In this document: piece by piece, positions 1-64,000 of the stretch | Numbering within the stretch: position 1 is the stretch's first letter | How the letters are laid out: each line of letters starts with the position of its first letter | Assembly: GCF_023150065.1 (NCBI RefSeq) | Contig: NZ_JAKLLN010000003.1 | Location: forward strand, 238,142 to 302,141 | Length of the DNA stretch: 64,000 nucleotides | Direction of reading: 5' to 3' | Source: Zoogloea sp. | GTDB taxonomy: Bacteria > Pseudomonadota > Gammaproteobacteria > Burkholderiales > Rhodocyclaceae | Position numbers and translations under genes: made by a program | Notes under the pieces: generated by a model | Database searches by the model: none | What the model was told of the DNA's origin: nothing | The model's input: the letters and a program-made list of their open reading frames with translations, nothing else

Positions 1-1072
1 GGGCCGCGCAGGCAGCCTGCACGCGACCCACGCCAGGCAGCACGCGCACATAGGCCGGGCCCAGGTCGGCCAGCAGCTCCGGGGCCGGGCCGTCACCTGC
101 GCCATCGCCCACCACCACCAGCACGCTGCCGGCATGACCGGCGACGCGTACATCCATGTGGGCGGAATCGGCGGCGCACAGCTGCTGGGGCGCCTCCAGA
201 CCCAGGCCGGCGAGGCGGTCGAGGGCATCGGCGGTGCCGAGGATGACCCGGGCACCGCGCAGGGCCTCCAGGGCGGCAGCGGACAGCACCGGCGGCAGCT
301 CGAGGCCCAGGCTCACCACGGTGAGGGGCGGCAGGGGTTCGGGCGGCGTGGCGGCAACTTCGGGCTGGACGTCAGTGTCAGCTTCGATCACGGAGTCGGC
401 TGCGGCCTCGGCAGCCAAAGCGGGCTCGGGCTGCCCGTCGGGACCGGCGGGCAGTTCGGTTGTGGGAACCGGCGCGGGCAGAGCGGTTGCCGCGTCGGCA
501 AGGCCGGGCATCTCGATCTGCTCACCACGGGCGGTCTCCCGGTCGGCACCCCCTTTGCCACGGCGACGCTTGCGCTTGCGCCGGGGGCCGGTCGGACCTT
601 CGCCTTCAGCGGCATCAGGCTGGGCTGCGGCATCTTCAGCGTCGTCGACGCTGTCGGGCGCAGGCGAGGGCTGGTCGTCAATGGCGAGAGCAACAACAGG
701 CTCGGGGGCGAGCTCGGGAGCAGCTTCGGCAGCGGGCAGCTCCGGTTCGGCAAGCGGGGCAGACGCCGCATCAGGCGCCACCTCCGGCGCATGCACGGTG
801 GCCGCCTCCGGCTCCGCGAACAGGTCGGCCGTGACTTCGTCGGGCAAGGCCTCTACCGGCTTGGCCTTGGGCTTGCGCGGTGCACGCCGGACCTTGGGCT
901 TGGCCTCGGCCGCATCGACGACGGGCTCGGCCACGGTAGCGTCAACAATCACCTCGGCCGGGGTGGCCGGGGCCTTCTTCTTGCGGGGGCTGCGGGCCGG
1001 CGCCTTCTTCGGCGCCGGGTTCGCCACCTCGGCCAAGCCGGCCACCGGGGCGGAATTCTGTTCGTCGCTCAT
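1..1072 (-). CDS. Partial: Ala/Pro-rich charged protein with CbiE-like methylase domain
   Basis: The reverse strand is open from an ATG at 1072 to the window edge (357 codons, C-terminus missing). The N-terminus begins MSDEQNSAPVAG. Residues 1-240 are low complexity: lysine-rich blocks such as APKKAPARSPRKKKAPAT, then long Ala/Pro/Glu stretches and a basic patch RRKRKRRRGKGG. From about residue 250 the chain becomes ordered: LTVVSLGL, ALEALRGARVILG, VLVVVGDGAGDG and VRVLPGVGRVQAACA. These resemble the successive motifs of the CbiE/CobL precorrin methyltransferase fold, in which a glycine-rich first strand, a GDPGF loop and a PGVSSVQ strand bind S-adenosylmethionine. The usual GDPGF loop is altered, so activity is uncertain. 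The domain call is inferred from motif order only. No partner gene is visible. Confidence 0.5.
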   Translation of the reverse strand, partial: MSDEQNSAPVAGLAEVANPAPKKAPARSPRKKKAPATPAEVIVDATVAEPVVDAAEAKPKVRRAPRKPKAKPVEALPDEVTADLFAEPEAATVHAPEVAPDAASAPLAEPELPAAEAAPELAPEPVVALAIDDQPSPAPDSVDDAEDAAAQPDAAEGEGPTGPRRKRKRRRGKGGADRETARGEQIEMPGLADAATALPAPVPTTELPAGPDGQPEPALAAEAAADSVIEADTDVQPEVAATPPEPLPPLTVVSLGLELPPVLSAAALEALRGARVILGTADALDRLAGLGLEAPQQLCAADSAHMDVRVAGHAGSVLVVVGDGAGDGPAPELLADLGPAYVRVLPGVGRVQAACAA

Positions 1073-1198
1073 GCTCTGTCGGCCACTCTGTGCGCAGCCG
1101 GAAAAACGGGGGTCGCAGGATAGCATGAAGCGTTTTCAGGCCAAGCCCGGCCCGCGCCCGGTGGGGTCGATTGAATTCGACCCCACGAGGGCGCCGGC

Positions 1199-4100
1199 TT
1201 ACAGCAGCACGCGTTCGATGCCGCCCTGGTTGGCCTTGGCCACGTAGTCGGACATCCAGTTGTCGCCGAGGATGTGCTTGGCCATCTCGACCACGATGTA
1301 GTCCGCATCCACCCCACCGGCGTCACTGCTGTAGCGGGACAGGCCCTGCAGGCAGCTGGGGCAGGAGGTGAGGATCTTGACCTGGGCGGTGGCATCGGCG
1401 CCGCGCAGCTTTTCGGCGCCCTTCTCGATCTCCTCCTGCTTGCGGAAGCGCACCTGGGTGGAGATGTCGGGACGGGCCACCGCCAGGGTGCCGGATTCGC
1501 CGCAGCAGCGATCAGACAGGTCGACCCGCGTGCCCATCAGCTCGTTGGCCACCTTGATGCCGGAATGGACCTTCATCGGGGTGTGGCAGGGCTCGTGGTA
1601 CATGTAGCGGGTGCCGCTGATGCCGTCGAGCTTGAGGCCCTTCTCCATCAGGTATTCATGGATGTCGAGCAGCCGGCAGCCGGGGAAGATCTTCTCGAAC
1701 TGGTACTTCTGCAGCTGATCCATGCAGGTGCCGCAGGACACGATCACCGTCTTGATGTCGAGGTAATTGAGCGTGTTGGCGACCCGGTGGAAGAGCACCC
1801 GGTTGTCGGTGGTGATCTTCTGGCCGGCGTCCTCCTCGCCCGCAGCGGTCTGCGGGTAGCCGCAGCACAGGTAGCCCGGAGGCAGCACGGTGGTGGCGCC
1901 AACCTGGTAGAGCATGGCCTGGGTGGCGAGGCCGACCTGGCTGAACAGGCGCTCGGAGCCGCAGCCGGGGAAGTAGAACACCGCCTCGGATTCGTCACGC
2001 CCGACCTTCGGGTTGCGGATCACCGGGACGATGGCGTCGTCCTCGATGTCGAGCAGGGCCCGGGAGGTGCGCTTGGGCAGGCCCCCCGGCATGGGCTTGT
2101 TGATGAAGTGGATCACCTGGGCCTTGATGGCCGGTTTGCCGAGGGTGGCGGGCGGGTGCTGGACCTGCTCCTGGATCAACCCGAGGCTCTTGCCGATGCG
2201 GTGGCCGAGACGCTGGGCCTTGTAGCCCCAGCCGATCATGCCGCTGCGGATCAGCTTGATGGTGGCCGGATCCTTGGCGGTGAGGAAGGCCATGGCCGCG
2301 GCCTTGCCGGGGTTGAAGGACTTCTTGCCCTGCTCGCGCAGCAGGTTGCGCATCTTGATCGACACGTCGCCGAAGTCGATGTCCACCGGACAGGGCTTCT
2401 CGCACTTGTGGCACACGGTGCAGTGGTCGGCCACGTCCTCGAACTCGGCCCAGTGGGCCAGGGAGACGCCGCGGCGGGTCTGCTCTTCGTAAAGGAAGGC
2501 CTCGATCAGCAGCGAGGTGCTGAGGATCTTGTTGCGCGGGCTGTAGAGCAGGTTGGCGCGGGGCACGTGGGTGGAGCACACCGGCTTGCACTTGCCGCAG
2601 CGCAGGCAGTCCTTGATGTCGTGGGAGATCTCGCCGATGGCGGTCTGCTCCATGATCAGGGACTCGTGGCCCATCAGGTTGAAGCTGGGGGTGTAGGCGT
2701 TGTCGAGGTTGCCCTTGATCGGCCCGTTGCGCATCAGCTTGCCGCGGTTGAAGCGGCCTTCCGGGTCAACCTTCTGCTTGTAGGCCCAGAAGTTGGCCAT
2801 CTCGGCGTCGGTGAGGTAGTCGAGCTTGGTGATGCCGATGCCGTGCTCGCCGGAGATCACGCCGTCCAGGCTGCGGGCCAGCTCCATGATGCGGTCCACG
2901 GCCTTGTTGGCCGTCTGCAGCATCTCGTAGTTGTCGGAGTTGACCGGGATGTTGGTGTGCACGTTGCCGTCACCGGCGTGCATGTGCAGGGCCACGAAGA
3001 CGCGGCCGCGCAGCACCTGTTTGTGCAGCTTCTTGATGCCCTCGCGCACCGGCCCGAACAGCTGGCCGTCGAAGATCTTGTCGAGGCGGGGCTTGAGCTC
3101 GGTCTTCCAGCCGGTACGGACGGAGTAGTCCTGCAGACGGTGGAACAGGCGCGGGTTGGCGGCCCGGTTGGACAGCTCGGCGGCCTGGATGCCGTAATCG
3201 GCAAACTGCGGCTCGGCCTGGGCCAGGGGCAGGTCCAGGTTGTCCAGCAGCCACTGCCAGCGGCGACGCACCAGGGCCACGTAGTCCAGGGCGTCCTTGC
3301 GGCGCTCACCCATGAGCTCGTCCCGGGAGATGGTGGCGTCACCGGTATCCAGGGGCAGCTCGCCCTGCAGGTAGTCGGTGAGGGCATCGCACAGGGCCAG
3401 CTTGTTCTGGGTGGACAGCTCGATGTTGATGCGCTCGATGCCGTCGCAGTAGTCGCCCATGCGCGGCAGGGGGATCACCACGTCCTCGTTCACCTTGAAG
3501 GCGTTGGTGTGGCGCGAGATGGCGGCGGTGCGCGAGCGGTCGAGCCAGAACTTCTTGCGCTGCTCGGGGCTGACGGCGATGAAGCCCTCGGCACCCCGGG
3601 TGTTGGTCATGCGGATAACCTCGGAGGCGGCGGTCATCACCGCGGCCTCGTCGTGGCCGACGATGTCGCCGATCAGCACCATCTTGGGCCGGCCGTGGCG
3701 CTTAGCCTTGGTGGTGTAGCCCACCGCCTTCACGTAGCGCTCGTCCAGGTGCTCGAGGCCGGCCAGCAGCACGCCGGCGGCGTTGCCGGCACCGCCCGGC
3801 TTGAAGTAGTCGGTGATCTCGACGATGGCCGGCACGGCCTCACGCACCTGGCCGAAGAACTCCAGGCACACGGTGCGGGTGACCGGCGGCATCTTGTGCA
3901 GCACCCAGCGCGAGGCCACGATGAGGCCGTCGGTGCCTTCCTTCTGCACCCCGGGCACGCCGCCCAGGAACTTGTCGGTCACGTCCTTGCCCAGGCCGTC
4001 CTTGCGGCAGGAGGCGCCCGGCAGGGAGAGGACTTCTTCGGAGAGGAACTTGTAGCCTTTGGCGTCGAAACGCTTGAGGCGGAAGTGCACGGTTTCCTGT

Positions 4101-5101
4101 TCGTGGATCTTGCCGAAGTTGTGGTCGAGGCGTTCCACCTCGAGCCAGTTGCCGTCCGGCGTGACCATCTTCCACCAGGCCAGGTTGTCGAGCGCGGTGC
4201 CCCACAGCACGGCCTTCTTGCCGCCGGCGTTCATGGCGATGTTGCCGCCGATGCACGAGGCGCTGGCGGAGGTGGGGTCCACGGCAAACACGCGGCCGGC
4301 GGCCGAGGCGGCTTCGGAGACGCGCTCGGTGACCACCCCGGCGCCGGTGCGGATGGTGGCGTAGGGCGCGCCCATGGGGCCGTTCAGGCCGGGCAGCACC
4401 ACATCTTCGACCGGGCCGATGGAAATCAGCTTTTCGGTGTTGATGACCACCGACTTGGCATCCAGCGGCACGGCGCCGCCGGTGTAGCCGGTGCCGCCCC
4501 CGCGCGGGATGATGGTCAGGCCGAGCTCGATGCAGCTCTTCACCAGCGGGGCCATCTCTTCCTCGGTATCGGGGTAGAGGACCACGAAGGGGTACTCGAC
4601 GCGCCAGTCGGTGGCGTCGGTGACGTGGGACACCCGGGCGTGCCCGTCAAAACAGATGTTGTCCTTGCGGGTGTGACGGGCGAGCTCGCGCTGCACGCGC
4701 TTGCGCAGCTCGGCGGTATCGTCGAAGAGCTTGGCGAAGCGGTCGACGGCACCGTGGGCCGCCACCACCAGGCTGGCCACCTTGGCGCTGCGCTCGGGAT
4801 CTTCGGCGCTGGCTTCCTCACGGCGCTTCTCGACCTCATGCAGGCGGTGGCGCAGGGCCCCGATCAGGGCACCCTGGCGATCCCGGTTGCCGAGCAGGTC
4901 GTCCTGCAGGTAGGGGTTGCGCTGGACCACCCATACGTCCCCCAGCACCTCGTAGAGCATCCGCGCGGATCGGCCGGTGACGCGCTCGGACCGCAGAGCG
5001 TCCAGGGTCTTCCACGCATCCTGGCCAAGCAGGCGGATGACGATCTCCCGGTCGGAGAACGAGGTGTAGTTGTAGGGAATTTCACGCAGGCGTTGGGTCA
5101 T
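1199..5101 (-). CDS. DUF3683/FAD-linked oxidoreductase with 4Fe-4S and two CCG domains (D-lactate/glycolate dehydrogenase type)
   Basis: This is a 1300-residue single-chain oxidoreductase. I chose the ATG at 5101 ([15 protein letters not shown]) because it matches the start of the betaproteobacterial DUF3683 family; the frame stays open another 348 nt upstream. Order of parts: DUF3683 (about 1-160); FAD-binding PCMH domain with [12 protein letters not shown] near residue 205; FAD-oxidase C-terminal domain with [12 protein letters not shown] and SGEHGIG; two 4Fe-4S cysteine clusters (CLRCGKC and CTVCHKC with CP); then two cysteine-rich CCG domains ([10 protein letters not shown] with LCCGYP, and HEPCHTP with CCGESGT). 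This fuses functions that glycolate oxidase (GlcD/GlcF) or D-lactate dehydrogenase systems spread over several subunits. It likely oxidises a 2-hydroxyacid and passes electrons through FAD and FeS to a CCG acceptor site. The substrate cannot be read from sequence. Confidence 0.9.
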
Positions 5102-5256
5102 CGGGATACCTGGGTCTGTGCAGCGGAGAACGGAGTATTTTAGCGGACCACCCCGCCTTCTGTCGAAAAACAAAGCCTTACGGCTGATGGGGGATTGCCG
5201 GCGCTCTGCTGGAACAGGTGTGTGGACCCATCGCGGCAGGGTCGGTTCCGGCGTGG

Positions 5257-5334
5257 GGGCGACTTCAGTCGCCCACGGACTTCGATCAAGGGCGTGTCGG
5301 TGATCAACGCGGGGATGGGCGACTGAAGTCGCCC
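5257..5334. repeat. REP-like inverted pair of 18-bp palindromes
   Basis: GGGCGACTTCAGTCGCCC at 5257-5274 and GGGCGACTGAAGTCGCCC at 5317-5334 are exact reverse complements of each other. Each also folds on itself, with 8-bp arms around two central bases. Matching flanks (TG before and CA after, read in the same orientation) extend the similarity. Two head-to-head palindromes in the gap between two genes is the layout of REP/BIME elements. No further copy was noticed in the window. Confidence 0.6.
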
Positions 5335-5375
5335 TCACAAGTCGGCCCCGCAGGAAAGATGACGCTTGCCCTTGG

Positions 5376-5732
5376 CTACCCCCGCAGGGCCGCCTGCACC
5401 GCAATCTCCACCCGCCAGCCGGGCTTGGCCAGGCGTACCACCTGCACACAGGCGCGGCTCGGCGCCGTGCCGGCGGGCACCCAGGCGTCCCACACGGCGT
5501 TGACCACGTCGTAGTCGGCCATGTCGGTGAGGTAGAGGGTGGCCATCAGCAGGCGCTCCTTGCCGCTGCCGGCCTGCTCCAGCAGAGTCTCGAGGCTGGC
5601 CAGCATGGCGCGGGTCTGCTCGGCAATGGCGGCCGTTTCATCGGGGGGCACTTCGACGCAATACACCACCCCGTTGTGGGTCGTGGAATCGGAATACCGC
5701 GGCGTGGTGCCAGCGCGCTGGATGGGGCTCAT
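5376..5732 (-). CDS. RidA/YjgF family enamine/imine deaminase
   Basis: The protein has 118 residues, slightly shorter than typical RidA (about 128). Conserved family segments are [20 protein letters not shown] in the middle and [10 protein letters not shown] near the C-terminus; the latter carries the arginine that binds the substrate carboxylate in RidA proteins. The closing VEIAVQAAL matches the usual VEIE(A/V)IA strand. The ATG at 5732 follows a CGGAG ribosome site. RidA hydrolyses reactive enamine/imine intermediates (2-aminoacrylate, 2-aminocrotonate) released by PLP dehydratases. The gene is divergent from ilvA across 96 bp, and IlvA makes such intermediates, so this is probably its detoxifying partner. 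Which RidA subfamily it belongs to is not settled. Confidence 0.85.
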
Positions 5733-5828
5733 GGAAGACTCCGGAAAGGTAAAGGTGCGTATGTTGCAGCGCGGGCGCTCCGGCTGCTACCCTCCTGTGC
5801 TTCCCCCAGCCGAAACGCAGGTCCAGCC

Positions 5829-7349
5829 ATGAGCGCGCAGCACCCCGACTACCTCCAGAAGATCCTCACTGCCCAGGTCTATGACGCGGCCATTGAAACG
5901 CCCCTCGACCCGGCTCCGAACCTGTCGGCGCGCATCCACAACAAGATCTGGTTCAAGCGCGAGGACATGCAGCCGGTATTCAGCTTCAAGCTGCGCGGCG
6001 CCTACAACAAGATGGCCAGCCTCAGCCCGGCGGCCCTCAAGCGCGGCGTGATCTGCGCGTCCGCCGGCAACCATGCCCAGGGCGTGGCCCTGTCGGCGAA
6101 AAAGCTCGGCGCCCGCGCCGTGATCGTCATGCCCACCACCACCCCGGCCATCAAGATCGACGCCGTCAAGCGCCACGGTGGCGAAGTGGTGCTGGCCGGC
6201 GAGAGCTATTCCGACGCCTACGGCCACGCCAAGGAGCTGGAGAAGACCGAAAAGCTCACCTTCGTCCACCCCTACGACGACGTCGAAGTGATCGCCGGCC
6301 AGGGCACCATCGGCATGGAGATCCTGCGCCAGCACCCCAAGGCCATCCACGCGGTGTTCTGCTGCGTGGGCGGCGGCGGCCTGCTGGCCGGCGTGGCGGC
6401 CTACATCAAGCGTGTCCGCCCCGAGATCAAGGTGATCGGCGTGGAAACCATCGACGCCGACGCCATGACCCAGTCCCTGGCGGCCGGCAAGCGCATCGAG
6501 CTGCCCACGGTAGGCCTGTTTGCCGACGGCGCCGCCGTGAAGCTGGTAGGCGAGGAGACCTTCCGCCTGTGCCAGGAATACGTGGATGAGATGATCCTGG
6601 TGGACAACGACGCCATCTGCGCCGCCATCAAGGACGTGTTCGAGGACACCCGCTCCATCCTCGAGCCCGCCGGCGCCCTGGCCGTGGCCGGTGCCAAGGA
6701 ATACGCCAAGCGCCACGCCCTCAAGGACAAGACCCTGGTGGCCGTTGCCTCCGGCGCCAACATGAACTTCGACCGCCTGCGCTTCGTGGCCGAACGGGCC
6801 GAGGTGGGCGAACAGCGCGAGGCCGTGCTGGCCGTGACCATCCCCGAAAAGCCGGGCTCCTTCAAGAAGTTCTGCGATCTGCTCGGCAACCGCAACATCA
6901 CCGAATTCAACTATCGCTACGCCGATGCAGCCAAGGCCCACATCTTCGTGGGCGTGGGCGTGCACAACCGGGCCGAAGGCGTGCGCATCACCGAGCTGCT
7001 GCAGCGCCACGACCTGCCCTGCCTGGACCTCACCGACGACGAGATGGCCAAGAGCCACATCCGCTACATGGTCGGCGGCCACGCCCCCCAGGCCGAGAAC
7101 GAGGTGCTCTACCGCTTCGTCTTCCCCGAGCGCCCGGGCGCCCTGCTCAACTTCCTCGACACCCTGCGCTCCGACTGGAACATCAGCCTGTTCCACTACC
7201 GCAACCACGGCGCCGACTTCGGCCGGGTGCTGGTGGGCATGCAGGTGCCGCCCCATGACCGGGAAGCCTTCCAGGGTTTCCTGGCGCGGCTGGGGTACGA
7301 GTACGTGGAGGAGACGGGCAACCCGGCGTACCGGATGTTCCTGGGGTGA
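5829..7349 (+). CDS. ilvA: Threonine ammonia-lyase, biosynthetic (two ACT domains)
   Basis: IlvA converts L-threonine to 2-oxobutanoate and ammonia with PLP, the first step toward isoleucine. The 506-residue length fits the long biosynthetic form. The PLP lysine is K54 in SFKLRGAYN, and the phosphate-binding loop is CCVGGGGLLAGV. After about residue 330 come two ACT-like regulatory domains, starting VLAVTIPEKPGSFKKF and VLYRFVFPERPGALLNF, which in this family bind isoleucine and valine for feedback control. The ATG at 5829 (MSAQHPDYLQKIL) was chosen over in-frame codons back to 5676 because family homology starts there. RidA lies divergently upstream. The stop overlaps the GTG of the next gene by four bases (GTGA), suggesting coupled translation with a histidine kinase. 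Confidence 0.95.
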   Translation: MSAQHPDYLQKILTAQVYDAAIETPLDPAPNLSARIHNKIWFKREDMQPVFSFKLRGAYNKMASLSPAALKRGVICASAGNHAQGVALSAKKLGARAVIVMPTTTPAIKIDAVKRHGGEVVLAGESYSDAYGHAKELEKTEKLTFVHPYDDVEVIAGQGTIGMEILRQHPKAIHAVFCCVGGGGLLAGVAAYIKRVRPEIKVIGVETIDADAMTQSLAAGKRIELPTVGLFADGAAVKLVGEETFRLCQEYVDEMILVDNDAICAAIKDVFEDTRSILEPAGALAVAGAKEYAKRHALKDKTLVAVASGANMNFDRLRFVAERAEVGEQREAVLAVTIPEKPGSFKKFCDLLGNRNITEFNYRYADAAKAHIFVGVGVHNRAEGVRITELLQRHDLPCLDLTDDEMAKSHIRYMVGGHAPQAENEVLYRFVFPERPGALLNFLDTLRSDWNISLFHYRNHGADFGRVLVGMQVPPHDREAFQGFLARLGYEYVEETGNPAYRMFLG

Positions 7350-8938
7350 AACCCGCCCCCGCCCCCACCACGCCCGGTCCTCATTCGGCCAAGGGCGAGG
7401 TCGCCGGATCATTCCTGCTGGGGCTGGTCGAGTCCTTTTGTCACCTGGATGTCTTTCCTGCAGAGGAAACCGGGCTTTCCAGCGAGGAGATCCGCCCGGA
7501 GCGGTGGTATCCCCACGCCCTGCTGATCGACATCCTGCATCGGCTCGAACGGGTCGACCCTACGTCCAGGCATATCTTCTTCCGCGCCGGGATGCATTTC
7601 CTACGCATCTGGTATGAGCAGGGGCCGGGCAAGACCATGATCCACTCCACGCTCGACTGGCTGTATGCCAACAAGGAGAGTGGCGGCTATAACTCGGTCG
7701 TGCGCGGCGGCCCGCCGGAGGAGATCGGCTGGTGCCGTCTCCAGACAATGGACGAAGAGGCAGGCATCGCCGTTTATGAGAACGTGATGCCGCTGCACCC
7801 GGACTACATCAAAGGGGTGTTCTACGGGGGCTGCATGCTCTTCGACGATGTGGAGTTCGTGGACGTGGAGGCTAGCAGCGAGCCCTATGCCCTGAATCCG
7901 GCCTTGTCCAGAACCATGCTGACAATCCGGTTTCGCCTCAAGCCGAAAGGGTGCTGCGAGGGCCTGGAGGCCCGCCTCGATGCCCTGAGCCCTGGCGCCA
8001 ACCTGACCTTGACGCCCGAGGAGACAGCCAGTCTGATCTGGCGTTACAAAGGGCTGAAGATCCGTAATCGGCACGAGACGGATTACCACAACAACATCAA
8101 TGCCATCCTGGCAAGAACGCTGATCGAACGCAGGCAGGCCGAACAGGAACTGGCGGCCTACCGCGATCATCTGGAGGCCCTTGTCGAGGCCCGTACTGCC
8201 GAACTGGCCTCTGCCAAGGAAGCGGCCGAGGCAGCGAACGTTGCCAAGAGCGCCTTTCTCGCCAACATGTCCCATGAAATACGCACCCCGCTGCATCAGA
8301 TCGGAGGCCTGGCACAGCTCCTCAGGCGCGATCCCCTGACCCCCAAACAGGGCAGCCATCTGGACAAGCTGGATTTTGCCGTGAAGCGCATGAGCGGCCT
8401 TGTCGAGTCGATCCTGGATCTGACCAGGATGGAGGCGGATACCCTGGAATCCGCGGAAAGGCCGATTTCCATCAACGAGGAGGTCAGGGATGTAGTGGCC
8501 TTGCTGAAGGGGAAGGCCGAAGCCAAGGGTTTGCAGCTGACGGCCGAAGCCGATGGTCTGCCGACCGGACTCCTTGGCGACCCCCGGCATCTCCGGACTG
8601 CCCTGCTGCATTACGCGGAGAATGCCATCCGTTTCACGGAGGCCGGCAGCGTGACGATCCGGGTGAAGGTGGTGAGCCAGGACACGACGGGCGCACAGCT
8701 GCATTTCGAGGTCGAAGACACAGGCATCGGCATCGCCCCGGAGGTGCTGCCCAGGCTATTCACACTCTTCGAGCAGGCCGACAACTCCTCGACCCGAAAA
8801 TACGGTGGCGCCGGGCTCGGACTATTCACCACCCGCAGGATCGCACAACGCATGGGTGGTGACGCGGGCGGCCAGAGCACACCTGGCCAAGGCAGCACCT
8901 TCTGGTTCACGGCGAGGCTAAAGAAGCAGCGTTCCTGA
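7346..8938 (+). CDS. Sensor histidine kinase with an unrecognised N-terminal sensor region
   Basis: The protein has 530 residues and starts at a GTG overlapping the ilvA stop. Residues about 1-240 match no domain I can name; they carry no transmembrane segment and include the phrase VFYGGCMLFDDVEFVDVEASSE. A coiled-coil linker (EARTAELASAKEAAEAAN) leads into a HisKA domain with the phospho-acceptor H310 in MSHEIRTPL. The ATPase domain shows an N-box (YAENAIRF, where the first of the two usual asparagines is tyrosine), a G1 box (DTGIGIAP) and a G2 box (GGAGLGL). It looks like a soluble cytoplasmic kinase. No response regulator is adjacent, so its target is unknown. The coupling to ilvA could be functional or only positional. 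Confidence 0.8.
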   Translation: MKPAPAPTTPGPHSAKGEVAGSFLLGLVESFCHLDVFPAEETGLSSEEIRPERWYPHALLIDILHRLERVDPTSRHIFFRAGMHFLRIWYEQGPGKTMIHSTLDWLYANKESGGYNSVVRGGPPEEIGWCRLQTMDEEAGIAVYENVMPLHPDYIKGVFYGGCMLFDDVEFVDVEASSEPYALNPALSRTMLTIRFRLKPKGCCEGLEARLDALSPGANLTLTPEETASLIWRYKGLKIRNRHETDYHNNINAILARTLIERRQAEQELAAYRDHLEALVEARTAELASAKEAAEAANVAKSAFLANMSHEIRTPLHQIGGLAQLLRRDPLTPKQGSHLDKLDFAVKRMSGLVESILDLTRMEADTLESAERPISINEEVRDVVALLKGKAEAKGLQLTAEADGLPTGLLGDPRHLRTALLHYAENAIRFTEAGSVTIRVKVVSQDTTGAQLHFEVEDTGIGIAPEVLPRLFTLFEQADNSSTRKYGGAGLGLFTTRRIAQRMGGDAGGQSTPGQGSTFWFTARLKKQRS

Positions 8939-8954
8939 TCGTTTCTGGCAGCCC

Positions 8955-9257
8955 ATGGAAGCCCTCCACGAAGCCATCGAAATCATCCTCCTGCTGGCCA
9001 GCGTGATTGGCGCGGTGGCGGCGTATTTCCGCTTTCGCGGGCACCGCTTCGGGCTGTCGGACATGCTGATCTTCGTGCCCCTGGCGGTGGCTGCGGATGT
9101 CGTCTGTTACCAGCTTTTCCAGGAAATGGCCGGGCCCCACGGCGAGTCGACGGCCTATGGGGCGCTGGAGTCCGGCGCGGCAAGCCGGGCGGAGTGTGAT
9201 CGGCAGTCCACCGCGCAGGCGTTTCGCGAGGGGTGCTATGCGAAGCTGGGGCGGTGA
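8955..9257 (+). CDS. Small membrane protein of unknown function
   Basis: A 100-residue frame starts 16 nt after the histidine kinase stop. Two hydrophobic stretches are visible, at about residues 9-26 (IEIILLLASVIGAVAAYF) and 37-56 (MLIFVPLAVAADVVCYQLF), joined by a short basic loop (RFRGHRFG), followed by a hydrophilic tail. This would be a two-pass inner-membrane protein with a cytoplasmic or periplasmic C-terminal half. I recognise no family. The ribosome site is weak and the reverse strand is also open here, so the gene is plausible but not certain. Confidence 0.5.
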   Translation: MEALHEAIEIILLLASVIGAVAAYFRFRGHRFGLSDMLIFVPLAVAADVVCYQLFQEMAGPHGESTAYGALESGAASRAECDRQSTAQAFREGCYAKLGR

Positions 9258-9464
9258 AGGCACGCCCTCCCAATAGTGCTTCCAGCCCCGAAGCGAACTT
9301 CGGTTGCAAATACGGAGCCCCTCTTCCCGGGGGGATTTAGCCACGCCCACCCAAGCCCCCGCAGGCAGGAGCAACTGCAGCGTTCATCATCCCTGCTCAC
9401 TTCCCCGCTGTTCCCCCACCGCCCCATCGGCGACAATTGAATCCTTCTAGAGGAGGGTCATGCC

Positions 9465-10226
9465 ATGGGTTGGGAGCCGGATCGATACCTGCAGTTTTCC
9501 GATGAACGTCTGCGCCCGGCAGTGGATCTGCTCGGGCGGATTCCCCTGCGCACACCGGGGCGCATTGTTGACCTGGGCTGCGGCGCAGGCAATGTGACAC
9601 GCCTGCTGGCCGAGCGCTGGCCGGAAGCGGACATCACCGGGCTGGACAGTTCCGCAGCCATGCTGGAACGGGCACGCAGTGTGTTGCCCGACGTCCGCTT
9701 CGACCAGGCCGGCGTCGAGCACTGGGAACCCGAAGAGGCCCTCGATCTACTCTTCTCCAATGCGGCCCTGCACTGGGTGGGCGATCATGAAAGCCTCTTC
9801 CCGCGCCTGGTGGATGCGCTGTTTCCGGGCGGGGTGCTGGCGGTGCAGATGCCCGGCAATTTCGAGGCACCGTCCCATCGGCTGATCCGGGAGCTGGCCG
9901 CAGCGCCGGAATGGGCGGGGCGGATCGGTGCGGCCCGAATGGGCGCGGTACTTGGCATGGCTGACTACCATCGTCTTTTGTCCCCCCTGTGCACACGCCT
10001 GAGCCTGTGGGAGACCACTTACTGGCAGAGCATGAGCGGGCCGTCACCGGTGCTCGACTGGCTGCGTGGCACCACCCTGGTCCCCTATCTCGCCTCTCTG
10101 GATGAGCCGGCACAGGCGGACTTTCTGGCCCAGCTCGGTGAGCGGCTGGCGGCAGCCTATCCACCGGACACCCACGGGACGACCCTCTTCCCCTTCCGGC
10201 GCATCTTCATCGTCGCGCAGCGATGA
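9465..10226 (+). CDS. tam: Trans-aconitate 2-methyltransferase
   Basis: This is a 253-residue class I SAM-dependent methyltransferase. Motif I is RIVDLGCGAGNVT (about 33-45) and the post-I acidic residue is in ITGLDSSAAML. The family-specific phrases NAALHWVGDH, VQMPGNFEAPSH and TTLVPYLASL match Tam. The enzyme methylates trans-aconitate, which forms spontaneously from cis-aconitate and inhibits the TCA cycle. A strong GAGGAGG lies upstream; the ATG at 9465 is in frame with the domain, while the ATG at 9460 is not. The last four bases (ATGA) overlap the start of the Sir2-type gene, so the pair is probably co-translated. Confidence 0.9.
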   Translation: MGWEPDRYLQFSDERLRPAVDLLGRIPLRTPGRIVDLGCGAGNVTRLLAERWPEADITGLDSSAAMLERARSVLPDVRFDQAGVEHWEPEEALDLLFSNAALHWVGDHESLFPRLVDALFPGGVLAVQMPGNFEAPSHRLIRELAAAPEWAGRIGAARMGAVLGMADYHRLLSPLCTRLSLWETTYWQSMSGPSPVLDWLRGTTLVPYLASLDEPAQADFLAQLGERLAAAYPPDTHGTTLFPFRRIFIVAQR

Positions 10227-11056
10227 GCACCACGGCCCTGTTTGCCAAGGCGGCGGCTCTGGTGGCCGAGGCTGACGGCCTGGTCATTGCCGCCGGGGCG
10301 GGCATGGGGGTCGATTCGGGCCTGCCGGACTTTCGCGGCAACACGGGTTTCTGGCGAGCCTACCCGGCCCTGGCGGAGGCCCGCATCGCCTTCGAGGAGA
10401 TCGCCAACCCGGACGCCTTCCGACATCATCCCCGGCTGGCCTGGGGCTTCTACGGCCATCGCCTCAACCTGTACCGACGCACCGTTCCCCATGCGGGCTT
10501 TGCCATTCTGCAACGCATCGGGGCGGGTCTGCCTCGGGGAGCATTCGTGTTCACCTCGAATGTGGACGGGCAGTTCCAGCGGGCGGGTTTTCCGGAGGAG
10601 GCCATCTGCGAGGTGCATGGCTCCCTGCATCACCTCCAGTGCATGGAGGCCTGCGGGCAACCCATCCACCCGGCAGACACCTACTTCCCGGAGGTGGATG
10701 AGCAGGCATGCCTGCTCACCAGCCCCCTGCCCCGCTGCACCCGATGCAGCGCCCTCCTCCGCCCCAACGTGCTGATGTTCGGCGACGGCGAGTGGCTCAG
10801 TCAGCGTACCGCCGCCCAGCGCAAACGGCTGGACGCATGGCTCAGCAGGGTGGAACGCCCGGTGGTCATCGAGATTGGCGCCGGCAGTCATGTGCCCACC
10901 GTCCGCTGGTTCAGTGAGACCCTGGGCGAACCGCTGGTGCGCATCAACCCAACCGAACCCGATATTCCAGGGCGAGGGGTCAGCCTGCCGATGGGCGGCC
11001 TGGCCGCTTTGGAAGGCATTCGTTCAGCCCTCGAACAGCGGGGGCTTTCTGCATGA
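10223..11056 (+). CDS. Sir2-family NAD-dependent protein deacylase
   Basis: The protein has 277 residues with the sirtuin landmarks: GAGMGVDSGLPDFRG (about 25-39) for NAD binding, TSNVDGQF in place of the common TQNIDGLH, catalytic H132 in EVHGSLHH, and zinc cysteines C140/C144 and C172/C175, where the first pair is spaced C-x3-C instead of C-x2-C. LLRPNVLMFGD follows, as in other sirtuins. Such enzymes remove acyl groups from lysines, using NAD+ and releasing nicotinamide. The variant GAG loop (MG for IS) and the altered zinc spacing suggest a divergent clade, so the preferred acyl group is unknown. It is coupled to tam by an ATGA overlap. A parS site begins 20 nt after the stop. Confidence 0.88.
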   Translation: MSTTALFAKAAALVAEADGLVIAAGAGMGVDSGLPDFRGNTGFWRAYPALAEARIAFEEIANPDAFRHHPRLAWGFYGHRLNLYRRTVPHAGFAILQRIGAGLPRGAFVFTSNVDGQFQRAGFPEEAICEVHGSLHHLQCMEACGQPIHPADTYFPEVDEQACLLTSPLPRCTRCSALLRPNVLMFGDGEWLSQRTAAQRKRLDAWLSRVERPVVIEIGAGSHVPTVRWFSETLGEPLVRINPTEPDIPGRGVSLPMGGLAALEGIRSALEQRGLSA

Positions 11057-11075
11057 GCGGCCCCTGCCCCAAGCG

Positions 11076-11091
11076 TGTTTCACGTGAAACA
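11076..11091. promoter_or_regulatory. parS centromere site 1
   Basis: TGTTTCACGTGAAACA is a perfect 16-bp palindrome identical to the ParB-binding parS consensus. It lies between the Sir2 gene and the spermidine-synthase-like gene. ParB loads here to organise and segregate the origin region. A second identical site follows exactly 101 bp downstream. parAB are not in this window. Confidence 0.92.
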
Positions 11092-11175
11092 ATACCGGCC
11101 AGTCTGACCTGCCTCACACAGCAGTCACTTTGACCTCCCGTCCCGGCGCCGAGCAATTTCCCTGATCAGAACGGA

Positions 11176-12048
11176 GTGTTTCACGTGAAACATACCTCCC
11201 CGATCCATCTGCCTCTGGGCAAGACCGCGGCGCTTGCACTGAAGCGGCGCCATTCAGCCCGACGTATCCAAAGCCACTTCCAGGCCATCGCCATCGAAGA
11301 CACCTACGCTTTCAGCACCTTGTACAGCCTGGACGGCGACGCCATGGCCGCAGTGGCGGACGAGTTCATGATCCACGAAAGCCTGGTGCACATCCCTGCC
11401 CTCAGCCACCCCGCCCCCTCCCGGGCCCTGGTGCTGGGGGGTGGTGACGGCGCTTCCGCCCGGGAGCTGCTCAAGCATCCAGGCCTGGGCCACATCGTCG
11501 TGGCCGAGCTGGACCCGGACGTGGTGAGCACCGTCCGCACCCATCTACCCGCCCTGCCCAAAGGCGCCTTCGACGCCCCACAGGTCAGGCTGCGCATCGG
11601 CGATGCGGCCCTTACCCTGGAGGCTGCCCAGCAGGCGGGGGAACGTTTCGACGTGATCCTCTTTGACCTGACCGAGGCTGACGACCCGGCCTGCGCCCAC
11701 CTGCACCAGCCGGATTTCCTCCAACTCTGCGCGGCCAGCCTGGCTCCCCGTGGGATAATCCACGTCCAGCTCGGCTCCCCCTTCTACCAAGCGGAAAAAG
11801 TGGCCAGCCTGTACCGCCGGCTGGGTAGCGTTTTTCCCGTGCTGCGGGTCAGCCTCATCCATGTTCCGCTGTATGGCGGCCCCTGGCTTCTGGCCTGCTG
11901 CAGCACAAGCGCCCTGCCCGAGCCGGACGAAGCCACGCTTGCCGAACGTATGAGCGCAAGGCGCATTGACGGTCTGCGCTACTACAATCCGGCGCTTCAC
12001 CTTGCCAGCCGGGCCCTGCCCAATTACATCCGCGACCTGCTCGCCTGA
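11176..12048 (+). CDS. Spermidine synthase-like aminopropyltransferase
   Basis: The protein has 290 residues. The SpeE fold is clear: DEFMIHESLVHIPAL, then the nucleotide loop ALVLGGGDGASARELLKH (GGGDG at 88-92), AELDPDVV as the acidic ribose contact, FDLTEADDPA covering the catalytic aspartate region, and a closing YYNPALH...ALPNYI as in SpeE proteins. Family members move an aminopropyl group from decarboxylated SAM to putrescine. No speD is nearby, and the N-terminal beta-strand domain differs from E. coli SpeE, so the exact acceptor is uncertain. The GTG at 11176 (or the one at 11185) lies within parS site 2. The rsmB start follows after five bases. Confidence 0.8.
   Translation: MFHVKHTSPIHLPLGKTAALALKRRHSARRIQSHFQAIAIEDTYAFSTLYSLDGDAMAAVADEFMIHESLVHIPALSHPAPSRALVLGGGDGASARELLKHPGLGHIVVAELDPDVVSTVRTHLPALPKGAFDAPQVRLRIGDAALTLEAAQQAGERFDVILFDLTEADDPACAHLHQPDFLQLCAASLAPRGIIHVQLGSPFYQAEKVASLYRRLGSVFPVLRVSLIHVPLYGGPWLLACCSTSALPEPDEATLAERMSARRIDGLRYYNPALHLASRALPNYIRDLLA
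11177..11192. promoter_or_regulatory. parS centromere site 2, overlapping a gene start
   Basis: This is a second perfect copy of TGTTTCACGTGAAACA. It overlaps the first codons of the next gene: read from the GTG at 11176 it encodes residues FHVKH. Either the protein keeps a parS-encoded N-terminus, or translation starts at the GTG at 11185 inside the site. Confidence 0.92.
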
Positions 12049-12053
12049 GATCC

Positions 12054-13379
12054 ATGCCCAGCCGCCCCCCTCGCCCCGCCGCATCACCTGCCCCCCAACT
12101 GGCCGAAGACGGCCTTGCCTACGCCCTGGTCACCACCGCCCAGCTCATCGCCGAGGTGGTCGCCGGAGGCACCCTGACCGAAGCCCTGGCAGCCCTGTGG
12201 AGCGCACGGCCGGCAACCCCTCCCGGCGTTCGCGGGGCCATCCTCGATCTCGCCTACGGCAGCCTGCGTGACTACGGCCGGCAGGATTTCATCCTCGGCA
12301 AGCTGCTCCAGAAGCCCCTCCCCGAACCCGTCCAGTCCCTGCTGCGGGTTGCCCTGCACCGCCTCGACAGCCGCGCCGATCCCGCCCACACCATCGTTGA
12401 CCAGGCCGTCACCGGCGCCGCCACGCTGCTGGGCGGCAAGTTCAAGGGAGTGGTGAATGGCGTGCTGCGCAATGCCCTGCGCCAGACCGCCGATCTCAAC
12501 CGGGCCGCCGACGCCGACATGGTGGCCGAATTCCGTCACCCCCCCTGGTGGATCCGCCGCCTGCGCAGCCAGTATCCGGATGACTGGCGCGCCATCCTGG
12601 CGGGTGGCAACACCCATCCACCGATGGCCCTGCGCATCAATCGCCGCCGGACAACACTGCGTGAAGTGCTGTCCGCGTTCGCCGCCGCCGAACTACCGGT
12701 TCGCGAGCTCAACAACGGCGCCCTGCTGCTCGACCGCCCGGTACCGGTGACGCGGGTGCCGGGCTTCGCCGAAGGCCTGCTCAGCGTTCAGGATGCCGGC
12801 GCCCAGCATGCCGCCCGCTACCTTGATCTGGCCGATGGCCAGCGGGTGCTCGACGCCTGCGCCGCCCCCGGTGGCAAGACCTCCCATATCCTCGAGAGCG
12901 CCGATGTGGCACTCACCGCCCTCGACAGCGACGCCTTCCGTGCCCGCCGCGTCAGCGAGAATCTGGCCCGCCTCGGCCTCTCGGCAGAGGTGAAGACCGC
13001 CGACTGCCGCGACCTGTCCCGCTGGTGGGACGGCCGCCCCTTCGACCGCATCCTTGCCGACGTCCCCTGCTCCGCCTCCGGGGTGGTCCGGCGCAATCCG
13101 GACATCAAGTGGTTGCGCCGCTCCGACGACATCGCCCGCTTCGCCGCCCAGCAGGCCGAGATCCTGGATGCCCTGTGGCAGGTCCTGGCCCCGGGTGGCA
13201 AAATGCTTTATGTCACTTGCTCGGTGTTTGCCGAAGAGAACCGGGAGCAGATCGCTGCATTTGCGAACCGCCATCCCGACTGCTGCCGTCTGCCCATCGC
13301 AGGCCAGCCCGATTGCCAGTATCTGCCTAGCACCGAACATGACGGATTCTTCTACGCCCTGCTCGAGAAAGCTGCCTGA
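12054..13379 (+). CDS. rsmB: 16S rRNA m5C967 methyltransferase
   Basis: The protein has 441 residues. An N-terminal NusB-like RNA-binding domain (to about 150; VVNGVLRNALR) precedes the Rossmann methyltransferase domain. SAM motif I is VLDACAAPGGKTSHILE. The two cysteines of the m5C mechanism are C339 in DVPCSASGVVRRNPDIKW and C389 in VTCSVFAEEN. RsmB methylates C967 of 16S rRNA in E. coli. It is five bases after the spermidine-synthase-like gene, and its 3' end overlaps the DUF4390 gene by 41 nt, the arrangement usual in betaproteobacteria before ntrYX. Confidence 0.93.
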   Translation: MPSRPPRPAASPAPQLAEDGLAYALVTTAQLIAEVVAGGTLTEALAALWSARPATPPGVRGAILDLAYGSLRDYGRQDFILGKLLQKPLPEPVQSLLRVALHRLDSRADPAHTIVDQAVTGAATLLGGKFKGVVNGVLRNALRQTADLNRAADADMVAEFRHPPWWIRRLRSQYPDDWRAILAGGNTHPPMALRINRRRTTLREVLSAFAAAELPVRELNNGALLLDRPVPVTRVPGFAEGLLSVQDAGAQHAARYLDLADGQRVLDACAAPGGKTSHILESADVALTALDSDAFRARRVSENLARLGLSAEVKTADCRDLSRWWDGRPFDRILADVPCSASGVVRRNPDIKWLRRSDDIARFAAQQAEILDALWQVLAPGGKMLYVTCSVFAEENREQIAAFANRHPDCCRLPIAGQPDCQYLPSTEHDGFFYALLEKAA

Positions 13380-13953
13380 ACGACGTCGCTTCCTGCGGGG
13401 GGCGACGGCCTTCATCGTGGCGGGCAGCCTGGCGGCGGGGGCTGCCCCCGCCCGGGCGGCGGAGGCTGAGATCCGGAGCGCCTCCATCGACGCCGGTGAA
13501 GAACAGTTCGTGCTCAATGCCGACATCGCCGCCGAACTCACCCCGCTGCTGGCCGACGTGGTGAGCCGGGGGGTGGCGCTGTTCTTCGTCACCGAGTTTG
13601 AATTGCGCTCGCCGCGCTGGTACTGGCTGGACGAGGAGATCGTCAGCAAGACGGTGACCTACCGCCTGTCCTACCAGTCCCTGACCCGCCAGTACCGCCT
13701 CACCACCGGCACCCTGCACCAGAACTTCAGCACGGTCGAAGAGGCCATGCGCACCATGCTGCGCATCCGTAACTGGAGTGTGGCCGAGCGCAGCGCCCTG
13801 CGTGTCGGGCGTAGCTACAACGCCGCCCTGCGCTTCCGCCTGGATGTCACCGAGCTGCCCAAGCCCCTGCAGGTGAGCGCCTTCGGCCGCAAGGACTGGA
13901 ATCTCGGCACCGACTGGTATCGCTGGACCTTCGTTGCCCGCGAAGCCAAATGA
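13339..13953 (+). CDS. DUF4390 exported protein with Tat-like signal
   Basis: The protein has 204 residues, starting with the ATG at 13339 inside the rsmB 3' end. The N-terminus carries RRRFLRG followed by a hydrophobic stretch and ARAAEA, a twin-arginine-type signal. The mature part has the DUF4390 pattern: FFVTEFELRSPRWYWLDE, YRLSYQSLTRQYRLTTG, then LPKPLQVSAF and WYRWTF. The function of this family is not established. It is encoded between rsmB and ntrY in many betaproteobacteria, so a periplasmic role linked to the NtrY sensor is a reasonable guess but no more. It overlaps ntrY by four bases (ATGA). Confidence 0.8.
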   Translation: MTDSSTPCSRKLPERRRFLRGATAFIVAGSLAAGAAPARAAEAEIRSASIDAGEEQFVLNADIAAELTPLLADVVSRGVALFFVTEFELRSPRWYWLDEEIVSKTVTYRLSYQSLTRQYRLTTGTLHQNFSTVEEAMRTMLRIRNWSVAERSALRVGRSYNAALRFRLDVTELPKPLQVSAFGRKDWNLGTDWYRWTFVAREAK

Positions 13954-16088
13954 GACCGACCGCCCTCGTCGTCGTCGCAGCCATCGCCGGCATCCTGCTC
14001 TTCCTGCTGGCCACCGCCAGCGCCAACACGCCCCTCTTTGCCCGCAACTACACCCTGCTGCTGGTCCTCAACGGCGTCATCGCCGTGGGCCTCGCCAGCC
14101 TGGTGTTCGTACAACTGCGGGGGTTGTGGCGGGAATACCGGGCGCGCCGCTTCGGCTCCCGCCTCAAGCTGCGCCTGATGGCCATCTTTGCGGCCATGGC
14201 GGTGGTGCCCGGGGTGCTGGTGTATGCGGTGTCGCTCCAGTTTGCTGTCAAGAGCATCGACTCCTGGTTCAATGTGCGGGTCGACGCCGCCCTCGAGAGC
14301 GGCCTGCAGCTCGGCCGCAGCTCCCTCGACATGCTCCTCGGCCAGCTCACCGACAAGGCCGAACGCATGGTCGAGGAGCTGGAGCTGGCCCCCCAGGTGC
14401 GCTCCACCCTGCTCAACAACCTGCGCGAACGGGCCAATGTCGAATCAGCCACGGTGTTCTCCTCCAGCGGCAGGATCGTCGCCACCGCCGACGCCGAGAT
14501 CGACAGTCTGGTGCCCGAGCGGCCCAGCGTGGCCCAGCTGCGCCAGGCCCGCCAGACCCAGGGCTACCGGGCGGTGGAAGGTCAGGCGCCGGACGGCCTG
14601 ATCCTGCGGGTCATCGTGCCCATCCCCTCCCGCCGCCTGGCCGACCCCCAGCTGCTGCAGCTCACCCAGTCGGTGCCGAGCACCTTCGCCGCCCATGCGG
14701 ACAGCGTCGAGACCGTGCATCGGGACTACCAGGAACTGTCCCTGGCCCGTAACGGCCTCAAGCGCATCTACACCCTCACCCTCACCCTGACACTGCTGCT
14801 GGCCCTGTTTGCCGCCGTGGCCGTGGCCTTCGTGCTCACCCGGCGCCTGGCGGCGCCCCTGTTCATCCTCGCCGAGGGCACCCAGGCCGTGGCGGCCGGC
14901 GACTTCAGCCCCCGCCAGGCCCTGCCCGCCCGGGACGAGCTGGGCGTGCTGACCCAGTCCTTCAACCAGATGACCCGCCAGCTCGAGGACGCCCGGGCCC
15001 AGGCCGAGAACAACCGGGCTGCCGTCGAACGCAACCGTGCCTATCTGGAAGGGGTGCTGGCCAACCTCTCCGCCGGGGTGCTGGCCTTTTCGCCGGACGG
15101 CCACCTGCGCGCCGCCAACCACGGCGCCATGACCATCCTCAACGACCCCCTGGACGGCTACGAGCGGGTGCGCCTGGAAGACTGGACCGCCCACGGGGAT
15201 TTTCGTGAAGCGCTGCTGGAGGGTCTGCGCGACCCCGAGCCCAACTGGAACCGGCAGATCGAGTTCTCCAACCCGGACGGCAGCACCCAGACCCTGCTCC
15301 TCCACGGCACCCGCCTGCCCGACGACACCGGCGGCGGCTGGGTGGTGGTGTTCGACGACATCACCCACCTCATCGCCGCCCAGCGCACGGCCGCCTGGGC
15401 CGAGGTGGCCCGGCGCCTGGCCCATGAGATCAAGAACCCTCTCACCCCCATCCAGCTCTCCGCCGAGCGCCTGCAGTTCAAGCTCGCCGACCGCCTCGAT
15501 ACCGAGGGCCGCGAGATGCTGGAGCGCTCCACCACCACCATCGTCAACCAGGTGGAGGCCATGAAGAACCTGGTCAACGCCTTCCGTGACTACGCCCGCC
15601 TGCCCACGCCGGTGATGACGCCCGTCGACCTCAACGCCCTGGTGCGGGAGGTACTGGTGCTCTACGAGGGCTCCCGGGTGATGATCCACGCCGAACTCGC
15701 CGCCGAGCTCCCGCCGGTGATGGCCGACGCCACCCAGATCCGCCAGGTGATCCACAACCTGCTCCAGAACGCCGAAGACGCGGCTGACCAGGATGAACCG
15801 GAGATCGCCCTGTTGACCCGATCCGACGGCCGCCGGGTAGACTTGATCCTGCGCGACAACGGCTCGGGTTTCCCGCCCGAGATCCTGTCCCGGGCCTTTG
15901 AACCCTACGTCACCACCAAGGCCCGGGGAACCGGTCTTGGTCTGGCCATCGTCAAGAAGATCATTGACGAACATGAAGGCGAGATCCGTCTCGCCAATCG
16001 CGAAGCAGGCGGAGCCGAGATCCGCATCCGCCTGCGCACCGCCCCTCAATCCGAGTCCAGCACCCATGGCCAAGATCCTCATCGTTGA
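13950..16088 (+). CDS. ntrY: Nitrogen/redox-type sensor histidine kinase NtrY
   Basis: The protein has 712 residues. Four hydrophobic segments are visible: two near the N-terminus (about 5-25 and 34-54), one near 75-95 and one near 275-300, with a periplasmic loop between the last two. A HAMP domain follows (LTRRLAAPLFILAEGTQAVAAGDF), then PAS, then HisKA with H492 in RRLAHEIKNPLTPIQLSAERL, the signature of NtrY/NtrB-type kinases. ATPase boxes are NLLQNAEDA, LRDNGSGFPPE and TGLGLAIVKKI. It should phosphorylate NtrX, whose start lies within the last 23 nt of this gene. In other Proteobacteria NtrYX acts in nitrogen, envelope or oxygen responses; the signal here is unknown. Confidence 0.9.
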   Translation: MRPTALVVVAAIAGILLFLLATASANTPLFARNYTLLLVLNGVIAVGLASLVFVQLRGLWREYRARRFGSRLKLRLMAIFAAMAVVPGVLVYAVSLQFAVKSIDSWFNVRVDAALESGLQLGRSSLDMLLGQLTDKAERMVEELELAPQVRSTLLNNLRERANVESATVFSSSGRIVATADAEIDSLVPERPSVAQLRQARQTQGYRAVEGQAPDGLILRVIVPIPSRRLADPQLLQLTQSVPSTFAAHADSVETVHRDYQELSLARNGLKRIYTLTLTLTLLLALFAAVAVAFVLTRRLAAPLFILAEGTQAVAAGDFSPRQALPARDELGVLTQSFNQMTRQLEDARAQAENNRAAVERNRAYLEGVLANLSAGVLAFSPDGHLRAANHGAMTILNDPLDGYERVRLEDWTAHGDFREALLEGLRDPEPNWNRQIEFSNPDGSTQTLLLHGTRLPDDTGGGWVVVFDDITHLIAAQRTAAWAEVARRLAHEIKNPLTPIQLSAERLQFKLADRLDTEGREMLERSTTTIVNQVEAMKNLVNAFRDYARLPTPVMTPVDLNALVREVLVLYEGSRVMIHAELAAELPPVMADATQIRQVIHNLLQNAEDAADQDEPEIALLTRSDGRRVDLILRDNGSGFPPEILSRAFEPYVTTKARGTGLGLAIVKKIIDEHEGEIRLANREAGGAEIRIRLRTAPQSESSTHGQDPHR

Positions 16089-17316
16089 CGACGAAGTCGG
16101 CATCCGCGAACTCCTCTCCGAGATCCTGCGCGACGAGGGCCACGACATCATCCTCGCCGAGAACGCCGGCGCCGCCCGGGCGGCCCGCAACGCGGCCCGG
16201 CCCGATCTCGTGCTGCTCGACATCTGGATGCCCGACACCGATGGTGTGAGCCTGCTCAAGGAATGGTCGGCCAACGGCCAGCTCACCATGCCGGTGGTGA
16301 TGATGTCCGGTCACGGCACCATCGACACCGCCGTCGAAGCCACCCGCATCGGCGCCATGGAGTTCCTCGAGAAGCCCATCGCCCTGCAGAAGCTGCTGGC
16401 CGCGGTGAAGCGCGGGCTGGCACGCATCAAGCCGGCCCACGCCCCCAGCCCCCTGGGCCTGGCCGCCTTCAGCCGCTCGGCCCCCCTGCGCGACCTGCGC
16501 AAGCGCCTGGAGCAGATGGCCGACAAGTCGCGCATCATCCTGCTGCGGGTCGGCCCGGGCAGCCTGGCCGAGCTCTGCGCGCGCAGCCTGCAGCGGGTCG
16601 GCACGCCCTGGCTCGACCTGTCCCTGTCGTCCCTGCCCATCGAGCTCAACGTGCTCGAGAGCGCCCGCAACGGCGTGCTCTACGTACCCGAGCTGATCTA
16701 CCTGTCCCGCCCCCAGCAGAAGAACCTGGTGTTTGCCATGGACCGCCTGGAGCGCCACGGCCAGACCCTGGTGGTCGCCACCGAGCACCGCCCCGAAGAA
16801 CTGGTGGAGCACGGCTGGGAAGAACGCGCCCTGGCCCGCCTGTTCGAGGTATCCCTGGCGCCGCCGGCCCTGGGCGAGATCCGCGACGAGATCCCCGAGA
16901 TCGCCAGCCAGATCCTGCTGCACTTCGTCGAGGCTGGCGAAGTGCCCCCCCGCCGCCTCTCCTCCGCCGCCCTCAACGCCCTGCGCAACCAGGGCTGGCC
17001 GGGTGGCTACGGTGAGCTCAAGGCAGCCATCAAGTCCCTGGCCCTGGGCACCCTCGAAGAAGAGATCGGCATGGACGAGGTGGCCCACCTGCTGGTCAAG
17101 ACACCGCCGGCCGCCCTCGGCCTGCCCCTCGACCTGCCCCTGCGGGAAGCCCGCGAGATCTTCGAGCGCCTGTACTTCGAGCACCACCTGCAGATCGATG
17201 GCGGCAACATGACCCGCCTGGCCGAGAAGACCGGCCTGGAGCGCACCCACCTCTACCGCAAGCTCAAGCAGCTGGGCATCAGCGTCGGCCGCCGGCACGA
17301 AGAGAGCGGCACCTGA
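16066..17316 (+). CDS. ntrX: NtrX-type response regulator with a degenerate AAA+ domain
   Basis: The protein has 416 residues. The receiver domain is intact (VDDE near the start, D52 in LVLLDIWMPD, K in FLEKP). The C-terminus is a Fis-type helix-turn-helix (GNMTRLAEKTGLERTHLYRKLKQLGI). The middle domain aligns by order with sigma-54 activators but has lost the catalytic parts. The Walker A position reads VGPGSLAELC, with no GK; GAFTGA is absent; Walker B reads VLYVPEL, where LFLDE is expected. It therefore cannot be a normal sigma-54 activator and probably binds DNA as a plain phosphorylation-controlled regulator. It overlaps ntrY by 23 nt; trkA starts 61 nt downstream. Confidence 0.88.
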   Translation: MAKILIVDDEVGIRELLSEILRDEGHDIILAENAGAARAARNAARPDLVLLDIWMPDTDGVSLLKEWSANGQLTMPVVMMSGHGTIDTAVEATRIGAMEFLEKPIALQKLLAAVKRGLARIKPAHAPSPLGLAAFSRSAPLRDLRKRLEQMADKSRIILLRVGPGSLAELCARSLQRVGTPWLDLSLSSLPIELNVLESARNGVLYVPELIYLSRPQQKNLVFAMDRLERHGQTLVVATEHRPEELVEHGWEERALARLFEVSLAPPALGEIRDEIPEIASQILLHFVEAGEVPPRRLSSAALNALRNQGWPGGYGELKAAIKSLALGTLEEEIGMDEVAHLLVKTPPAALGLPLDLPLREAREIFERLYFEHHLQIDGGNMTRLAEKTGLERTHLYRKLKQLGISVGRRHEESGT

Positions 17317-17377
17317 AGACTGCCCCCGGGCGCGCCGGATGGCGTCCGCCACATGCCATAAGGATATAAAGAACAGC

Positions 17378-18805
17378 ATGAAGATCATCATCCTGGGGGC
17401 TGGCCAGGTCGGCACTTCCGTCGCCGAGAGCCTGGTTTCCGAAGCCAACGACATCACCGTGGTGGATAACGATGTCGAGCATCTGAATGCCCTCCAGGAG
17501 CGCCTCGACCTGCGCGTGGTGACCGGCAACGGGGCCGCTCCATCGGTGCTGGAGGCCGCCGGCGCCCAGGACGCCGACCTGCTCATCGCCGTCACCCAGT
17601 CGGACCAGACCAACCTGTGCGCCTGCAAGGTGGCCAAGAGCCTGTTCAACATTCCCACCCGCATCGCCCGCCTGCGCTCGGCCGACTACGCCGAGCACCC
17701 CGAGCTGCTGGACGACAGCAACTTCGCCGTCGACCACTCCATCTGCCCGGAGCAGATCGTCACCGACTACATCCGCAAGCTGATCGAGTTTCCCGAGGCC
17801 CTGCAGGTACTGGAGTTCGCCGAGGGCATGGTCACCATGATCGCCGTGAAGGCCTTCGAGGGCGGCCTGCTGGTGGGCAAGCCCCTCAAGACCATCCCCC
17901 AGCGCCTGCCCAACATCGACGCCCGGGTGGCGGCCATCTTCCGGCGCGACCAGTCCATCATCCCCTCCGGCGACACCATCATCGAAAGTGGTGACGAGGT
18001 CTTCATCATTGCGGCCACCTCCCACATCCGCAAGGTCATGACCGAGCTGCGGCGCATGGACAAGCCCATCAAGCGGGTGATCATCGCCGGTGGGGGCAAC
18101 ATCGGCTTCCGCCTCGCCCGCGCCATCGAGAACACCTTCAACGTCAAGCTCATCGAACGCGACCGGCGCCGGGCCGAGGCGCTCGCCGGGCAGCTCTCCC
18201 GGGCCCTGGTGCTGCGTGGCGACGGCACCGACGAAGCCCTGCTCGACTCGGAGAGCATCGAGGAGACCGACATGTTCCTCGCCCTCACCAACGACGAGGA
18301 GGACAACATCATGTCGGCCTCCCTGGCCAAGCAGATGGGCGCCCACCGCACCCTGGCCCTGATCAACCGCAAGTCGTACGTAGACCTGGTCCAGGGCGGG
18401 CGCATCGACATCGCCATCTCGCCGGCCCAGACCTCCATCGGCCAGCTGCTGGCCCGGGTGCGCCGGGGCGATGTGGCCGCCGTGCACAGCCTGCGCCGCG
18501 GCGCCGCCGAAGCCCTGGAAGTGATCGCCCACGGCGACGCCAAGCACTGCAAGGTCATCGGCCGCCGCATCGAGGAGATCGACCTGCCCGATGGCGCCAC
18601 CATTGCCGCCATCGTGCGCAACACCGGGCAGAGCCGCACCGAGTACAAGGAACTGGTGCCCTATGAGGTGCCCATCCACGAAGTCATCATGGCCCACCAC
18701 GACACGGTGATCCGCGCCGAAGACCACGTCATCGTCTTCTGCACCAGCAAGAAGCTCGTCGGCCAGGTGGAGAAACTGTTCCAGGTAGGCTGGGGCTTCT
18801 TCTGA
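17378..18805 (+). CDS. trkA: Trk K+ uptake regulatory subunit TrkA
   Basis: The protein has 475 residues, with two tandem RCK modules each made of an NAD-binding half (GAGQVG at about 7-12 and GGGNIG near 235) and a TrkA-C half. TrkA binds NAD(H)/ATP on the cytoplasmic face and gates the TrkH channel. The ATG at 17378 follows AAGGA with good spacing; upstream in-frame codons back to 17339 lack homology. The stop and the trkH start share one base (TGATG). In E. coli unphosphorylated EIIA(Ntr) inhibits TrkA, which is relevant because an EIIA(Ntr)-like gene sits in the kdp operon of this window. Confidence 0.95.
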   Translation: MKIIILGAGQVGTSVAESLVSEANDITVVDNDVEHLNALQERLDLRVVTGNGAAPSVLEAAGAQDADLLIAVTQSDQTNLCACKVAKSLFNIPTRIARLRSADYAEHPELLDDSNFAVDHSICPEQIVTDYIRKLIEFPEALQVLEFAEGMVTMIAVKAFEGGLLVGKPLKTIPQRLPNIDARVAAIFRRDQSIIPSGDTIIESGDEVFIIAATSHIRKVMTELRRMDKPIKRVIIAGGGNIGFRLARAIENTFNVKLIERDRRRAEALAGQLSRALVLRGDGTDEALLDSESIEETDMFLALTNDEEDNIMSASLAKQMGAHRTLALINRKSYVDLVQGGRIDIAISPAQTSIGQLLARVRRGDVAAVHSLRRGAAEALEVIAHGDAKHCKVIGRRIEEIDLPDGATIAAIVRNTGQSRTEYKELVPYEVPIHEVIMAHHDTVIRAEDHVIVFCTSKKLVGQVEKLFQVGWGFF

Positions 18806-20265
18806 TGGACGCCCTGCTTCCGGTCGCCAACGTCCTCGGCCGGCTCCTGTCCATCTTCAGTCTGGCCTACCTGATGCCGATTGCAGCGGCCATCATCTAC
18901 GATGACGGCACCACCCCGGACTTCATTGCTGCGATGGTCATTTCCCTGGGCAGCGGGCTGACGCTCTATGGGGTGACGCGCGCCCACTATCGGGAGCTCA
19001 AGCCGCGGGATGGTTTCCTGCTCGTATCGACGGTCTGGGTGCTGATGGCGGTCATCGCCACCATTCCCCTGCTCCTGGTTTACGACACCATGAGTTTCAC
19101 CGACGCCTTCTTCGAAGCCATGTCGGCCCTGACCACCACCGGCGCGACGGTCATGACTAACCTCGACCAGGCTCCGCCGGCCATCAACCTGTGGCGCCAC
19201 GAGCTCAACTGGCTGGGCGGGATGGGCATCATCGTGCTGGCAGTCGCCGTGCTGCCCATGCTCGGCGTCGGCGGCATGCAGCTCTACAAGGCCGAAACGC
19301 CCGGCCCGATGAAGGATTCCAAGCTCACCGCGCGCATTGCCGACACGGCCAAGGCCCTGTGGCTCATCTACCTGGGGATGACCCTGGCGTGCATGCTGCT
19401 CCTGCGTCATGCAGCAGGCCTGTCGTGGCTGGATTCCGTATGCCATGCCTTCTCCGCCATGTCCCTGGGAGGGCTGTCCACCCGCGATGCGGGCATCGGA
19501 GCCTTCGACAATCCGACGGTCGAGCTGATCCTGATCGGCTTCATGCTGCTCTCGGCGATGAACTTCTCCACCCACTTCATGGCTGTCCGCAGTCGTGACT
19601 TGCGTCTGTACTGGCGCGATGTGGAAGCCCGGGGCGTGATCGGTCTGGTCGGGGTTTCCTGCTTCGGGATCGCCCTCTACCTGTGGCTGGAAGGGACCTA
19701 CGAGGATTACCCCACCGCCCTGCGCCACGTCAGCTTCAATCTCGTATCCGTTGCCCTGTCCTGCGGTTTCGTGAGTCAGGACTACGAGCAGTGGCCGGTC
19801 TTCGCGCCACTCTGGATGCTGTTCCTGGCCAACATCACCTGCAGCTCCGGGTCGACTGGTGGTGGCATCAAGATGATCCGGACCCTGATCCTCGCCAAGC
19901 AGGCCAACCGGGAGCTCACCCGCCTGGTACATCCGGCGGTGGTCAATCCGGTCAAGGTGGGCGGCGCGACGATTCCCAACAACGTGGTCATCGCGGTGCT
20001 GGGGTTCATCTTCCTGTACTTCATGAGCGTGGTCATGCTCACCTTTGTACTCATCCTGTCCGGGCTCGATTTCCTGACCGCTCTCGGTGCGGTGCTCGGC
20101 AACATCACCAACGCCGGCCCCGGCCTCGGCAAGGTGGGGCCCGCCGGCAACTATGCCGGGCTCACCGATTTCCAGACCTGGGTGTGCAGCTTCACCATGC
20201 TCCTCGGGCGCCTGGAGGTGCTGTCCCTGGCGGTGGTGTTCACCCCCCAGTTCTGGCGCAAGTAA
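18805..20265 (+). CDS. trkH: Trk K+ uptake channel subunit TrkH
   Basis: The protein has 486 residues and is highly hydrophobic, with about ten membrane segments. The four selectivity-filter repeats are visible around SALTTTGATV, SAMSLGGLSTRD, ANITCSSGSTGGGIKM and GNITNAGPGLGKVGP. The loop segment SSGSTGGGIK is typical of TrkH/KtrB gating regions. TrkH is the ion-conducting subunit of constitutive, moderate-affinity K+ uptake and depends on TrkA. It is translationally coupled to trkA by a one-base overlap. The gap to hemE is about 95 nt. Confidence 0.95.
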   Translation: MDALLPVANVLGRLLSIFSLAYLMPIAAAIIYDDGTTPDFIAAMVISLGSGLTLYGVTRAHYRELKPRDGFLLVSTVWVLMAVIATIPLLLVYDTMSFTDAFFEAMSALTTTGATVMTNLDQAPPAINLWRHELNWLGGMGIIVLAVAVLPMLGVGGMQLYKAETPGPMKDSKLTARIADTAKALWLIYLGMTLACMLLLRHAAGLSWLDSVCHAFSAMSLGGLSTRDAGIGAFDNPTVELILIGFMLLSAMNFSTHFMAVRSRDLRLYWRDVEARGVIGLVGVSCFGIALYLWLEGTYEDYPTALRHVSFNLVSVALSCGFVSQDYEQWPVFAPLWMLFLANITCSSGSTGGGIKMIRTLILAKQANRELTRLVHPAVVNPVKVGGATIPNNVVIAVLGFIFLYFMSVVMLTFVLILSGLDFLTALGAVLGNITNAGPGLGKVGPAGNYAGLTDFQTWVCSFTMLLGRLEVLSLAVVFTPQFWRK

Positions 20266-20360
20266 GCGCTTCTTGATCTGCTCCATCCACGCCGGGGTGG
20301 CAAATGGCGGATAATCCCGCCTTTGCCGCCCCGCGCGGCCCTGCCTGTCGAGGAACATCC

Positions 20361-21434
20361 GTGAGCCGTCCGAAGAACGATACCTTCCTGCGCGCCCTGC
20401 TGCGCCAGCCCACCGACTACACCCCGCTGTGGCTGATGCGCCAGGCCGGGCGCTACCTGCCTGAGTACCGCGAGACACGCAAGCGCGCCGGCAGCTTCCT
20501 CGACCTGTGCAAGAACCCCGGCCTGGCCTGCGAAGTCACCCTGCAGCCCCTCGCCCGCTACAAGCTCGACGCCGCCATCCTGTTCTCCGACATCCTCACC
20601 GTGCCCGATGCCATGGGCCTCGGCCTGTATTTCGCCGAGGGTGAAGGCCCCAAGTTCGAGCGCCCCCTCAAGGAAGAGTGGGAAATCCGCAACCTGGCCG
20701 TGCCCGACCCCAACATCGAGCTCGGCTACGTGATGGATGCCGTCGCCGAGATCCGCCGCGCCCTGGACAACTCCGTGCCCCTGATCGGCTTCTCCGGCAG
20801 CCCCTGGACCCTCGCCTGCTACATGGTCGAAGGCGGTGGCTCCGACGACTACCGCAAGGTCAAGTCCCTGCTCTACAGCCGCCCGGATCTGATGCACCAC
20901 ATCCTGGAGGTGACCGCCCGCTCCGTCATCGCCTACCTCAACGCCCAGATCGAAGCCGGTGCCCAGGCCGTGATGATTTTCGACTCGTGGGGCGGTGTGC
21001 TGGCCCACGAGGCCTACAAGGAATTCTCCCTGGCCTACATCCGTCAGATCGTTGCCGGCCTGACCCGCGAGAAGGACGGCGAGAAGATCCCCTGCATCGT
21101 CTTCACCAAGGGCGGTGGCCTGTGGCTGGCCGACATTGCCGACAGCGGTGCCGATGCCGTGGGCCTCGACTGGACTGTGGACATCGGTGCTGCACGGCGC
21201 CAGGTGGGCGACAAGGTTGCCCTCCAGGGCAACCTCGACCCCTCCGTGCTGTTCGGCACCCCGGAAGCCGTTGCCGCCGAAGCCAGAAAGGTGCTCGACG
21301 CCTACGGCCCCCACGCCGGCCACGTCTTCAATCTGGGCCATGGCATCTCCCAGTTCACCCCGCCGGACAACGTGACCGTGCTGGTCGATACCGTGCACGA
21401 ATACAGCCGGGCCCTGCGCAGCCAGGCCCGTTGA
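20361..21434 (+). CDS. hemE: Uroporphyrinogen decarboxylase
   Basis: The protein has 357 residues. HemE decarboxylates the four acetate side chains of uroporphyrinogen III to give coproporphyrinogen III in haem synthesis, in the cytoplasm. Signature segments are [14 protein letters not shown] near the N-terminus, [13 protein letters not shown] with the catalytic aspartate, [16 protein letters not shown], and FNLGHGI near the end. The start is the GTG at 20361 (then SRPKNDTFL), preceded by GAGGAA and matching the family N-terminus; the ATG at 20304 would add 19 unconserved residues. A strong intrinsic terminator follows. Confidence 0.96.
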
Positions 21435-21454
21435 GGCATCTGCCAGATCGATCC

Positions 21455-21484
21455 GGGGCCGGCTGATGCCGGCCCCTGTTTTTT
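21455..21484 (+). terminator. Intrinsic terminator after hemE
   Basis: A 9-bp GC stem (GGGGCCGGC at 21455-21463 pairing with GCCGGCCCC at 21468-21476, loop TGAT) is followed by TGTTTTTT. It sits 21 nt after the hemE stop and closes that transcript. Confidence 0.9.
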
Positions 21485-21540
21485 GTCAGGTAGCGCCCGC
21501 CCCCTGTGGCCGGGGGTCTCCATCGACCGTCCCGAAACGC

Positions 21541-21895
21541 CCCCCGTCAAGCACTAAATTTGATCGAAGGGGCTTGACTTGTGCACAGCACCACGGGTGT
21601 TGTCAGTTTTGTGACAGAGCCCGGACGCAGAATTTTGCATATCTTCAGGCCATTGTTTTAAAAGGAAATATTATTTGTTCATGAATGAGGCAATGTAGGA
21701 AAAACGCTGATGGGAGGCGGGTTTAGCGGCACTACGCCCATGTTTCCCACAAAGTTATCCACAGATTTTGTGGACAAGGGAAAATACCCGCGCCGCCCCA
21801 ATGGCTTCAGACCTGTTTCCCAAGCAGAGCCTCATCAAAGCTCCGCAATTGACTGATTTAAATGGATTTTTGTTAAACAGCCCGATTCTCTGGTC
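21541..21895. promoter_or_regulatory. AT-rich spacer with DnaA boxes before priA
   Basis: No gene is seen between the hemE terminator and priA. The stretch is far more AT-rich than its surroundings, notably 21632-21692 and 21848-21880. It holds a perfect DnaA box TTATCCACA at 21755-21763, a convergent variant (TTGTCCACA on the minus strand, 21769-21777), a weaker TTTCCCACA at 21743-21751 and TTGTGCACA at 21580-21588. It may be a DnaA-controlled priA promoter or an accessory or alternative origin element. No clear sigma-70 promoter can be fixed by eye. Confidence 0.55.
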
Positions 21896-24076
21896 ATGAG
21901 CCCCGCCATCGTCCGTGTCGCCCTGCCCCTGCCTCTGCCCCAGGCCTTTGATTACACGGCAGAAAATATCTCCGCCGGAGATCTGGGGCGCTGCGTGCGG
22001 GTGCCCTTCGGGCGGGGTGAGAAGACCGGCCTCATCGTCGCCCTGCCCGATGCTGCCGATCTGCCCGTCGATCGCCTCAAGCCGGTCATCGCCATCCAGC
22101 GGGATGCCCCGGCCCTCCCTGCCGACTGGCTGGCCATGGTCGAATTTGCGGCCCGCTACTACCAGCACCCCCTTGGCGAAGTCGTCGCCATGGCCCTGCC
22201 GCCCCGCCTGCGCAAGGCCGACGCCGTGGCCGGCGCCGAAGCGGACCCCCTGCTCGATCTCACCGATGACGGCCGTGCCGCCCTGGACGCCAGCAAACGG
22301 GAGAGCCGTGCCCTGGGCCTGCTGCGCGATATCGCCGCCCACGGCCCACGGCGGCGCAGCCTGCTGCGAGCCGGCGAGGGTGCCACGCCCGCTGTGGCCG
22401 ATGCCCTCAAGCGCGGCTGGATCGCCCCCAGCGTCGCCTCCGACCCGGCCGCCATGGCCGGCGCCCCCACCCTCACCGCCGAACAGGAAGCGGCCCTGGC
22501 CATCCTCTCCGGGGGGGCTGGCCACTTCCAGCCCTACCTGCTGGCCGGCGTCACCGGCAGCGGCAAGACCGAGGTATATCTGCGCCTCGTCCAGCAGACC
22601 ATTGCGCGGGGTGAACAGGCCCTGATCCTGGTGCCAGAGATCGCCCTCACACCCCAGCTCGAAGGGCGCGTGGCCGGCCGCTTCCCCGCCGCCCGGGTGA
22701 TCAGCCTGCACTCGGCGCTGGCCGAAGGCGCCCGCTCCCAGGGCTTCGTGCAGGCCATGGAAGGCCGCGCCGACATCGTCCTCGGCACCCGCCTGTCGGT
22801 GTTCACCCCCCTGCCCCGCCTCGGCCTGATCGTTGTGGATGAAGAGCACGACGCCAGCTACAAGCAGCACGAAGGCGTCCGCTACAACGCCCGGGACCTG
22901 GCCATCTGGCGCGCCCGCCAGCGCAGCGTGCCCATCGTGCTGGGCTCGGCCACCCCGTCCCTGGAAAGCTGGCATGCGGCCAACACCGGCCGCTACCGGC
23001 GGGTCGAACTGAGCAGCCGCGCCGTTGCCGCCACCCTGCCCAAGGTACGCCCGGTGGATATCCGCCGCGAGAAGCTGCAGAACGGCGTGTCGGAACATCT
23101 GCTGCGGGCCATTGCGGCCCGTCTGGAACGGGGCGAACAGAGCCTCGTCTTCCTCAACCGCCGGGGCTATGCGCCGGTGCTCTCGTGCCCCTCCTGCGGC
23201 TGGGTCAGCCGCTGCCCCCACTGCACCGCCAACATGGTGCTGCACCTGGCCGACAAGCGCCTGCGCTGCCACCACTGCAGCTACGAGGCCGGCATCCCCC
23301 TGGCCTGCCCCGACTGCGGCGACCAGGACATCCAGCCCTTCGGCCGTGGCACCCAGCGCCTCGAGGAGACCCTCGGCCAGCGCTTCCCCGACGCCCGCGT
23401 GCTGCGCGTGGATCGGGACGCCGCCCGCACCCGCGCCCAGTGGGACGCCCTCCTCGACCAGATCGGCCGCGGCGAGGCCGACATCCTGGTGGGTACCCAG
23501 ATGATGGCCAAGGGGCACGACTTTCCCCGCCTCACCTTCGTCGGCGTGCTCAATGCCGACTCATCCCTCTTCGCCGCCGACTTCCGCGCCCCCGAGCGCA
23601 TGTTCCAGCAGCTCATGCAGGTGGGCGGCCGGGCCGGCCGGGGCGAACTGCCCGGTGAGGTGATGATCCAGACCCAGTACCCGGACCACCCCCTCTACAA
23701 GTGCCTGGAGGCCCACGACTTCGCCCGCTACGCCGCCCTGCAGCTGGAAGAGCGCAAGCAGGCCCGCTTCCCGCCCTACGCCGCCAACGCCCTGCTGTTC
23801 GCGACGGCACCGGAGGTCGCCATCGCCATCGACTGGCTCAAGGAGGCCCGCGCCCTCGCCGCCCCCCTGGCCCAGGCCTTTGGCGTGCAGGTGTTCGACC
23901 CGGTGCCCATGCGCATGCTCCGCCTGGCCCGCCGCGAGCGCGCCCAGCTGCTCGTCGAGGCCACGACCCGCCCTGCACTGCAGGCCTTCCTCACCGAATG
24001 GAGCCACCACCTGTGGAGCCTGCGTCCACCCCGCGAGCTGCGCTGGCATCTGGACGTGGATCCGGCCGAGGTGTGA
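21896..24076 (+). CDS. priA: Primosomal protein N', replication restart helicase
   Basis: The protein has 726 residues. PriA recognises stalled forks and D-loops and loads the replisome. It shows an N-terminal 3'-DNA-binding domain, Walker A GVTGSGKTEVY (218 onward), DEEHD as the Walker B/DEAH box, and the zinc-binding insertion with paired cysteines (CPSCGW, CPHC, CHHC, CPDC), followed by helicase motifs (VGTQMMAKGHDFP, GRAGRG). The ATG at 21896 has no strong ribosome site. The upstream spacer contains DnaA boxes, which may tie priA expression to replication initiation. It is probably transcribed alone, since a terminator separates it from hemE. Confidence 0.95.
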   Translation: MSPAIVRVALPLPLPQAFDYTAENISAGDLGRCVRVPFGRGEKTGLIVALPDAADLPVDRLKPVIAIQRDAPALPADWLAMVEFAARYYQHPLGEVVAMALPPRLRKADAVAGAEADPLLDLTDDGRAALDASKRESRALGLLRDIAAHGPRRRSLLRAGEGATPAVADALKRGWIAPSVASDPAAMAGAPTLTAEQEAALAILSGGAGHFQPYLLAGVTGSGKTEVYLRLVQQTIARGEQALILVPEIALTPQLEGRVAGRFPAARVISLHSALAEGARSQGFVQAMEGRADIVLGTRLSVFTPLPRLGLIVVDEEHDASYKQHEGVRYNARDLAIWRARQRSVPIVLGSATPSLESWHAANTGRYRRVELSSRAVAATLPKVRPVDIRREKLQNGVSEHLLRAIAARLERGEQSLVFLNRRGYAPVLSCPSCGWVSRCPHCTANMVLHLADKRLRCHHCSYEAGIPLACPDCGDQDIQPFGRGTQRLEETLGQRFPDARVLRVDRDAARTRAQWDALLDQIGRGEADILVGTQMMAKGHDFPRLTFVGVLNADSSLFAADFRAPERMFQQLMQVGGRAGRGELPGEVMIQTQYPDHPLYKCLEAHDFARYAALQLEERKQARFPPYAANALLFATAPEVAIAIDWLKEARALAAPLAQAFGVQVFDPVPMRMLRLARRERAQLLVEATTRPALQAFLTEWSHHLWSLRPPRELRWHLDVDPAEV

Positions 24077-24236
24077 GGGGCAGGCAGGCCCGGGCGCCGG
24101 GGCTTGCTCCTGTTACATCCCCACATACCCTTACAACTGCCTTGCCAACCCGGCGCAGGCAGGGCGCGTTGATCTCCGCACGGGCTGGCAATCACGCCGG
24201 CCTGGCTGAAAAGCAAACACTGCCCAGGAGAACACC

Positions 24237-24497
24237 ATGCTGAAGAAGATCATCGCCCTCGCCATCGCCACCGGTTTCGCTTCCGCCTCCTTTGCCCAGG
24301 CGCCGGCTGCCGCCCCCGCCGCCGCCCCGGTTGCCGCTGCGGCAGAAAAGAAGGCCGAGCCGGTCAAGGCTGAAGTGGCCAAGGTCGAGAAGGGCGCTGC
24401 CGCCAAGGCCGACAAGGCCAAGGCTCACGCCAAGGCGCATGCCAAGCCCGCCGAAGCGCCTGCCGCTGCACCGGCTGCGGCACCCGCAGCCAAGTAA
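24237..24497 (+). CDS. Small exported Ala/Lys/Pro-rich protein
   Basis: The protein has 86 residues. A clear signal peptide (MLKKIIALAIATGFASASFA, cleavage after AQA or SFA) precedes a low-complexity mature chain of Ala, Pro and Lys, including repeats of AKAHAKAHAK and [12 protein letters not shown]. The ribosome site AGGAGA is well placed. Such short histidine/lysine/alanine-rich periplasmic proteins are common in betaproteobacteria but have no assigned role; they may act as ion-binding or cushioning proteins. I do not assign a function. It has its own hairpin downstream. Confidence 0.75.
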   Translation: MLKKIIALAIATGFASASFAQAPAAAPAAAPVAAAAEKKAEPVKAEVAKVEKGAAAKADKAKAHAKAHAKPAEAPAAAPAAAPAAK

Positions 24498-24515
24498 GCC
24501 TTTTCCCGGCTTCCC

Positions 24516-24553
24516 GAGGGGGCGTGTTCCGGACAACCGGGGCACGCCCCCTC
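24516..24553 (+). terminator. Possible terminator hairpin after the small exported protein
   Basis: GAGGGGGCGTG (24516-24526) pairs perfectly with CACGCCCCCTC (24543-24553). No U-run follows, so it may be a weak or Rho-assisted terminator or only an RNA-stabilising stem. Confidence 0.45.
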
Positions 24554-24574
24554 GGCCGTTTACCACGCGCTTCC

Positions 24575-24588
24575 ATGATTCAGATCAA
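24575..24588 (+). promoter_or_regulatory. FNR-type box upstream of cytochrome c peroxidase
   Basis: ATGATTCAGATCAA differs from the FNR/Anr consensus TTGAT-N4-ATCAA at one position. It is centred 123 nt before the peroxidase ATG. A weak -10 (TCAAAT near 24611-24616) would put the transcript start near 24623, with the box at about -41.5, the class II activator position. Confidence 0.65.
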
Positions 24589-24704
24589 GATCTGCCCGGC
24601 GTGAAAGGCGTCAAATCAATCCGCACTTTAGACTTATTCTAAAAAATACCCCCAGAGATCCGGTTTCAGCGTTCTGACATCAGCACTTTCTGGAGGATGA
24701 AAAC

Positions 24705-25709
24705 ATGAAGATCAGCCACCTTGCCCTTGCCACTGCCCTCATCGGCGGCAGCCTCACCCCTCTTGCCTGGGCAGCCAAGCCCGCCAGCGAACCGGTCGGC
24801 CCGATCCAGCCGGCCAAGGTCACCAACCCGAAGCTGGTCGAACTGGGCAAGAAGCTCTACTTCGATCCGCGTCTGTCCAAGTCGGGCTTCATCTCCTGCA
24901 ACTCGTGCCATAACCTGTCCATGGGCGGCACCGACAATCTCAAGACCTCCATCGGCCACAACTGGCAGAAGGGCCCCATCAACGCCCCCACGGTGCTCAA
25001 TTCCAGCCTCGCCGTGGCCCAGTTCTGGGACGGTCGGGCCAAGGATCTGAAGGCCCAGGCCGGCGGCCCCATCGCCAACCCGGGTGAAATGGCCTTCACC
25101 CACGAGCTGGCCGTGGATGTGCTCAAGTCGATTCCCCAGTACGTCGCCGAGTTCAAGACCGTGTTCGGCTCCGAAACGGTGGATATCGGCAAGGTCACCG
25201 ACGCCATCGCCGCCTTCGAGGAAACCCTGGTCACCCCCAACTCCCGCTTCGACAAGTGGCTGAAGGGTGACAGGAAGGCCCTCAACGAGAAGGAGCTGGC
25301 CGGCTACGCCCTGTTCAAGAACAGCGGCTGCGTGGCCTGCCATAACGGCCCGGCGGTGGGCGGCACCTCCTTCCAGAAGATGGGCGTGGTCGAGCCGTAC
25401 AAGGCCACCAGCCCGGCCGAGGGCCGCTCGGCGGTGACCGGCAAGGACGCCGACCGCTTCAACTTCAAAGTGCCGACCCTGCGCAACGTGGAACTCACCT
25501 ATCCGTACTTCCATGACGGCGAAGCGGCTACCCTGGAACAGGCCGTCGACACCATGGGCCGCCTGCAACTCGGCAAGCAGTTCACCGCCGACGAGAACGC
25601 CAAGATCGTGGCCTTCCTGAAGACACTCACGGGTGATCAGCCCAGCTTCAGGATGCCGATCCTGCCGCCTTCAACCAACGCCACGCCGCGTCCGAAGCCC
25701 TTCGAGTAA
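24705..25709 (+). CDS. ccp: Di-haem cytochrome c peroxidase
   Basis: The protein has 334 residues with a signal peptide (cleavage near AWA-AKP). Two c-type haem sites are present: CNSCH (C65, C68, H69) in the low-potential domain and CVACH (C209, C212, H213) in the high-potential domain. Other conserved phrases are LYFDPRLSKSGFISCNSCHNLSMGG (split here by the first haem site), FWDGRAKDLKAQAGGPI, and KVPTLRNVELTYPYFHDG. The enzyme reduces hydrogen peroxide to water in the periplasm using cytochrome c or azurin electrons. A GGAGG site precedes the ATG. The FNR box upstream suggests induction under low oxygen, as for peroxidases of this family. A Fur/PerR-type regulator lies 140 nt downstream. 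Confidence 0.93.
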   Translation: MKISHLALATALIGGSLTPLAWAAKPASEPVGPIQPAKVTNPKLVELGKKLYFDPRLSKSGFISCNSCHNLSMGGTDNLKTSIGHNWQKGPINAPTVLNSSLAVAQFWDGRAKDLKAQAGGPIANPGEMAFTHELAVDVLKSIPQYVAEFKTVFGSETVDIGKVTDAIAAFEETLVTPNSRFDKWLKGDRKALNEKELAGYALFKNSGCVACHNGPAVGGTSFQKMGVVEPYKATSPAEGRSAVTGKDADRFNFKVPTLRNVELTYPYFHDGEAATLEQAVDTMGRLQLGKQFTADENAKIVAFLKTLTGDQPSFRMPILPPSTNATPRPKPFE

Positions 25710-25716
25710 GCCCCCC

Positions 25717-25750
25717 GGGGCGGGGTGGTCCGGCCCGGACCGCTCCGCCC
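25717..25750 (+). terminator. Hairpin after cytochrome c peroxidase
   Basis: An imperfect inverted repeat (GGGCGGGGTGGTCCGG against CCGGACCGCTCCGCCC, two mismatches) lies just after the stop. There is no U-run. It may be a terminator or processing stem between the peroxidase and the regulator gene. Confidence 0.45.
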
Positions 25751-25849
25751 GCGTGGACGTGTGGCGCCCCGACTCGCTAAGATCCGGATCCCCCCTCCCG
25801 CGAGGGAGACAGAATTCGAACAGTACGGACGCCCGACGGAGACCCCACC

Positions 25850-26263
25850 ATGGAAAGCATGAGCATCAGGCAGGCCACCGAGCTGCTGCGCGAGGCCGGC
25901 ATACCGGTCACCCTGCAGCGTGTCGAAATTGCCCGCAGCATGTTGTCCACACCCGTCCACCTGTCGGCCGACCAGGTCTTCAGCCGTGTCCGCGAGAGCG
26001 TGCCGGCCACCTCCCGGGCCACGGTGTACAACACCCTTAAACTGTTCAGAGAGAAGAACTTGGTACGAGAGCTCATCGTGGACCCGGAGCGGGTTGTGTA
26101 TGACTCCAACACCGCGCCCCATTACCACCTCTACGACGCAGCCAGCGGCCAGCTGGTCGATGTTTCTGCCGACGAGCTGAAGGTGGTCGGCATGCCTGCC
26201 CTCCCGCCCGGGATGGAGCTCGAGGAGGTGGATGTGATCATCCGCGTACGGAGTCGCCCGTAA
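25850..26263 (+). CDS. Fur-superfamily regulator, PerR/Irr-like, without cysteines
   Basis: The protein has 137 residues. The winged-helix half contains ATELLREAGIPVTLQRVEIA and the recognition-helix region SRATVYNTLKLF, typical of Fur proteins. The metal-binding half shows H37 and SNTAPHYHLYD (H91, H93). There is no cysteine in the protein, so the CxxC structural zinc site of classical Fur/PerR is missing. This points to a PerR- or Irr-type member regulated by peroxide or haem/iron rather than Fur itself. The context agrees: a peroxidase gene upstream and two Fur-type palindromes downstream. Translation could also start at the internal ATG three codons later. Target and metal are not decided by sequence. 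Confidence 0.85.
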   Translation: MESMSIRQATELLREAGIPVTLQRVEIARSMLSTPVHLSADQVFSRVRESVPATSRATVYNTLKLFREKNLVRELIVDPERVVYDSNTAPHYHLYDAASGQLVDVSADELKVVGMPALPPGMELEEVDVIIRVRSRP

Positions 26264-26311
26264 GCTGCCCGCCCTGCCCCGGGCGGGCATGGCGATGCGC
26301 CTGCTTACAAT

Positions 26312-26327
26312 TTGAGAATTATTCTCG
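26312..26327. promoter_or_regulatory. Fur-type operator 1
   Basis: TTGAGAATTATTCTCG contains a perfect 6-1-6 palindrome (GAGAAT-T-ATTCTC, 26314-26326), the core pattern of Fur boxes in betaproteobacteria. It lies upstream of the DUF2325 operon. Confidence 0.7.
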
Positions 26328-26355
26328 TTTACAAAATGGATCCGCGGGATTAAAT

Positions 26356-26370
26356 TGAGAACCGTTCTCA
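26356..26370. promoter_or_regulatory. Fur-type operator 2
   Basis: TGAGAACCGTTCTCA is a perfect 7-1-7 palindrome, 43 bp centre to centre from operator 1 (four helical turns) and about 23 nt before the first start codon. Binding here would block transcription of the two genes downstream. Confidence 0.7.
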
Positions 26371-26392
26371 TCAATCCCGATCGGGTGATTCC

Positions 26393-26641
26393 ATGGATCC
26401 TGTCAGCGGACTGCCTGCCGCCCTTGTCCCTGTTCCGGCCAGCCTGTGGGCCGGAGCGCTCAGCGAACTCCTCAATCACGGCGAAACCGGTTGCCGCCAG
26501 TCGGCGCGCCGCGCCGTCGACCTCCTGACCCGCCTGGCCGACAGCCCCGCCGTGGATCGCGACGTGCGCGACCTGTGCGAACGGGCCTGCGAGCGGCTCG
26601 CTCACCCCGAACAGGAGCGTCGCCATGTGCCTGGCCTCTGA
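26393..26641 (+). CDS. Small protein upstream of DUF2325 gene
   Basis: The protein has 82 residues and I recognise no family. It is predicted helical and charged after a hydrophobic start (MDPVSGLPAALVPVPASLWA), with two cysteines spaced in DLCERACERL. It is the first gene after the two Fur-type operators and overlaps the DUF2325 gene by 17 nt, so the two are co-transcribed and probably coupled. A role with the DUF2325 protein is inferred from position only. Confidence 0.65.
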   Translation: MDPVSGLPAALVPVPASLWAGALSELLNHGETGCRQSARRAVDLLTRLADSPAVDRDVRDLCERACERLAHPEQERRHVPGL

Positions 26642-27926
26642 CCCGAAAGGCGGCGATCTGCAGTCCCTCCTGCGCGCCGAATACGCCAGCGCCCTGGTGG
26701 CCATCGATCTGCCCAAGCCCGGCGTCGTCCCCACACCACGCCGCGCCCGGCTGTGGGACCTGGATGACAAGCTGCACTGCCCCATCATCGGCACCTGCAT
26801 TTCGATCGAAGAGCTGCAGCGCTTTGCCCGGCGCTTCCAGTTTGCCGCCCCGACCGATGACGATTTCACCGTACACGTGGAGGCCGTGGGCCTGGCGCGC
26901 CATCGCAACCCGGTGTCCGAAGCCCTGCAGCGCCACCTGGAAAGGAAATTCCATCTGGCTGTGGAACGCTTTAGCAAGCTCAAGAGCGATGCCGAGGTCC
27001 GCCGGCAATGGATCGAATGCTGCAATCAGGGAGACGTGGCCGGCCCCCTGTGGGCAGTGTGCACCCACCGGGCCGTATCGGCAGAAACCCGCCAGCGCGC
27101 CTATACCGACATCCACATGCTGTCCCACCAGGTAGGGGCCGGACAGGCCGCCGACGCCCGGCGCCTGGCCCATCTGGCGGCCGAAAACACCGAACTCAAG
27201 CGCAAGCACACGCACGAAATGGCGGCCCTGCGCCGGCAGCTTGCCGAGGCCACGGCCGGGCTCAATGGGCGGGATGCCGCCCTCGAACAGGCAGCCCTGT
27301 TCCAGAAACGCCTGCAGCGCTTCGAGTCGGGTCAGGCCTACGTCGAGATGGGCCAGCGCCTGCTGGCCCTGCAAACCTCCCACGAGGCCCTCCTCGGCGC
27401 ATCCCGTCAGGTGCAGGAACTTGAGCGTCAACTCAAGGAAAGCCGGGAAGAATCACGCCGCTTGCTAGCGGAGCGCGATACGGCCGTGGCCGAGCGGGAA
27501 GCCCTGGAGCATATGCTGCAGGCCCTGGACACCCCTGTCTGCGACAAAGCCGGCAGCGACGACTGTGCCGGCTGCAGCGAAGCCCTGAGCGCACGTTGCG
27601 TACTCTACGTAGGCGGGCGTTCATCCCTGCTGGCCCAGTACCGCCAGCTCGCCGAACGCCTGGGCATCACCCTGATCCACCACGATGGCGGGCAGGAGGA
27701 ATCCCTGTCGCGCCTGCCCGAACTCATCCGCGGTGCAGACGCGGTGGTGTGCCCCACCGACCGCATCAGCCACAACGCCTACTATCACGTGAAGGCCCAC
27801 TGCAAACGGGTCGGCAAGCCCTGCCTGTTCTACCGGGGCGGCGGGGTATCGGGCTTTGCGGTGGCCATGGCGCGGGTCAGCCGGGGCGAGTTCAGCGTGG
27901 CCGGAGCCGAGGCCCCGGCAGGCTGA
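26625..27926 (+). CDS. DUF2325 domain protein, coiled coil, Fur-operator controlled
   Basis: The protein has 433 residues. The N-terminal part (about 35-150) includes RARLWDLDDKLHCPIIGTCISIEELQRF, found in this family. Residues about 185-300 form a long heptad-rich coiled coil (NTELKRKHTHEMAALRRQL and onward). CxxC-type cysteines precede the C-terminal DUF2325 domain: VLYVGGRSSLLAQYRQLAERLG, DGGQEESLSRLP, GADAVVCPTDRISHNAYYHVK and CLFYRGGGVSGF, a small Rossmann-like unit of unknown activity. The gene is behind two Fur-type palindromes, so iron or peroxide should set its level. Its 3' end is eight bases from the convergent MFS gene. Molecular function is unknown. Confidence 0.82.
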   Translation: MCLASDPKGGDLQSLLRAEYASALVAIDLPKPGVVPTPRRARLWDLDDKLHCPIIGTCISIEELQRFARRFQFAAPTDDDFTVHVEAVGLARHRNPVSEALQRHLERKFHLAVERFSKLKSDAEVRRQWIECCNQGDVAGPLWAVCTHRAVSAETRQRAYTDIHMLSHQVGAGQAADARRLAHLAAENTELKRKHTHEMAALRRQLAEATAGLNGRDAALEQAALFQKRLQRFESGQAYVEMGQRLLALQTSHEALLGASRQVQELERQLKESREESRRLLAERDTAVAEREALEHMLQALDTPVCDKAGSDDCAGCSEALSARCVLYVGGRSSLLAQYRQLAERLGITLIHHDGGQEESLSRLPELIRGADAVVCPTDRISHNAYYHVKAHCKRVGKPCLFYRGGGVSGFAVAMARVSRGEFSVAGAEAPAG

Positions 27927-27934
27927 ATGCCCCC

Positions 27935-29164
27935 TCAGTGGGGCTTGAAACGACCCGCCCGGGCCAGCGGGACGAAGCTCAGGATCTGCGCCCCGAGCAG
28001 GATCAGGAAAGCCACCCGCAGGGCATCCACACCACCCATGCCCCCGGCCCGCAGGCCGTCCAGCAGCCCGCCCAGGCCCCACTGCACCACGAAGGCGCCG
28101 ATGAAGGCCATCAGGTTGATGCTGGTGGTCACGCGGCCGGTGAGATGCAGCGGAAACAGGCCGGCCACCACCCCGTACATCTGGGCGCCGGTGGCTGAAA
28201 CGATGCCGAGCACGCACCACAGCAACAGCGTCGTCCCCGCCTCGGCAATGATCAGGCCCTCAACCACCATCGTCAGGAACAGCCCCACCTGCATCAGGCG
28301 CAGGGGCGTGATGCCCCGGGCGGCAAGCCGGGTGGCCCACGCACCGATGGACAGCTGGCCAGCCAGCATGCCGACGTTGAGCCAGAACAGGTGGTCGGCT
28401 GCCACGCTGCGGCTGTAGCCATTCACCTCCATCAGCCAGGGTACGGCCCACAGGCCCTGCAGGGCCATGAAACCCCCGGTGAAGAAGGCCGACTGCCCCG
28501 AAAAGCTCCAGAAACGCCCGGCCGACAGTACCTCGGCGACACCCCGCAGGGCGTTCTGCAGATCCACGGCATGGGTGCCCTCATCCTTCTCCGGCATGGC
28601 GAAAAAGATCAGGACAGCAATGGCGGCAGCGAGGACAGCCACCACCCAGAAGGCCCCACGCCAGCCCAGGAAGGGCAGCGCTGCCTCCAGCGGCGCCGAC
28701 GCGGTAACGGCACCGAGGGCGCCGCAGGACATGATGTAGCCGGTCATCGAAGCCAGTTTCTCCCGCGGAAACCACAGGGTGAAACCCTTCAGCCCGGCCA
28801 TCAGGCAGGCTGCCACCCCCAACCCGATCAGACCCCGGGCGCTGGCCAGGGTGGGCAGGCTGTCGCCGGTGGCAAAGAGTACCCCGCCAAGGGCCGTGAT
28901 CAGCAGCAGCGCGGCCTCCACCCGGCGCGGGCCATAGCGGTCCAGGGCGATGCCCACCGGAATCTGGGCCAGACCGAAAGCAAAGAAGTAAGTGCTGGTG
29001 AGCAGGCCCAGATCCGCGGCGGTCAGCCCCAGCTCGCGGGTCAGGTCCGGCGAGATCACGGCATTGACGGTGCGCAGCAGGTAAGACAGGTAATAGCCCA
29101 GGGCAAAGGGCAGGAAGATCCGGCTGACCAGAAAGAGCGACGAAGGGGCTGGGCGGGCGGGCAT
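27935..29164 (-). CDS. Major facilitator superfamily transporter
   Basis: The protein has 409 residues and about twelve hydrophobic segments. MFS landmarks are the first-half loop GIALDRYGPRRVEA (the G-x3-DR-x-GRR motif between helices 2 and 3) and YLLRTVNAVISPDL in helix 1. The charged central loop (PEKDEGTHAVDLQNALRG) divides the two six-helix halves. The substrate cannot be read from sequence; the general type resembles anion/cation or sugar-phosphate-like carriers. It is convergent with the DUF2325 gene and divergent from the receiver-domain operon, so it is probably its own transcript. Confidence 0.85.
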   Translation of the reverse strand: MPARPAPSSLFLVSRIFLPFALGYYLSYLLRTVNAVISPDLTRELGLTAADLGLLTSTYFFAFGLAQIPVGIALDRYGPRRVEAALLLITALGGVLFATGDSLPTLASARGLIGLGVAACLMAGLKGFTLWFPREKLASMTGYIMSCGALGAVTASAPLEAALPFLGWRGAFWVVAVLAAAIAVLIFFAMPEKDEGTHAVDLQNALRGVAEVLSAGRFWSFSGQSAFFTGGFMALQGLWAVPWLMEVNGYSRSVAADHLFWLNVGMLAGQLSIGAWATRLAARGITPLRLMQVGLFLTMVVEGLIIAEAGTTLLLWCVLGIVSATGAQMYGVVAGLFPLHLTGRVTTSINLMAFIGAFVVQWGLGGLLDGLRAGGMGGVDALRVAFLILLGAQILSFVPLARAGRFKPH

Positions 29165-29318
29165 GGAACGGGCGCAGGGATTGGGCGAGCCCGGAGCTTA
29201 CCGGGCCGGATGGCCTTCGTGTCAGAACATCAGGGAAAGCCCCAAGGCGATTCCATGCGCCCGCTCAAACTGCCCTGAGCGCCTTGACAGGCTTTGTTCC
29301 AGGCCCGGAAAGCGGGTC

Positions 29319-29376
29319 TTGTGCAACGGCACGATTCATTAATTTGGTGTGCATAATTTAACTAAAGTTTGCACAA
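29319..29376. promoter_or_regulatory. Inverted TTGTGCAA/TTGCACAA motifs before the receiver-CheC-GGDEF operon
   Basis: TTGTGCAA at 29319-29326 and its exact reverse complement TTGCACAA at 29369-29376 flank an AT-rich stretch (about 29336-29370) that includes a further TGTGCA at 29348-29353. The spacing of 50 bp is about five helical turns. This looks like an operator and promoter for the downstream operon. The binding protein is unknown. Confidence 0.4.
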
Positions 29377-29417
29377 CGGCCGTCGTTACCGGCTTACGAC
29401 ATCATCGGAATGTAGCC

Positions 29418-29783
29418 ATGCCCACGCCCGCCACGATTCTGCTCGTTGATGACAGCCGTGCTTCGCGCATGTTGTGTGCGTCGGTCATGCGCAGCATTCG
29501 CCCGGATCTGCAGCTGCTCGAAGCCGGTGACGGCGCGGCCGCCCTGGCCATGTTGGTGGACGTGAGCCCCGATCTGGCGGTGCTCGACATGAACATGCCC
29601 GGCATCTCCGGCCTCGAGCTGGCCGAAAAGCTCCGCGCCAGCCACCCGGAGATGAAGCTGGCGCTGCTCACCGCCAACGCCCAGGACGCCATCCAGCGGC
29701 GGGCCGCCGATCTGGGCGTGCACTTCTTCCGCAAGCCCATCGGCGAGGCCGTGATCGCCGATATCCTCGCGTTGCTGGGGTAG
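29418..29783 (+). CDS. Single-domain response regulator (CheY-like)
   Basis: The protein has 121 residues, a stand-alone receiver: acidic pair in LLVDDSRASR, phospho-acceptor D57 in LAVLDMNMPG, T/S switch in ALLTANAQ and lysine in FFRKPIG. There is no output domain, so it works by protein contact. The ATG at 29418 gives the standard receiver length; the GTG at 29349 would add 23 unconserved residues. It is followed after three bases by a CheC-type phosphatase, which presumably dephosphorylates it, and then by a diguanylate cyclase. Confidence 0.87.
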   Translation: MPTPATILLVDDSRASRMLCASVMRSIRPDLQLLEAGDGAAALAMLVDVSPDLAVLDMNMPGISGLELAEKLRASHPEMKLALLTANAQDAIQRRAADLGVHFFRKPIGEAVIADILALLG

Positions 29784-29786
29784 AGC

Positions 29787-30431
29787 ATGCGGACATTCTC
29801 GGAACTCGAGATGGATGCCCTGACCGAGGCCTTCAACCTGTCCCTGGGAGAAGCCGCGAATACCTTTTCAGCCATTGTCCGGGAAGAGATCGAGCTGTCG
29901 GTGCCCACCATCGAGATCGTCTCCCGGGAGGAGCTGACCCTCCGCCTGGAGAGCACTCAGCCCGGTGGCGCGGCCGAGCGCCTGTGCCGCATCAACCAGC
30001 ACTTCGACGCCGCCAGCGGCTTTCAGACCGATGCCCTGCTGCTCTTTCCGGAGCATGGCAGCCTCGAGATCGTGCGCCGCATGCTCGGTGACGACACCTC
30101 CATCGAGCACATCACCGAACTCGAACAGGACGCCCTGGCCGAGATCGGCAACATCATCATCAACAGCTGCATGAGCAGCCTGGCCAACCTGTTCGGCACC
30201 GAGATGAGCGGCTCCCTGCCCCGGGTCCAGTCGCGCACCGCCCGTACGCTGCTCGATGACAAGGCCGCCACCGACGTGATCCTGGTGGCGCGCATCGGCA
30301 TGACCATGGCCGCCCACAACCTCTCCGGCTTCGTGCTGTTCATCATGGACGTGCCCTCCATCGAGCACTTCATGGACCAGGTGAGCCGCCTCTTTCGTCT
30401 TCCCCAACACGGCGAAAGCCAGCCCTCCTGA
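29787..30431 (+). CDS. CheC-family receiver phosphatase
   Basis: The protein has 214 residues with the two CheC active-site helices: DALTEAFNLSLGEAANTFSAI near the N-terminus and DALAEIGNIIINSCMSSL in the middle, each with the E-x2-N pattern that positions water on phospho-aspartate in CheC/CheX/FliY proteins. The first helix has an altered E/N context, so one site may be weaker. It likely removes phosphate from the upstream CheY-like protein. It is sandwiched between the receiver (3-nt gap) and the GGDEF gene (one-base TGATG overlap). The three form a compact signalling operon without flagellar genes nearby. Confidence 0.85.
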   Translation: MRTFSELEMDALTEAFNLSLGEAANTFSAIVREEIELSVPTIEIVSREELTLRLESTQPGGAAERLCRINQHFDAASGFQTDALLLFPEHGSLEIVRRMLGDDTSIEHITELEQDALAEIGNIIINSCMSSLANLFGTEMSGSLPRVQSRTARTLLDDKAATDVILVARIGMTMAAHNLSGFVLFIMDVPSIEHFMDQVSRLFRLPQHGESQPS

Positions 30432-31765
30432 TGGATTGCTGCCACCTCCTTCCCGACAGCGTCGACATGGGGCTGATCCTCGTCAGTGGGGAAGGCCGCA
30501 TCCTGCTCTGGAATCGCTGGATCGAAGAACGGGCCGGGCTGGCTGCCAGCCAGGTGACCGGCATCACCCTGGCGGAAGCCTTCGGCCCCCACGTGGACCC
30601 GCGGGTTGCACTGGTCGTGCGCGAGGCCCTCGATTTCGGCTGGTCGGCGCGCCTGTCCCACGCCCTGCACCCCATGCCCCTGCCCCTCTATCCCCCCGGC
30701 GGGGGCCGCAGCGAACGCATGAAGCAGTCCATCGACATCACCCCGGTAGCCAGCGAAGGCCGCTATCACTGCCTGCTGCAGGTGCGCGACGTGACCGAGA
30801 CGGTGCGCCGCGAGGCCCTGCTCAAGCAGCAGTCCCGCCAGCTGCGCCTTGACCTGCAGCGCCTGTCCCGGGCCCAGGTGGAGCTGCAGCGCAGCGAGAT
30901 GCGCTTCCGCGAACTGGCCCGTCAGGCCCCGGCGGGGCTCTTCGAGGCCGACGCCCAGGCCTGCTGCACCTTCCTCAACGAACGCTGCGAACAGATCCTC
31001 GGACACGATCTGGAGCACGTCGCCGGCACGCCGTGGATCAACCTCCTGCCCGTGGGCGAGCAGGCCCGGGTGCGGGCCATCTGGTGTCTGGCCGCCGAAT
31101 CGGCCACCCGCTTCGCCGAGGAGTTCCGCTATACCCGCCCCGACGGGGAGAGCCGCTGGATGCGCGCCGAGGCGGGCCCCCAGCGCGACGAGCACGGACG
31201 CATCAGCGGCTTCATCGGCACCATGCTGGACGTCACCGAGTTCCACGAGCGGGCCATCCGCAACGAGTTCCGGGCCAACCATGACGGCCTCACCTCACTG
31301 CTCAACCGGGACCGCTTCGAACGCCACCTGCGCGCCGCGATCTCCGGCGCCCGCGAGGTTGCCGACCGGCTGGCCCTGCTCTTCATCGATCTGGACGACT
31401 TCAAGGGCATCAACGACAACCATGGTCACCATGCCGGTGACACGGTGCTCAAGACCATCGCCGGCCGGGTGCGCCGGGTGCTGCGCAGCGAAGACATGGT
31501 GGCCCGCTATGGGGGTGATGAATTTGCCGTGCTGCTTACCGGTACCGGCGACAGCGACACCCTCGACGCCATCATCTTCAAGATCCACCAGGCCGTCGGC
31601 CTGCCCATCAACCTGGGCCACTGCCACGTGCGCATCGGCTGCTCCATCGGCGTCTCCGTCTATCCCGACCACGGCAGCGATCCCCTGAGCCTCCTGACCC
31701 ACGCCGACAAGGCCATGTACACAGCCAAGCGCTCCCGAACCGGTCACAGTACCACCCCGGCCTGA
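30431..31765 (+). CDS. PAS-PAS diguanylate cyclase
   Basis: The protein has 444 residues. Two PAS-like sensor units (about 10-125 and 155-275, the second with a PAC segment FRYTRPDGESRWMRAEAGP) are joined by a helical linker rich in Q/R/L. The GGDEF domain has an intact active site at 361-365 (YGGDEF) and an upstream RSED that fits the RxxD product-inhibition site. It should make cyclic di-GMP in response to a small-molecule or protein cue. No transmembrane segment is seen. It is the last gene of the receiver-CheC operon, implying that receiver phosphorylation and c-di-GMP output are linked. Confidence 0.88.
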   Translation: MDCCHLLPDSVDMGLILVSGEGRILLWNRWIEERAGLAASQVTGITLAEAFGPHVDPRVALVVREALDFGWSARLSHALHPMPLPLYPPGGGRSERMKQSIDITPVASEGRYHCLLQVRDVTETVRREALLKQQSRQLRLDLQRLSRAQVELQRSEMRFRELARQAPAGLFEADAQACCTFLNERCEQILGHDLEHVAGTPWINLLPVGEQARVRAIWCLAAESATRFAEEFRYTRPDGESRWMRAEAGPQRDEHGRISGFIGTMLDVTEFHERAIRNEFRANHDGLTSLLNRDRFERHLRAAISGAREVADRLALLFIDLDDFKGINDNHGHHAGDTVLKTIAGRVRRVLRSEDMVARYGGDEFAVLLTGTGDSDTLDAIIFKIHQAVGLPINLGHCHVRIGCSIGVSVYPDHGSDPLSLLTHADKAMYTAKRSRTGHSTTPA

Positions 31766-31818
31766 CGCGCCCGCCGGTCGGGGCAGCTGTCTTTCGATAC
31801 GGCCGGGGCTGGCCGGGC

Positions 31819-32787
31819 TCAGCCCAGTGCCGGGCTGGGCGGCAGGCCGCAGGCCGCCCTGTACTCGGCGGCGAGGCGCTCGCACAGTTCACGCACGGGC
31901 GGTACATCGTGGATGTTGGCGACCCCGTGGCCGGCACTCCACACATCGCGCCAGGCCTTGGCTTCGTCCGCCAGGGCCTTGAGCTTGCCCTTGCCAACCC
32001 CCTGCACCAGGTCCTCGCGCTGATGGCCGAGCTTTTCCAGGCTGTGCCACAAAAAGTTGGCATTGGTGCCGGAAACCGCGTCGGTATACACGATGTCCGC
32101 CGCGCCGGAATCCACCAGCATCTGCTTGTAGGCCTCCTGGGCGCTGGATTCGCGGGTGGCGATGAAACGCGTACCCATGTAGGCCAGATCGGCACCCAGC
32201 ACCTCGGCGGCCCGCACGGCATAGCCGTCGGAGATGGCGCCACCGAGGATCAGGGCCCCATCCCAGAACTCGCGGATTTCGCGGATCAGGCTGAAGGCGC
32301 TCTGGGTGCCCGCGTGCCCCCCCGCCCCACCGGCCACGGCGATGATCCCGTCCACCCCGGCAGCCGCAGCCTTGCGGGCGTGGTAGGCGTGGATCACATC
32401 CGAAAACACCAGCCCGCCGTAGGCATGGACGGCCTTCACCACCTCACCCGGATGCCCCAGGCTGGTGATCACGAAGGGCACCCGGTGGCGGCAGATCAAC
32501 TCCAGGTCAGGCTCCACCCGGGGGTTGGAGGCATGGAGGATCAGGTTGATGCCATAAGGAGCGACGGGGGCCGCGGGATCGGCAGTCTTTGCAGCAGCCA
32601 GCCCCGCGTCGATACTGCCCAGCCAGGCGTCGAGCTGCTCCGGGGTGCGGGCATTGAGGGCAGGAAAAGTACCGGCAACACCGGCCTTGCAGGTTTCGGT
32701 GACCAGCTCGGGGCCGGACACCAGGAACATGGGCGCGGCGATGGCGGGAAGGCGCATCGCGCCGCGGAATGCGTGTGGAAGGGTCAT
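31819..32787 (-). CDS. Nitronate monooxygenase / NPD-type FMN TIM-barrel oxidoreductase
   Basis: The protein has 322 residues. Family segments are PAIAAPMFLVSGPELVTETCKAG at the start (split by the FMN-binding first strand), GVDGIIAVAGGAGGHAG with the conserved histidine, GGAISDGYAVRAAEVLGADLAYMGTRFIAT for FMN phosphate binding, and VKAVHAYGGLVFSDVIHAYHA. These enzymes oxidise alkyl nitronates, including toxic propionate-3-nitronate; some relatives are NADH:quinone reductases. The ATG at 32787 follows AGGAGA. It stands apart from its neighbours: convergent with the GGDEF gene and 79 nt after the asmA stop. Confidence 0.87.
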   Translation of the reverse strand: MTLPHAFRGAMRLPAIAAPMFLVSGPELVTETCKAGVAGTFPALNARTPEQLDAWLGSIDAGLAAAKTADPAAPVAPYGINLILHASNPRVEPDLELICRHRVPFVITSLGHPGEVVKAVHAYGGLVFSDVIHAYHARKAAAAGVDGIIAVAGGAGGHAGTQSAFSLIREIREFWDGALILGGAISDGYAVRAAEVLGADLAYMGTRFIATRESSAQEAYKQMLVDSGAADIVYTDAVSGTNANFLWHSLEKLGHQREDLVQGVGKGKLKALADEAKAWRDVWSAGHGVANIHDVPPVRELCERLAAEYRAACGLPPSPALG

Positions 32788-32866
32788 GCTGTCTCCTGGA
32801 TTGATCTTTTTGTGGGTGCTGCGGTGACGAATCTAGCACGTCACCGGGGAGACAGCAGTAGCAGGC

Positions 32867-35182
32867 TTACTCCGCGCCAGCCTCTTCGGCCGCTTTCTCG
32901 GCCGCCGGTGCCGCCTTCTTCACCACCTTGCTCACCGCCCGGACAACCGGCTTGGGGATCACCTTGGGCAGGTTGCGGGCCGCCGCCTGACCGGCGCCGA
33001 GCACCACGGAGGGCAGGCTGGCGCCCGGCTCCAGGTGCCAGTCGGGCCCGCTCAGGGGGCCCTTGACGCGAACCGGCAGGGTCACGCCACGCAGGCTGGC
33101 CAGGGGGCCACTGTCGGGCCCCAGCGGCACGACCACGAGGGTCACCCGGGAAAGGTAGTCGATATGGCTCCGGGTCAGGTCGATCTCACCCGCGCCCCCC
33201 ACCTGCAGCATGCCGCCCTTTGCCTGCAGGTCGGTACTGCGGGCCACCCCGCCGGCAATCTGGAAGCTCGCCGTGAGCTCGCCCACGGAGGTGGACTCGC
33301 GCTCCCGGTGGGGCCGCCTGGCGCCCTGGCGGGTGCTGAGCAGCACACGCCATTCCTTCATGGCCTGCCCCATGTCGATGCCGGGTACGCTGCCGTTGCG
33401 TATCCGCAGCCGGGCCAGGCCCTGCAGCCCGTGCAGCAGGCCACTGCGGCTGTCAGCCTTGCTGCTGAGGTCGACGAAGAAGTTGGTCGTCCCGCCGAGC
33501 TTCTGCTGCACACCAGCATCCTTCAGCAGGGGGCCCAGATCGGCGTTCTGCAGATAGCCCCTGTAGCTCGCCTGGGCATCGTCTGCGCTCAGACTGAGGC
33601 TGCCCTCCAGGCTCCCGCCGTAGAGGGACAGCGTATGCCCGGTGGACTGCAGGCGCCCGCCGTGCACGCCGAGCGGCAGCTTGACCTGTTCCAGCTTGAG
33701 GCCTGCCACCCGCAGCTGACCGACGCGGATCACGCCATCCAGATCCAGCCCGCGCAGGGCCGACAGATCGAAGCGCTCATCGGCCGCCTTGTCCTTATCC
33801 TTCTCGGGCGCCGCCGTACGGCCGGACTTGCCGGCCAGGTAGGCATCGACATCCAGCTGGTTCACGTCCATGTCGAAGCCGAGGGCTGCGCTGTCGAACC
33901 GGGGCAGCGTCCAGCTGCTCTTGATCTGGCTTTGCTCCGAACGCAACGCCAGGTGGCCGGCCGCGTTGCTGCGGGTCAGGTCGATACGGGCATCGGCTTC
34001 AGCAGCGAACTTGAGGGGGGGCAGACCTGCCCGGGCCGGGGCGAAGCTGAACTCGCCGGTGAGGGCCGCCAGGTCGAGCTGGCCGCTGCTACCTTGCCAG
34101 CGGCCCGGCCCGGTCAGGTTGCCGGTGAGGCGGCCACTGGCGAAGCGCAGGTCCAGCTCGGTCATCAGCTTGCTGGCCTGCAGGCCCTTGTCGCCCGCCT
34201 GCAACTCGGCCAGGCGCAGGCGCAGGTTGCCACCCCGCAGCTTGCCGTCCAGACGCAGGCTGGCATCGACGCTGTCGGCCTCCGGGCCCCTCGGGCCAAG
34301 CTTGAGACGAGGCGTGGTCGCCTTGAGCTCGAAGGGCTCGCCAGCGGCCTTGCCGCGCACCTGCAGGCTGCCCCCCTGGAGCACCGAGGGGCTGCCATCG
34401 GCCCACTCCACTTCGGTCAGGGACAGGTCGCTGTCCAGGGCCTGCCATCCGGCGACATCACCACGGGCAGCCAGGTGCAGCTGGCGCAGACGCGGCAGGC
34501 TGTCACTCGCTTCCATGCGGTAGGCACTCTCCAGCTCGATGCTCACATCGGTGGCGGGCTCGACGCGGGTCAGGCGGGTGGTGGCCTGCAGGTGGCCATT
34601 CGCGTTGCGGCCGATGCGCCCGGTCTCGATGCCGAGCCCGGAGAGCGCGAGCTGGCGGCCACTCTGCTCGTCGCTCCAGGTGAGGGCGCCGCGACGCACA
34701 ATCAAGGCCCCCACATCCAGCTCAAAGGGGGTGCCGGCACTGGCCGCCGGCACAGCCTCGTTGTCCGGATCGAGAAGGTCGTCGGCGTTGAGCTTGCCGG
34801 CCTTGTCACGCAGCAGGGCCATGCGCAATCCGTCCAACTCCACCCGTTCGACCACCACCCGGCGGGTCAGCAGGGGCAGCAGGCTGACGCTGATGGTGGC
34901 CTGCTCGATGCCGATGAACTCACTGCCACCATTGCGCCCGGACAGCGTGGTGGCCGGCAGATGGAGGCGCAGGCGGGGAAACATGGACAGCGCCACCGGC
35001 CCATCGATGCGCAGGCTGCGCTGGTAGCGTTGCTTGGCAAAGTGGGTCAGTTCGGCGGCCAGGCGCACGCCATCGAAGGTGGCGTAGAGGTACAGGGCGC
35101 CGGCGGCGACGACCGTACTCAAACCACCCAGAACGAAAGCCAGGTACTTGAGGTATTTGAAGCGCATCTCAGGCAAATTCAT
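32867..35182 (-). CDS. AsmA-family envelope protein
   Basis: The protein has 771 residues. A single N-terminal membrane anchor (about 10-32) precedes a long periplasmic beta-rich chain, with the AsmA N-terminal pattern (RSLRIDGPVALSMFPRLRLHLP) and the C-terminal pattern (DADLGPLLKDAG, FFVDLSSKADS, GMLQVGGAGEIDLTRSHIDY). The tail is Lys/Ala-rich (VVKKAAPAAEKAAEEAGAE). AsmA/TamB-like proteins are thought to form hydrophobic grooves that carry phospholipids to the outer membrane. It is 30 nt downstream of the CHASE2 kinase and probably in the fecR-kinase-asmA transcript, suggesting an envelope-linked output. Confidence 0.85.
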   Translation of the reverse strand: MNLPEMRFKYLKYLAFVLGGLSTVVAAGALYLYATFDGVRLAAELTHFAKQRYQRSLRIDGPVALSMFPRLRLHLPATTLSGRNGGSEFIGIEQATISVSLLPLLTRRVVVERVELDGLRMALLRDKAGKLNADDLLDPDNEAVPAASAGTPFELDVGALIVRRGALTWSDEQSGRQLALSGLGIETGRIGRNANGHLQATTRLTRVEPATDVSIELESAYRMEASDSLPRLRQLHLAARGDVAGWQALDSDLSLTEVEWADGSPSVLQGGSLQVRGKAAGEPFELKATTPRLKLGPRGPEADSVDASLRLDGKLRGGNLRLRLAELQAGDKGLQASKLMTELDLRFASGRLTGNLTGPGRWQGSSGQLDLAALTGEFSFAPARAGLPPLKFAAEADARIDLTRSNAAGHLALRSEQSQIKSSWTLPRFDSAALGFDMDVNQLDVDAYLAGKSGRTAAPEKDKDKAADERFDLSALRGLDLDGVIRVGQLRVAGLKLEQVKLPLGVHGGRLQSTGHTLSLYGGSLEGSLSLSADDAQASYRGYLQNADLGPLLKDAGVQQKLGGTTNFFVDLSSKADSRSGLLHGLQGLARLRIRNGSVPGIDMGQAMKEWRVLLSTRQGARRPHRERESTSVGELTASFQIAGGVARSTDLQAKGGMLQVGGAGEIDLTRSHIDYLSRVTLVVVPLGPDSGPLASLRGVTLPVRVKGPLSGPDWHLEPGASLPSVVLGAGQAAARNLPKVIPKPVVRAVSKVVKKAAPAAEKAAEEAGAE

Positions 35183-35212
35183 GACCGATGCCCCGATCTT
35201 ACCCCACGGGGC

Positions 35213-37582
35213 TCAGGCACCGACCGGCTGCGCCGCGTGGCTGCGCAGGGGCAGCCGGAGCTCGAAGGTGCTGCCTTCGCCCGCCTGGCTTTCCACGCTC
35301 ACGCTGCCGCCATGACGCTCGGCCACCGTCTTGACGATCACCAGGCCGAGCCCGACACCCGACGGCTTGTCGCGCCCTTCTTCCACGATGCGGCTGAAGC
35401 GCCTGAACAGCCGCGGCAGGGCCTCCGCGGGGATGCCGGCCCCCTGGTCGCTGACCCGGATGATCCAGTCGGTGCCCTGGGCCTTCAGGCTCACCGCCAC
35501 GCGACTGCCGGCATTGCCGTACTTGATGGCGTTGGTGAGCAGGTTGATCACGGCCCGGCGCAGCAGCGAGAAATCACCACGCACGATGGCCTCTTCCGTT
35601 TCGGCGTCCCGGGTGTCCACCTCGATGCGGATGCCCCGGGCATTGGCCTGGGGCCACACTTCGTCAGCGGCCGAATCCACCAGGCCGGCCAGGTCGAGCT
35701 CGACGAAGTCCTTGGGGTCGGAGCCCTCGGCACGCACCAGGCGGAACAGGCCATCGGCCAGATCGAGAGCCGAGCGTGCATAGCGGCCGATACGGGGGAT
35801 CTGCTCGGCCTGCAGCCCGGGGTCGTCCCTGTAGCCGTCGATGAGGGTCAGGATGGAGGCGAGGGGTGCCCGCAGGTCGTGGGACAGGAAGTGCATGGTG
35901 TCCTCACGGCTGCGCTGGGCCTCGTGCATGGCAGTGACGTCGGCCAGGCCGATGACCCGTCCGGGCCGGCTGCTGGATTCGGAGAACAGGTCGGCCACGG
36001 ACACCAGCAGGTAGCGCTTCTTGTCGGGGGTGAGCTCGAACTGGCGGGTGCCGGAATAGCCGCTCAGATCGGGCAGGCCATCGCGCATGGGCAGGTAGCC
36101 GGGCCAGGGCAGGGCACGCAGGGCGCTCAGCAGGGCGTCGCTACGGAAGGCGCGCAGCAGGTGACGGGCCCGCTCGTTGTGGAGGATGACCCGGTCCATC
36201 TGGTCGATCACCACCACCCCGATGGGCAGATGCTCGAGGGTGTCGGCAATGAAGCGGCGCACGTCGCGCTGGTGCTGGGCGGCCTGACGCACGATGCGGA
36301 TGCGCTGTTCGAGGGGGTCGGCCGCTCCCCGACCCGCATCACCGCTGGGCAGGCCCAGGGGCGTGCCTTCGCGCTCCAGGGCAATCAGCTCGGCATCCAG
36401 GTAGCGCTGGGCAGATTCCAGGCGGCGCCAGCTCCACAAGGGGTAGGCCAGCATGCAGCCCAGGACCGCCGGGGCCGGGCCGAACCACCAGCCACCCAGG
36501 TGCAGCCCCAGGCCGGCAAGCAGCACGGCGGAGGCCCCCAGAATGAACGAAGCCATCAGGCCGGCGCGGGCCTCGGCGTAGAGCAGGATCAGCATGAGCA
36601 CGATCACCAGCACCGTCGCCACGGCCGCAGAGACCCACGGCGACAGGGGCATGACGGCCGAACCCCGGCGCAGGGCGTCAAACACATTGGCCTGCACTTC
36701 GACACCAGCCATGGGCCGGGACAGGCCCGAGGTGGGCGTGGGCACGGCGTCGCCCATGCCGGCCGCAGTGGCGCCCACCATCAGGATCTTGCCGCGCAGA
36801 GCCTCGGCCGGCACCTCGCCGCTGAGCACGGCCCTGTAGGAGAAGTGGGTGTAGGTGCCGGGGGGGCCGGAGAAGGGCATGCGCAGCCAGTCGGCGCGCT
36901 GCCAGTGCTGGTGGTCCCGGCCCTCCCCGATGGGTGGGGGCGGGAAGCGGCCCGCAGCGTCCTGATCGATCAGGCGCAGCAGGGCGAGGGCCAGCTGGGG
37001 GTGCCGGGCCGCACCAAAGCCCTCCCACAGGTAGACGCTGCGAGCGATGCCGTCCGGGTCGAACTCGACCTGGCTGTGGCCGATGGCGGCGGCAGCGTCG
37101 GCGAAGACGCCGAGGGGATGGACCTCCCCGGAGAGGATCGCGCCGGTGGTGGCCTGGGCGAGGGGCAGCACGACCCGTCCTTGATCGCGGATGGCCCGGG
37201 CCAGGGCGGCATCGGCGCCGGGGTCGTCGGTACTGGCGGTTTCGAGGAGCAGGTCGAGCACGACGGCCCGCGCCCCGGCCTCCCGGGCCACGTCGATGAG
37301 GGCCGCATGCACCCGCCGTGACCAAGGCCAGCGTCCGATACTGGCGAGGCTCGCGTCGTCGATGGAGACGATCACCACATCGTCGCTGGCCGGGCGCGTC
37401 CAGGTGGACAACACCCCGTCATAGAGCGTCTGGTCGATTCTCCACAGCCAGCCCTCAACCGCTGCCACGAGGGTCAGCAGGACGCAGATGAGCGTGACCG
37501 CGAACCACTCGAGGGTGGGTCGGCGCAGGGTTGCTGCGTGGGGACTCACGGACTCTTTGCTGCGGGAGCGGAGAGCGTCCAC
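35213..37582 (-). CDS. CHASE2-PAS sensor histidine kinase
   Basis: The protein has 789 residues. One N-terminal membrane helix (about 26-48) is followed by a periplasmic CHASE2 domain with DDVVIVSIDDASLASIGRWPWSR, then three membrane helices (about 315-395), a PAS region (LPIGVVVIDQMDRVILHNERA), HisKA with H568 in FLSHDLRAPL, and an ATPase domain with NLLTNAIKYGN, SDQGAGIPAEALPRLF and GVGLGLVIVK. The signal is unknown. Its start overlaps the FecR-domain gene by 37 nt. A DNA-binding response regulator lies 2.2 kb upstream on the same strand beyond mscL and is a likely partner, though not adjacent. Confidence 0.9.
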   Translation of the reverse strand: MDALRSRSKESVSPHAATLRRPTLEWFAVTLICVLLTLVAAVEGWLWRIDQTLYDGVLSTWTRPASDDVVIVSIDDASLASIGRWPWSRRVHAALIDVAREAGARAVVLDLLLETASTDDPGADAALARAIRDQGRVVLPLAQATTGAILSGEVHPLGVFADAAAAIGHSQVEFDPDGIARSVYLWEGFGAARHPQLALALLRLIDQDAAGRFPPPPIGEGRDHQHWQRADWLRMPFSGPPGTYTHFSYRAVLSGEVPAEALRGKILMVGATAAGMGDAVPTPTSGLSRPMAGVEVQANVFDALRRGSAVMPLSPWVSAAVATVLVIVLMLILLYAEARAGLMASFILGASAVLLAGLGLHLGGWWFGPAPAVLGCMLAYPLWSWRRLESAQRYLDAELIALEREGTPLGLPSGDAGRGAADPLEQRIRIVRQAAQHQRDVRRFIADTLEHLPIGVVVIDQMDRVILHNERARHLLRAFRSDALLSALRALPWPGYLPMRDGLPDLSGYSGTRQFELTPDKKRYLLVSVADLFSESSSRPGRVIGLADVTAMHEAQRSREDTMHFLSHDLRAPLASILTLIDGYRDDPGLQAEQIPRIGRYARSALDLADGLFRLVRAEGSDPKDFVELDLAGLVDSAADEVWPQANARGIRIEVDTRDAETEEAIVRGDFSLLRRAVINLLTNAIKYGNAGSRVAVSLKAQGTDWIIRVSDQGAGIPAEALPRLFRRFSRIVEEGRDKPSGVGLGLVIVKTVAERHGGSVSVESQAGEGSTFELRLPLRSHAAQPVGA

Positions 37583-39123
37583 GCGGGCAGCAGGAACAGG
37601 GACTGCAGGTTCTGGGTGCCGGACCAGGGGGAGCCGCCGCCATCCGGATCGGTCGCGCGGATACGCAGCCGATAGCGTCCCGGGCTGGGAGCAACGATGG
37701 TCAGCGCGGCTTCGCCGATGCGCTGATCGACCAGCAGATCCTGGAAGGCCTCATCACGGGCCAGCTGAACGTCGTAGATCTGCCCCGGCCGGCCGGCCCA
37801 CGCGAAACGCAGTCGATTGTTGTATCCCTCCACACTGGCCGGGCCGGGGGCCGGACGGATGTCGAGGGTTCCCGCGTCGCTCCACGGGCCGCGCTTGCCA
37901 CTGGCATGCCGGCTGGCGATGCGCCAGGCGTACTGGCCCGGGCCGAGGGTCGGCTCGCTACGCAGTCCGTCGATATCCTGGTCGACGAGGGGCCTGGCGA
38001 AGCTGGTGTCCTGGCCGATCTGCAACCTGAAACCGGCGGCTTCGGGGCTCGGCGTCCAGGCGAGGACACCAGGGGGAGCCTTGACGGCCACGGGCGGCTC
38101 CGGACGGGCACGCAGTTCGATGGCGCGGGTTGCGTCATAACCTTCCAGACCCTCGGCGTCGATGGCGCGGATGCGCAACTGGTAGCTGCCGTCGGGGAGG
38201 GAATTGAAGCGGGCTCTGGGCGAGGTGAAGACCTCGGTGGCCACCACATCACTGAACTGTGCGTCCCGGGCGATCTGTGCCCGGTAGGCGACGGCCTTGT
38301 CCACCGGTGGGAAGGAGATGTGCATGTCGACCCGCTCGAACACCGCTGCGACACCGTCGAGGGACGGCGCCGCCAGCAGGGGCCGGGGTGACGGAACCGG
38401 CTGGCCGGCCCGCGCAACCACGCCGAAACCGGCCGGCAGGGCGGTGGCCCCGGAGCTTGACGCATTGCTCATTCCGACCTCGCCCGCCGTGACTTCGGCC
38501 TGGGCCATGCCGGAAACCGCGTCCGACCCGGCCCGGAAAGCGGTGCCACGCACGCTGAGGGCCGCCGTAGGGGTGCGGATCTGGTAGCGGGCGGCGGGGC
38601 CACGCTGGGGCGCGACGGTGGTCTCGACACGCCCCTGTTCGAGGAAGATGCGGGTGTTCTGACCGCTGAAGCCCTGGAAACCCTGGATCTTCTCCATGCG
38701 CGCAGCGCTGCCCGGCTGCACCGTCAGGCGCGACTCGTCCGGCATCAACAGGGTGATGAAACCGCCGGCACCGGTACGCAGGATGGCGCCCGCCGGCACT
38801 TTGGCATCCAAAGTAAGGGGCTGCCCATCCATGGTGACGTCACCGCTGAGGGCCACCACCCGGGCAATGCGCGGCTCCGTCCGCAGCCAGTTTTCCGGGA
38901 TGCGCAGAGGCGTACCCACGGGGATGCGCATCGGGTTGCCGATGCGGTTGAGGGCCTTGACCCCCTTCCAGCCAAAGGGCGCCGCGAGGTACTGGCGCTC
39001 CAGCCCGATCAGGGTGTCGCCGGCACGGGTGGTGTAGATGACTTCCAGATCGCTGGCAAGGACACCGGAACAGGCCGCCAAGCCTAAGGCAGCACCCAGG
39101 AGACAAACGGATTGACGGGCCAC
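37546..39123 (-). CDS. LysM-FecR domain envelope protein
   Basis: The protein has 525 residues, starting at a GTG. The N-terminus is a signal sequence with a lipobox-like LAAC, so it may be a lipoprotein. A LysM-like unit (YTTRAGDTLIGLERQYL...NPMRIPVGTPLRIP, residues about 28-80) precedes a FecR domain (ARVVALSGDVTMDG, GGFITLLMPDESRLTV, RTPTAALSVRGTAFR). Three fibronectin-III-like repeats fill the rest. FecR-CHASE2 gene pairs are widespread in Proteobacteria; the FecR protein is assumed to sense an envelope state and signal to the CHASE2 partner. It has no sigma-factor gene beside it, so classical FecR-FecI control is unlikely. It is coupled to the kinase by a 37-nt overlap. Confidence 0.85.
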   Translation of the reverse strand: MARQSVCLLGAALGLAACSGVLASDLEVIYTTRAGDTLIGLERQYLAAPFGWKGVKALNRIGNPMRIPVGTPLRIPENWLRTEPRIARVVALSGDVTMDGQPLTLDAKVPAGAILRTGAGGFITLLMPDESRLTVQPGSAARMEKIQGFQGFSGQNTRIFLEQGRVETTVAPQRGPAARYQIRTPTAALSVRGTAFRAGSDAVSGMAQAEVTAGEVGMSNASSSGATALPAGFGVVARAGQPVPSPRPLLAAPSLDGVAAVFERVDMHISFPPVDKAVAYRAQIARDAQFSDVVATEVFTSPRARFNSLPDGSYQLRIRAIDAEGLEGYDATRAIELRARPEPPVAVKAPPGVLAWTPSPEAAGFRLQIGQDTSFARPLVDQDIDGLRSEPTLGPGQYAWRIASRHASGKRGPWSDAGTLDIRPAPGPASVEGYNNRLRFAWAGRPGQIYDVQLARDEAFQDLLVDQRIGEAALTIVAPSPGRYRLRIRATDPDGGGSPWSGTQNLQSLFLLPAWTLSAPAAKSP

Positions 39124-39346
39124 GGAAGAGATCTTTCAGTCGAATTTGGGGGACTATATTAGTTCCCGGCCTGATGCAGGGTGCAAAACTTCGCAAAATG
39201 GAGGTGATGTCGTGCCCAACATGCCAATTACACGCTAAAGGCGGCCCGCCGGAGCCCTATCATTGGGGCAGACACATCGGCCCTTCCCCGTCCGGGGTGT
39301 TGTCATATCCTTTCCTCTCTTTCACATCTCTCTCAAAGGAAACCCT

Positions 39347-39769
39347 ATGAGCTTCATTCAGGAATTCAAGGAATTTGCCATGAAGGGCAACGTCGTCGAC
39401 CTGGCGGTCGGCGTCATCATCGGCGGTGCCTTCCAGAAAATCGTCGACTCCCTCGTCAAGGACATGCTGATGCCGGTCATCGGCAAGCTCCTGGGCGGTG
39501 TCGATTTCAAGCACCTCTACCTCAATCTCGGAGACAAGACCTTCGAGACCATGGAAGCGGCCGAGAAGGCTGGCGCCCCGCTGTTCAAGTATGGCGTCTT
39601 CGTCAACTCGATCATTGACTTCACCATTGTTGCGCTGGCCATCTTCGTGGCCATCAAGGCCATGAACAAGCTCAAGCGCGACGAGCCGGCACCGGCGCCC
39701 GAAGCGCCCCCGGCCGAACCGGAAGATGTAAAGCTGCTGCGGGAAATCCGCGACGCGCTGAAAAAGTAA
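39347..39769 (+). CDS. mscL: Large-conductance mechanosensitive channel
   Basis: The protein has 140 residues, the usual MscL length. The N-terminal helix [27 protein letters not shown] (residues 3-29; split by the start of the first membrane helix) carries the pore-lining glycines; the second membrane helix is [18 protein letters not shown]. The C-terminal bundle [14 protein letters not shown] closes the protein. MscL opens under membrane tension to release solutes after osmotic downshock. AAGGAA precedes the ATG at 39347; earlier in-frame codons are not conserved. With trk and kdp it adds to an osmotic/K+ theme in this window. Confidence 0.95.
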
Positions 39770-39778
39770 GCGCGCAGG

Positions 39779-39804
39779 ACAGGGGTCCCGGCCCGGGACC
39801 CCTG
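39779..39804. terminator. Hairpin between convergent mscL and response regulator
   Basis: AGGGGTCCCGG pairs with CCGGGACCCCT (39781-39803, one central base), an 11-bp GC-rich inverted repeat in the 41-nt gap between two converging genes. No strong U-run exists on either side. A two-way terminator is likely by position. Confidence 0.55.
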
Positions 39805-39810
39805 GTGTCA

Positions 39811-40539
39811 TCAGGCCGGCGACATGGCGGCCTCGCCAAGAGTCGGCGATTCAGACGGGTCGATCTTCTCCAGCCGGTAGCCGAAGTTGTAGGTCGGGGT
39901 CAGCCGGAAACCGTTTTCAGGCCTCAGGTTGAGCTTGCTGCGCACGCGGCTGATGTGGGTATCGACAGTACGCGTGGCCAGATCGGGATTGCGCCCCCAC
40001 ACCGCCTCCAGCAGATGCCCCCGCGACAGCAGGCGCCCCAGGTTGCGGAACAGGAAGGCGGCCAGCTCGAACTCCTTGTCGGTCATCTCCACCGCCACGC
40101 CGTCGATGGTCAGGGCCTTCTTGACCAGGTCGAAGTGGTAGGGCGCGACAGTCAGGGTCTGATTGGTGTTGCGGGGCTGGGCCCGACGCAGCACGGCCTC
40201 GATGCGCGACAGCAGCTCGATGCGGCGGGGCGGCTTGATCAGGTAGTCGTCAGCGCCGGCACTGAAGGCATTGGCGATGTCCTCTTCCGCATCGCGGGAG
40301 GTGATGAAGATCGCCGGGGTGTCGTTGCCCCGCTCCACCCGCAGCCACCGCAGGACCTGCTCGCCGGTCAGATCGGGCAACACCCAGTCCACCAGGAACA
40401 GGTCGAAACTTTCGCGGCTGGCGACCCGCATCAATTCGCGGGCCAGTCCAAAGCCATGCACATCGTGCCCGGCTTCCCGCAGCCAGCCCGTCAGGACTTC
40501 CATCTGGGCCGGATCGTCTTCGAGAATAGCGAATCGCAC
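39811..40539 (-). CDS. OmpR/PhoB-type response regulator
   Basis: The protein has 242 residues. The receiver has LEDD at the start, phospho-acceptor D51 in FLVDWVLPD, T in FITSRDAEE and K in YLIKPPR. The winged-helix output domain has EMTDKEFELAAFLFRNLGRLLSR, RTVDTHISRVRSKL and the wing FRLTPTYNFGYRL. It binds DNA when phosphorylated. It is a lone regulator; the nearest kinase on the same strand is the CHASE2 kinase 2.2 kb downstream, separated by the oppositely oriented mscL. Pairing is inferred. Confidence 0.88.
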   Translation of the reverse strand: MRFAILEDDPAQMEVLTGWLREAGHDVHGFGLARELMRVASRESFDLFLVDWVLPDLTGEQVLRWLRVERGNDTPAIFITSRDAEEDIANAFSAGADDYLIKPPRRIELLSRIEAVLRRAQPRNTNQTLTVAPYHFDLVKKALTIDGVAVEMTDKEFELAAFLFRNLGRLLSRGHLLEAVWGRNPDLATRTVDTHISRVRSKLNLRPENGFRLTPTYNFGYRLEKIDPSESPTLGEAAMSPA

Positions 40540-40624
40540 GCTGGTTTACCTTTATCGAGAAATTGAAGCACACCACTCAAGACTACGCGCCGGCCGCACC
40601 GGCAGAAACGCCCCCGGGGCCTTT

Positions 40625-41266
40625 CTATGCGTAATCACCCACATACGGATTACTTTCCCGCTCATCGCCAAAGGTCGACATCGGCCCATGACCGGGAATG
40701 AAACTCACATCCTTGCCCAGCGGCCACAGCTTCTGCCGGATCGAATTGATCAGATCCTTGTGGTTGCCCCGCGGAAAATCCGTGCGGCCGATGGAACCCG
40801 CAAACAGCACATCCCCCACCACGGCCAGGCGTGCAGTCTCGCTGAAGAACACCACATGACCCGGGGTGTGCCCGGGGCAATGGATGACCGACAGGGTCTC
40901 TTCGCCCACGCGGACGGTATCGCCGTCCTCCAGCCAGCGCCCGGGCGTGAACGCCTCCACCTGGGGAAAGCCGAACATCTTGCTCTGCTTGGGCAGATCG
41001 TTGATCCAGAACGCATCCTCCTTCTCCGGCCCCTCGACGGGCAACGCCAGCTGGCGGGCAAGTGCCGCCGTGCCGCCGGCATGGTCGATGTGGCCATGGG
41101 TCAGCAGGATGAGTTCGATGCTGACCCCAAGGGTTTCAGCTGCCTTGAGAATGCGTTCGAGGTTGCCCCCCGGGTCTACGACAGCGGCCTTGCGAGTCTG
41201 GTCGCACCACAGTATCGAGCAGTTCTGCTCGAAGGGCGTTACAGGAACGATCTGGTATCTGAGCAT
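40625..41266 (-). CDS. Metallo-beta-lactamase-fold hydrolase, glyoxalase II-like
   Basis: The protein has 213 residues. Zinc ligands are in LLTHGHIDHAGG (H57, H59, D61, H62), HCPGHTPGH, VVGDVLFAGSIGRTD and FIPGHGPMSTFGDE, in the order seen in YcbL/GloB-like proteins. The short length, lacking the GloB C-terminal helical domain, fits the YcbL-type thioesterase group, which can hydrolyse S-lactoylglutathione. The ATG at 41266 (MLRYQIVPVTPFEQNC) is the family start. It is probably monocistronic. Confidence 0.88.
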   Translation of the reverse strand: MLRYQIVPVTPFEQNCSILWCDQTRKAAVVDPGGNLERILKAAETLGVSIELILLTHGHIDHAGGTAALARQLALPVEGPEKEDAFWINDLPKQSKMFGFPQVEAFTPGRWLEDGDTVRVGEETLSVIHCPGHTPGHVVFFSETARLAVVGDVLFAGSIGRTDFPRGNHKDLINSIRQKLWPLGKDVSFIPGHGPMSTFGDERESNPYVGDYA

Positions 41267-41620
41267 GGTTTGCACATGCCTGCCAAAGGGGCAGGGGTCG
41301 GTAAAAAGACTAATTACGCCTGGGCCGCACAATTTTCAAGACCGGCGTGACAGGTCTCTGCATGCCGCAAAGTTTATCACGCTCAAATTGGGGGGCCATA
41401 AACCCTGTCGTCCCCCTGGCCTCCGGGAGGCCTGCTGACACGCTTGTTTTCACAGAACATTCATTTGATTTTATTCAAACGTCAAAAAGCAATGCCGGGC
41501 AGAAACACCGCTTTCCGGAACATACCGTGAAGACCCTTACCCCCTCTGCCAAAAGGGGCAATCCCGCCAAAGAGCAAAATACCCCCTGGCGTTATGTTCT
41601 GATGCTGTCGGGAACAGGCT

Positions 41621-42244
41621 TCAGCGAGGGAAAGGGCGGGATTCCGTAAGGGCGATGTAACGGCTGCGGTCCTGCTCGTAGCGGCTGCGGATCGCTTCGA
41701 TGTCGCGCCGCTTGGCTTCGATGATCGACCCCTGGGCCGCCAGCTCGCTGTCGGAGTCACGCAGGGCCGCCGCCAGGTTGGGAGGCATGGCACGTTTCTG
41801 GAAGAACTCGGCCTCGCGTAGCAGGCCGGAACGCTTTTTCACGAGCAGGGCCTGGCGCGCCTCCGCCTGCCGCAATTCCGTTTCGACCGCTTCAACGGCC
41901 CGATCGCGCCGGGTGTCGATGTCCGCCACGCTGGAATAGGTTTCGAGCAAGGACTGGTTGCGCCGCATCTCGGCCCGTTGACGGGCCACCTCGGCCCGCC
42001 GGGCGCGTTCCTCCGCCTCGCGCTTGGCCAGCTGCTCCGGGCTCAGGGGCGCCTCGACCGTGCGCCGCACCGTGCCCTGGGGGCTCATTTCCCGGTAACT
42101 CTTGCCGAAACACTGAGGCGGCAATACGTCACCACACACCTGGTGCCCGTTGTCCGTGCAGCAATAGACCGTCCCCCTCGGTGCCGTCTGGGCATGGGCA
42201 GAGGGCAGGGTCATCAGCAGGGAGACGAGAACCAGACGGCGCAT
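41621..42244 (-). CDS. Exported coiled-coil protein of unknown function
   Basis: The protein has 207 residues. A signal peptide (MRRLVLVSLLMTLPSAHA) leads to a short cysteine-containing unit (GTVYCCTDNGHQVCGDVLPPQCFGK) that may form disulfides, then a long charged coiled coil (about 70-200) rich in Arg, Glu and Ala. The ATG at 42244 is four bases past the pyrE stop; a GTG at 42262 would overlap pyrE and lengthen the chain ahead of the signal sequence. I recognise no characterised family; similar proteins are encoded next to pyrE in related bacteria as far as I can recall. It is likely periplasmic. Confidence 0.7.
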   Translation of the reverse strand: MRRLVLVSLLMTLPSAHAQTAPRGTVYCCTDNGHQVCGDVLPPQCFGKSYREMSPQGTVRRTVEAPLSPEQLAKREAEERARRAEVARQRAEMRRNQSLLETYSSVADIDTRRDRAVEAVETELRQAEARQALLVKKRSGLLREAEFFQKRAMPPNLAAALRDSDSELAAQGSIIEAKRRDIEAIRSRYEQDRSRYIALTESRPFPR

Positions 42245-42248
42245 GGGC

Positions 42249-42896
42249 TTATGCGTCTCCACTCACACCGTAGGTTTCCCGGTAACGCTGGACAGCATCC
42301 AGGTTCGCCTTCAGGGCCGGGCTGTCGGCCAGAAAGCCGATCAGATCCTTGAGGCTGGCCACGGCCAGCACGGGAATGCCGTAAGCCTCGCGCACCTCCT
42401 GGACCGCCGACAGGCTGCCGGTACCGCGCTCCATGCGATCGAGGGCAATGACCACGGCCGACGGGGTGGCGCCGTGGGCGCGGATGATCTCCACGGACTC
42501 ACGTACCGAGGTGCCGGCCGAAATCACGTCGTCAAGAATGGCCACACGCCCCTGCAGGGGAGCGCCAACCAGGGTGCCACCTTCGCCATGGTCCTTCGCC
42601 TCCTTGCGATTGAAGCAGAAGGGCAGGTTGTGTCCGTGCTCCGCCAGACGCATGGCCGTGCCGGCCACCAGGGGGATGCCCTTGTAGGCAGGCCCGAAGA
42701 GCATGTCGCAGGGCAGGCTGGCGGACAGCAGGGTCCGGGCATAGAAATCACACAGGCTGCCGAAGGAGGCCCCGTCATTGAAAAGGCCTGCATTGAAGAA
42801 GTAGGGAGACAGGCGGCCCGCCTTGGTAACAAATTCCCCGAACCTCAAAACACCCTTGTCGCACGAAAGTGCGATGAAATCACGGCTAAAATCCAC
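42249..42896 (-). CDS. pyrE: Orotate phosphoribosyltransferase
   Basis: The protein has 215 residues. PyrE joins orotate to PRPP to form OMP in pyrimidine synthesis. The PRPP loop is VAILDDVISAGTSV, and FGEFVTKAGRLSPYFFNAGLF (split around the orotate contact) and FNRKEAKDHGEGG are family segments. I prefer the GTG at 42896 (MDFSRDFIALSCDKGVLRFGEF region), because GGGAG sits well upstream and it matches the usual MSDFRQDF start; a TTG at 42911 is also open. It is divergent from xth across 26 bp, so the two promoters must overlap. Confidence 0.94.
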   Translation of the reverse strand: MDFSRDFIALSCDKGVLRFGEFVTKAGRLSPYFFNAGLFNDGASFGSLCDFYARTLLSASLPCDMLFGPAYKGIPLVAGTAMRLAEHGHNLPFCFNRKEAKDHGEGGTLVGAPLQGRVAILDDVISAGTSVRESVEIIRAHGATPSAVVIALDRMERGTGSLSAVQEVREAYGIPVLAVASLKDLIGFLADSPALKANLDAVQRYRETYGVSGDA

Positions 42897-42922
42897 GATG
42901 CTCCCAGCCAAAAAATCAGACC

Positions 42923-43717
42923 ATGTCTCTAAAAATGTTACGCGTCGTTTCCGCCAACCTCAATGGCATCCGCTCGGCAAACGTGAAAGGTTTCCTCAAC
43001 TGGCTCCATAAACAGGACGCCGATGTGGTGTGTGTTCAGGAGTTGAAGGCCCAGATTGCCGACCTTTCGCCCGAGATGCGCGAGCCCGGCATGTATACCG
43101 GATACTTCCACTGTGCGGTGAAGAAGGGTTACAGCGGAGTGGGAATCTACACCCGCCGGGCACCCGACCGCGTCGTCGAAGGCCTTGGCAACGAGGAGTT
43201 CGACGCCGAGGGACGCTACCTCCAGCTGGATTTCGGCCCCCTCTCCGTCGTCTCCCTGTATCTGCCCTCCGGCTCCAGTTCGGAGGAGCGCCAGGCGGCA
43301 AAGTTCCGCTTCATGGACATCTTCCTGCCCCACATGGCGGCCCTGCGTGCCAGCGGCCGCGAAGTGATCGTGTGCGGAGACTGGAACATCGCCCACCAGG
43401 CCATCGACCTCAAGAACTGGCGCTCCAACCAGAAGAACTCCGGCTTCCTGCCCGAAGAGCGCGCCTGGTTCGGCCGCCTGCTGAACGAACAGGGCTGGGT
43501 GGACACCTACCGCCGCCTGCACCCCGACGCCACCGACGCCTGCTACACGTGGTGGTCCAACCGGGGCCAGGCCTGGGCCAAGAACGTGGGCTGGCGCCTG
43601 GACTACCAGCTCGCCACCCCCGGCATCGGCGCCCTGGCCCGCAACACGGCTGTCTACAAGGACGAGCGCTTCAGCGATCACGCCCCCCTCACCGTCGATT
43701 ACGAGCATTCTTTCTGA
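42923..43717 (+). CDS. xth: Exodeoxyribonuclease III / AP endonuclease
   Basis: The protein has 264 residues. It cuts DNA at abasic sites and trims 3' ends in base-excision repair. Catalytic motifs are visible in order: SANLNGIRSA, VQELKAQ (metal-binding glutamate), GDWNIAH (Asp/Asn), NVGWRLDYQL, and SDHAPLTVDYE (catalytic histidine). Length and order match the ExoIII family. Its stop shares one base with the following start (TGATG). Confidence 0.94.
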   Translation: MSLKMLRVVSANLNGIRSANVKGFLNWLHKQDADVVCVQELKAQIADLSPEMREPGMYTGYFHCAVKKGYSGVGIYTRRAPDRVVEGLGNEEFDAEGRYLQLDFGPLSVVSLYLPSGSSSEERQAAKFRFMDIFLPHMAALRASGREVIVCGDWNIAHQAIDLKNWRSNQKNSGFLPEERAWFGRLLNEQGWVDTYRRLHPDATDACYTWWSNRGQAWAKNVGWRLDYQLATPGIGALARNTAVYKDERFSDHAPLTVDYEHSF

Positions 43718-44388
43718 TGCCCGCGCGGCGCCATCATCAAGGTGCGGCAGCGCATCGAGCCGGACTCACCCGAAGACTCCCGATACGCCTCGCCGCTGCC
43801 GCGGGGCTGCTGAGCCTGGCGGCGTGCCCGGTACTGGCCGACAGCCCGGCCGGCCTCGATGGCCAGTTCCAGCTGGGCGTCGAGTACGAGTATGAAAAAG
43901 CCGCGGACGGACGGCAACGCACCGACGCGCTGACCCTGGTACCCGGCGTCAGATGGCGCTCGGGCTGGCTGACCATGACCGAGCTGCTGATCGAGACCGA
44001 ACAGGAGCGCGAAGCCGGCCGTGTGACGGAGCGGACGAGCAAGCTGGGCCTGCGCCTGCGCAAGGACTTCGCCCTGACGGAGCGCGCCCGCCTCGTCGTG
44101 CGCGGCCTGCTCGGCCAGGCCTTCGGCGGAGGCGAGGGCTATTCCTACGCCTACCTGGAACCCAGCCTCAGGTACGAGTTCAATGCAGTGGAGATGATGA
44201 TCGGCTTTCGCGCCGTGCGTTCGATCGATGGCAGCCCGGGCCATGACTTCAACAAGTTCCGCATCGGCCCGAGTTTCGACCTGGGCAGCGCCGCGGAGAT
44301 CGAATTCCGCTTCGTGCGCAACTGGGAGGCCGCCACCGGCCGCCATGCCAGCGACGCCTATATCATGGAGTTCGTTCAGAAGTTCTGA
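43717..44388 (+). CDS. Exported beta-strand protein, probably outer membrane
   Basis: The protein has 223 residues. The N-terminus has an arginine-rich lead (MPARRHHQ) and a hydrophobic signal (IRLAAAAGLLSLAACPVLADS); the cysteine context LAAC could be a lipobox. The mature part alternates short amphipathic strands (FQLGVEYEYEK, LTMTELLIETEQ, KLGLRLRKDF, ARLVVRGLLGQ, AYLEPSLRYEF, EIEFRFVRNWE) and ends in VQKF, a terminal phenylalanine typical of BAM-assembled barrels. No specific family is recognised. It is one base overlapped with xth, perhaps only by position. Confidence 0.7.
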   Translation: MPARRHHQGAAAHRAGLTRRLPIRLAAAAGLLSLAACPVLADSPAGLDGQFQLGVEYEYEKAADGRQRTDALTLVPGVRWRSGWLTMTELLIETEQEREAGRVTERTSKLGLRLRKDFALTERARLVVRGLLGQAFGGGEGYSYAYLEPSLRYEFNAVEMMIGFRAVRSIDGSPGHDFNKFRIGPSFDLGSAAEIEFRFVRNWEAATGRHASDAYIMEFVQKF

Positions 44389-44421
44389 CACGCCTCGCCC
44401 GAAAGGGCCGGCCCACGCATG

Positions 44422-45120
44422 TCACGGCTCGGGAACGAACCGATAGCCGATGCCCGGTTCGGTCACGATGTGGTCCGGGTTGGCCGGGTCGACTTCCAGT
44501 TTCTTGCGCAAGTGCCCCATGTAAACGCGGACGTAGTGGCTGTCCTCGGCATGGGACGGCCCCCACACCGCCTTGAGCAGTTGTCGATGAGTCAACACAC
44601 TATCGGGATTGGCCGCCAGGTAGGCCAGCAGGCGAAACTCGATGGGCGTCAGGTGCACTTGCTGCCCGTCTCTTTCGACCCAGCGCCGGCCCAGATCAAG
44701 CCGGATCGCGCCAAAGGCCATCAAGCTGGGCCCACCAGTGCCTGCACGCTGTCGCCGCCGCAGATGGGCGCGGATGCGGGCCAGCAGCTCCGCCGATCCG
44801 AACGGTTTAGTAAGGTAATCGTCGGCACCGGCATCCAGGGCGGCCACTTTCTCCGCTTCCGCCGTACGTGCTGACAAAACGATGATCGGGATTTCCGACC
44901 AGGTGCGCAGGTCGCGGATCAGGTCGATGCCATCGCCATCCGGCAACCCGAGATCAAGCACCACGAGATCGGGTTTCCGCGTTCCCGTTTCGATAAGGCC
45001 GCGCTTGACCGAATCGGCCTCGAAGACGTCACAGCCTTCGGCCTCCAGGGCCAGTCGCACGAATCGGCGGAGATTGACTTCGTCCTCGACGACGATCACC
45101 GTCGGAGCAGGGTGGGACAT
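44422..45120 (-). CDS. kdpE: Kdp operon response regulator
   Basis: The protein has 232 residues. Receiver: VVEDEVNLRRF, D56 in LVVLDLGLPDGDG, T in VLSARTAE and K in YLTKPFG. OmpR-type winged helix: LTPIEFRLLAYLAANPDSVLTHRQLL, VRVYMGHLRKKLE and VTEPGIGYRF. KdpE activates the kdp promoter when phosphorylated by KdpD. It is the last gene of the operon, 19 nt after kdpD, and convergent with the exported beta-strand gene. Confidence 0.95.
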   Translation of the reverse strand: MSHPAPTVIVVEDEVNLRRFVRLALEAEGCDVFEADSVKRGLIETGTRKPDLVVLDLGLPDGDGIDLIRDLRTWSEIPIIVLSARTAEAEKVAALDAGADDYLTKPFGSAELLARIRAHLRRRQRAGTGGPSLMAFGAIRLDLGRRWVERDGQQVHLTPIEFRLLAYLAANPDSVLTHRQLLKAVWGPSHAEDSHYVRVYMGHLRKKLEVDPANPDHIVTEPGIGYRFVPEP

Positions 45121-45139
45121 GGCTATTCCTTGTGGTCTG

Positions 45140-47857
45140 TCAGGCTACCCCATCCGCTTCGTCGGCCACGAGCGTTGGTGGCGACCCCAGGGGCAGGGTG
45201 AAGTTGAAGCAGGCTCCGCCGCCGGGGCGCTGCCTTGCAGTGATGGTGCCGCCATGAGCCTCGACGATGGCTCGGCTTATTGCCAGCCCCAGACCGACCC
45301 CGGGTGTGCTGCCCTCCGGCTGGCCTCGCTCGAACTTCTTGAATATCGCCTCCTCGCGCCCAGCAGGCAAACCCGGCCCGTCGTCCTCGAGGCACACCTC
45401 CATTCGGGTATCCGCCGTGGCGGCTCGGATCCAGATATGGCTGCCCGGCGGCGTGTACTTCAGCGCGTTCTCGAGCAGATTGCAGAACACCCGCTGCATC
45501 AGCACCGAGTCCACCTCGACAAGGGGGAGGTCTTCATCCAGCTTCACCCTGAGCTGATGATCGCCAAGCGCCGGGCGCAGGCTCTTGAGGGCACTGCCGA
45601 TCACCTCCTCGATGGGCTGCCACTGACGATTCAGTTGAACCCGGCCGGCTTGCAGCCGAGCCATGTCGAGCAGGTTGTCCACCTGGGCGTTGATCAGCAG
45701 GGCCTGCTCGCGCAGCTTGCGAGAGATGGCGGCTTGCGCGTCACTCGGCGGCGGCCGGGTCAGAAACATGGAGTCCGCCAGCCCGATCATGACACTCAGC
45801 GGGGTGCGCAGATCATGGGAAATGGCGGAAAGCAGGGAGTTGCGCAGGCGCTCCGACTCCATCTGGACGGTGCTCTCCTGGGCCACGACGACGTAATGCA
45901 CTCGTTCCAGGGCAATGGCGATCAGCGACGCGAAGGTCTCCAGCAGACGTCGCTGCTCGGGAATGAGAAGACGTGCCGGATTGCGCATTTCCAGGGCCAG
46001 CACCCCACGCAGGCGCATGGGTGCCTTGAGGGGCAGGTAAAGGACCGGGCTGGCGGGTAGCGTATCGGTCCCCTGTCCAGCGGGCTCGGCGTGGTCGAAG
46101 GCCCACTGGGCAATGCCGGGATCGATCTCGGGCAGCCCCGCAGAGGCAAAGATGGGGGCTTGCAGGTGGTCGACGTCATCAGTGAGCAGGAAGGCCGAGC
46201 GGGCACCCATCTCTGCCACCAGAAAGCGCTCGCCAATCTCGGCAATCTGCTCCGGCAGCAAGGCTGCGGAGAGGTCTCGCGACATTTCGTAGAGCGCCCT
46301 GACACGGCTCGCCCGGCTACCTGCGACATACGCCTGATACTTGTACCCGGCGGTAAGCTGGCCCACCACCAAACCCACGACCAGCATCACGGCGAAGGTC
46401 ATCAGGTACTGAACGTCGCTGACCGCGAAGGACATCCGTGGCGGGACGAAGAAGAAGTCGAAGATGGCCACACTCAAGAAGGAGGCCATCACGGCAGGGC
46501 CCCGGCCGAAGCGCACCGCCACGAACACGACACCGAGCAGGAAGACCATGACAATGTTGGCCAGATCAAACAGCGGATGCAGTGGGGTGGCAAGCAGCCC
46601 GGCCAGGCCACACACCACGACGGTCAAGGCGTAGGCACGCCAATCGGCCGCGAGCTGGCCTGTGGGCCGTTGTGAAAGGCCTTCGGTGACGGGCACACGC
46701 CCATCCGCACGCGCCACTTGGATGACATCCAGATCCGGAGCGATCTGTCCGATCCGGTCGGCCACCGAGCGCGTCCAGGCACGCCAGAGCGATGGCTCGT
46801 CCCGGCCGACCATGATCCGGGAGAGGTTGTTGGCACGGGCGTAATGCACCGCCTCATCTTCAACCTTCGTGCCAGCAACGGTTGCAGTGGTGGCACCAAG
46901 CTCCTCGGCCAGCTTGAGTGTTTTCAGGATGCGCTCTCGGCTGCCGGCCGACAGGCGCTGGCGATCCGGGGTCTCCACATGGATCGCATGCCAGGGCGCC
47001 TCGAGGCGGCCGGCAATGCGCGCGGCGGTACGCACGATCTTCTCGCTCCCTGCGCCGGGCCCGATGCAGGCCAGCAGTGAATCCTGGGTCTGCCAGACGG
47101 GGGACACCAGCCGGTCACGCCGGTACTGCTGCACGTCATCGTCCACCCGGTCGGCCGTACGGCGCAGAGCCAGTTCGCGCAGGGCCAGCAGATTGCCCTT
47201 GCGGAAGAAGTTACGGATCGCCCGTTCCGCCTGATTCGGCAGATAGACCTTGCCGTCCCGGAGGCGCTCCAGCAGCTCATCCGGCGGGAGGTCCACCAGA
47301 ACGACCTCGTCGGCATCATCGAAGACCTTGTCCGGCACAGTCTCCCAGACGCGGATGCCGGTGATGCCGCTGACCACGTCGTTGAGGCTCTCCAGGTGCT
47401 GGACATTGACGGTGGAATACACGTCGATGCCGGCCGCGAGCAGCTCGTCCACGTCGTGCCAGCGCTTGGGGTGGCGCGACCCCGCGACATTGGAATGGGC
47501 CAACTCGTCCATCAGGATGAGCGCCGGTTTGCGCACCAGGGCCCGATCCAGATCAAACTCGGCCAGTATGCGCCCCCGGTAGGGCACCTCCACCATCGCA
47601 AGGCGCTCGATACCGTCGGCCATCGCCTCCGTTTCCATGCGCCCATGGGTTTCAACCACGCCGATGACCACATCAACTCCCTGGATGAGTTGCTGGCGCG
47701 CCGCCGCGAGCATGGCGCATGTCTTGCCGACGCCGGCGGAGGCGCCGAAGAAGATCTTCAGACGGCCGCGACCGGCACGCGCCTCGTCCTGCTGCACCCG
47801 CACGAGGAGCGCGTCCGGATCGGGGCGGCCCTTGTCCGGGGTATCACCGAGGGCCAT
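45140..47857 (-). CDS. kdpD: Kdp sensor kinase
   Basis: The protein has 905 residues. The N-terminal KdpD domain has Walker A GASAGVGKT and the family segment DELAHSNVAGSRHPKRWHDV; a universal-stress-type domain follows (LACIGPGAGSEKIVR). Four membrane helices lie at about 415-510, then a GAF-like region, HisKA with H681 in ISHDLRTPLSVMIGLADSM and an ATPase domain (NLLENALKYTPPG, EDDGPGLPAG, GVGLGLAISRAI). It senses K+ shortage and controls KdpE. The ATG at 47857 (MALGDTPDKG) is two bases after the stop of the CorA-like gene. In E. coli EIIA(Ntr) binds KdpD; an EIIA(Ntr)-like gene is in this same operon. Confidence 0.94.
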   Translation of the reverse strand: MALGDTPDKGRPDPDALLVRVQQDEARAGRGRLKIFFGASAGVGKTCAMLAAARQQLIQGVDVVIGVVETHGRMETEAMADGIERLAMVEVPYRGRILAEFDLDRALVRKPALILMDELAHSNVAGSRHPKRWHDVDELLAAGIDVYSTVNVQHLESLNDVVSGITGIRVWETVPDKVFDDADEVVLVDLPPDELLERLRDGKVYLPNQAERAIRNFFRKGNLLALRELALRRTADRVDDDVQQYRRDRLVSPVWQTQDSLLACIGPGAGSEKIVRTAARIAGRLEAPWHAIHVETPDRQRLSAGSRERILKTLKLAEELGATTATVAGTKVEDEAVHYARANNLSRIMVGRDEPSLWRAWTRSVADRIGQIAPDLDVIQVARADGRVPVTEGLSQRPTGQLAADWRAYALTVVVCGLAGLLATPLHPLFDLANIVMVFLLGVVFVAVRFGRGPAVMASFLSVAIFDFFFVPPRMSFAVSDVQYLMTFAVMLVVGLVVGQLTAGYKYQAYVAGSRASRVRALYEMSRDLSAALLPEQIAEIGERFLVAEMGARSAFLLTDDVDHLQAPIFASAGLPEIDPGIAQWAFDHAEPAGQGTDTLPASPVLYLPLKAPMRLRGVLALEMRNPARLLIPEQRRLLETFASLIAIALERVHYVVVAQESTVQMESERLRNSLLSAISHDLRTPLSVMIGLADSMFLTRPPPSDAQAAISRKLREQALLINAQVDNLLDMARLQAGRVQLNRQWQPIEEVIGSALKSLRPALGDHQLRVKLDEDLPLVEVDSVLMQRVFCNLLENALKYTPPGSHIWIRAATADTRMEVCLEDDGPGLPAGREEAIFKKFERGQPEGSTPGVGLGLAISRAIVEAHGGTITARQRPGGGACFNFTLPLGSPPTLVADEADGVA

Positions 47858-47859
47858 GC

Positions 47860-49494
47860 CTATTGCTCCGGCTTCCTGAACACGCGAGCCAGGGAAGACC
47901 ACTTGGCGCGGAGATCGAGACGCTCGTCGGACATGGCCTCCAGGAAATCCGAGAGTCGTTTGGAGCGCGCAACGGCAAACAGCACCAGCCCCAGGGCCGC
48001 CCCCGTGACCAGGCTGAACTGCAGCAGCTTGCGCGACTCCGGCACCTCCGGGAAGCTGAACAGGTTCATCCCGAAGTAGCCGGTCACCACGGTGGCAATC
48101 AGGCCGAAGATGGTCACCACGGTGAGTCGCAGCACCGTGCCGGACTGGCGCCGCTGGCTGTCGCTGTCCAGGTAGGCGCTCATCTCGCGGACCTGCTCCT
48201 TCACGTCGGAGAACAGTTCGTCATTGCGCAGCAGGCGTGTGGTGCGCTGGAAGAGTGCCTGCACCAGACCCTGCTCGGAGACCTCGTGAAACCAGTAACG
48301 ATGGGTGAAGCGCAGGAAGGTCTCGAAAGACTGGCGGATGCGGCGCTTGAAGCGACGTACCGACTCACTGTCACGAATATCAAGATCATTGACGGCACTG
48401 GCCAACCCGTCCGAGAAAGAAAGGAGGGCGGCACGATGGAAATGGGCAATCAGGAAAACGAGAAAGTACTGGTGCCGGAAGCGCGCCAGAAAGCCATGGT
48501 CCGCATCACGGAAGTAGTCCGATCCGGCTTCGCCCACCAGCATCAGCGCGTTCCCTGTGCAGATGAAGCGGGTATTGGGCCCGCCATCCGCCCCGGTCCA
48601 GTAGCGATCCTCGCAGTGCAGCCGTTCAAAGCGGACCACCGCCGGGTCGCGCAGCGGCACCGGATCGCGGGACGGCAAGTTGGCCGCGAAACCGATGCGG
48701 ATGAAATCCTCCCGGCTCAGGCTGCGTGGGTCGTCGAGGGCCAGGTAGGCCATTGTCGGCATCCGGTAATACTCGATCAAGCGGAAACGCAGCTCGCTGG
48801 CCTGCTCCTCCTGGTCGAGCACCAGCGGGCGCAGCAGCCAGGCCCACAGGGCACCGACACAGGGGGCCCGGTTCCTGCACACGAAATGCAGGTAACGCTC
48901 CCGGTTCTCGGAGTCGGAGCTGGCGAGCACCCGCCCCTGTCGGTCCAGCAACTCGGAGCGGTGCACGTTGTGCACACCCTGCCCGCCCGTATCCCAACCC
49001 GTCGGGTAGGCCCGCCCGAAGCGGTAGAGCAGCTCCAGTGCGGTAGCGAGGGGCAGATCGTCGGCAGCGACTTCCACGTTGAGCAGGGCCACATCCATGT
49101 CGAGGAAGAGATACAGGTCGACATGCGCCACGCGCAGAGGGATCGGCGTATCGCCCGCTTGGGGGGTGACATTCAGGCCGGCCACGTCGGTGCGCCGGAA
49201 GACGGCCATCGGTGCGGCCTGCCGGGCCTGTCCGCCCGGGGTGCTCGAGCGGCTGTCACCGTACAGAAAGCGCTGCACGTAGGGCAGAAAGGCCACGAAT
49301 TCCTTGTAATGACGTTCCTGAAAGTCTGCGGGATCGGCCGTGAATTCATCGTCGACGGGGCTCCACTGACCATCGGCGGTCATCAAATCACGAATGTGGG
49401 CCACGTTCTCGCCCGAGAAGCCTGGGCGGATCTGGACCGGCCACACCAGTACATCCCGGAAATGGCGAACAAGGTGGTCTGGCTGTGAAAGCAT
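47860..49494 (-). CDS. CorA-like membrane protein with GMN motif, inside the kdp operon
   Basis: The protein has 544 residues. A large soluble N-terminal part (about 1-450) ends in a long helical segment (LFSDVKEQVREMSAYLDSDSQRRQSG), then two membrane helices, the first closing with YFGMNLF (G475, M476, N477), the signature selectivity loop of CorA-type Mg2+ channels, the second at about 490-512. The tail is basic. CorA proteins are usually about 320 residues; the extra N-terminal length suggests a different regulatory or sensing part. I chose the ATG at 49494, preceded by GAGGAG. Two bases separate it from kdpD. It may move or sense divalent cations together with K+ control; the transported ion is unproven. 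Confidence 0.8.
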   Translation of the reverse strand: MLSQPDHLVRHFRDVLVWPVQIRPGFSGENVAHIRDLMTADGQWSPVDDEFTADPADFQERHYKEFVAFLPYVQRFLYGDSRSSTPGGQARQAAPMAVFRRTDVAGLNVTPQAGDTPIPLRVAHVDLYLFLDMDVALLNVEVAADDLPLATALELLYRFGRAYPTGWDTGGQGVHNVHRSELLDRQGRVLASSDSENRERYLHFVCRNRAPCVGALWAWLLRPLVLDQEEQASELRFRLIEYYRMPTMAYLALDDPRSLSREDFIRIGFAANLPSRDPVPLRDPAVVRFERLHCEDRYWTGADGGPNTRFICTGNALMLVGEAGSDYFRDADHGFLARFRHQYFLVFLIAHFHRAALLSFSDGLASAVNDLDIRDSESVRRFKRRIRQSFETFLRFTHRYWFHEVSEQGLVQALFQRTTRLLRNDELFSDVKEQVREMSAYLDSDSQRRQSGTVLRLTVVTIFGLIATVVTGYFGMNLFSFPEVPESRKLLQFSLVTGAALGLVLFAVARSKRLSDFLEAMSDERLDLRAKWSSLARVFRKPEQ

Positions 49495-49555
49495 GCATCT
49501 CCTCTTCTCACCGGCGGGTTGCGTGAAGTCCGTTCGCCGGTGGTGCGCCCGGACA

Positions 49556-49762
49556 TCATGCACCAGTCTTCTCCCGCAGCCCTTGTCCGACGGGGGAGAC
49601 GGCGGATTCCGCCATTGCGGCAAGTGTGCGCTGGCGGGCGAGTGCAGCCAGTGCCACCTTGCATTTTGGCGAGCATGTCAGCGCATACCCACAGGCAAGA
49701 CGATGAAGCACCACCGAGACTTCATGCCGGGCACCACATACCGGACACACATGGACAGGCAT
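49556..49762 (-). CDS. Small zinc-ribbon-like protein
   Basis: The protein has 68 residues. Cysteine pairs CPVC near the N-terminus and CSPKC around residue 30, with a further cysteine between (LHRLACGYALT), suggest a small zinc-binding knuckle; the C-terminus is helical and charged. The ATG at 49762 lies three bases after the preceding stop, so translation is probably coupled. No family is recognised. Strand, spacing and position support membership of the kdp operon. The reading is less certain than for the larger genes. Confidence 0.5.
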   Translation of the reverse strand: MPVHVCPVCGARHEVSVVLHRLACGYALTCSPKCKVALAALARQRTLAAMAESAVSPVGQGLREKTGA

Positions 49763-49765
49763 GCG

Positions 49766-50068
49766 TCACAGGGCCCGCGCGGCATAACGCGCCAAGGCGA
49801 CCGGATGGTCCGCCACCCTCCCAGCCACGATATAGATATCGCACCTCTCGGCGGGGCCCACGGCGAAGGCCAGACCCATCGCAGCATCGCCGGAAACCGC
49901 GAGGCGCAAGGGGCGACTCTGGCCGGCCAGGAAGACCCGCAAGGCCGCGCGCCCCAACTGAGACACCGGAAAGCGGACGTGCTCGGGTGTGCCCGAAGCA
50001 TCAAGGGTGGCCACCTCGCAGGTGTTCTTGCATGCGACGACTCCAACGCATAGATCAGCAGGACTCAC
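49766..50068 (-). CDS. Small protein resembling the IS110 transposase N-terminal domain
   Basis: The protein has 100 residues and starts at a GTG behind GAGGAG. The order VGVVACKNTCEVATLDASG, FPVSQLGRAALRVFLAG, RLAVSGDAAMGLAFAVG, CDIYIVAG and PVALARYA parallels the N-terminal RuvC-like (DEDD) domain of IS110 transposases, where the usual reading is IGIDVSK, then ALEATG. The first catalytic aspartate is missing (VACK replaces DVSK), and no second domain or IS ends follow. It is therefore a short, probably inactive or repurposed relative. Resemblance is judged by eye. It lies between the EIIA gene and the zinc-ribbon gene in the kdp operon. Confidence 0.5.
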   Translation of the reverse strand: MSPADLCVGVVACKNTCEVATLDASGTPEHVRFPVSQLGRAALRVFLAGQSRPLRLAVSGDAAMGLAFAVGPAERCDIYIVAGRVADHPVALARYAARAL

Positions 50069-50217
50069 GTTTCATCTCCTCTTTCATCGGGTGACAGATA
50101 TAGCGCACTCCTGGCGACCACTCCGGCAATGCCGTCCGGGAAAACCAAGGTACCCCGGCTTTCGCAGCCCAGTATTGCAGGCAGCACGTCGGGACGCTGC
50201 GCATTGACCCCGAGCAC
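50065..50217 (-). CDS. Possible 50-residue peptide in the kdp operon
   Basis: A GTG at 50217, after an AGGGG at short spacing, opens a frame of 50 codons ending PDERGDET. Its TGA overlaps the GTG of the next gene by four bases (GTGA), a sign of coupling. It fills the otherwise longest gap in the operon (184 nt). The composition is ordinary for a coding region (VLPAILG, GTLVFPDGIAGVVARSALYL). No family is recognised. The alternative is a non-coding leader for the downstream gene. Confidence 0.35.
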   Translation of the reverse strand: MLGVNAQRPDVLPAILGCESRGTLVFPDGIAGVVARSALYLSPDERGDET

Positions 50218-50252
50218 AGCCCCTGCACCCGATCACAGCGCGCGAACGAGAC

Positions 50253-50717
50253 TCACGCTGCGGCCGCCAGCCAGGACCGGAACAGCGCCTGGATTGCGTA
50301 GGGATCATCGCAGGCATGCAGTGCATCGCGAAAGCGTGGGTCAGTGAAGAGGCTGGATACACTGGCGAGAATCCCCAGGTGTGTGTCGGTGGCGCGCTCG
50401 GGAAGAAGGAGCACGATGAAGTCCGACACGGGCTTGCCATCGGGCGACTGGAAGGGCATGGGACGTCGGGGCCTCACGTAAGCTGCGTGGCTCTGGTTCA
50501 GCCCCTTGATTCGACCGTGGGGAATCGCCACCCCCAAGCCGAGCGCCGTGGAACCAAAGGCCTCCCGTTGCGCCAGGGCCCCGGCAACCACCACACGGGG
50601 CAGCCCATGCCAGCGCTGCATGGTCTGGCCGACCTCATCGAAAAGCCCTGCAGCACCGCTGACCTCAAGATCAAGCAGGATGTCTTCCGGAAGCAGGATG
50701 TCGGCAATCGAGATCAT
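50253..50717 (-). CDS. PTS EIIA(Ntr)/fructose-type protein in the kdp operon
   Basis: The protein has 154 residues. The fold and active site match EIIA(Ntr)/EIIA(Fru): an N-terminal ILLPEDILLDLEV, TALGLGVAIPHGRIKG with phosphorylatable H67, and FIVLLLPERATDTHLGILASVSSLF, close to the PtsN pattern of HL..LA.LA.lf. I chose the ATG at 50717 because GGAGG is eight bases upstream; starts at 50723 and 50738 are also open. In E. coli the PtsN phosphorylation state controls both TrkA and KdpD. A dedicated paralogue inside kdp would couple K+ uptake to the nitrogen PTS. The usual ptsN neighbours (rpoN, hpf) are absent. Confidence 0.85.
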   Translation of the reverse strand: MISIADILLPEDILLDLEVSGAAGLFDEVGQTMQRWHGLPRVVVAGALAQREAFGSTALGLGVAIPHGRIKGLNQSHAAYVRPRRPMPFQSPDGKPVSDFIVLLLPERATDTHLGILASVSSLFTDPRFRDALHACDDPYAIQALFRSWLAAAA

Positions 50718-50738
50718 GTTCATGTCCTCCACATCCAC

Positions 50739-51608
50739 TCAGAAGCTTCGAGCGATCGAGAGAACGATCACCCCCCGGCCCGCATCGCGGCTGCGCGAAC
50801 CGTTCCCGCTGCCATCGCTGCCCATGCTGCTGCTGAAGCAGTAGAACTCGCCATTGGAACAGCGTCCCTGCGCATTACTGCCTACGTAGCTGGCGCCGGC
50901 GATCCAGCCCGAGATGTCCTTGGTGACACCAATGCGCCAGTCTGAATAGCGGCCGTCATCGGTCGATCCATCGGCATTGCGATAAGAGAAGTCACGCAGC
51001 AGCAAATGTCCGACATGTGCGCCGAGCACATAGCCATTGCCCAGGTCGTGGGCGGCCGAGAGATCCACGTAGCCGCTTCCCCGGGTGCCCGGCATCGAGA
51101 AATAGTCCGTGACGGCGTGCGAGTACTTCAGGGTCAGGAAGCGCCATGTCCCCGCGAGGTAAAGCTCGCCGTTATTGACCCCACCGTTGGCGGCCTTGCC
51201 CGGGTGGCGCCGATTGACGCCAGCAAAGGCGTTCTCCAGCCGCGTCCCGGGGTAGTGGTAATACAGCGCCCCCATATCCAGGCCGACATCACCCACGCGG
51301 GTCTTGTAGCCTGCATAGAAATCCATCTCCAGGCTGCCTTCCGGATAGCCTGCACCACTGCTCACATTGGAGTTCCAGTTGCCGGCGTACAGCCCGGATG
51401 CGTGGGTGTAATCGAATCCACCCTGCACGGCCGGCTTGCCAAAGGTCTGATCAAGCCCGCGGAAGCGGTAGCTGCTGAAGAGCCCCGCATTGGCCGTCAG
51501 CGAGGACGGGGAGGAGGCCCCTTCCGCGTCCTGCTGCGCGTGGGCGGGTGAATGGAAAGTGGTGGCGGCAAGGGCCAGCACGGCAAGGCGTTGGATTGTG
51601 TTCGACAT
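50739..51608 (-). CDS. TorF-family putative porin in the kdp operon
   Basis: The protein has 289 residues. A signal peptide (MSNTIQRLAVLALAATTFHSPAHA) precedes an outer-membrane barrel with the TorF/Gcw_chp start LTANAGLFSSYRFRGLDQTFGKPAVQGGFDY (in two strands) and later YAGNWNSNVS and MDFYAGYKTRVGDVGLDMGALYYHYPG. It ends in SIARSF, a terminal phenylalanine. Family members are presumed porins of unknown specificity. It lies 19 nt after kdpC and 21 nt before the EIIA gene, so it should be made with the K+ pump and may help K+ cross the outer membrane. That role is inferred from location. Confidence 0.85.
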   Translation of the reverse strand: MSNTIQRLAVLALAATTFHSPAHAQQDAEGASSPSSLTANAGLFSSYRFRGLDQTFGKPAVQGGFDYTHASGLYAGNWNSNVSSGAGYPEGSLEMDFYAGYKTRVGDVGLDMGALYYHYPGTRLENAFAGVNRRHPGKAANGGVNNGELYLAGTWRFLTLKYSHAVTDYFSMPGTRGSGYVDLSAAHDLGNGYVLGAHVGHLLLRDFSYRNADGSTDDGRYSDWRIGVTKDISGWIAGASYVGSNAQGRCSNGEFYCFSSSMGSDGSGNGSRSRDAGRGVIVLSIARSF

Positions 51609-51627
51609 GTTCTTTCGTGCCCCCTGT

Positions 51628-52203
51628 TCAGTGCTCAAGCGCATCCAGCGCCAGGTTGAGCTTCAGTACGTTGACCCGCGCCTCGCCGAGCAGCCCCCAT
51701 TGGCGCCCCTCCGTGTGGGCATCGACCAGCGCCTTGATCTGCGCCTCCGGCAGGCCACGCGCCAGCGCCACCCGTCCCGCCTGCCACAGGGCAGCAGCCG
51801 GACTGATGTGGGGGTCGAGACCGCTGGCAGAGGCCGTCACAAGGTCGGCGGGTATGGGACGGGAATTGTTTGGGTCTGCGGCTCGTAGCGCCTCGACACG
51901 GCCTTTCACCGCGTCAACCAGAGCCGGGTTGAGGGGCCCCTGGTTGGAGCCGGACGAGGCGGTCGCGTTATAGGGCTGGGGAGCGGTGGCGGATGGACGC
52001 CCCCAGAAGTGCTTCGGGTCACTGAAGTGCTGGCCGATCAGGCTCGACCCGACGGGCTTTCCGCCCTGGAGGATCAAGCTGCCCGCGGCCTGTTCCGGAA
52101 AGATTGCACCGGCAATACCGGTGACAGCCAGCGGATAGGCAAGGCCGGTGATGGTGCTGAGCAGCACGAATACGCTGAGGGCGGGGCGCAGGAGGGATTG
52201 CAT
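51628..52203 (-). CDS. kdpC: K+-transporting ATPase subunit KdpC
   Basis: The protein has 191 residues. One N-terminal membrane helix (about 8-30) carries a periplasmic domain with [22 protein letters not shown] and the closing segment [11 protein letters not shown], both characteristic of KdpC. It stabilises the KdpFABC complex and aids nucleotide and K+ affinity. It starts 16 nt after kdp[21 protein letters not shown] is the conserved core. Confidence 0.95.
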
Positions 52204-52219
52204 GGTGATGTCTCCAGGT

Positions 52220-54337
52220 TCAGGCCATGCCGGTGGCGGCCAGGATGAGGTCGATAAGCTTGATCCCCACGAAGGGCACCAGGATGCCGCCGAGGCCGTA
52301 GATGGCCAGATTGCGACGCAGCAGCGCGGCGGCCCCGACGGGGCGATAGGACACGCCCTTGAGTGCCAGGGGGATCAGGAACACGATGATCAGCGCGTTG
52401 AAGATCACCGCCGAAAGGATGGCCGACCCCGGGCTGCTGAGCCCCATCACGTTGAGGGCAGCCAGCTGGGGATAGGTGCCGACGAAGGCCGCCGGAATGA
52501 TCGCGAAATACTTGGCGATGTCGTTGGCAATGCTGAAGGTGGTCAGTGAGCCCCGTGTCATCAGCATCTGCTTGCCGGTCTCCACCACCTCGATGAGCTT
52601 GGTGGGGTTGGAGTCCAGGTCCACCATGTTGCCGGCCTCCTTGGCGGCCTGGGTACCGGTGTTCATGGCCACCGCCACGTCGGCCTGGGCCAGCGCCGGG
52701 GCATCGTTGGTACCGTCGCCGGTCATCGCCACCAGGCGGCCTTCGGCCTGGTACTGGCGGATCAGCGCCAGCTTGGCTTCCGGTGTGGCCTCCGACAGAA
52801 AGTCGTCCACCCCGGCCTCCGCGGCGATGGCGGCGGCCGTCACGCGGTTGTCGCCCGTCACCATCACGGTCTTGATGCCCATCCGGCGCAGCTCGGCAAA
52901 GCGCTCCTTGATGCCGCCCTTGACGATGTCCTTGAGTTCGATCACGCCGAGAACGCGCTTCCCCTCCGACACCACCAGCGGTGTGCTGCCACGGCGTGCC
53001 ACCTCCTCGACCCGGGCACTGACCGAGGCCGGGAAGCTGCCCCCCAGGCTTTCCACATGGCGCCGGATCGCATCGGTTGCGCCCTTCCGGATCTGCTTGA
53101 CTGCGGCCACGGTCGTGGCGCCTTCGCTGCCCGGCGCGCCTCCGATATCCACGCCGCTCATGCGCGTCTGGGCAGAGAAATGCACGAAATGGGCGTCGAG
53201 GGCGTGAATGTCCCGCTCGCGCAGCGAATATTTCTGTTTGGCCAACACAACGATGCTGCGGCCTTCGGGTGTTTCGTCCGCAAGGGAGGCGAGCTGGGCG
53301 GCATCGGCCAACTCCGCATCGCTGACACCATCCGCCGGCAAAAAGGCCGAGGCCTGGCGGTTGCCGAGGGTGATCGTCCCGGTCTTGTCCATCAGCAGCA
53401 CATCCACGTCGCCCGCCGCCTCCACGGCCCGGCCGGATGTGGCGATCACGTTGGCCTGCATCATGCGGCTCATGCCGGCCACGCCGATTGCCGACAGCAG
53501 GCCGGCGATAGTGGTGGGGATCAGGCACACCAGCAGAGCCACCAGCACCGTCACGCCGACCGGCTTTCCGGCACCGGACACGTCCACGCTGAACAGGGAG
53601 AAGGGCAGCAGCGTTACGGTAACCCCCAGGAAAACAATGGTCAGGGCCACCAGCAGGATGGTCAGTGCGATCTCATTGGGGGTCTTCTGGCGCTTGGCGT
53701 TTTCCACCATGGCGATCATGCGGTCCACGAAAGTCTCGCCGGGGTTGGCGGTGACACGCACGACGATCCAGTCCGACAGCACACGGGTGCCGCCGGTCAC
53801 CGCCGAGAAGTCACCGCCCGATTCCCGGATGACTGGAGCTGACTCACCGGTAATGGCCGATTCATCCACCGAGGCAACGCCCTCGATGACTTCGCCGTCG
53901 GCAGGGATGACCGACTGGCCGATGTCGCCGGCCTCGACCACGACGATGTCGCCCTTGCGCAGATCGCCGCCCTGCACCAGCTGCCACGGGGCGCCGTAGT
54001 GGGGCGCCTGCAGCTTCTTGGCCCAGGTCTCCTTCTTGAGCCCGCGCAGCGATGCAGCCTGGGCCTTGCTGCGGCCCTCGGCCAAGGCTTCCGCAAAATT
54101 GGCAAAGAGCACGGTGAACCAGAGCCAAAGGGCGATGGCGACGACGAAGCCGGCCGGCGCTTCACCTTCGCCAGCCAGCGCCTGGATGGCCAGCAAGGTG
54201 GTCAGGATGCTGCCCACGTACACCACGAACATCACGGGGTTGTGCCACTGCACCGCCGGACTGAGCTTGCGGAAAGCTTCGCGCAGCGCCGGCACCACCA
54301 GGGCGGGATCAAAAAGTGTAAAGGTCTTGTTGCTCAT
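52220..54337 (-). CDS. kdpB: K+-transporting P-type ATPase subunit KdpB
   Basis: The protein has 705 residues. It is the catalytic P-type ATPase of KdpFABC. Conserved sites are TGESAPV (actuator domain), [11 protein letters not shown] (phosphorylated Asp), [24 protein letters not shown] (hinge) and KADEERFxx-like membrane regions. The helices that contact KdpA are seen near the N-terminus and at 215-285. ATP hydrolysis here drives K+ through KdpA. GAGGAGA precedes the ATG, ten bases after kdpA. Confidence 0.97.
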
Positions 54338-54347
54338 GTCATTCTCC

Positions 54348-56147
54348 TCAGGCCGTCATCCACAGCATCAGGTGCTCGACCACCGGCCCCAGGGCCAGTG
54401 CCGGCACGTAGTTGAGCAAGCCCACCAGTAACACCGTGCCGATCAGCAGGGTGACAAAGAGCGGACCGTGGGTCGGCATCGTTCCCGCGCCCACCGGAAT
54501 CCGTTTCTTGGCAGCCAGAGAACCCGCCATGGCCAGCACCGGCACGATCACGCCAAATCGTCCGAACCACATGGCGATGCCCAGCAGGACGTTGTAGAAG
54601 GGGGTGTTGGCGGACAGGCCCGCGAAGGCACTGCCGTTGTTGTTGGCGGCCGACGTGAGGGCGTACAGGATTTCGGAAAAACCATGGGCCCCCGGATTGG
54701 CGATGCCTGCGCGGCCGGCTTCGGTGGTCACCGCGATGGCTGTGCCCAGCAGCACGAGCAAGGGCGTCACGAGAATGGCGATGGCGCTCATCTTCATCTC
54801 GTAGGCTTCAATCTTCTTGCCCAGATACTCCGGGGTACGGCCAATCATCAGGCCGGAGATGAATACGGCCAGGATGGCAAACACCAGCATGCCGTAGAGA
54901 CCCGTGCCGACACCGCCAAATACCACCTCACCAAGCTGCATGTTGGCCAGGGGCACCAGCCCTCCGAGAGGGGTGAATGAGTCATGCATGGCGTTGACCG
55001 CTCCACAGGAGGCGGCCGTGGTGACGGTCGCAAAAAGCGCGGAACTGGCGATGCCGAAGCGGACCTCCTTGCCCTCCATGTTCCCGCCCGATTGCAGCGC
55101 GCTGACGCCCTGATCGACGCCCAGTGCAGCAACCAGCGGATTGCCCTGCTGCTCGAAGCGCATTGCGCCCCAGGCCATGAACACGAACATCAGGGTCATG
55201 GCGGAGAGCACGGCCCACCCCTGACGTTCATCTCCCACCATTCGCCCGAAAGACAGGCACAGGGCGGCCGGTATCAGGAAGATCGCCAGCATCTCGATGA
55301 GATTGGTGAGCGGCGTGGGGTTTTCGAAGGGATGGGCCGAATTGGCATTGAAGAAGCCGCCACCGTTGGTGCCGAGCATCTTGATGGCCTCCTGGGAAGC
55401 GACCGGCCCCATGGCGAGGGTCTGGGTACGGGTTTCGGCAGGCTTCGTCAGGGGGCTGCCCTTGTCGTCCTTCAGGGCCTGCCCATCCGCATCGAACAGC
55501 GGTGCGTCGTAACGGGTGACCTCCACCGTCGTCACGTCGCGATAGGCGTCGAGGTTCTGGATCACCCCCTGGCTGACCAGCAGCACGGCGATCAGGACAG
55601 ACAGCGGCAACAACAGGTACAACGTTGCCCGGGTCAGATCCACCCAGGCGTTCCCGAGCGTGGCGGTGCTGTGACGGGCGATGCCACGGATCAGGGCAAT
55701 CACCACGACAATGCCCGTAGCCGCGGAAAGAAAGTTCTGCACGGTCAGGCCAAGCATCTGGACCAGGTAGCCCATCGTCGATTCGCCGGCATAGCCCTGC
55801 CAGTTCGTATTGGTCACGAAGCTGATGGCCGTGTTGAAGGCCGAATCCGGTGCAACAGCGGCCATGTGCTCAGGATTGAGAGGCAGTCCGGCCTGGAGTC
55901 GCTGAAGCGCGTAAACCGCCACGACACCCAGGGCATTGAACAGCAAGAGGGCGAGCGCATAGCGCAAGCCGCCCATCTCCTCGTCGGCCTTCACGCCGCT
56001 CAGGCGATACAGGATGTTTTCCACCGGGCGGGCGCGATGGAAACGTCCTTCCATGACGTAAGCGATGTAGCGGCCGAGGGGTTTGGCCGACAACAGCAGC
56101 GCCGCCAGGAAAACCCCCAACAGAAGCCAGGCATTGGAGGTCATCAT
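54348..56147 (-). CDS. kdpA: K+-transporting ATPase channel subunit KdpA
   Basis: The protein has 599 residues and about ten membrane helices. It is a TrkH/KtrB-like K+ channel subunit that binds K+ from the periplasm. Filter regions include [35 protein letters not shown], and [14 protein letters not shown]; the phrase [16 protein letters not shown] is typical. The ATG at 56147 overlaps the kdpF stop (ATGA) with GGAGG seven bases upstream. Confidence 0.97.
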
Positions 56148-56236
56148 GAGAAGTCCTCCGGCTTGAGAAGCGCCACCAGCAAATAGACGAGCAGCGCAGC
56201 GGCCGCAATGGCCCCAAGGACATAAGGCCAGCTCAT
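56144..56236 (-). CDS. kdpF: K+-transporting ATPase small subunit KdpF
   Basis: A 30-residue single membrane helix: [20 protein letters not shown] continuing to ALLKPEDFS. Length, one helix and the closing LLKPE(D/R)F match KdpF, which stabilises the Kdp complex. It overlaps kdpA by four bases (ATGA) and is itself overlapped by the preceding 30-residue frame. Confidence 0.9.
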
Positions 56237-56325
56237 TTCTGGTCTCCCAGACGGTCGCATCCGACCGCGAGCCCCATCACCAATGCCAGGAAGACGGCGG
56301 TGATGGCGAGATAAACGAGATCCAT
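56233..56325 (-). CDS. 30-residue membrane peptide, first gene of the kdp operon
   Basis: An ATG at 56325, after AAGGGGA, opens a 30-codon frame: [20 protein letters not shown] then [10 protein letters not shown]. It would be a single membrane helix with a short charged tail. Its TGA overlaps the kdpF ATG by four bases. Very short membrane peptides with a similar start (MDL.YL) and a CDRL-type tail are, as I recall, found before kdpF in other Proteobacteria without a known role. It may be a Kdp accessory subunit or a translational leader. Confidence 0.65.
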
Positions 56326-56605
56326 GAATTCCCCTTTCGGTTCGAACTATTCGGCCTCTTCATGCTAGGGAAGAGGGCATCAAAAAATTCGAAAAAGGGG
56401 AGGGCTGCAGATAAAGGACTTGTAAAAATGGGGGGCACCGCCACGAAGACAGGCGGATTGACCCGACCGGAATGCACCATCCGGTGGGTTGCAGGGAAAA
56501 GGGAAACGGAAGGACGAGGGGCGTCGGCCCACGCTTTCGCTCGCTGGAGCGAGCTCACTCACCCCAAAACGGGGGACTCAGGCAGGACGCCTCATCTTGC
56601 CGCGC
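56326..56605 (-). promoter_or_regulatory. kdp promoter region; also mnmE 3' hairpins
   Basis: No gene is seen in these 280 bases. The side near kdp is AT-rich; on the minus strand TTTTTACAAGTCCTTTAT (about 56412-56429) and TTTTTCGAATTTTTT (56383-56398) resemble the T-rich, A-rich target of KdpE. On the mnmE side two stems appear: CCCC-GTTTT-GGGG (56562-56574) and GCTCGCT/AGCGAGC (56539-56554), neither with a U-run. The promoter call is by position only. Confidence 0.4.
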
Positions 56606-57952
56606 TTACTTCCCTATACAAAAACGCGAAAAGATCACCCCCAGCAGATCATCCGGGGTGAACTCCCCGGTGATCTCATTGACCGCCTCCTGGGCCAGGC
56701 GCAGCTCTTCGGCCATCAGCTCGAGGGCGTGGCGGGCATCCAGGGCAGCCTCGACCCGGGCCAGGGCTTCGCGCAGGGCGATGAGGTGACGCTCGCGGGC
56801 GAGGATCACGTCCTCCCCGTGGCGGTGCCAGCCTGCCACCCGCAGCAGCTCGGCACGCAGCAGCTCGACGCCCTGATCGGCCTTGGCGGAGAGGTAGAGG
56901 CTGATGCCGGCAGCGTCCTCGGTGCGCCCGGGCTGACGCGCCAGCAGGTCCACCTTGTTGAAGACGGTGATGCGCTCAACCCCCGCCGGCAGGCGGGCAT
57001 CGATGGCGGCGTCGGCATCGGTGAGACCGGCCCGCACGTCCACCAGGCGCACCACCACGTCGGCACGCTCGATCTCCTGCCAGGTGCGGGCAATGCCAAT
57101 CTTCTCGACTTCGTCGGTGGTGTCGCGCAGCCCGGCGGTGTCGGTGATGTGCAGCGGGATGCCCTCGATCTGGATGGTCTCGCGCAGGGCGTCGCGGGTG
57201 GTGCCGGCGATGTCGGTGACGATGGCCCGCTCCTCACCGGCGAGCCGGTTGAGCAGGCTGGACTTGCCGACGTTGGGCTGCCCCACCAGCACCACGTGCA
57301 GGCCATTGCGCAGCAGGCTGCCCTGGCGCGCCCGGTCGAGGATGGCACGCAGCTCGGCGGCCACCACCTCGATGCGCTCGAAGGCCCTGGCCTCGATCAG
57401 GAAATCCACGTCCTCGTCAGGAAAATCGAGGGTCGCCTCGACCAGCATGCGCAGGTCGATCAGGCGGTCACACAGCCCCTGGACTTCGCGGGAGAAACTG
57501 CCGGTGAGGGAGCGGACCGCCGAGCGGGCCGCAGCGGCCGTGGAGGCCTCGATGAGATCGGCAACGCTTTCGGCCTGGGCCAGGTCGAGCTTGCCGTTGA
57601 GGAAGGCCCGGCGGGTGAATTCGCCGGGTTCGGCGAGACGGGCGCCCAGCTCGAGGCAGCGGGTCAGCAGCATCTGCATGACCACCGGGCCGCCGTGGCC
57701 CTGGAGCTCGATGACGTCTTCGCCGGTAAAGGAGTTGGGCGCCGGGAAGTAGAGGAGGAGGCCTTCGTCGATCAGCCCGCCGCTGCCGTCCCGGAAGCGG
57801 GCAAACTGGGCGATCCGGGCTTGCGGCTCGCGGCCGCCGAGAGTGGCCGCGAGCGGGGAGAGACTCGGTCCGGAGATCCGGACCACGCCGATGCCACCGC
57901 GCCCGGGGGCGGTGGCAATCGCCGCAATGGGCTCACTCGGCCGGCTTGCCAC
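56606..57952 (-). CDS. mnmE: tRNA uridine-5-carboxymethylaminomethyl GTPase MnmE
   Basis: The protein has 448 residues. An N-terminal folate-binding domain ([15 protein letters not shown]), helical domain ([19 protein letters not shown]; split between two helices) and inserted G domain with G1 [10 protein letters not shown]2 GTTRD, G3 DTAG and G4 NKVD are in order. The essential C-terminal FCIGK is intact. With MnmG it modifies the wobble uridine of several tRNAs. It starts at a GTG overlapping the yidC 3' end by 20 nt. Confidence 0.95.
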
Positions 57953-59576
57953 CGGCCGCGATCATCCGGTTGATCTGCCATTGCTGGGCAATGGACAGGG
58001 TGTTGTTGACCACCCAGTACAGCACCAGACCGGCCGGGAACCACAGGAACATGAAGGTAAAGAGGATGGGCATCATCATCATCACCTTGGCCTGGATGGG
58101 ATCAGGCGGCGCCGGGTTGAGCTTCATCTGGATGAAGCTGGTGGCACCCATGATCAGCGGCAGGATGTAGAACGGGTCCTTGACCGACAGATCGTGGATC
58201 CAGCCCAGCCAGGGGGCGCCACGCATCTCCACGACACCCAGCAACACCCAGTAGAGGGCGATGAACACCGGGATCTGGATCAGGATGGGCAGACAGCCGC
58301 CGAGGGGGTTCACCTTCTCGCGCTTGTACAGATCCATCATGGCCTGCTGCATCTTCATCTTGTCGTCGCCGTACTGCTCCTTCAGGCGCTGCAGACGCGG
58401 GCCGAGGGTCTTCATCTTGGCCATCGACTTGTAGCTGGCGGCCGACAGGGGGAAGAACAGGGCCTTCAGGGCGATGGTGACCAGGATGATGGCCCAGCCC
58501 CAGTTGCCGGTGAGCTTGTGGAACCACTCCAGCACCCAGAACAGCGGCGCGGCAATGATGGTCAGCCAGCCGTAGTCCACCACCAGGTCGAAGCCCTTGG
58601 CGAACTGTTCGAGGCGGCTCTGCTCCTGGGGGCCGGCGTACAGCGGCATGGACAGCTTGCCGCTCTGGCCCGGGGCGATGGCGGCCACCGGCACGATCAC
58701 ACCGGCAGAGTAGAGGTCGGAGCTCACCTGGTTGGCGAAGAACTCGCGCTCACCCTCGGCAGGCGCCCAGCCGGCCACGAAGTAGTGCTGCACCATCGCC
58801 GCCCAGCCGTCGGAGGCCTTGGTGACGAACTTGGCCTTCTTCGAGGCGATGTCCTCGAAGGAGACCTTCTGGTACTTCTCGGCTTCGGTGTAGAAGGCCG
58901 GGCCGGTGAAGGTCTGCACGCCGAAACCACCGGGCTGCTCCGCCGGCTTGCCGTCACGGGTGAACTGGAAGTAGGCGTGGGGCGCCAGGGCGGCAGCGCT
59001 GCCGTTGGCGATCTCGTAGCTCACATCGGCCACGTAGCTGCCACGCCGGAAGGTGATCAGCTTGCTGACCTTGACACCGTCGGCGGTGGCCGGCGCGTCG
59101 AGGCGCAGGGTCACGGCATCCTCGCCGTCCTTCAGCTCGAGGCTGGAGGCCGCCAGGTTGAACAGGGTCTTGTGATTGGGCAGGCCATTGCCGATCAGGC
59201 CGGTCTGCGCGGCGTAGCTGTGCTTTTCGCCGTTGTCGAAGAGCACGTAGTTGCGCGTGGGATCTTCGGAGGCCTTGTGACGGGTCAGCTCGAGCCGGAC
59301 GATGTCGCCACCCTGGGCCGAGACTTCCGCCACCAGCACATCGGTGCGGATGATGGCCTTGGGTGCCGCAGCCGGCGCTGCCGCCGTGGCATTCTGGCCG
59401 GGCAGGGCGGTGCCGGCCGCCGCAGCGCCCGGCGTCGGCGTGGGAACACCGGCAGCAGAGTTGGCCGTCGCGGCTACGGCCGGGACCGGGGGCTTGTTGT
59501 GCTTCTGCCAGCCGTCCCACAGCATGACCAGGGAAAACGAGAAGACGAGAAGGAGGATCAGACGACGGTTGTCCAT
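57933..59576 (-). CDS. yidC: Membrane protein insertase YidC
   Basis: The protein has 547 residues. An N-terminal helix ([16 protein letters not shown]), a large periplasmic domain with an Ala/Pro-rich linker, and a five-helix core ([32 protein letters not shown], split around helix 2; [45 protein letters not shown] likewise) match YidC1 of Gram-negatives. It inserts and folds inner-membrane proteins, alone or with SecYEG. The ATG at 59576 lies 51 nt after yidD. Confidence 0.96.
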
Positions 59577-59627
59577 CGGAGTCAGTGTCAGGAAGGAGTT
59601 TGGGGCGGAAGGGTTTGCAAGCGCTGC

Positions 59628-59837
59628 TCAGGGTACCGGATCGTAGCCACCCGCGCTGAACGGATGGCAGCGGCACACACGCCGCGCCGCCAGCCACGAC
59701 CCCTTCAGGGTGCCATGGCGCTCGACAGCCTCAAGGGCATATTCGGAACAGGACGGCACGAAACGGCAGTTGCGTCCCAGCATGGGGCTGATGGCGTAGC
59801 GATAGACCCTGACCAGCGCCAGCACAAGCCGCTTCAC
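59628..59837 (-). CDS. yidD: Membrane insertion factor YidD
   Basis: The protein has 69 residues. Family motif: [20 protein letters not shown] followed by [11 protein letters not shown], with conserved cysteines, and [15 protein letters not shown] near the end. YidD is a small amphipathic protein that helps YidC-dependent insertion. It starts at a GTG overlapping the rnpA stop by four bases (GTGA). Confidence 0.93.
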
Positions 59838-60331
59838 TTGATCACACCCTGCCTGGGCAGGCGTTCAATCAGAGCGAGCATGTCTTCGCGCAGGGAGCGT
59901 TTACTCACGTCACCAACCTTGGCCGACAATCGTAACACCAGATCGTAGGGCGGCAGGCTTGCACAGGCATGACGGAACACATCGCGACCGATGCGCTTGA
60001 GCAGATTGCGCTGCACCGCCCGCTTGGCGAGCTTCTTCGCCACCACCACACCGAGCCGGGCCGTGCCGGCCTGACCGGGGCAGTAGTGGAGCGCGAAGTA
60101 GCGCCCGCGAACGACACGCCGAAAAGCAAAAACGGATGAAAATTCATCCGTTTTGTGCAGTCGCAAAGACGCGCCGAAGCCGAACCCTGCCGTGTTTTCT
60201 GCTTCATCCGACGGGCCACTGCTGCTGCCTGCCGGGGAAGGAATATCAGGATCGGCCTGGGGGCGAGCCTCAGACGGCGAGACGATGACGGCCCTTGGCG
60301 CGGCGAGCGGCGATGACCTTGCGACCGCCAC
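59834..60331 (-). CDS. rnpA: Ribonuclease P protein component, start uncertain
   Basis: The RNase P protein domain starts near [23 protein letters not shown] and includes [21 protein letters not shown], the RNR-type motif that grips the catalytic RNA. The frame has no ATG or GTG between the rpmH stop and this domain. The nearest conventional start is the GTG at 60331, inside rpmH, giving 165 residues with an unconserved acidic/proline lead. A TTG at 60166 would give 110 residues, slightly short for the family. RnpA helps process the 5' ends of tRNAs. A terminator-like hairpin lies in the first conserved codons. Confidence 0.88.
60129..60154 (-). terminator. Terminator-like hairpin inside the rnpA 5' coding region
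   Basis: A perfect 12-bp inverted repeat with a two-base centre: AAAACGGATGAA then TTCATCCGTTTT. On the rnpA strand the right arm runs into GTTTTTGCTTTT, so it has both the stem and the U-rich tail of an intrinsic terminator. It falls just after rpmH and within the codons of [11 protein letters not shown]. It could reduce rnpA expression relative to rpmH. Confidence 0.5.
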
Positions 60332-60404
60332 GGGTGGCCATGCGGACCAGGAAGCCGTGGGTGCGCTTGCGACGGACGACGGACGGTTGGTAAGTACGTT
60401 TCAT
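60270..60404 (-). CDS. rpmH: 50S ribosomal protein L34
   Basis: A 44-residue frame from the ATG at 60404: [20 protein letters not shown], then [18 protein letters not shown] and RHRLAV. This is a full-length, canonical bacterial L34, a basic protein of the large subunit. It is first in the rpmH-rnpA-yidD-yidC-mnmE run next to the origin, with a strong promoter upstream. Confidence 0.98.
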
Positions 60405-60437
60405 TTTTCGTGCCCGAAAAGTTGAGTCAAACGCGCA

Positions 60438-60466
60438 ATTTGATACGTTAACCCACTGTTTGTCAA
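60438..60466 (-). promoter_or_regulatory. Promoter of rpmH
   Basis: On the minus strand a perfect -35 (TTGACA, 60466-60461) and a -10 (TCAAAT, 60443-60438, 4 of 6 matches) are separated by 17 bp. The predicted start is about 30 nt before the rpmH ATG. It fires away from dnaA. Confidence 0.7.
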
Positions 60467-60473
60467 GCAGGTT

Positions 60474-60593
60474 TTATCCACCCCCGGCAAACACCAGCCC
60501 GCGCGTGCGCCTCCGCAACTTTCCACAGGCCCGCGCGCACTGTCCAAAGGGCCACCCGCAGCTGTGGATAAGTCCCCTTTGCGCAGGTACAAT
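60474..60593. promoter_or_regulatory. dnaA promoter with DnaA boxes; candidate oriC
   Basis: The 308 bases between rpmH and the dnaA GTG hold a near-perfect DnaA box (TTATCCACC, 60474-60482), a weak one (CTTTCCACA, 60519-60527) and a perfect one on the minus strand (TTATCCACA, 60571-60563). The dnaA -10 is probably TACAAT (60588-60593) with a poor -35 (TGGATA, 60565-60570) lying inside the perfect box, which fits DnaA autorepression. The rpmH-dnaA gap is the usual oriC site in betaproteobacteria, but only the left part is AT-rich. Confidence 0.65.
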
Positions 60594-60712
60594 ACGCGTT
60601 TGGCCAAACGCTTCCCGCGCGCGATTCTGGCCACTCCGGCCCCAAGCCGGGGTCATCCGGAAACGTCCATCCGGTGCGCGTTCTGCCGTCGAAACCCACC
60701 CGCCCAATCATC

Positions 60713-62173
60713 GTGCCCGAAGCCTCATCGTCGCCCCAATGCGCTGCGTTCTGGACGCATTGCCTGAACTGCCTGGAGCAGGAACTCCCCGCCCAGCAGT
60801 TCAAGACCTGGATCCTCCCCCTTCGCGCCGAAGAGCTTGCCGGTGACGACAACGCCGGACTGCGTCTGGTGGCACCGTCCAACTTCCATCGCCAATGGCT
60901 GCGTGACCGCTACCTGCGTCGCATCGAAGAGCTGGGCGAGGAGTTCTTCGGCGGTCTGCCCACCATCGAGGTCAGCCTCGCTCCCGCCGGCGGTCTGCGC
61001 CGGGCCAGCCCTCCGCCGCCCAGTGCACCAGCCCCCGCCGGCGCGGCCCCTGCGCCGGCACCGGCCAATGGCAGCAGCCCGTCTGCGGCACCCGCGGTCA
61101 TGCGCAGCGCCCCTGCCGAAGCCCCGGTGTCCGCCGATGTCGCCAATTACGACAAGTCGCGCCTCAACCCCGACTTCACCTTCGACACCCTGGTCACCGG
61201 CCGCGCCAACGACCTGGCCCGCGCCGCCGCCCTGCAGGTGGCCCAGAACCCGGGCGTGTCCTATAACCCGCTGTTCATCTATGGCGGCGTCGGCCTGGGC
61301 AAGACCCACCTTATCCACGCCCTCGGCAACACCGTGTTCAAGGCCGACCCGCGCAAGGTCATCCGCTACGTGCATGCCGAGGACTACTACGCCGACGTGG
61401 TGCGCGCCTACCAGCAAAAGTCCTTCGACGTCTTCAAGCGCTACTACCGCTCGCTGGACGTGCTGATCATCGACGACATCCAGTTCTTCAATAACAAGAA
61501 CCGGACCCAGGAAGAGTTCTTCCACGCCTTCAACGCCCTCACAGAGGCCAAGAAGCAGATCATCATCACCAGCGACACCTACCCCAAGGACGTCCAGGGC
61601 CTCGAAGACCGCCTCATCTCCCGTTTCGACTGGGGCCTGACGGTGCAGATCGAGCCCCCCGAGCTGGAAATGCGGGTGGCCATTCTCAAGAAGAAGGCCG
61701 AAGTCGAGCGCATCGCCCTCAACGAGGACGTCGCCTTCCTGATCGCCAAGAACCTCCGCTCCAACGTGCGCGAGCTCGAAGGCGCCCTCAAGAAGGTGCT
61801 GGCCTTTGCCCGCTTCCACGGCAAGGAAGTGACGCTGGAGGTGGCCAAGGAAGCCCTTAAAGACCTCCTCAACGCCCACAACCGCCAGCTCACCGCCGAG
61901 TTCATTCAAAAGACGGTGGCCGACTACTACAAGATCAAGGTCGCCGACATGCACTCCAAGAAGCGTACCCGGGTCATCGCCCGGCCGCGCCAGGTGGCCA
62001 TGTTCCTCGCCAAGGATCTCACCCCCATGAGCCTGCCGGCCATCGGCGAGGCCTTCGGCGGCCGCGATCACACCACCGTGCTGCACGCCTGCCGCACCAT
62101 CGCCGAGCTACGACTCGGCGACACCCAGCTCAACCACGACCTGCACGTCCTCACCCAGGTGCTGCGCGGCTGA
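60713..62173 (+). CDS. dnaA: Chromosomal replication initiator DnaA
   Basis: The protein has 486 residues from the GTG at 60713; a GTG at 60674 would add 13 residues. Domain I has [17 protein letters not shown]. Domain II is a Pro/Ala linker of about 60 residues (near 95-150). Domain III AAA+ shows [10 protein letters not shown] (191 onward), Walker [11 protein letters not shown] and [16 protein letters not shown]. Domain IV ends with [13 protein letters not shown] and [15 protein letters not shown], the DnaA-box-binding helix. It melts the origin and controls its own promoter. dnaN follows after 83 nt. Confidence 0.97.
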
Positions 62174-62256
62174 TGAAACCTTTCGCCCCCAAGATTGCCG
62201 GATGGACGCCCACCGCGCGCCTGCCCCTCTAAATACGATACTGGAGACCTGAGTCC

Positions 62257-63363
62257 ATGCTGCTTTTCACTGCGCCCCGCGACGCCCTTCTGGCCCCGCT
62301 GCAATCGGTATCCGGCATCGTCGAGAAACGCCACACCCTGCCCATCCTCTCCAACGTCCTGATCGAGAAGAAGGGTGACTCCCTGACCCTCCTCGCCACC
62401 GACGTCGAGATCCAGATCCGCAACAGCACCTCCGCCGCCCTCGGCGCCGAAGACGTGGCCATCACCGTGGGTGCCCGCAAGCTGCAGGACATCCTGCGCG
62501 CCCTGCCCGACACCGCCGACGTCAGCCTCACCCTCGACGACAAGCGCATCACCCTCAAGGCCGGCAAGAGCCGCTTCCAGCTGCAGACCCTGCCCGCCGC
62601 CGACTACCCCCGGCTGGCCCCGCCGGAAGGCGAAGGCGTGCATTTCACCACCACGCAAAAAGCGTTCAAGAAGCAGCTCGCCCTGGTGCAGTACGCCATG
62701 GCCCAGCAGGACATCCGCTACTACCTCAACGGCCTGCTGCTCGTGGTGGCCGGCAACCTGCTGCGCATGGTCGCCACCGACGGCCACCGCCTGGCCTACG
62801 CTGCCTCCCCGCTGGTGGGCGACTACGCCCGCACCGACGTGATCCTGCCGCGCAAGACCGTGGTCGAACTGGCCCGTCAGCTGGCCGACTCCGACGACCC
62901 CCTGGAAGTCACCCTGGTGGGCAACCAGATCGTCTTCCGCTTCGGCAACATCGAACTCATCTCCAAGCTCATCGACGGCAAGTTCCCCGACTACGAGCGC
63001 GTCATCCCCCAGGGCCACCCCAAGCTCGTCAAGGCCAGCCGCCTGGCCCTGCTGCAATCCCTGCAACGCGCCGCCATTCTCACCAACGAGAAGTTCCGTG
63101 GCGTCCGCCTGATGCTCTCCGAAGGCAGCCTCAAGCTGGTGTCCACCAACGCCGAGCAGGAAGAAGCCCTGGAAGAACTCGAAGTCGACTACAGCGGCGA
63201 CAGCCTGGACATCGGCTTCAACGTCACCTACCTGCTCGACGTGCTCACCAACGTCTCTGCCAACGAAATCGAAATCCGCTTCAACGACGGCAACGCCAGC
63301 GCCCTCTTCGGCCTCGCCGAGAACGCCGACTTCAAGTACGTCGTGATGCCCATGCGGATCTGA
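62257..63363 (+). CDS. dnaN: DNA polymerase III sliding clamp, beta subunit
   Basis: The protein has 368 residues, three repeated clamp domains. Family segments: [23 protein letters not shown] (first domain), [23 protein letters not shown], and the C-terminal YVVMPMRI, whose hydrophobic end belongs to the partner-binding pocket. It forms a ring dimer that tethers Pol III. GGAGA precedes the ATG. It is in the standard dnaA-dnaN-gyrB order. Confidence 0.98.
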
Positions 63364-63388
63364 TCCACCGCCGCACCGTCTGTCTGCG

Positions 63389-63406
63389 CGCCCCCCGCCG
63401 GGGGCG
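63389..63406 (+). terminator. Hairpin between dnaN and gyrB
   Basis: CGCCCCC pairs with GGGGGCG around a CGCC loop, 26 nt after the dnaN stop. No U-run follows, so it may be a weak attenuating or processing stem in the dnaN-gyrB gap. Confidence 0.4.
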
Positions 63407-63437
63407 TCCCCGCTGTACCCGCTGAACCGAGAACGCC

Positions 63438-64000
<563 letters not shown>

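Follow-up and report, generated by a model that had tools for sequence, protein, structure and literature searches.

The kdp locus in the 64-kb stretch of Zoogloea DNA analysed here (the window) is probably a single KdpE-controlled K+-starvation locus in which an EIIA(Ntr) paralogue modulates the sensor kinase KdpD. Kdp is the standard example of a high-affinity pump for K+. In the window kdpF, A, B, C, D and E lie on one strand (minus) and in canonical order, with an insertion between kdpC and kdpD (the slot). Canonical E. coli kdpFABCDE likewise has kdpFABC followed by kdpDE on one strand with a KdpE box upstream, as a passage in PMC3264566 describes it, whereas in Zoogloea kdpC is separated from kdpD by five intact genes and a broken one.

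Organization of the kdp locus

The locus opens with a hydrophobic leader gene of 30 residues (56233..56325), read from the sequence, ahead of a 30-residue kdpF (56144..56236) that shares 4 nt with the leader gene and another 4 nt with kdpA. Leader-like ORFs of 29-30 residues were present in 11 of 13 loci examined and absent in L108 and L109. The kdpA gene (54348..56147) was identified by TIGR00680 at 786 bits, kdpB (52220..54337) is a 705-aa ORF matching the ORFs that relatives carry between kdpA and kdpC, and kdpC (51628..52203) matches PF02669 at 2e-74. At the far end, the sensor kinase gene kdpD (45140..47857) and the response regulator gene kdpE (44422..45120) are above the cut-offs of NF007793 and NF007820, respectively; the Pfam domains KdpD, DUF4118, GAF, HisKA and HATPase in KdpD are all above cut-off, and the Usp match is weak.

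The original prediction had placed a same-strand porin, an EIIA(Ntr)-like protein, tiny genes and a 544-residue GMN protein between kdpC and kdpD, and all of these were found there. Next to kdpC is a TorF-family (gcw_chp) putative outer-membrane porin (50739..51608; PF09694 1.6e-46; TIGR02001 156.6 bits against a cut-off of 47.15), whose ORF opens at 51644 with the likely start at 51608 and whose C-terminal residue is F. It is followed by the EIIA(Ntr) paralogue (50253..50738), orf100 (49766..50068), orf68 (49556..49762) and a 544-residue CorA-superfamily protein, CorA544 (47860..49494). From kdpC to kdpD these genes are separated by 19, 0-15, 184, 3, 61 and 2 nt, leaving the 184 nt from EIIA to orf100 as the only long gap in the slot.

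What accounts for this gap is a remnant (50068..50259, minus strand) of an acetylglutamate-kinase-like gene, its C-terminal part, located by tblastn to the closest relative (L101) and by reading frames; the third tiny ORF (about 50217-50065) corresponds to it. The remnant shares 72% identity over 65 aa with the end of the 272-aa L101 gene and contains an internal stop. We therefore rejected it as a third small gene; of the "two or three" tiny genes proposed earlier, orf100 and orf68 stand and the third is this fragment. Close relatives have the kinase-like gene intact; in the window, L104, L108 and L110 it is disrupted, and the Thiobacillaceae loci gave no match to it. Intact homologues in L101 and L105 pass the AA_kinase cut-off (PF00696, 48.9 and 33.2 bits against 24.9) and fall below TIGR00761 (77.4 and 65.2 against 151.3). 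The K-x-GG motif of NAGK contains a lysine with a catalytic role, and the intact homologues do not have this N-terminal motif, reading VIDYERS where a solved NAGK has VIKYGGN.

EIIA(Ntr) paralogue and CorA-like protein

The slot EIIA scored well above the PF00359 cut-off (74 bits against 27; 1.5e-20) and carries an IPHGR motif. Because its score for the PtsN equivalog TIGR01419 is under the cut-off (90.4 against 138.7 bits), we regard it as a paralogue and not PtsN itself. A second, higher-scoring EIIA is encoded elsewhere in the same genome, which also has a single EI-like and a single HPr-like match. We take the EI-like frame, at 595 aa, to be too short for a GAF-bearing EI(Ntr). In our tree a single clade (support 96/92), apart from canonical PtsN, unites the order's kdp-linked EIIAs, and the PH motif with the active-site histidine is present in 25/25 kdp-linked EIIAs of the tree set. 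Binding of PtsN to KdpD is known from E. coli and rhizobia, and S. fredii PtsN2 binds the KdpD GAF domain (PMC9239096, PMC3665714). The slot EIIA would likewise bind KdpD. The sign of this putative regulation cannot be assumed, since in P. putida phosphorylated PtsN is the acting form according to a passage in PMC13104625.

CorA544 matches PF01544 (2e-8, 34.4 bits against a cut-off of 27) and falls below the CorA equivalog TIGR00383 (12.8 against 200.75). The GMN motif is invariant in 42/42 sequences, and the AF2 model has two C-terminal helices, with CorA proteins as the top Foldseek matches. In the PF01544 C-terminal part, the GMN motif, the two helices and the Foldseek result, CorA544 resembles the CorA Mg2+ channel; it differs in its length of 544 residues and larger N-terminal part. 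CorA544 may have a role in cation transport. CorA544 is found mostly outside kdp, with 18 of 80 loci having full kdp, 10 partial kdp and 52 none (37 of these 52 with ample flanks), and within the Zoogloea clade L102 and L107 carry it without adjoining kdp. By eye, the non-kdp genes at nine loci had no common neighbour. We rejected the CorA544 tree (22 sequences labelled kdp, 38 not, 23 unlabelled) as proof, taken alone, of repeated recruitment, as its seven label changes (at least six by starred branches), two of them inside Zoogloea, could be gains or losses alike.

Small proteins orf100 and orf68

Pfam gave only sub-threshold matches for orf68 and none for orf100, so fold prediction was needed. 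The AF2 model of the 100-residue orf100 (pLDDT 85.5) has a predicted RuvC-like fold, and its top 11 Foldseek matches are all IS110-family recombinases (E 1e-5 to 4e-4; query TM-score 0.68-0.79). While the predicted fold is that of the IS110 RuvC-like domain, orf100 differs from these recombinases in being only 100 residues long and in having no conserved acidic residue; in a 16-row alignment (A2), neither the 11 invariant columns nor the 9 nearly invariant ones contain D or E. The small orf68 protein is Zn-ribbon-like, with a four-cysteine motif, CP[VI]C ... C-x3-C, in 21/21 homologues found in the fetched loci. The conserved operon links two little-known small families with K+ physiology. In G103 two orf100 matches look real: L270, directly upstream of a kdpD, and L274, with no kdp match within its 3.2 kb. 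Weak profile matches in G152, G102 and G298 and a second in the window's own genome look like chance, and presumably sit in glycerol-3-phosphate-dehydrogenase and other ORFs.

KdpE-type promoter pattern

The E. coli KdpE box is described in a passage of PMC3264566 as TTTATA/TTTACA half-sites 5 bp apart. Using this motif we found a box with one mismatch, TTTACA-N5-TTTATC (56410..56426, minus strand), upstream of the whole locus, and a -10-like TAGCAT (56362..56367, minus strand) exactly 42 nt past it. This is the sole match at up to two mismatches within the window, although by itself it is weak, as 27/100 shuffles contained at least one match. The box is kept in the same place in 9/9 kdp loci of the Zoogloea clade, all nine with the box-42 nt-(-10) pattern, and among the boxes that lie upstream of kdpA and come with a -10 of at least 4/6, 42 of 62 show the 42-nt spacing. 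So do 4/4 boxes found within the slot, in four relatives, versus 0/15 of the boxes elsewhere. The pattern gives KdpE targets a sharply defined promoter signature. At up to two mismatches, no upstream box was seen in L112, L161, L162, L141, L147, L135 and L071 among 22 loci checked. We do not claim a KdpE promoter ahead of the EIIAs of family f21, where the one box (L075) has no good -10 at 42 nt.

Within the window slot there was no terminator-like site and no second KdpE-type box at up to two mismatches. The proposal of a K+-response module running from outer membrane to kinase is therefore supported as a genomic unit, with a conserved gene set, a sole box upstream and neither a terminator nor a second box in the slot; from this organization we infer co-transcription and K+ control of the extended operon.

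Conservation of the insertion among relatives

An uninterrupted kdpC-kdpD junction, given earlier as the classic arrangement, is indeed the common state, with a gap of at most 500 nt in 68 of 84 regions of the order with KdpD downstream and a longer one in the other 16. The gene-order survey proposed earlier showed that Zoogloea retains the arrangement and that other families have it as well, so the idea that it occurs in one genome only fails. The set is also present in L109, the locus of Z. dura G-4-1-14. Four of nine genomes listed for the window's own family have KdpC, and their slot contains the porin, orf100 and orf68 in 4/4 and EIIA in 3/4; in three Thiobacillaceae loci (L151, L161, L162) the order is porin-EIIA-orf100-orf68-CorA. 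Across 179 kdp regions, TorF porins share the strand of kdp 26 times and lie opposite twice; EIIA shares it ten times and is never opposite. Three kinds of CorA-family protein occupy the slot, namely CorA544 (L013, L018), a canonical 321-aa CorA (L030) and a 368-aa CorA (L003); the CorA gene of L005 is on the opposite strand. The set is a mosaic, as EIIA is missing from L071, L141, L143, L147 and L135, and L153 has a truncated porin and EIIA. These gene orders suggest that the inserted genes are a recurring potassium-starvation kit and not a one-off insertion.

Proposed function and alternative explanations

Under the reading that we favour, K+ scarcity would lead KdpD/KdpE to switch on the extended kdp operon from a single KdpE-dependent promoter at about 56.36 kb, extending from kdpFABC through kdpDE. 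The locus would supply the KdpFABC pump and the TorF porin, a candidate path for K+ across the outer membrane, while the kdp-dedicated EIIA(Ntr) would attach to KdpD and adjust its kinase activity by PTS phosphorylation. The CorA-like membrane protein might adjust or sense divalent cations, and orf100 (RuvC fold, no conserved acids) and orf68 (Zn-ribbon) may be small accessory proteins. The conserved operon supplies candidates in the porin for K+ entry in scarcity, the dedicated EIIA for linking PTS(Ntr) to KdpD, and a CorA-like partner, and so makes outer-membrane K+ passage and the PTS(Ntr)-KdpD route directly testable questions. Two observations run against the reading: most kdp operons are without the insertion and CorA544 is usually not kdp-linked.

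It is possible, although we would hold it only tentatively, that the locus comprises two units, kdpFABC-porin-EIIA under the KdpE promoter and orf100-orf68-CorA-kdpDE under another promoter, which may be constitutive, within the 184 nt between EIIA and orf100. KdpD, KdpE and the CorA-like protein would in that case be made at all K+ levels. The single long gap would suit this, as would the KdpE-type box and -10 that L030 has between EIIA and orf100, and the putative transcription start ahead of kdpC reported for Caulobacter in a passage of PMC8552747; however, the gap in the window has no box at up to two mismatches and no sigma-70-like site, and is accounted for by the gene remnant. That the inserted genes accumulated passively or by mobility at a tolerant kdpC-kdpD junction, sharing no function in K+ uptake, seems to us quite unlikely. 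The mosaic set, the broken kinase-like gene in several Zoogloea, the lack of an insertion in most kdp operons and CorA544 outside kdp in L102 and L107 would all be expected from such a process, but it does not sit well with the strand bias of porin and EIIA, the same kinds of gene being drawn from different subfamilies, the porins that some kdp regions have ahead of kdpA and between kdpB and kdpC, or the presence of KdpE-type promoter patterns within the slot in relatives. Moreover, the ORFs scanned showed no transposase, and no Rfam family reached its gathering score in 43.5-57 kb.

Another explanation casts EIIA, orf100/orf68 and, where it is intact, the kinase-like protein as a sensor of nitrogen status, gating KdpD and linking K+ uptake to glutamate supply, with the porin and CorA-like protein secondary. 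EIIA adjoins the kinase-like gene in both Zoogloea and family f21, and L005 and L172 have PII-like genes (below the Pfam cut-off) in this slot, but we consider this explanation unlikely given that the kinase-like gene is broken at four loci, the window included, and unmatched in Thiobacillaceae. A broader and speculative idea is that the betaproteobacterial kdpC-kdpD slot could be a docking site for nitrogen/carbon-status proteins (EIIA, the catalytically altered acetylglutamate-kinase-like protein, PII-like proteins), envelope ion proteins (TorF/BBP2 porins, CorA-family) and the RuvC-fold and Zn-ribbon families, under a KdpE box-42-(-10) promoter that is sometimes joined by another within the slot. 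The cell would then set K+ scavenging jointly with the permeability of its outer membrane, divalent-cation balance and glutamate/nitrogen status.

Comparison with known systems

Returning to the probable single KdpE-controlled locus, its putative EIIA-KdpD pair has precedents in E. coli, Rhizobium, Sinorhizobium and Pseudomonas, where an EIIA(Ntr) with the same conserved histidine acts on KdpD. In those systems it is mainly the rpoN-linked PtsN, whereas Zoogloea adds a kdp-linked paralogue as a putative KdpD partner. A second EIIA(Ntr) encoded with kdp is shared with Alphaproteobacteria, where a passage in a 2026 review places ptsN2 with kdp in about 10% of genomes (PMC13104625). Judging by titles and abstract openings, we found no published account of a kdp operon containing a porin gene, a CorA-like gene or a PII-like gene. 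Kdp-linked ptsN2 is already known from Alphaproteobacteria, and the betaproteobacterial set, which adds a porin, a CorA-like protein, a Zn-ribbon protein and a RuvC-fold protein resembling IS110, is a new form of this arrangement. Four regions from another class of the phylum, presumably Alphaproteobacteria (L186, L193, L212, L217), had no porin, orf100, orf68 or CorA that we could see, and in contrast to Zoogloea their EIIA lies after kdpE and in another part of the EIIA tree.

Gene Order and Conservation of the kdp Locus

The gene positions of the original prediction were confirmed on the minus strand of the window, where the order is kdpF, kdpA, kdpB, kdpC, a TorF-family porin, an EIIA(Ntr)-like gene (EIIA), the small genes orf100 and orf68, the gene for a 544-residue CorA-superfamily protein (CorA544), kdpD and kdpE. 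A hydrophobic leader gene of 30 residues lies 5′ of kdpF and overlaps it. The gaps in the slot between kdpC and kdpD are 19 nt (kdpC–porin), 0 or 15 nt depending on the start codon (porin–EIIA), 184 nt (EIIA–orf100), 3 nt (orf100–orf68), 61 nt (orf68–CorA) and 2 nt (CorA–kdpD), and none of them holds a terminator-like site; across 43.5–57 kb there are 8 such sites against 7.0 (sd 2.5) in shuffles, which is near chance. Beyond the 5′ end of the kdp locus, the same strand carries mnmE and yidC (window positions 56606–59576).

The locus is most simply read as a KdpE-controlled K+-starvation locus; its gene content, conservation and promoter pattern are observed, and we infer co-transcription, regulation and the functions of the proteins. 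When K+ is scarce, KdpD/KdpE would step up expression of the pump and, along with it, of a porin through which K+ would cross the outer membrane, an EIIA that would feed the PTS state into KdpD, the CorA-like protein and the small proteins.

KdpC is present in 101 of 300 genomes of the order Burkholderiales, from which 99 regions were fetched; the window was excluded, as were three fragmentary matches. An insertion between kdpC and kdpD is uncommon, as had been supposed: the gap is at most 500 nt in 68 of the 84 order regions with a same-strand KdpD downstream and above 500 nt in 16. Nine genomes of the own family, Rhodocyclaceae, were listed and four have KdpC; in all four the slot contains the porin, orf100 and orf68, and in three it contains EIIA. 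The arrangement is also not confined to one genome, with porin-EIIA-orf100-orf68-CorA-kdpD found in Zoogloea and in three Thiobacillaceae loci (L151, L161, L162; L-numbers denote fetched loci of relatives), and parts of the set in other loci.

In the phylum, KdpC is present in 134 of 398 genomes. By our own count from the list, 115 of these lie outside the order, and 80 regions from 79 of the 115 were hand-picked to thin large families, giving a non-random sample. Counting genes in the kdp locus or within 1.5 kb over the combined 179 regions, TorF porins lie on the kdp strand 26 times and on the other strand twice, EIIA 10 times and never, and CorA four times and once; there are also seven orf68-like genes (one, in L017, weak), three orf100, three BBP2-type porins and one PII-like gene. 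The strand bias gives binomial p values of 3e-6 for the porin and 0.002 for EIIA, from regions that are related and not independent. The kdp operons of L086, L089, L091 and L092 have the order kdpA-kdpC-kdpB.

The kinds of parts are already known, and in the portions of the kdp-operon literature consulted we found no published account of this gene combination, of the kinase-like gene or the RuvC-fold protein in a kdp locus, or of repeated porins and CorA-family proteins in kdp loci.

KdpE-Type Promoter

The KdpE half-site repeat has been described as TTTATA-N5-TTTACA (PMC3264566). Allowing two mismatches, the 64 kb window has one match, 84 nt 5′ of the leader gene, which is weak on its own (27 of 100 shuffles); the box occupies the same place in 9/9 kdp loci of the Zoogloea clade (L101, L104–L106, L108–L111, L153). 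Counting against KdpE control, no box was present at this threshold upstream of kdpA in 7 of 22 loci checked. When up to one mismatch is allowed, 93 boxes precede kdpA across 197 oriented loci, many of them related, and 62 of these boxes have a −10 hexamer matching at least 4/6 at 36–49 nt after the box, placed at exactly 42 nt in 42 of the 62.

Boxes also occur in the slot of four relatives (L005, L023, L030, L172; that of L023 was counted by hand, as its kdpD is off the contig), with the best −10 at 42 nt in 4/4 as opposed to 0/15 boxes elsewhere, though the L172 hexamer, TATGAA, is poor. The L030 box lies between EIIA and orf100, and those of L005 and L172 lie 5′ of a PII-like gene. When the slot was shuffled with its local composition preserved, a box arose in 3/400 (L030), 12/400 (L172) and 0/400 (L005) cases.

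EIIA Paralogue and Kinase-Like Gene

The window genome encodes a second EIIA besides the kdp-linked one, and all 11 checked genomes with a kdp-linked EIIA carry a higher-scoring second EIIA elsewhere. A 40-row tree (L293 was left out, its score being below the cut) places the order's kdp-linked EIIAs, from Zoogloea, Thiobacillaceae and the families labelled f1 and f21, in a single group (support 96/92) separate from canonical PtsN; four from another class cluster on long branches with their own class's PtsN. The PH motif is kept in 25/25 kdp-linked EIIAs. Since the window genome has a single HPr-like match with a single EI-like match beside it, a phosphorylation chain can exist there as judged from sequence. 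The EI-like frame, at 595 aa, seems too short for an EI(Ntr) with a GAF domain.

Binding of PtsN to KdpD is known from E. coli and Rhizobium (PMC3665714), and in S. fredii PtsN1 and PtsN2 bind the GAF domain of KdpD (PMC9239096). The kdp-EIIA link is already known in Alphaproteobacteria, because a 2026 review reports, for ~10% of their genomes, an additional ptsN that shares an operon with kdpABCDE; the review also gives the phosphorylated form of PtsN as the active one in P. putida (PMC13104625). The parts of the cited PtsN-KdpD literature consulted make no mention of a betaproteobacterial link.

The third tiny gene that had been proposed for the insert turned out to be a remnant, as L101, the closest relative, has a 272-residue gene between EIIA and orf100, and L105 one of 275 residues. 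Both match AA_kinase (9.1e-13 and 5.8e-8, respectively) and show similarity to acetylglutamate kinase and acetylglutamate synthase at scores below the equivalog cut-offs; the solved acetylglutamate kinase 2buf aligned with the L101 protein in two pieces (residues 18–247). The lysine of the VIKYGG motif has a catalytic role in acetylglutamate kinase. Because this N-terminal motif of 2buf is replaced by VIDYERS in L101, the protein has probably lost its catalytic activity. Intact copies occur in L101, L105, L106, L109 and L111; the gene is fragmented in L104, L108, L110 and the window, where the C-terminal part alone is left with an internal stop, and has no match in L153. Pairing of EIIA with a kinase-like gene beside kdp is thus seen in two families, since in f21 a similar gene (25–32% identity) directly follows the kdp-linked EIIA in L040, L044, L075 and L084, the last with two copies. 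Two EIIA and kinase-like pairs lie near the kdp genes of the L084 genome.

Small Genes

No Pfam family matches orf100. The fold predicted for it (pLDDT 85.5) runs E-E-E-H-E-H-E-H, and the model's 11 best matches among solved structures all come from the IS110-family recombinases IS621 and ISCro4 (E 1e-5 to 4e-4). None of its 20 invariant or nearly invariant alignment columns holds an acidic residue, so orf100 is not an active nuclease of the IS110 type. Matches at E ≤ 0.001 were found in 8 of 300 genomes of the order, four of them strong and in kdp loci; genome G103 has two weaker ones, one of which (L270) lies just upstream of a kdpD. In orf68, a Zn-ribbon-like protein, four cysteines are kept in 21/21 homologues from the fetched loci.

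PII-like genes lie in the slot at L005:9223-9546 and L172:9401-9706, scoring 22.2 and 17.7 bits, below Pfam's cut-off of 25. A small hydrophobic protein of the GPLLALLVI type is encoded in the slot of L005, L009, L016, L071 and L172, located 5′ of the Zn-ribbon in L005 and in the same frame as the Zn-ribbon in L009 and L016.

CorA-Like Proteins

Of 360 confirmed contig matches to CorA544, the best 80 were kept, and the closest named relatives among them are Zoogloea (up to 95% identity), which places the window in Zoogloea or a very close neighbour of it. Of these 80, 18 have CorA544 in a full kdp locus 5′ of kdpD, 10 have a partial kdp locus and 52 have none, 37 of the latter having flanks of ≥5 kb upstream and ≥3 kb downstream. 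The partial loci include L103, where the upstream part is cut off and CorA544 is followed by kdpD, L140, with KdpD-KdpE ahead of CorA, and five in which the sole kdp sign is a KdpD-like ORF on the opposite strand. CorA544 can stand apart from kdp even within the Zoogloea clade, since L102 and L107 carry it without any kdp gene in the flanks covered. L144, from a Hydrogenophilales MAG, is a rearranged kdp locus in which the orf100-orf68 pair occurs twice, a KdpC-like ORF comes after CorA544, and the opposite strand carries KdpD/KdpE-like ORFs.

The kdp label changes 7 times on the CorA544 tree, at least 6 times by the starred branches, and these changes may be gains or losses. Separate arrival of CorA types is better shown by the proteins themselves, as the CorA position in L030 is taken by a different, canonical CorA of 321 aa (PF01544, 3.2e-52) and the same place in L003 by one of 368 aa. 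L005 has a canonical CorA in the slot on the opposite strand, and the slots of L027 and L071 have no CorA-family gene. The predicted CorA544 structure (mean pLDDT 78.5) has CorA as its nearest solved structures, with low query TM-scores of 0.16–0.21 (nine matches, E ≤ 0.001).

Porins

Porins are also found 5′ of kdpA or between kdpB and kdpC in relatives, and on the porin tree the kdp-linked porins do not make up a single clade. One group (SH-aLRT 100) unites the porins of Zoogloea, L027, L030 and Azonexaceae, and the porin of L071, one of the own-family loci, belongs to another branch of the tree. The window genome's three other TorF genes fall outside this group, one of them branching among other kdp-linked porins. 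BBP2 (OmpL-like) porins adjoin kdp at L172:7851-8984 and in L006, L020 and L033.
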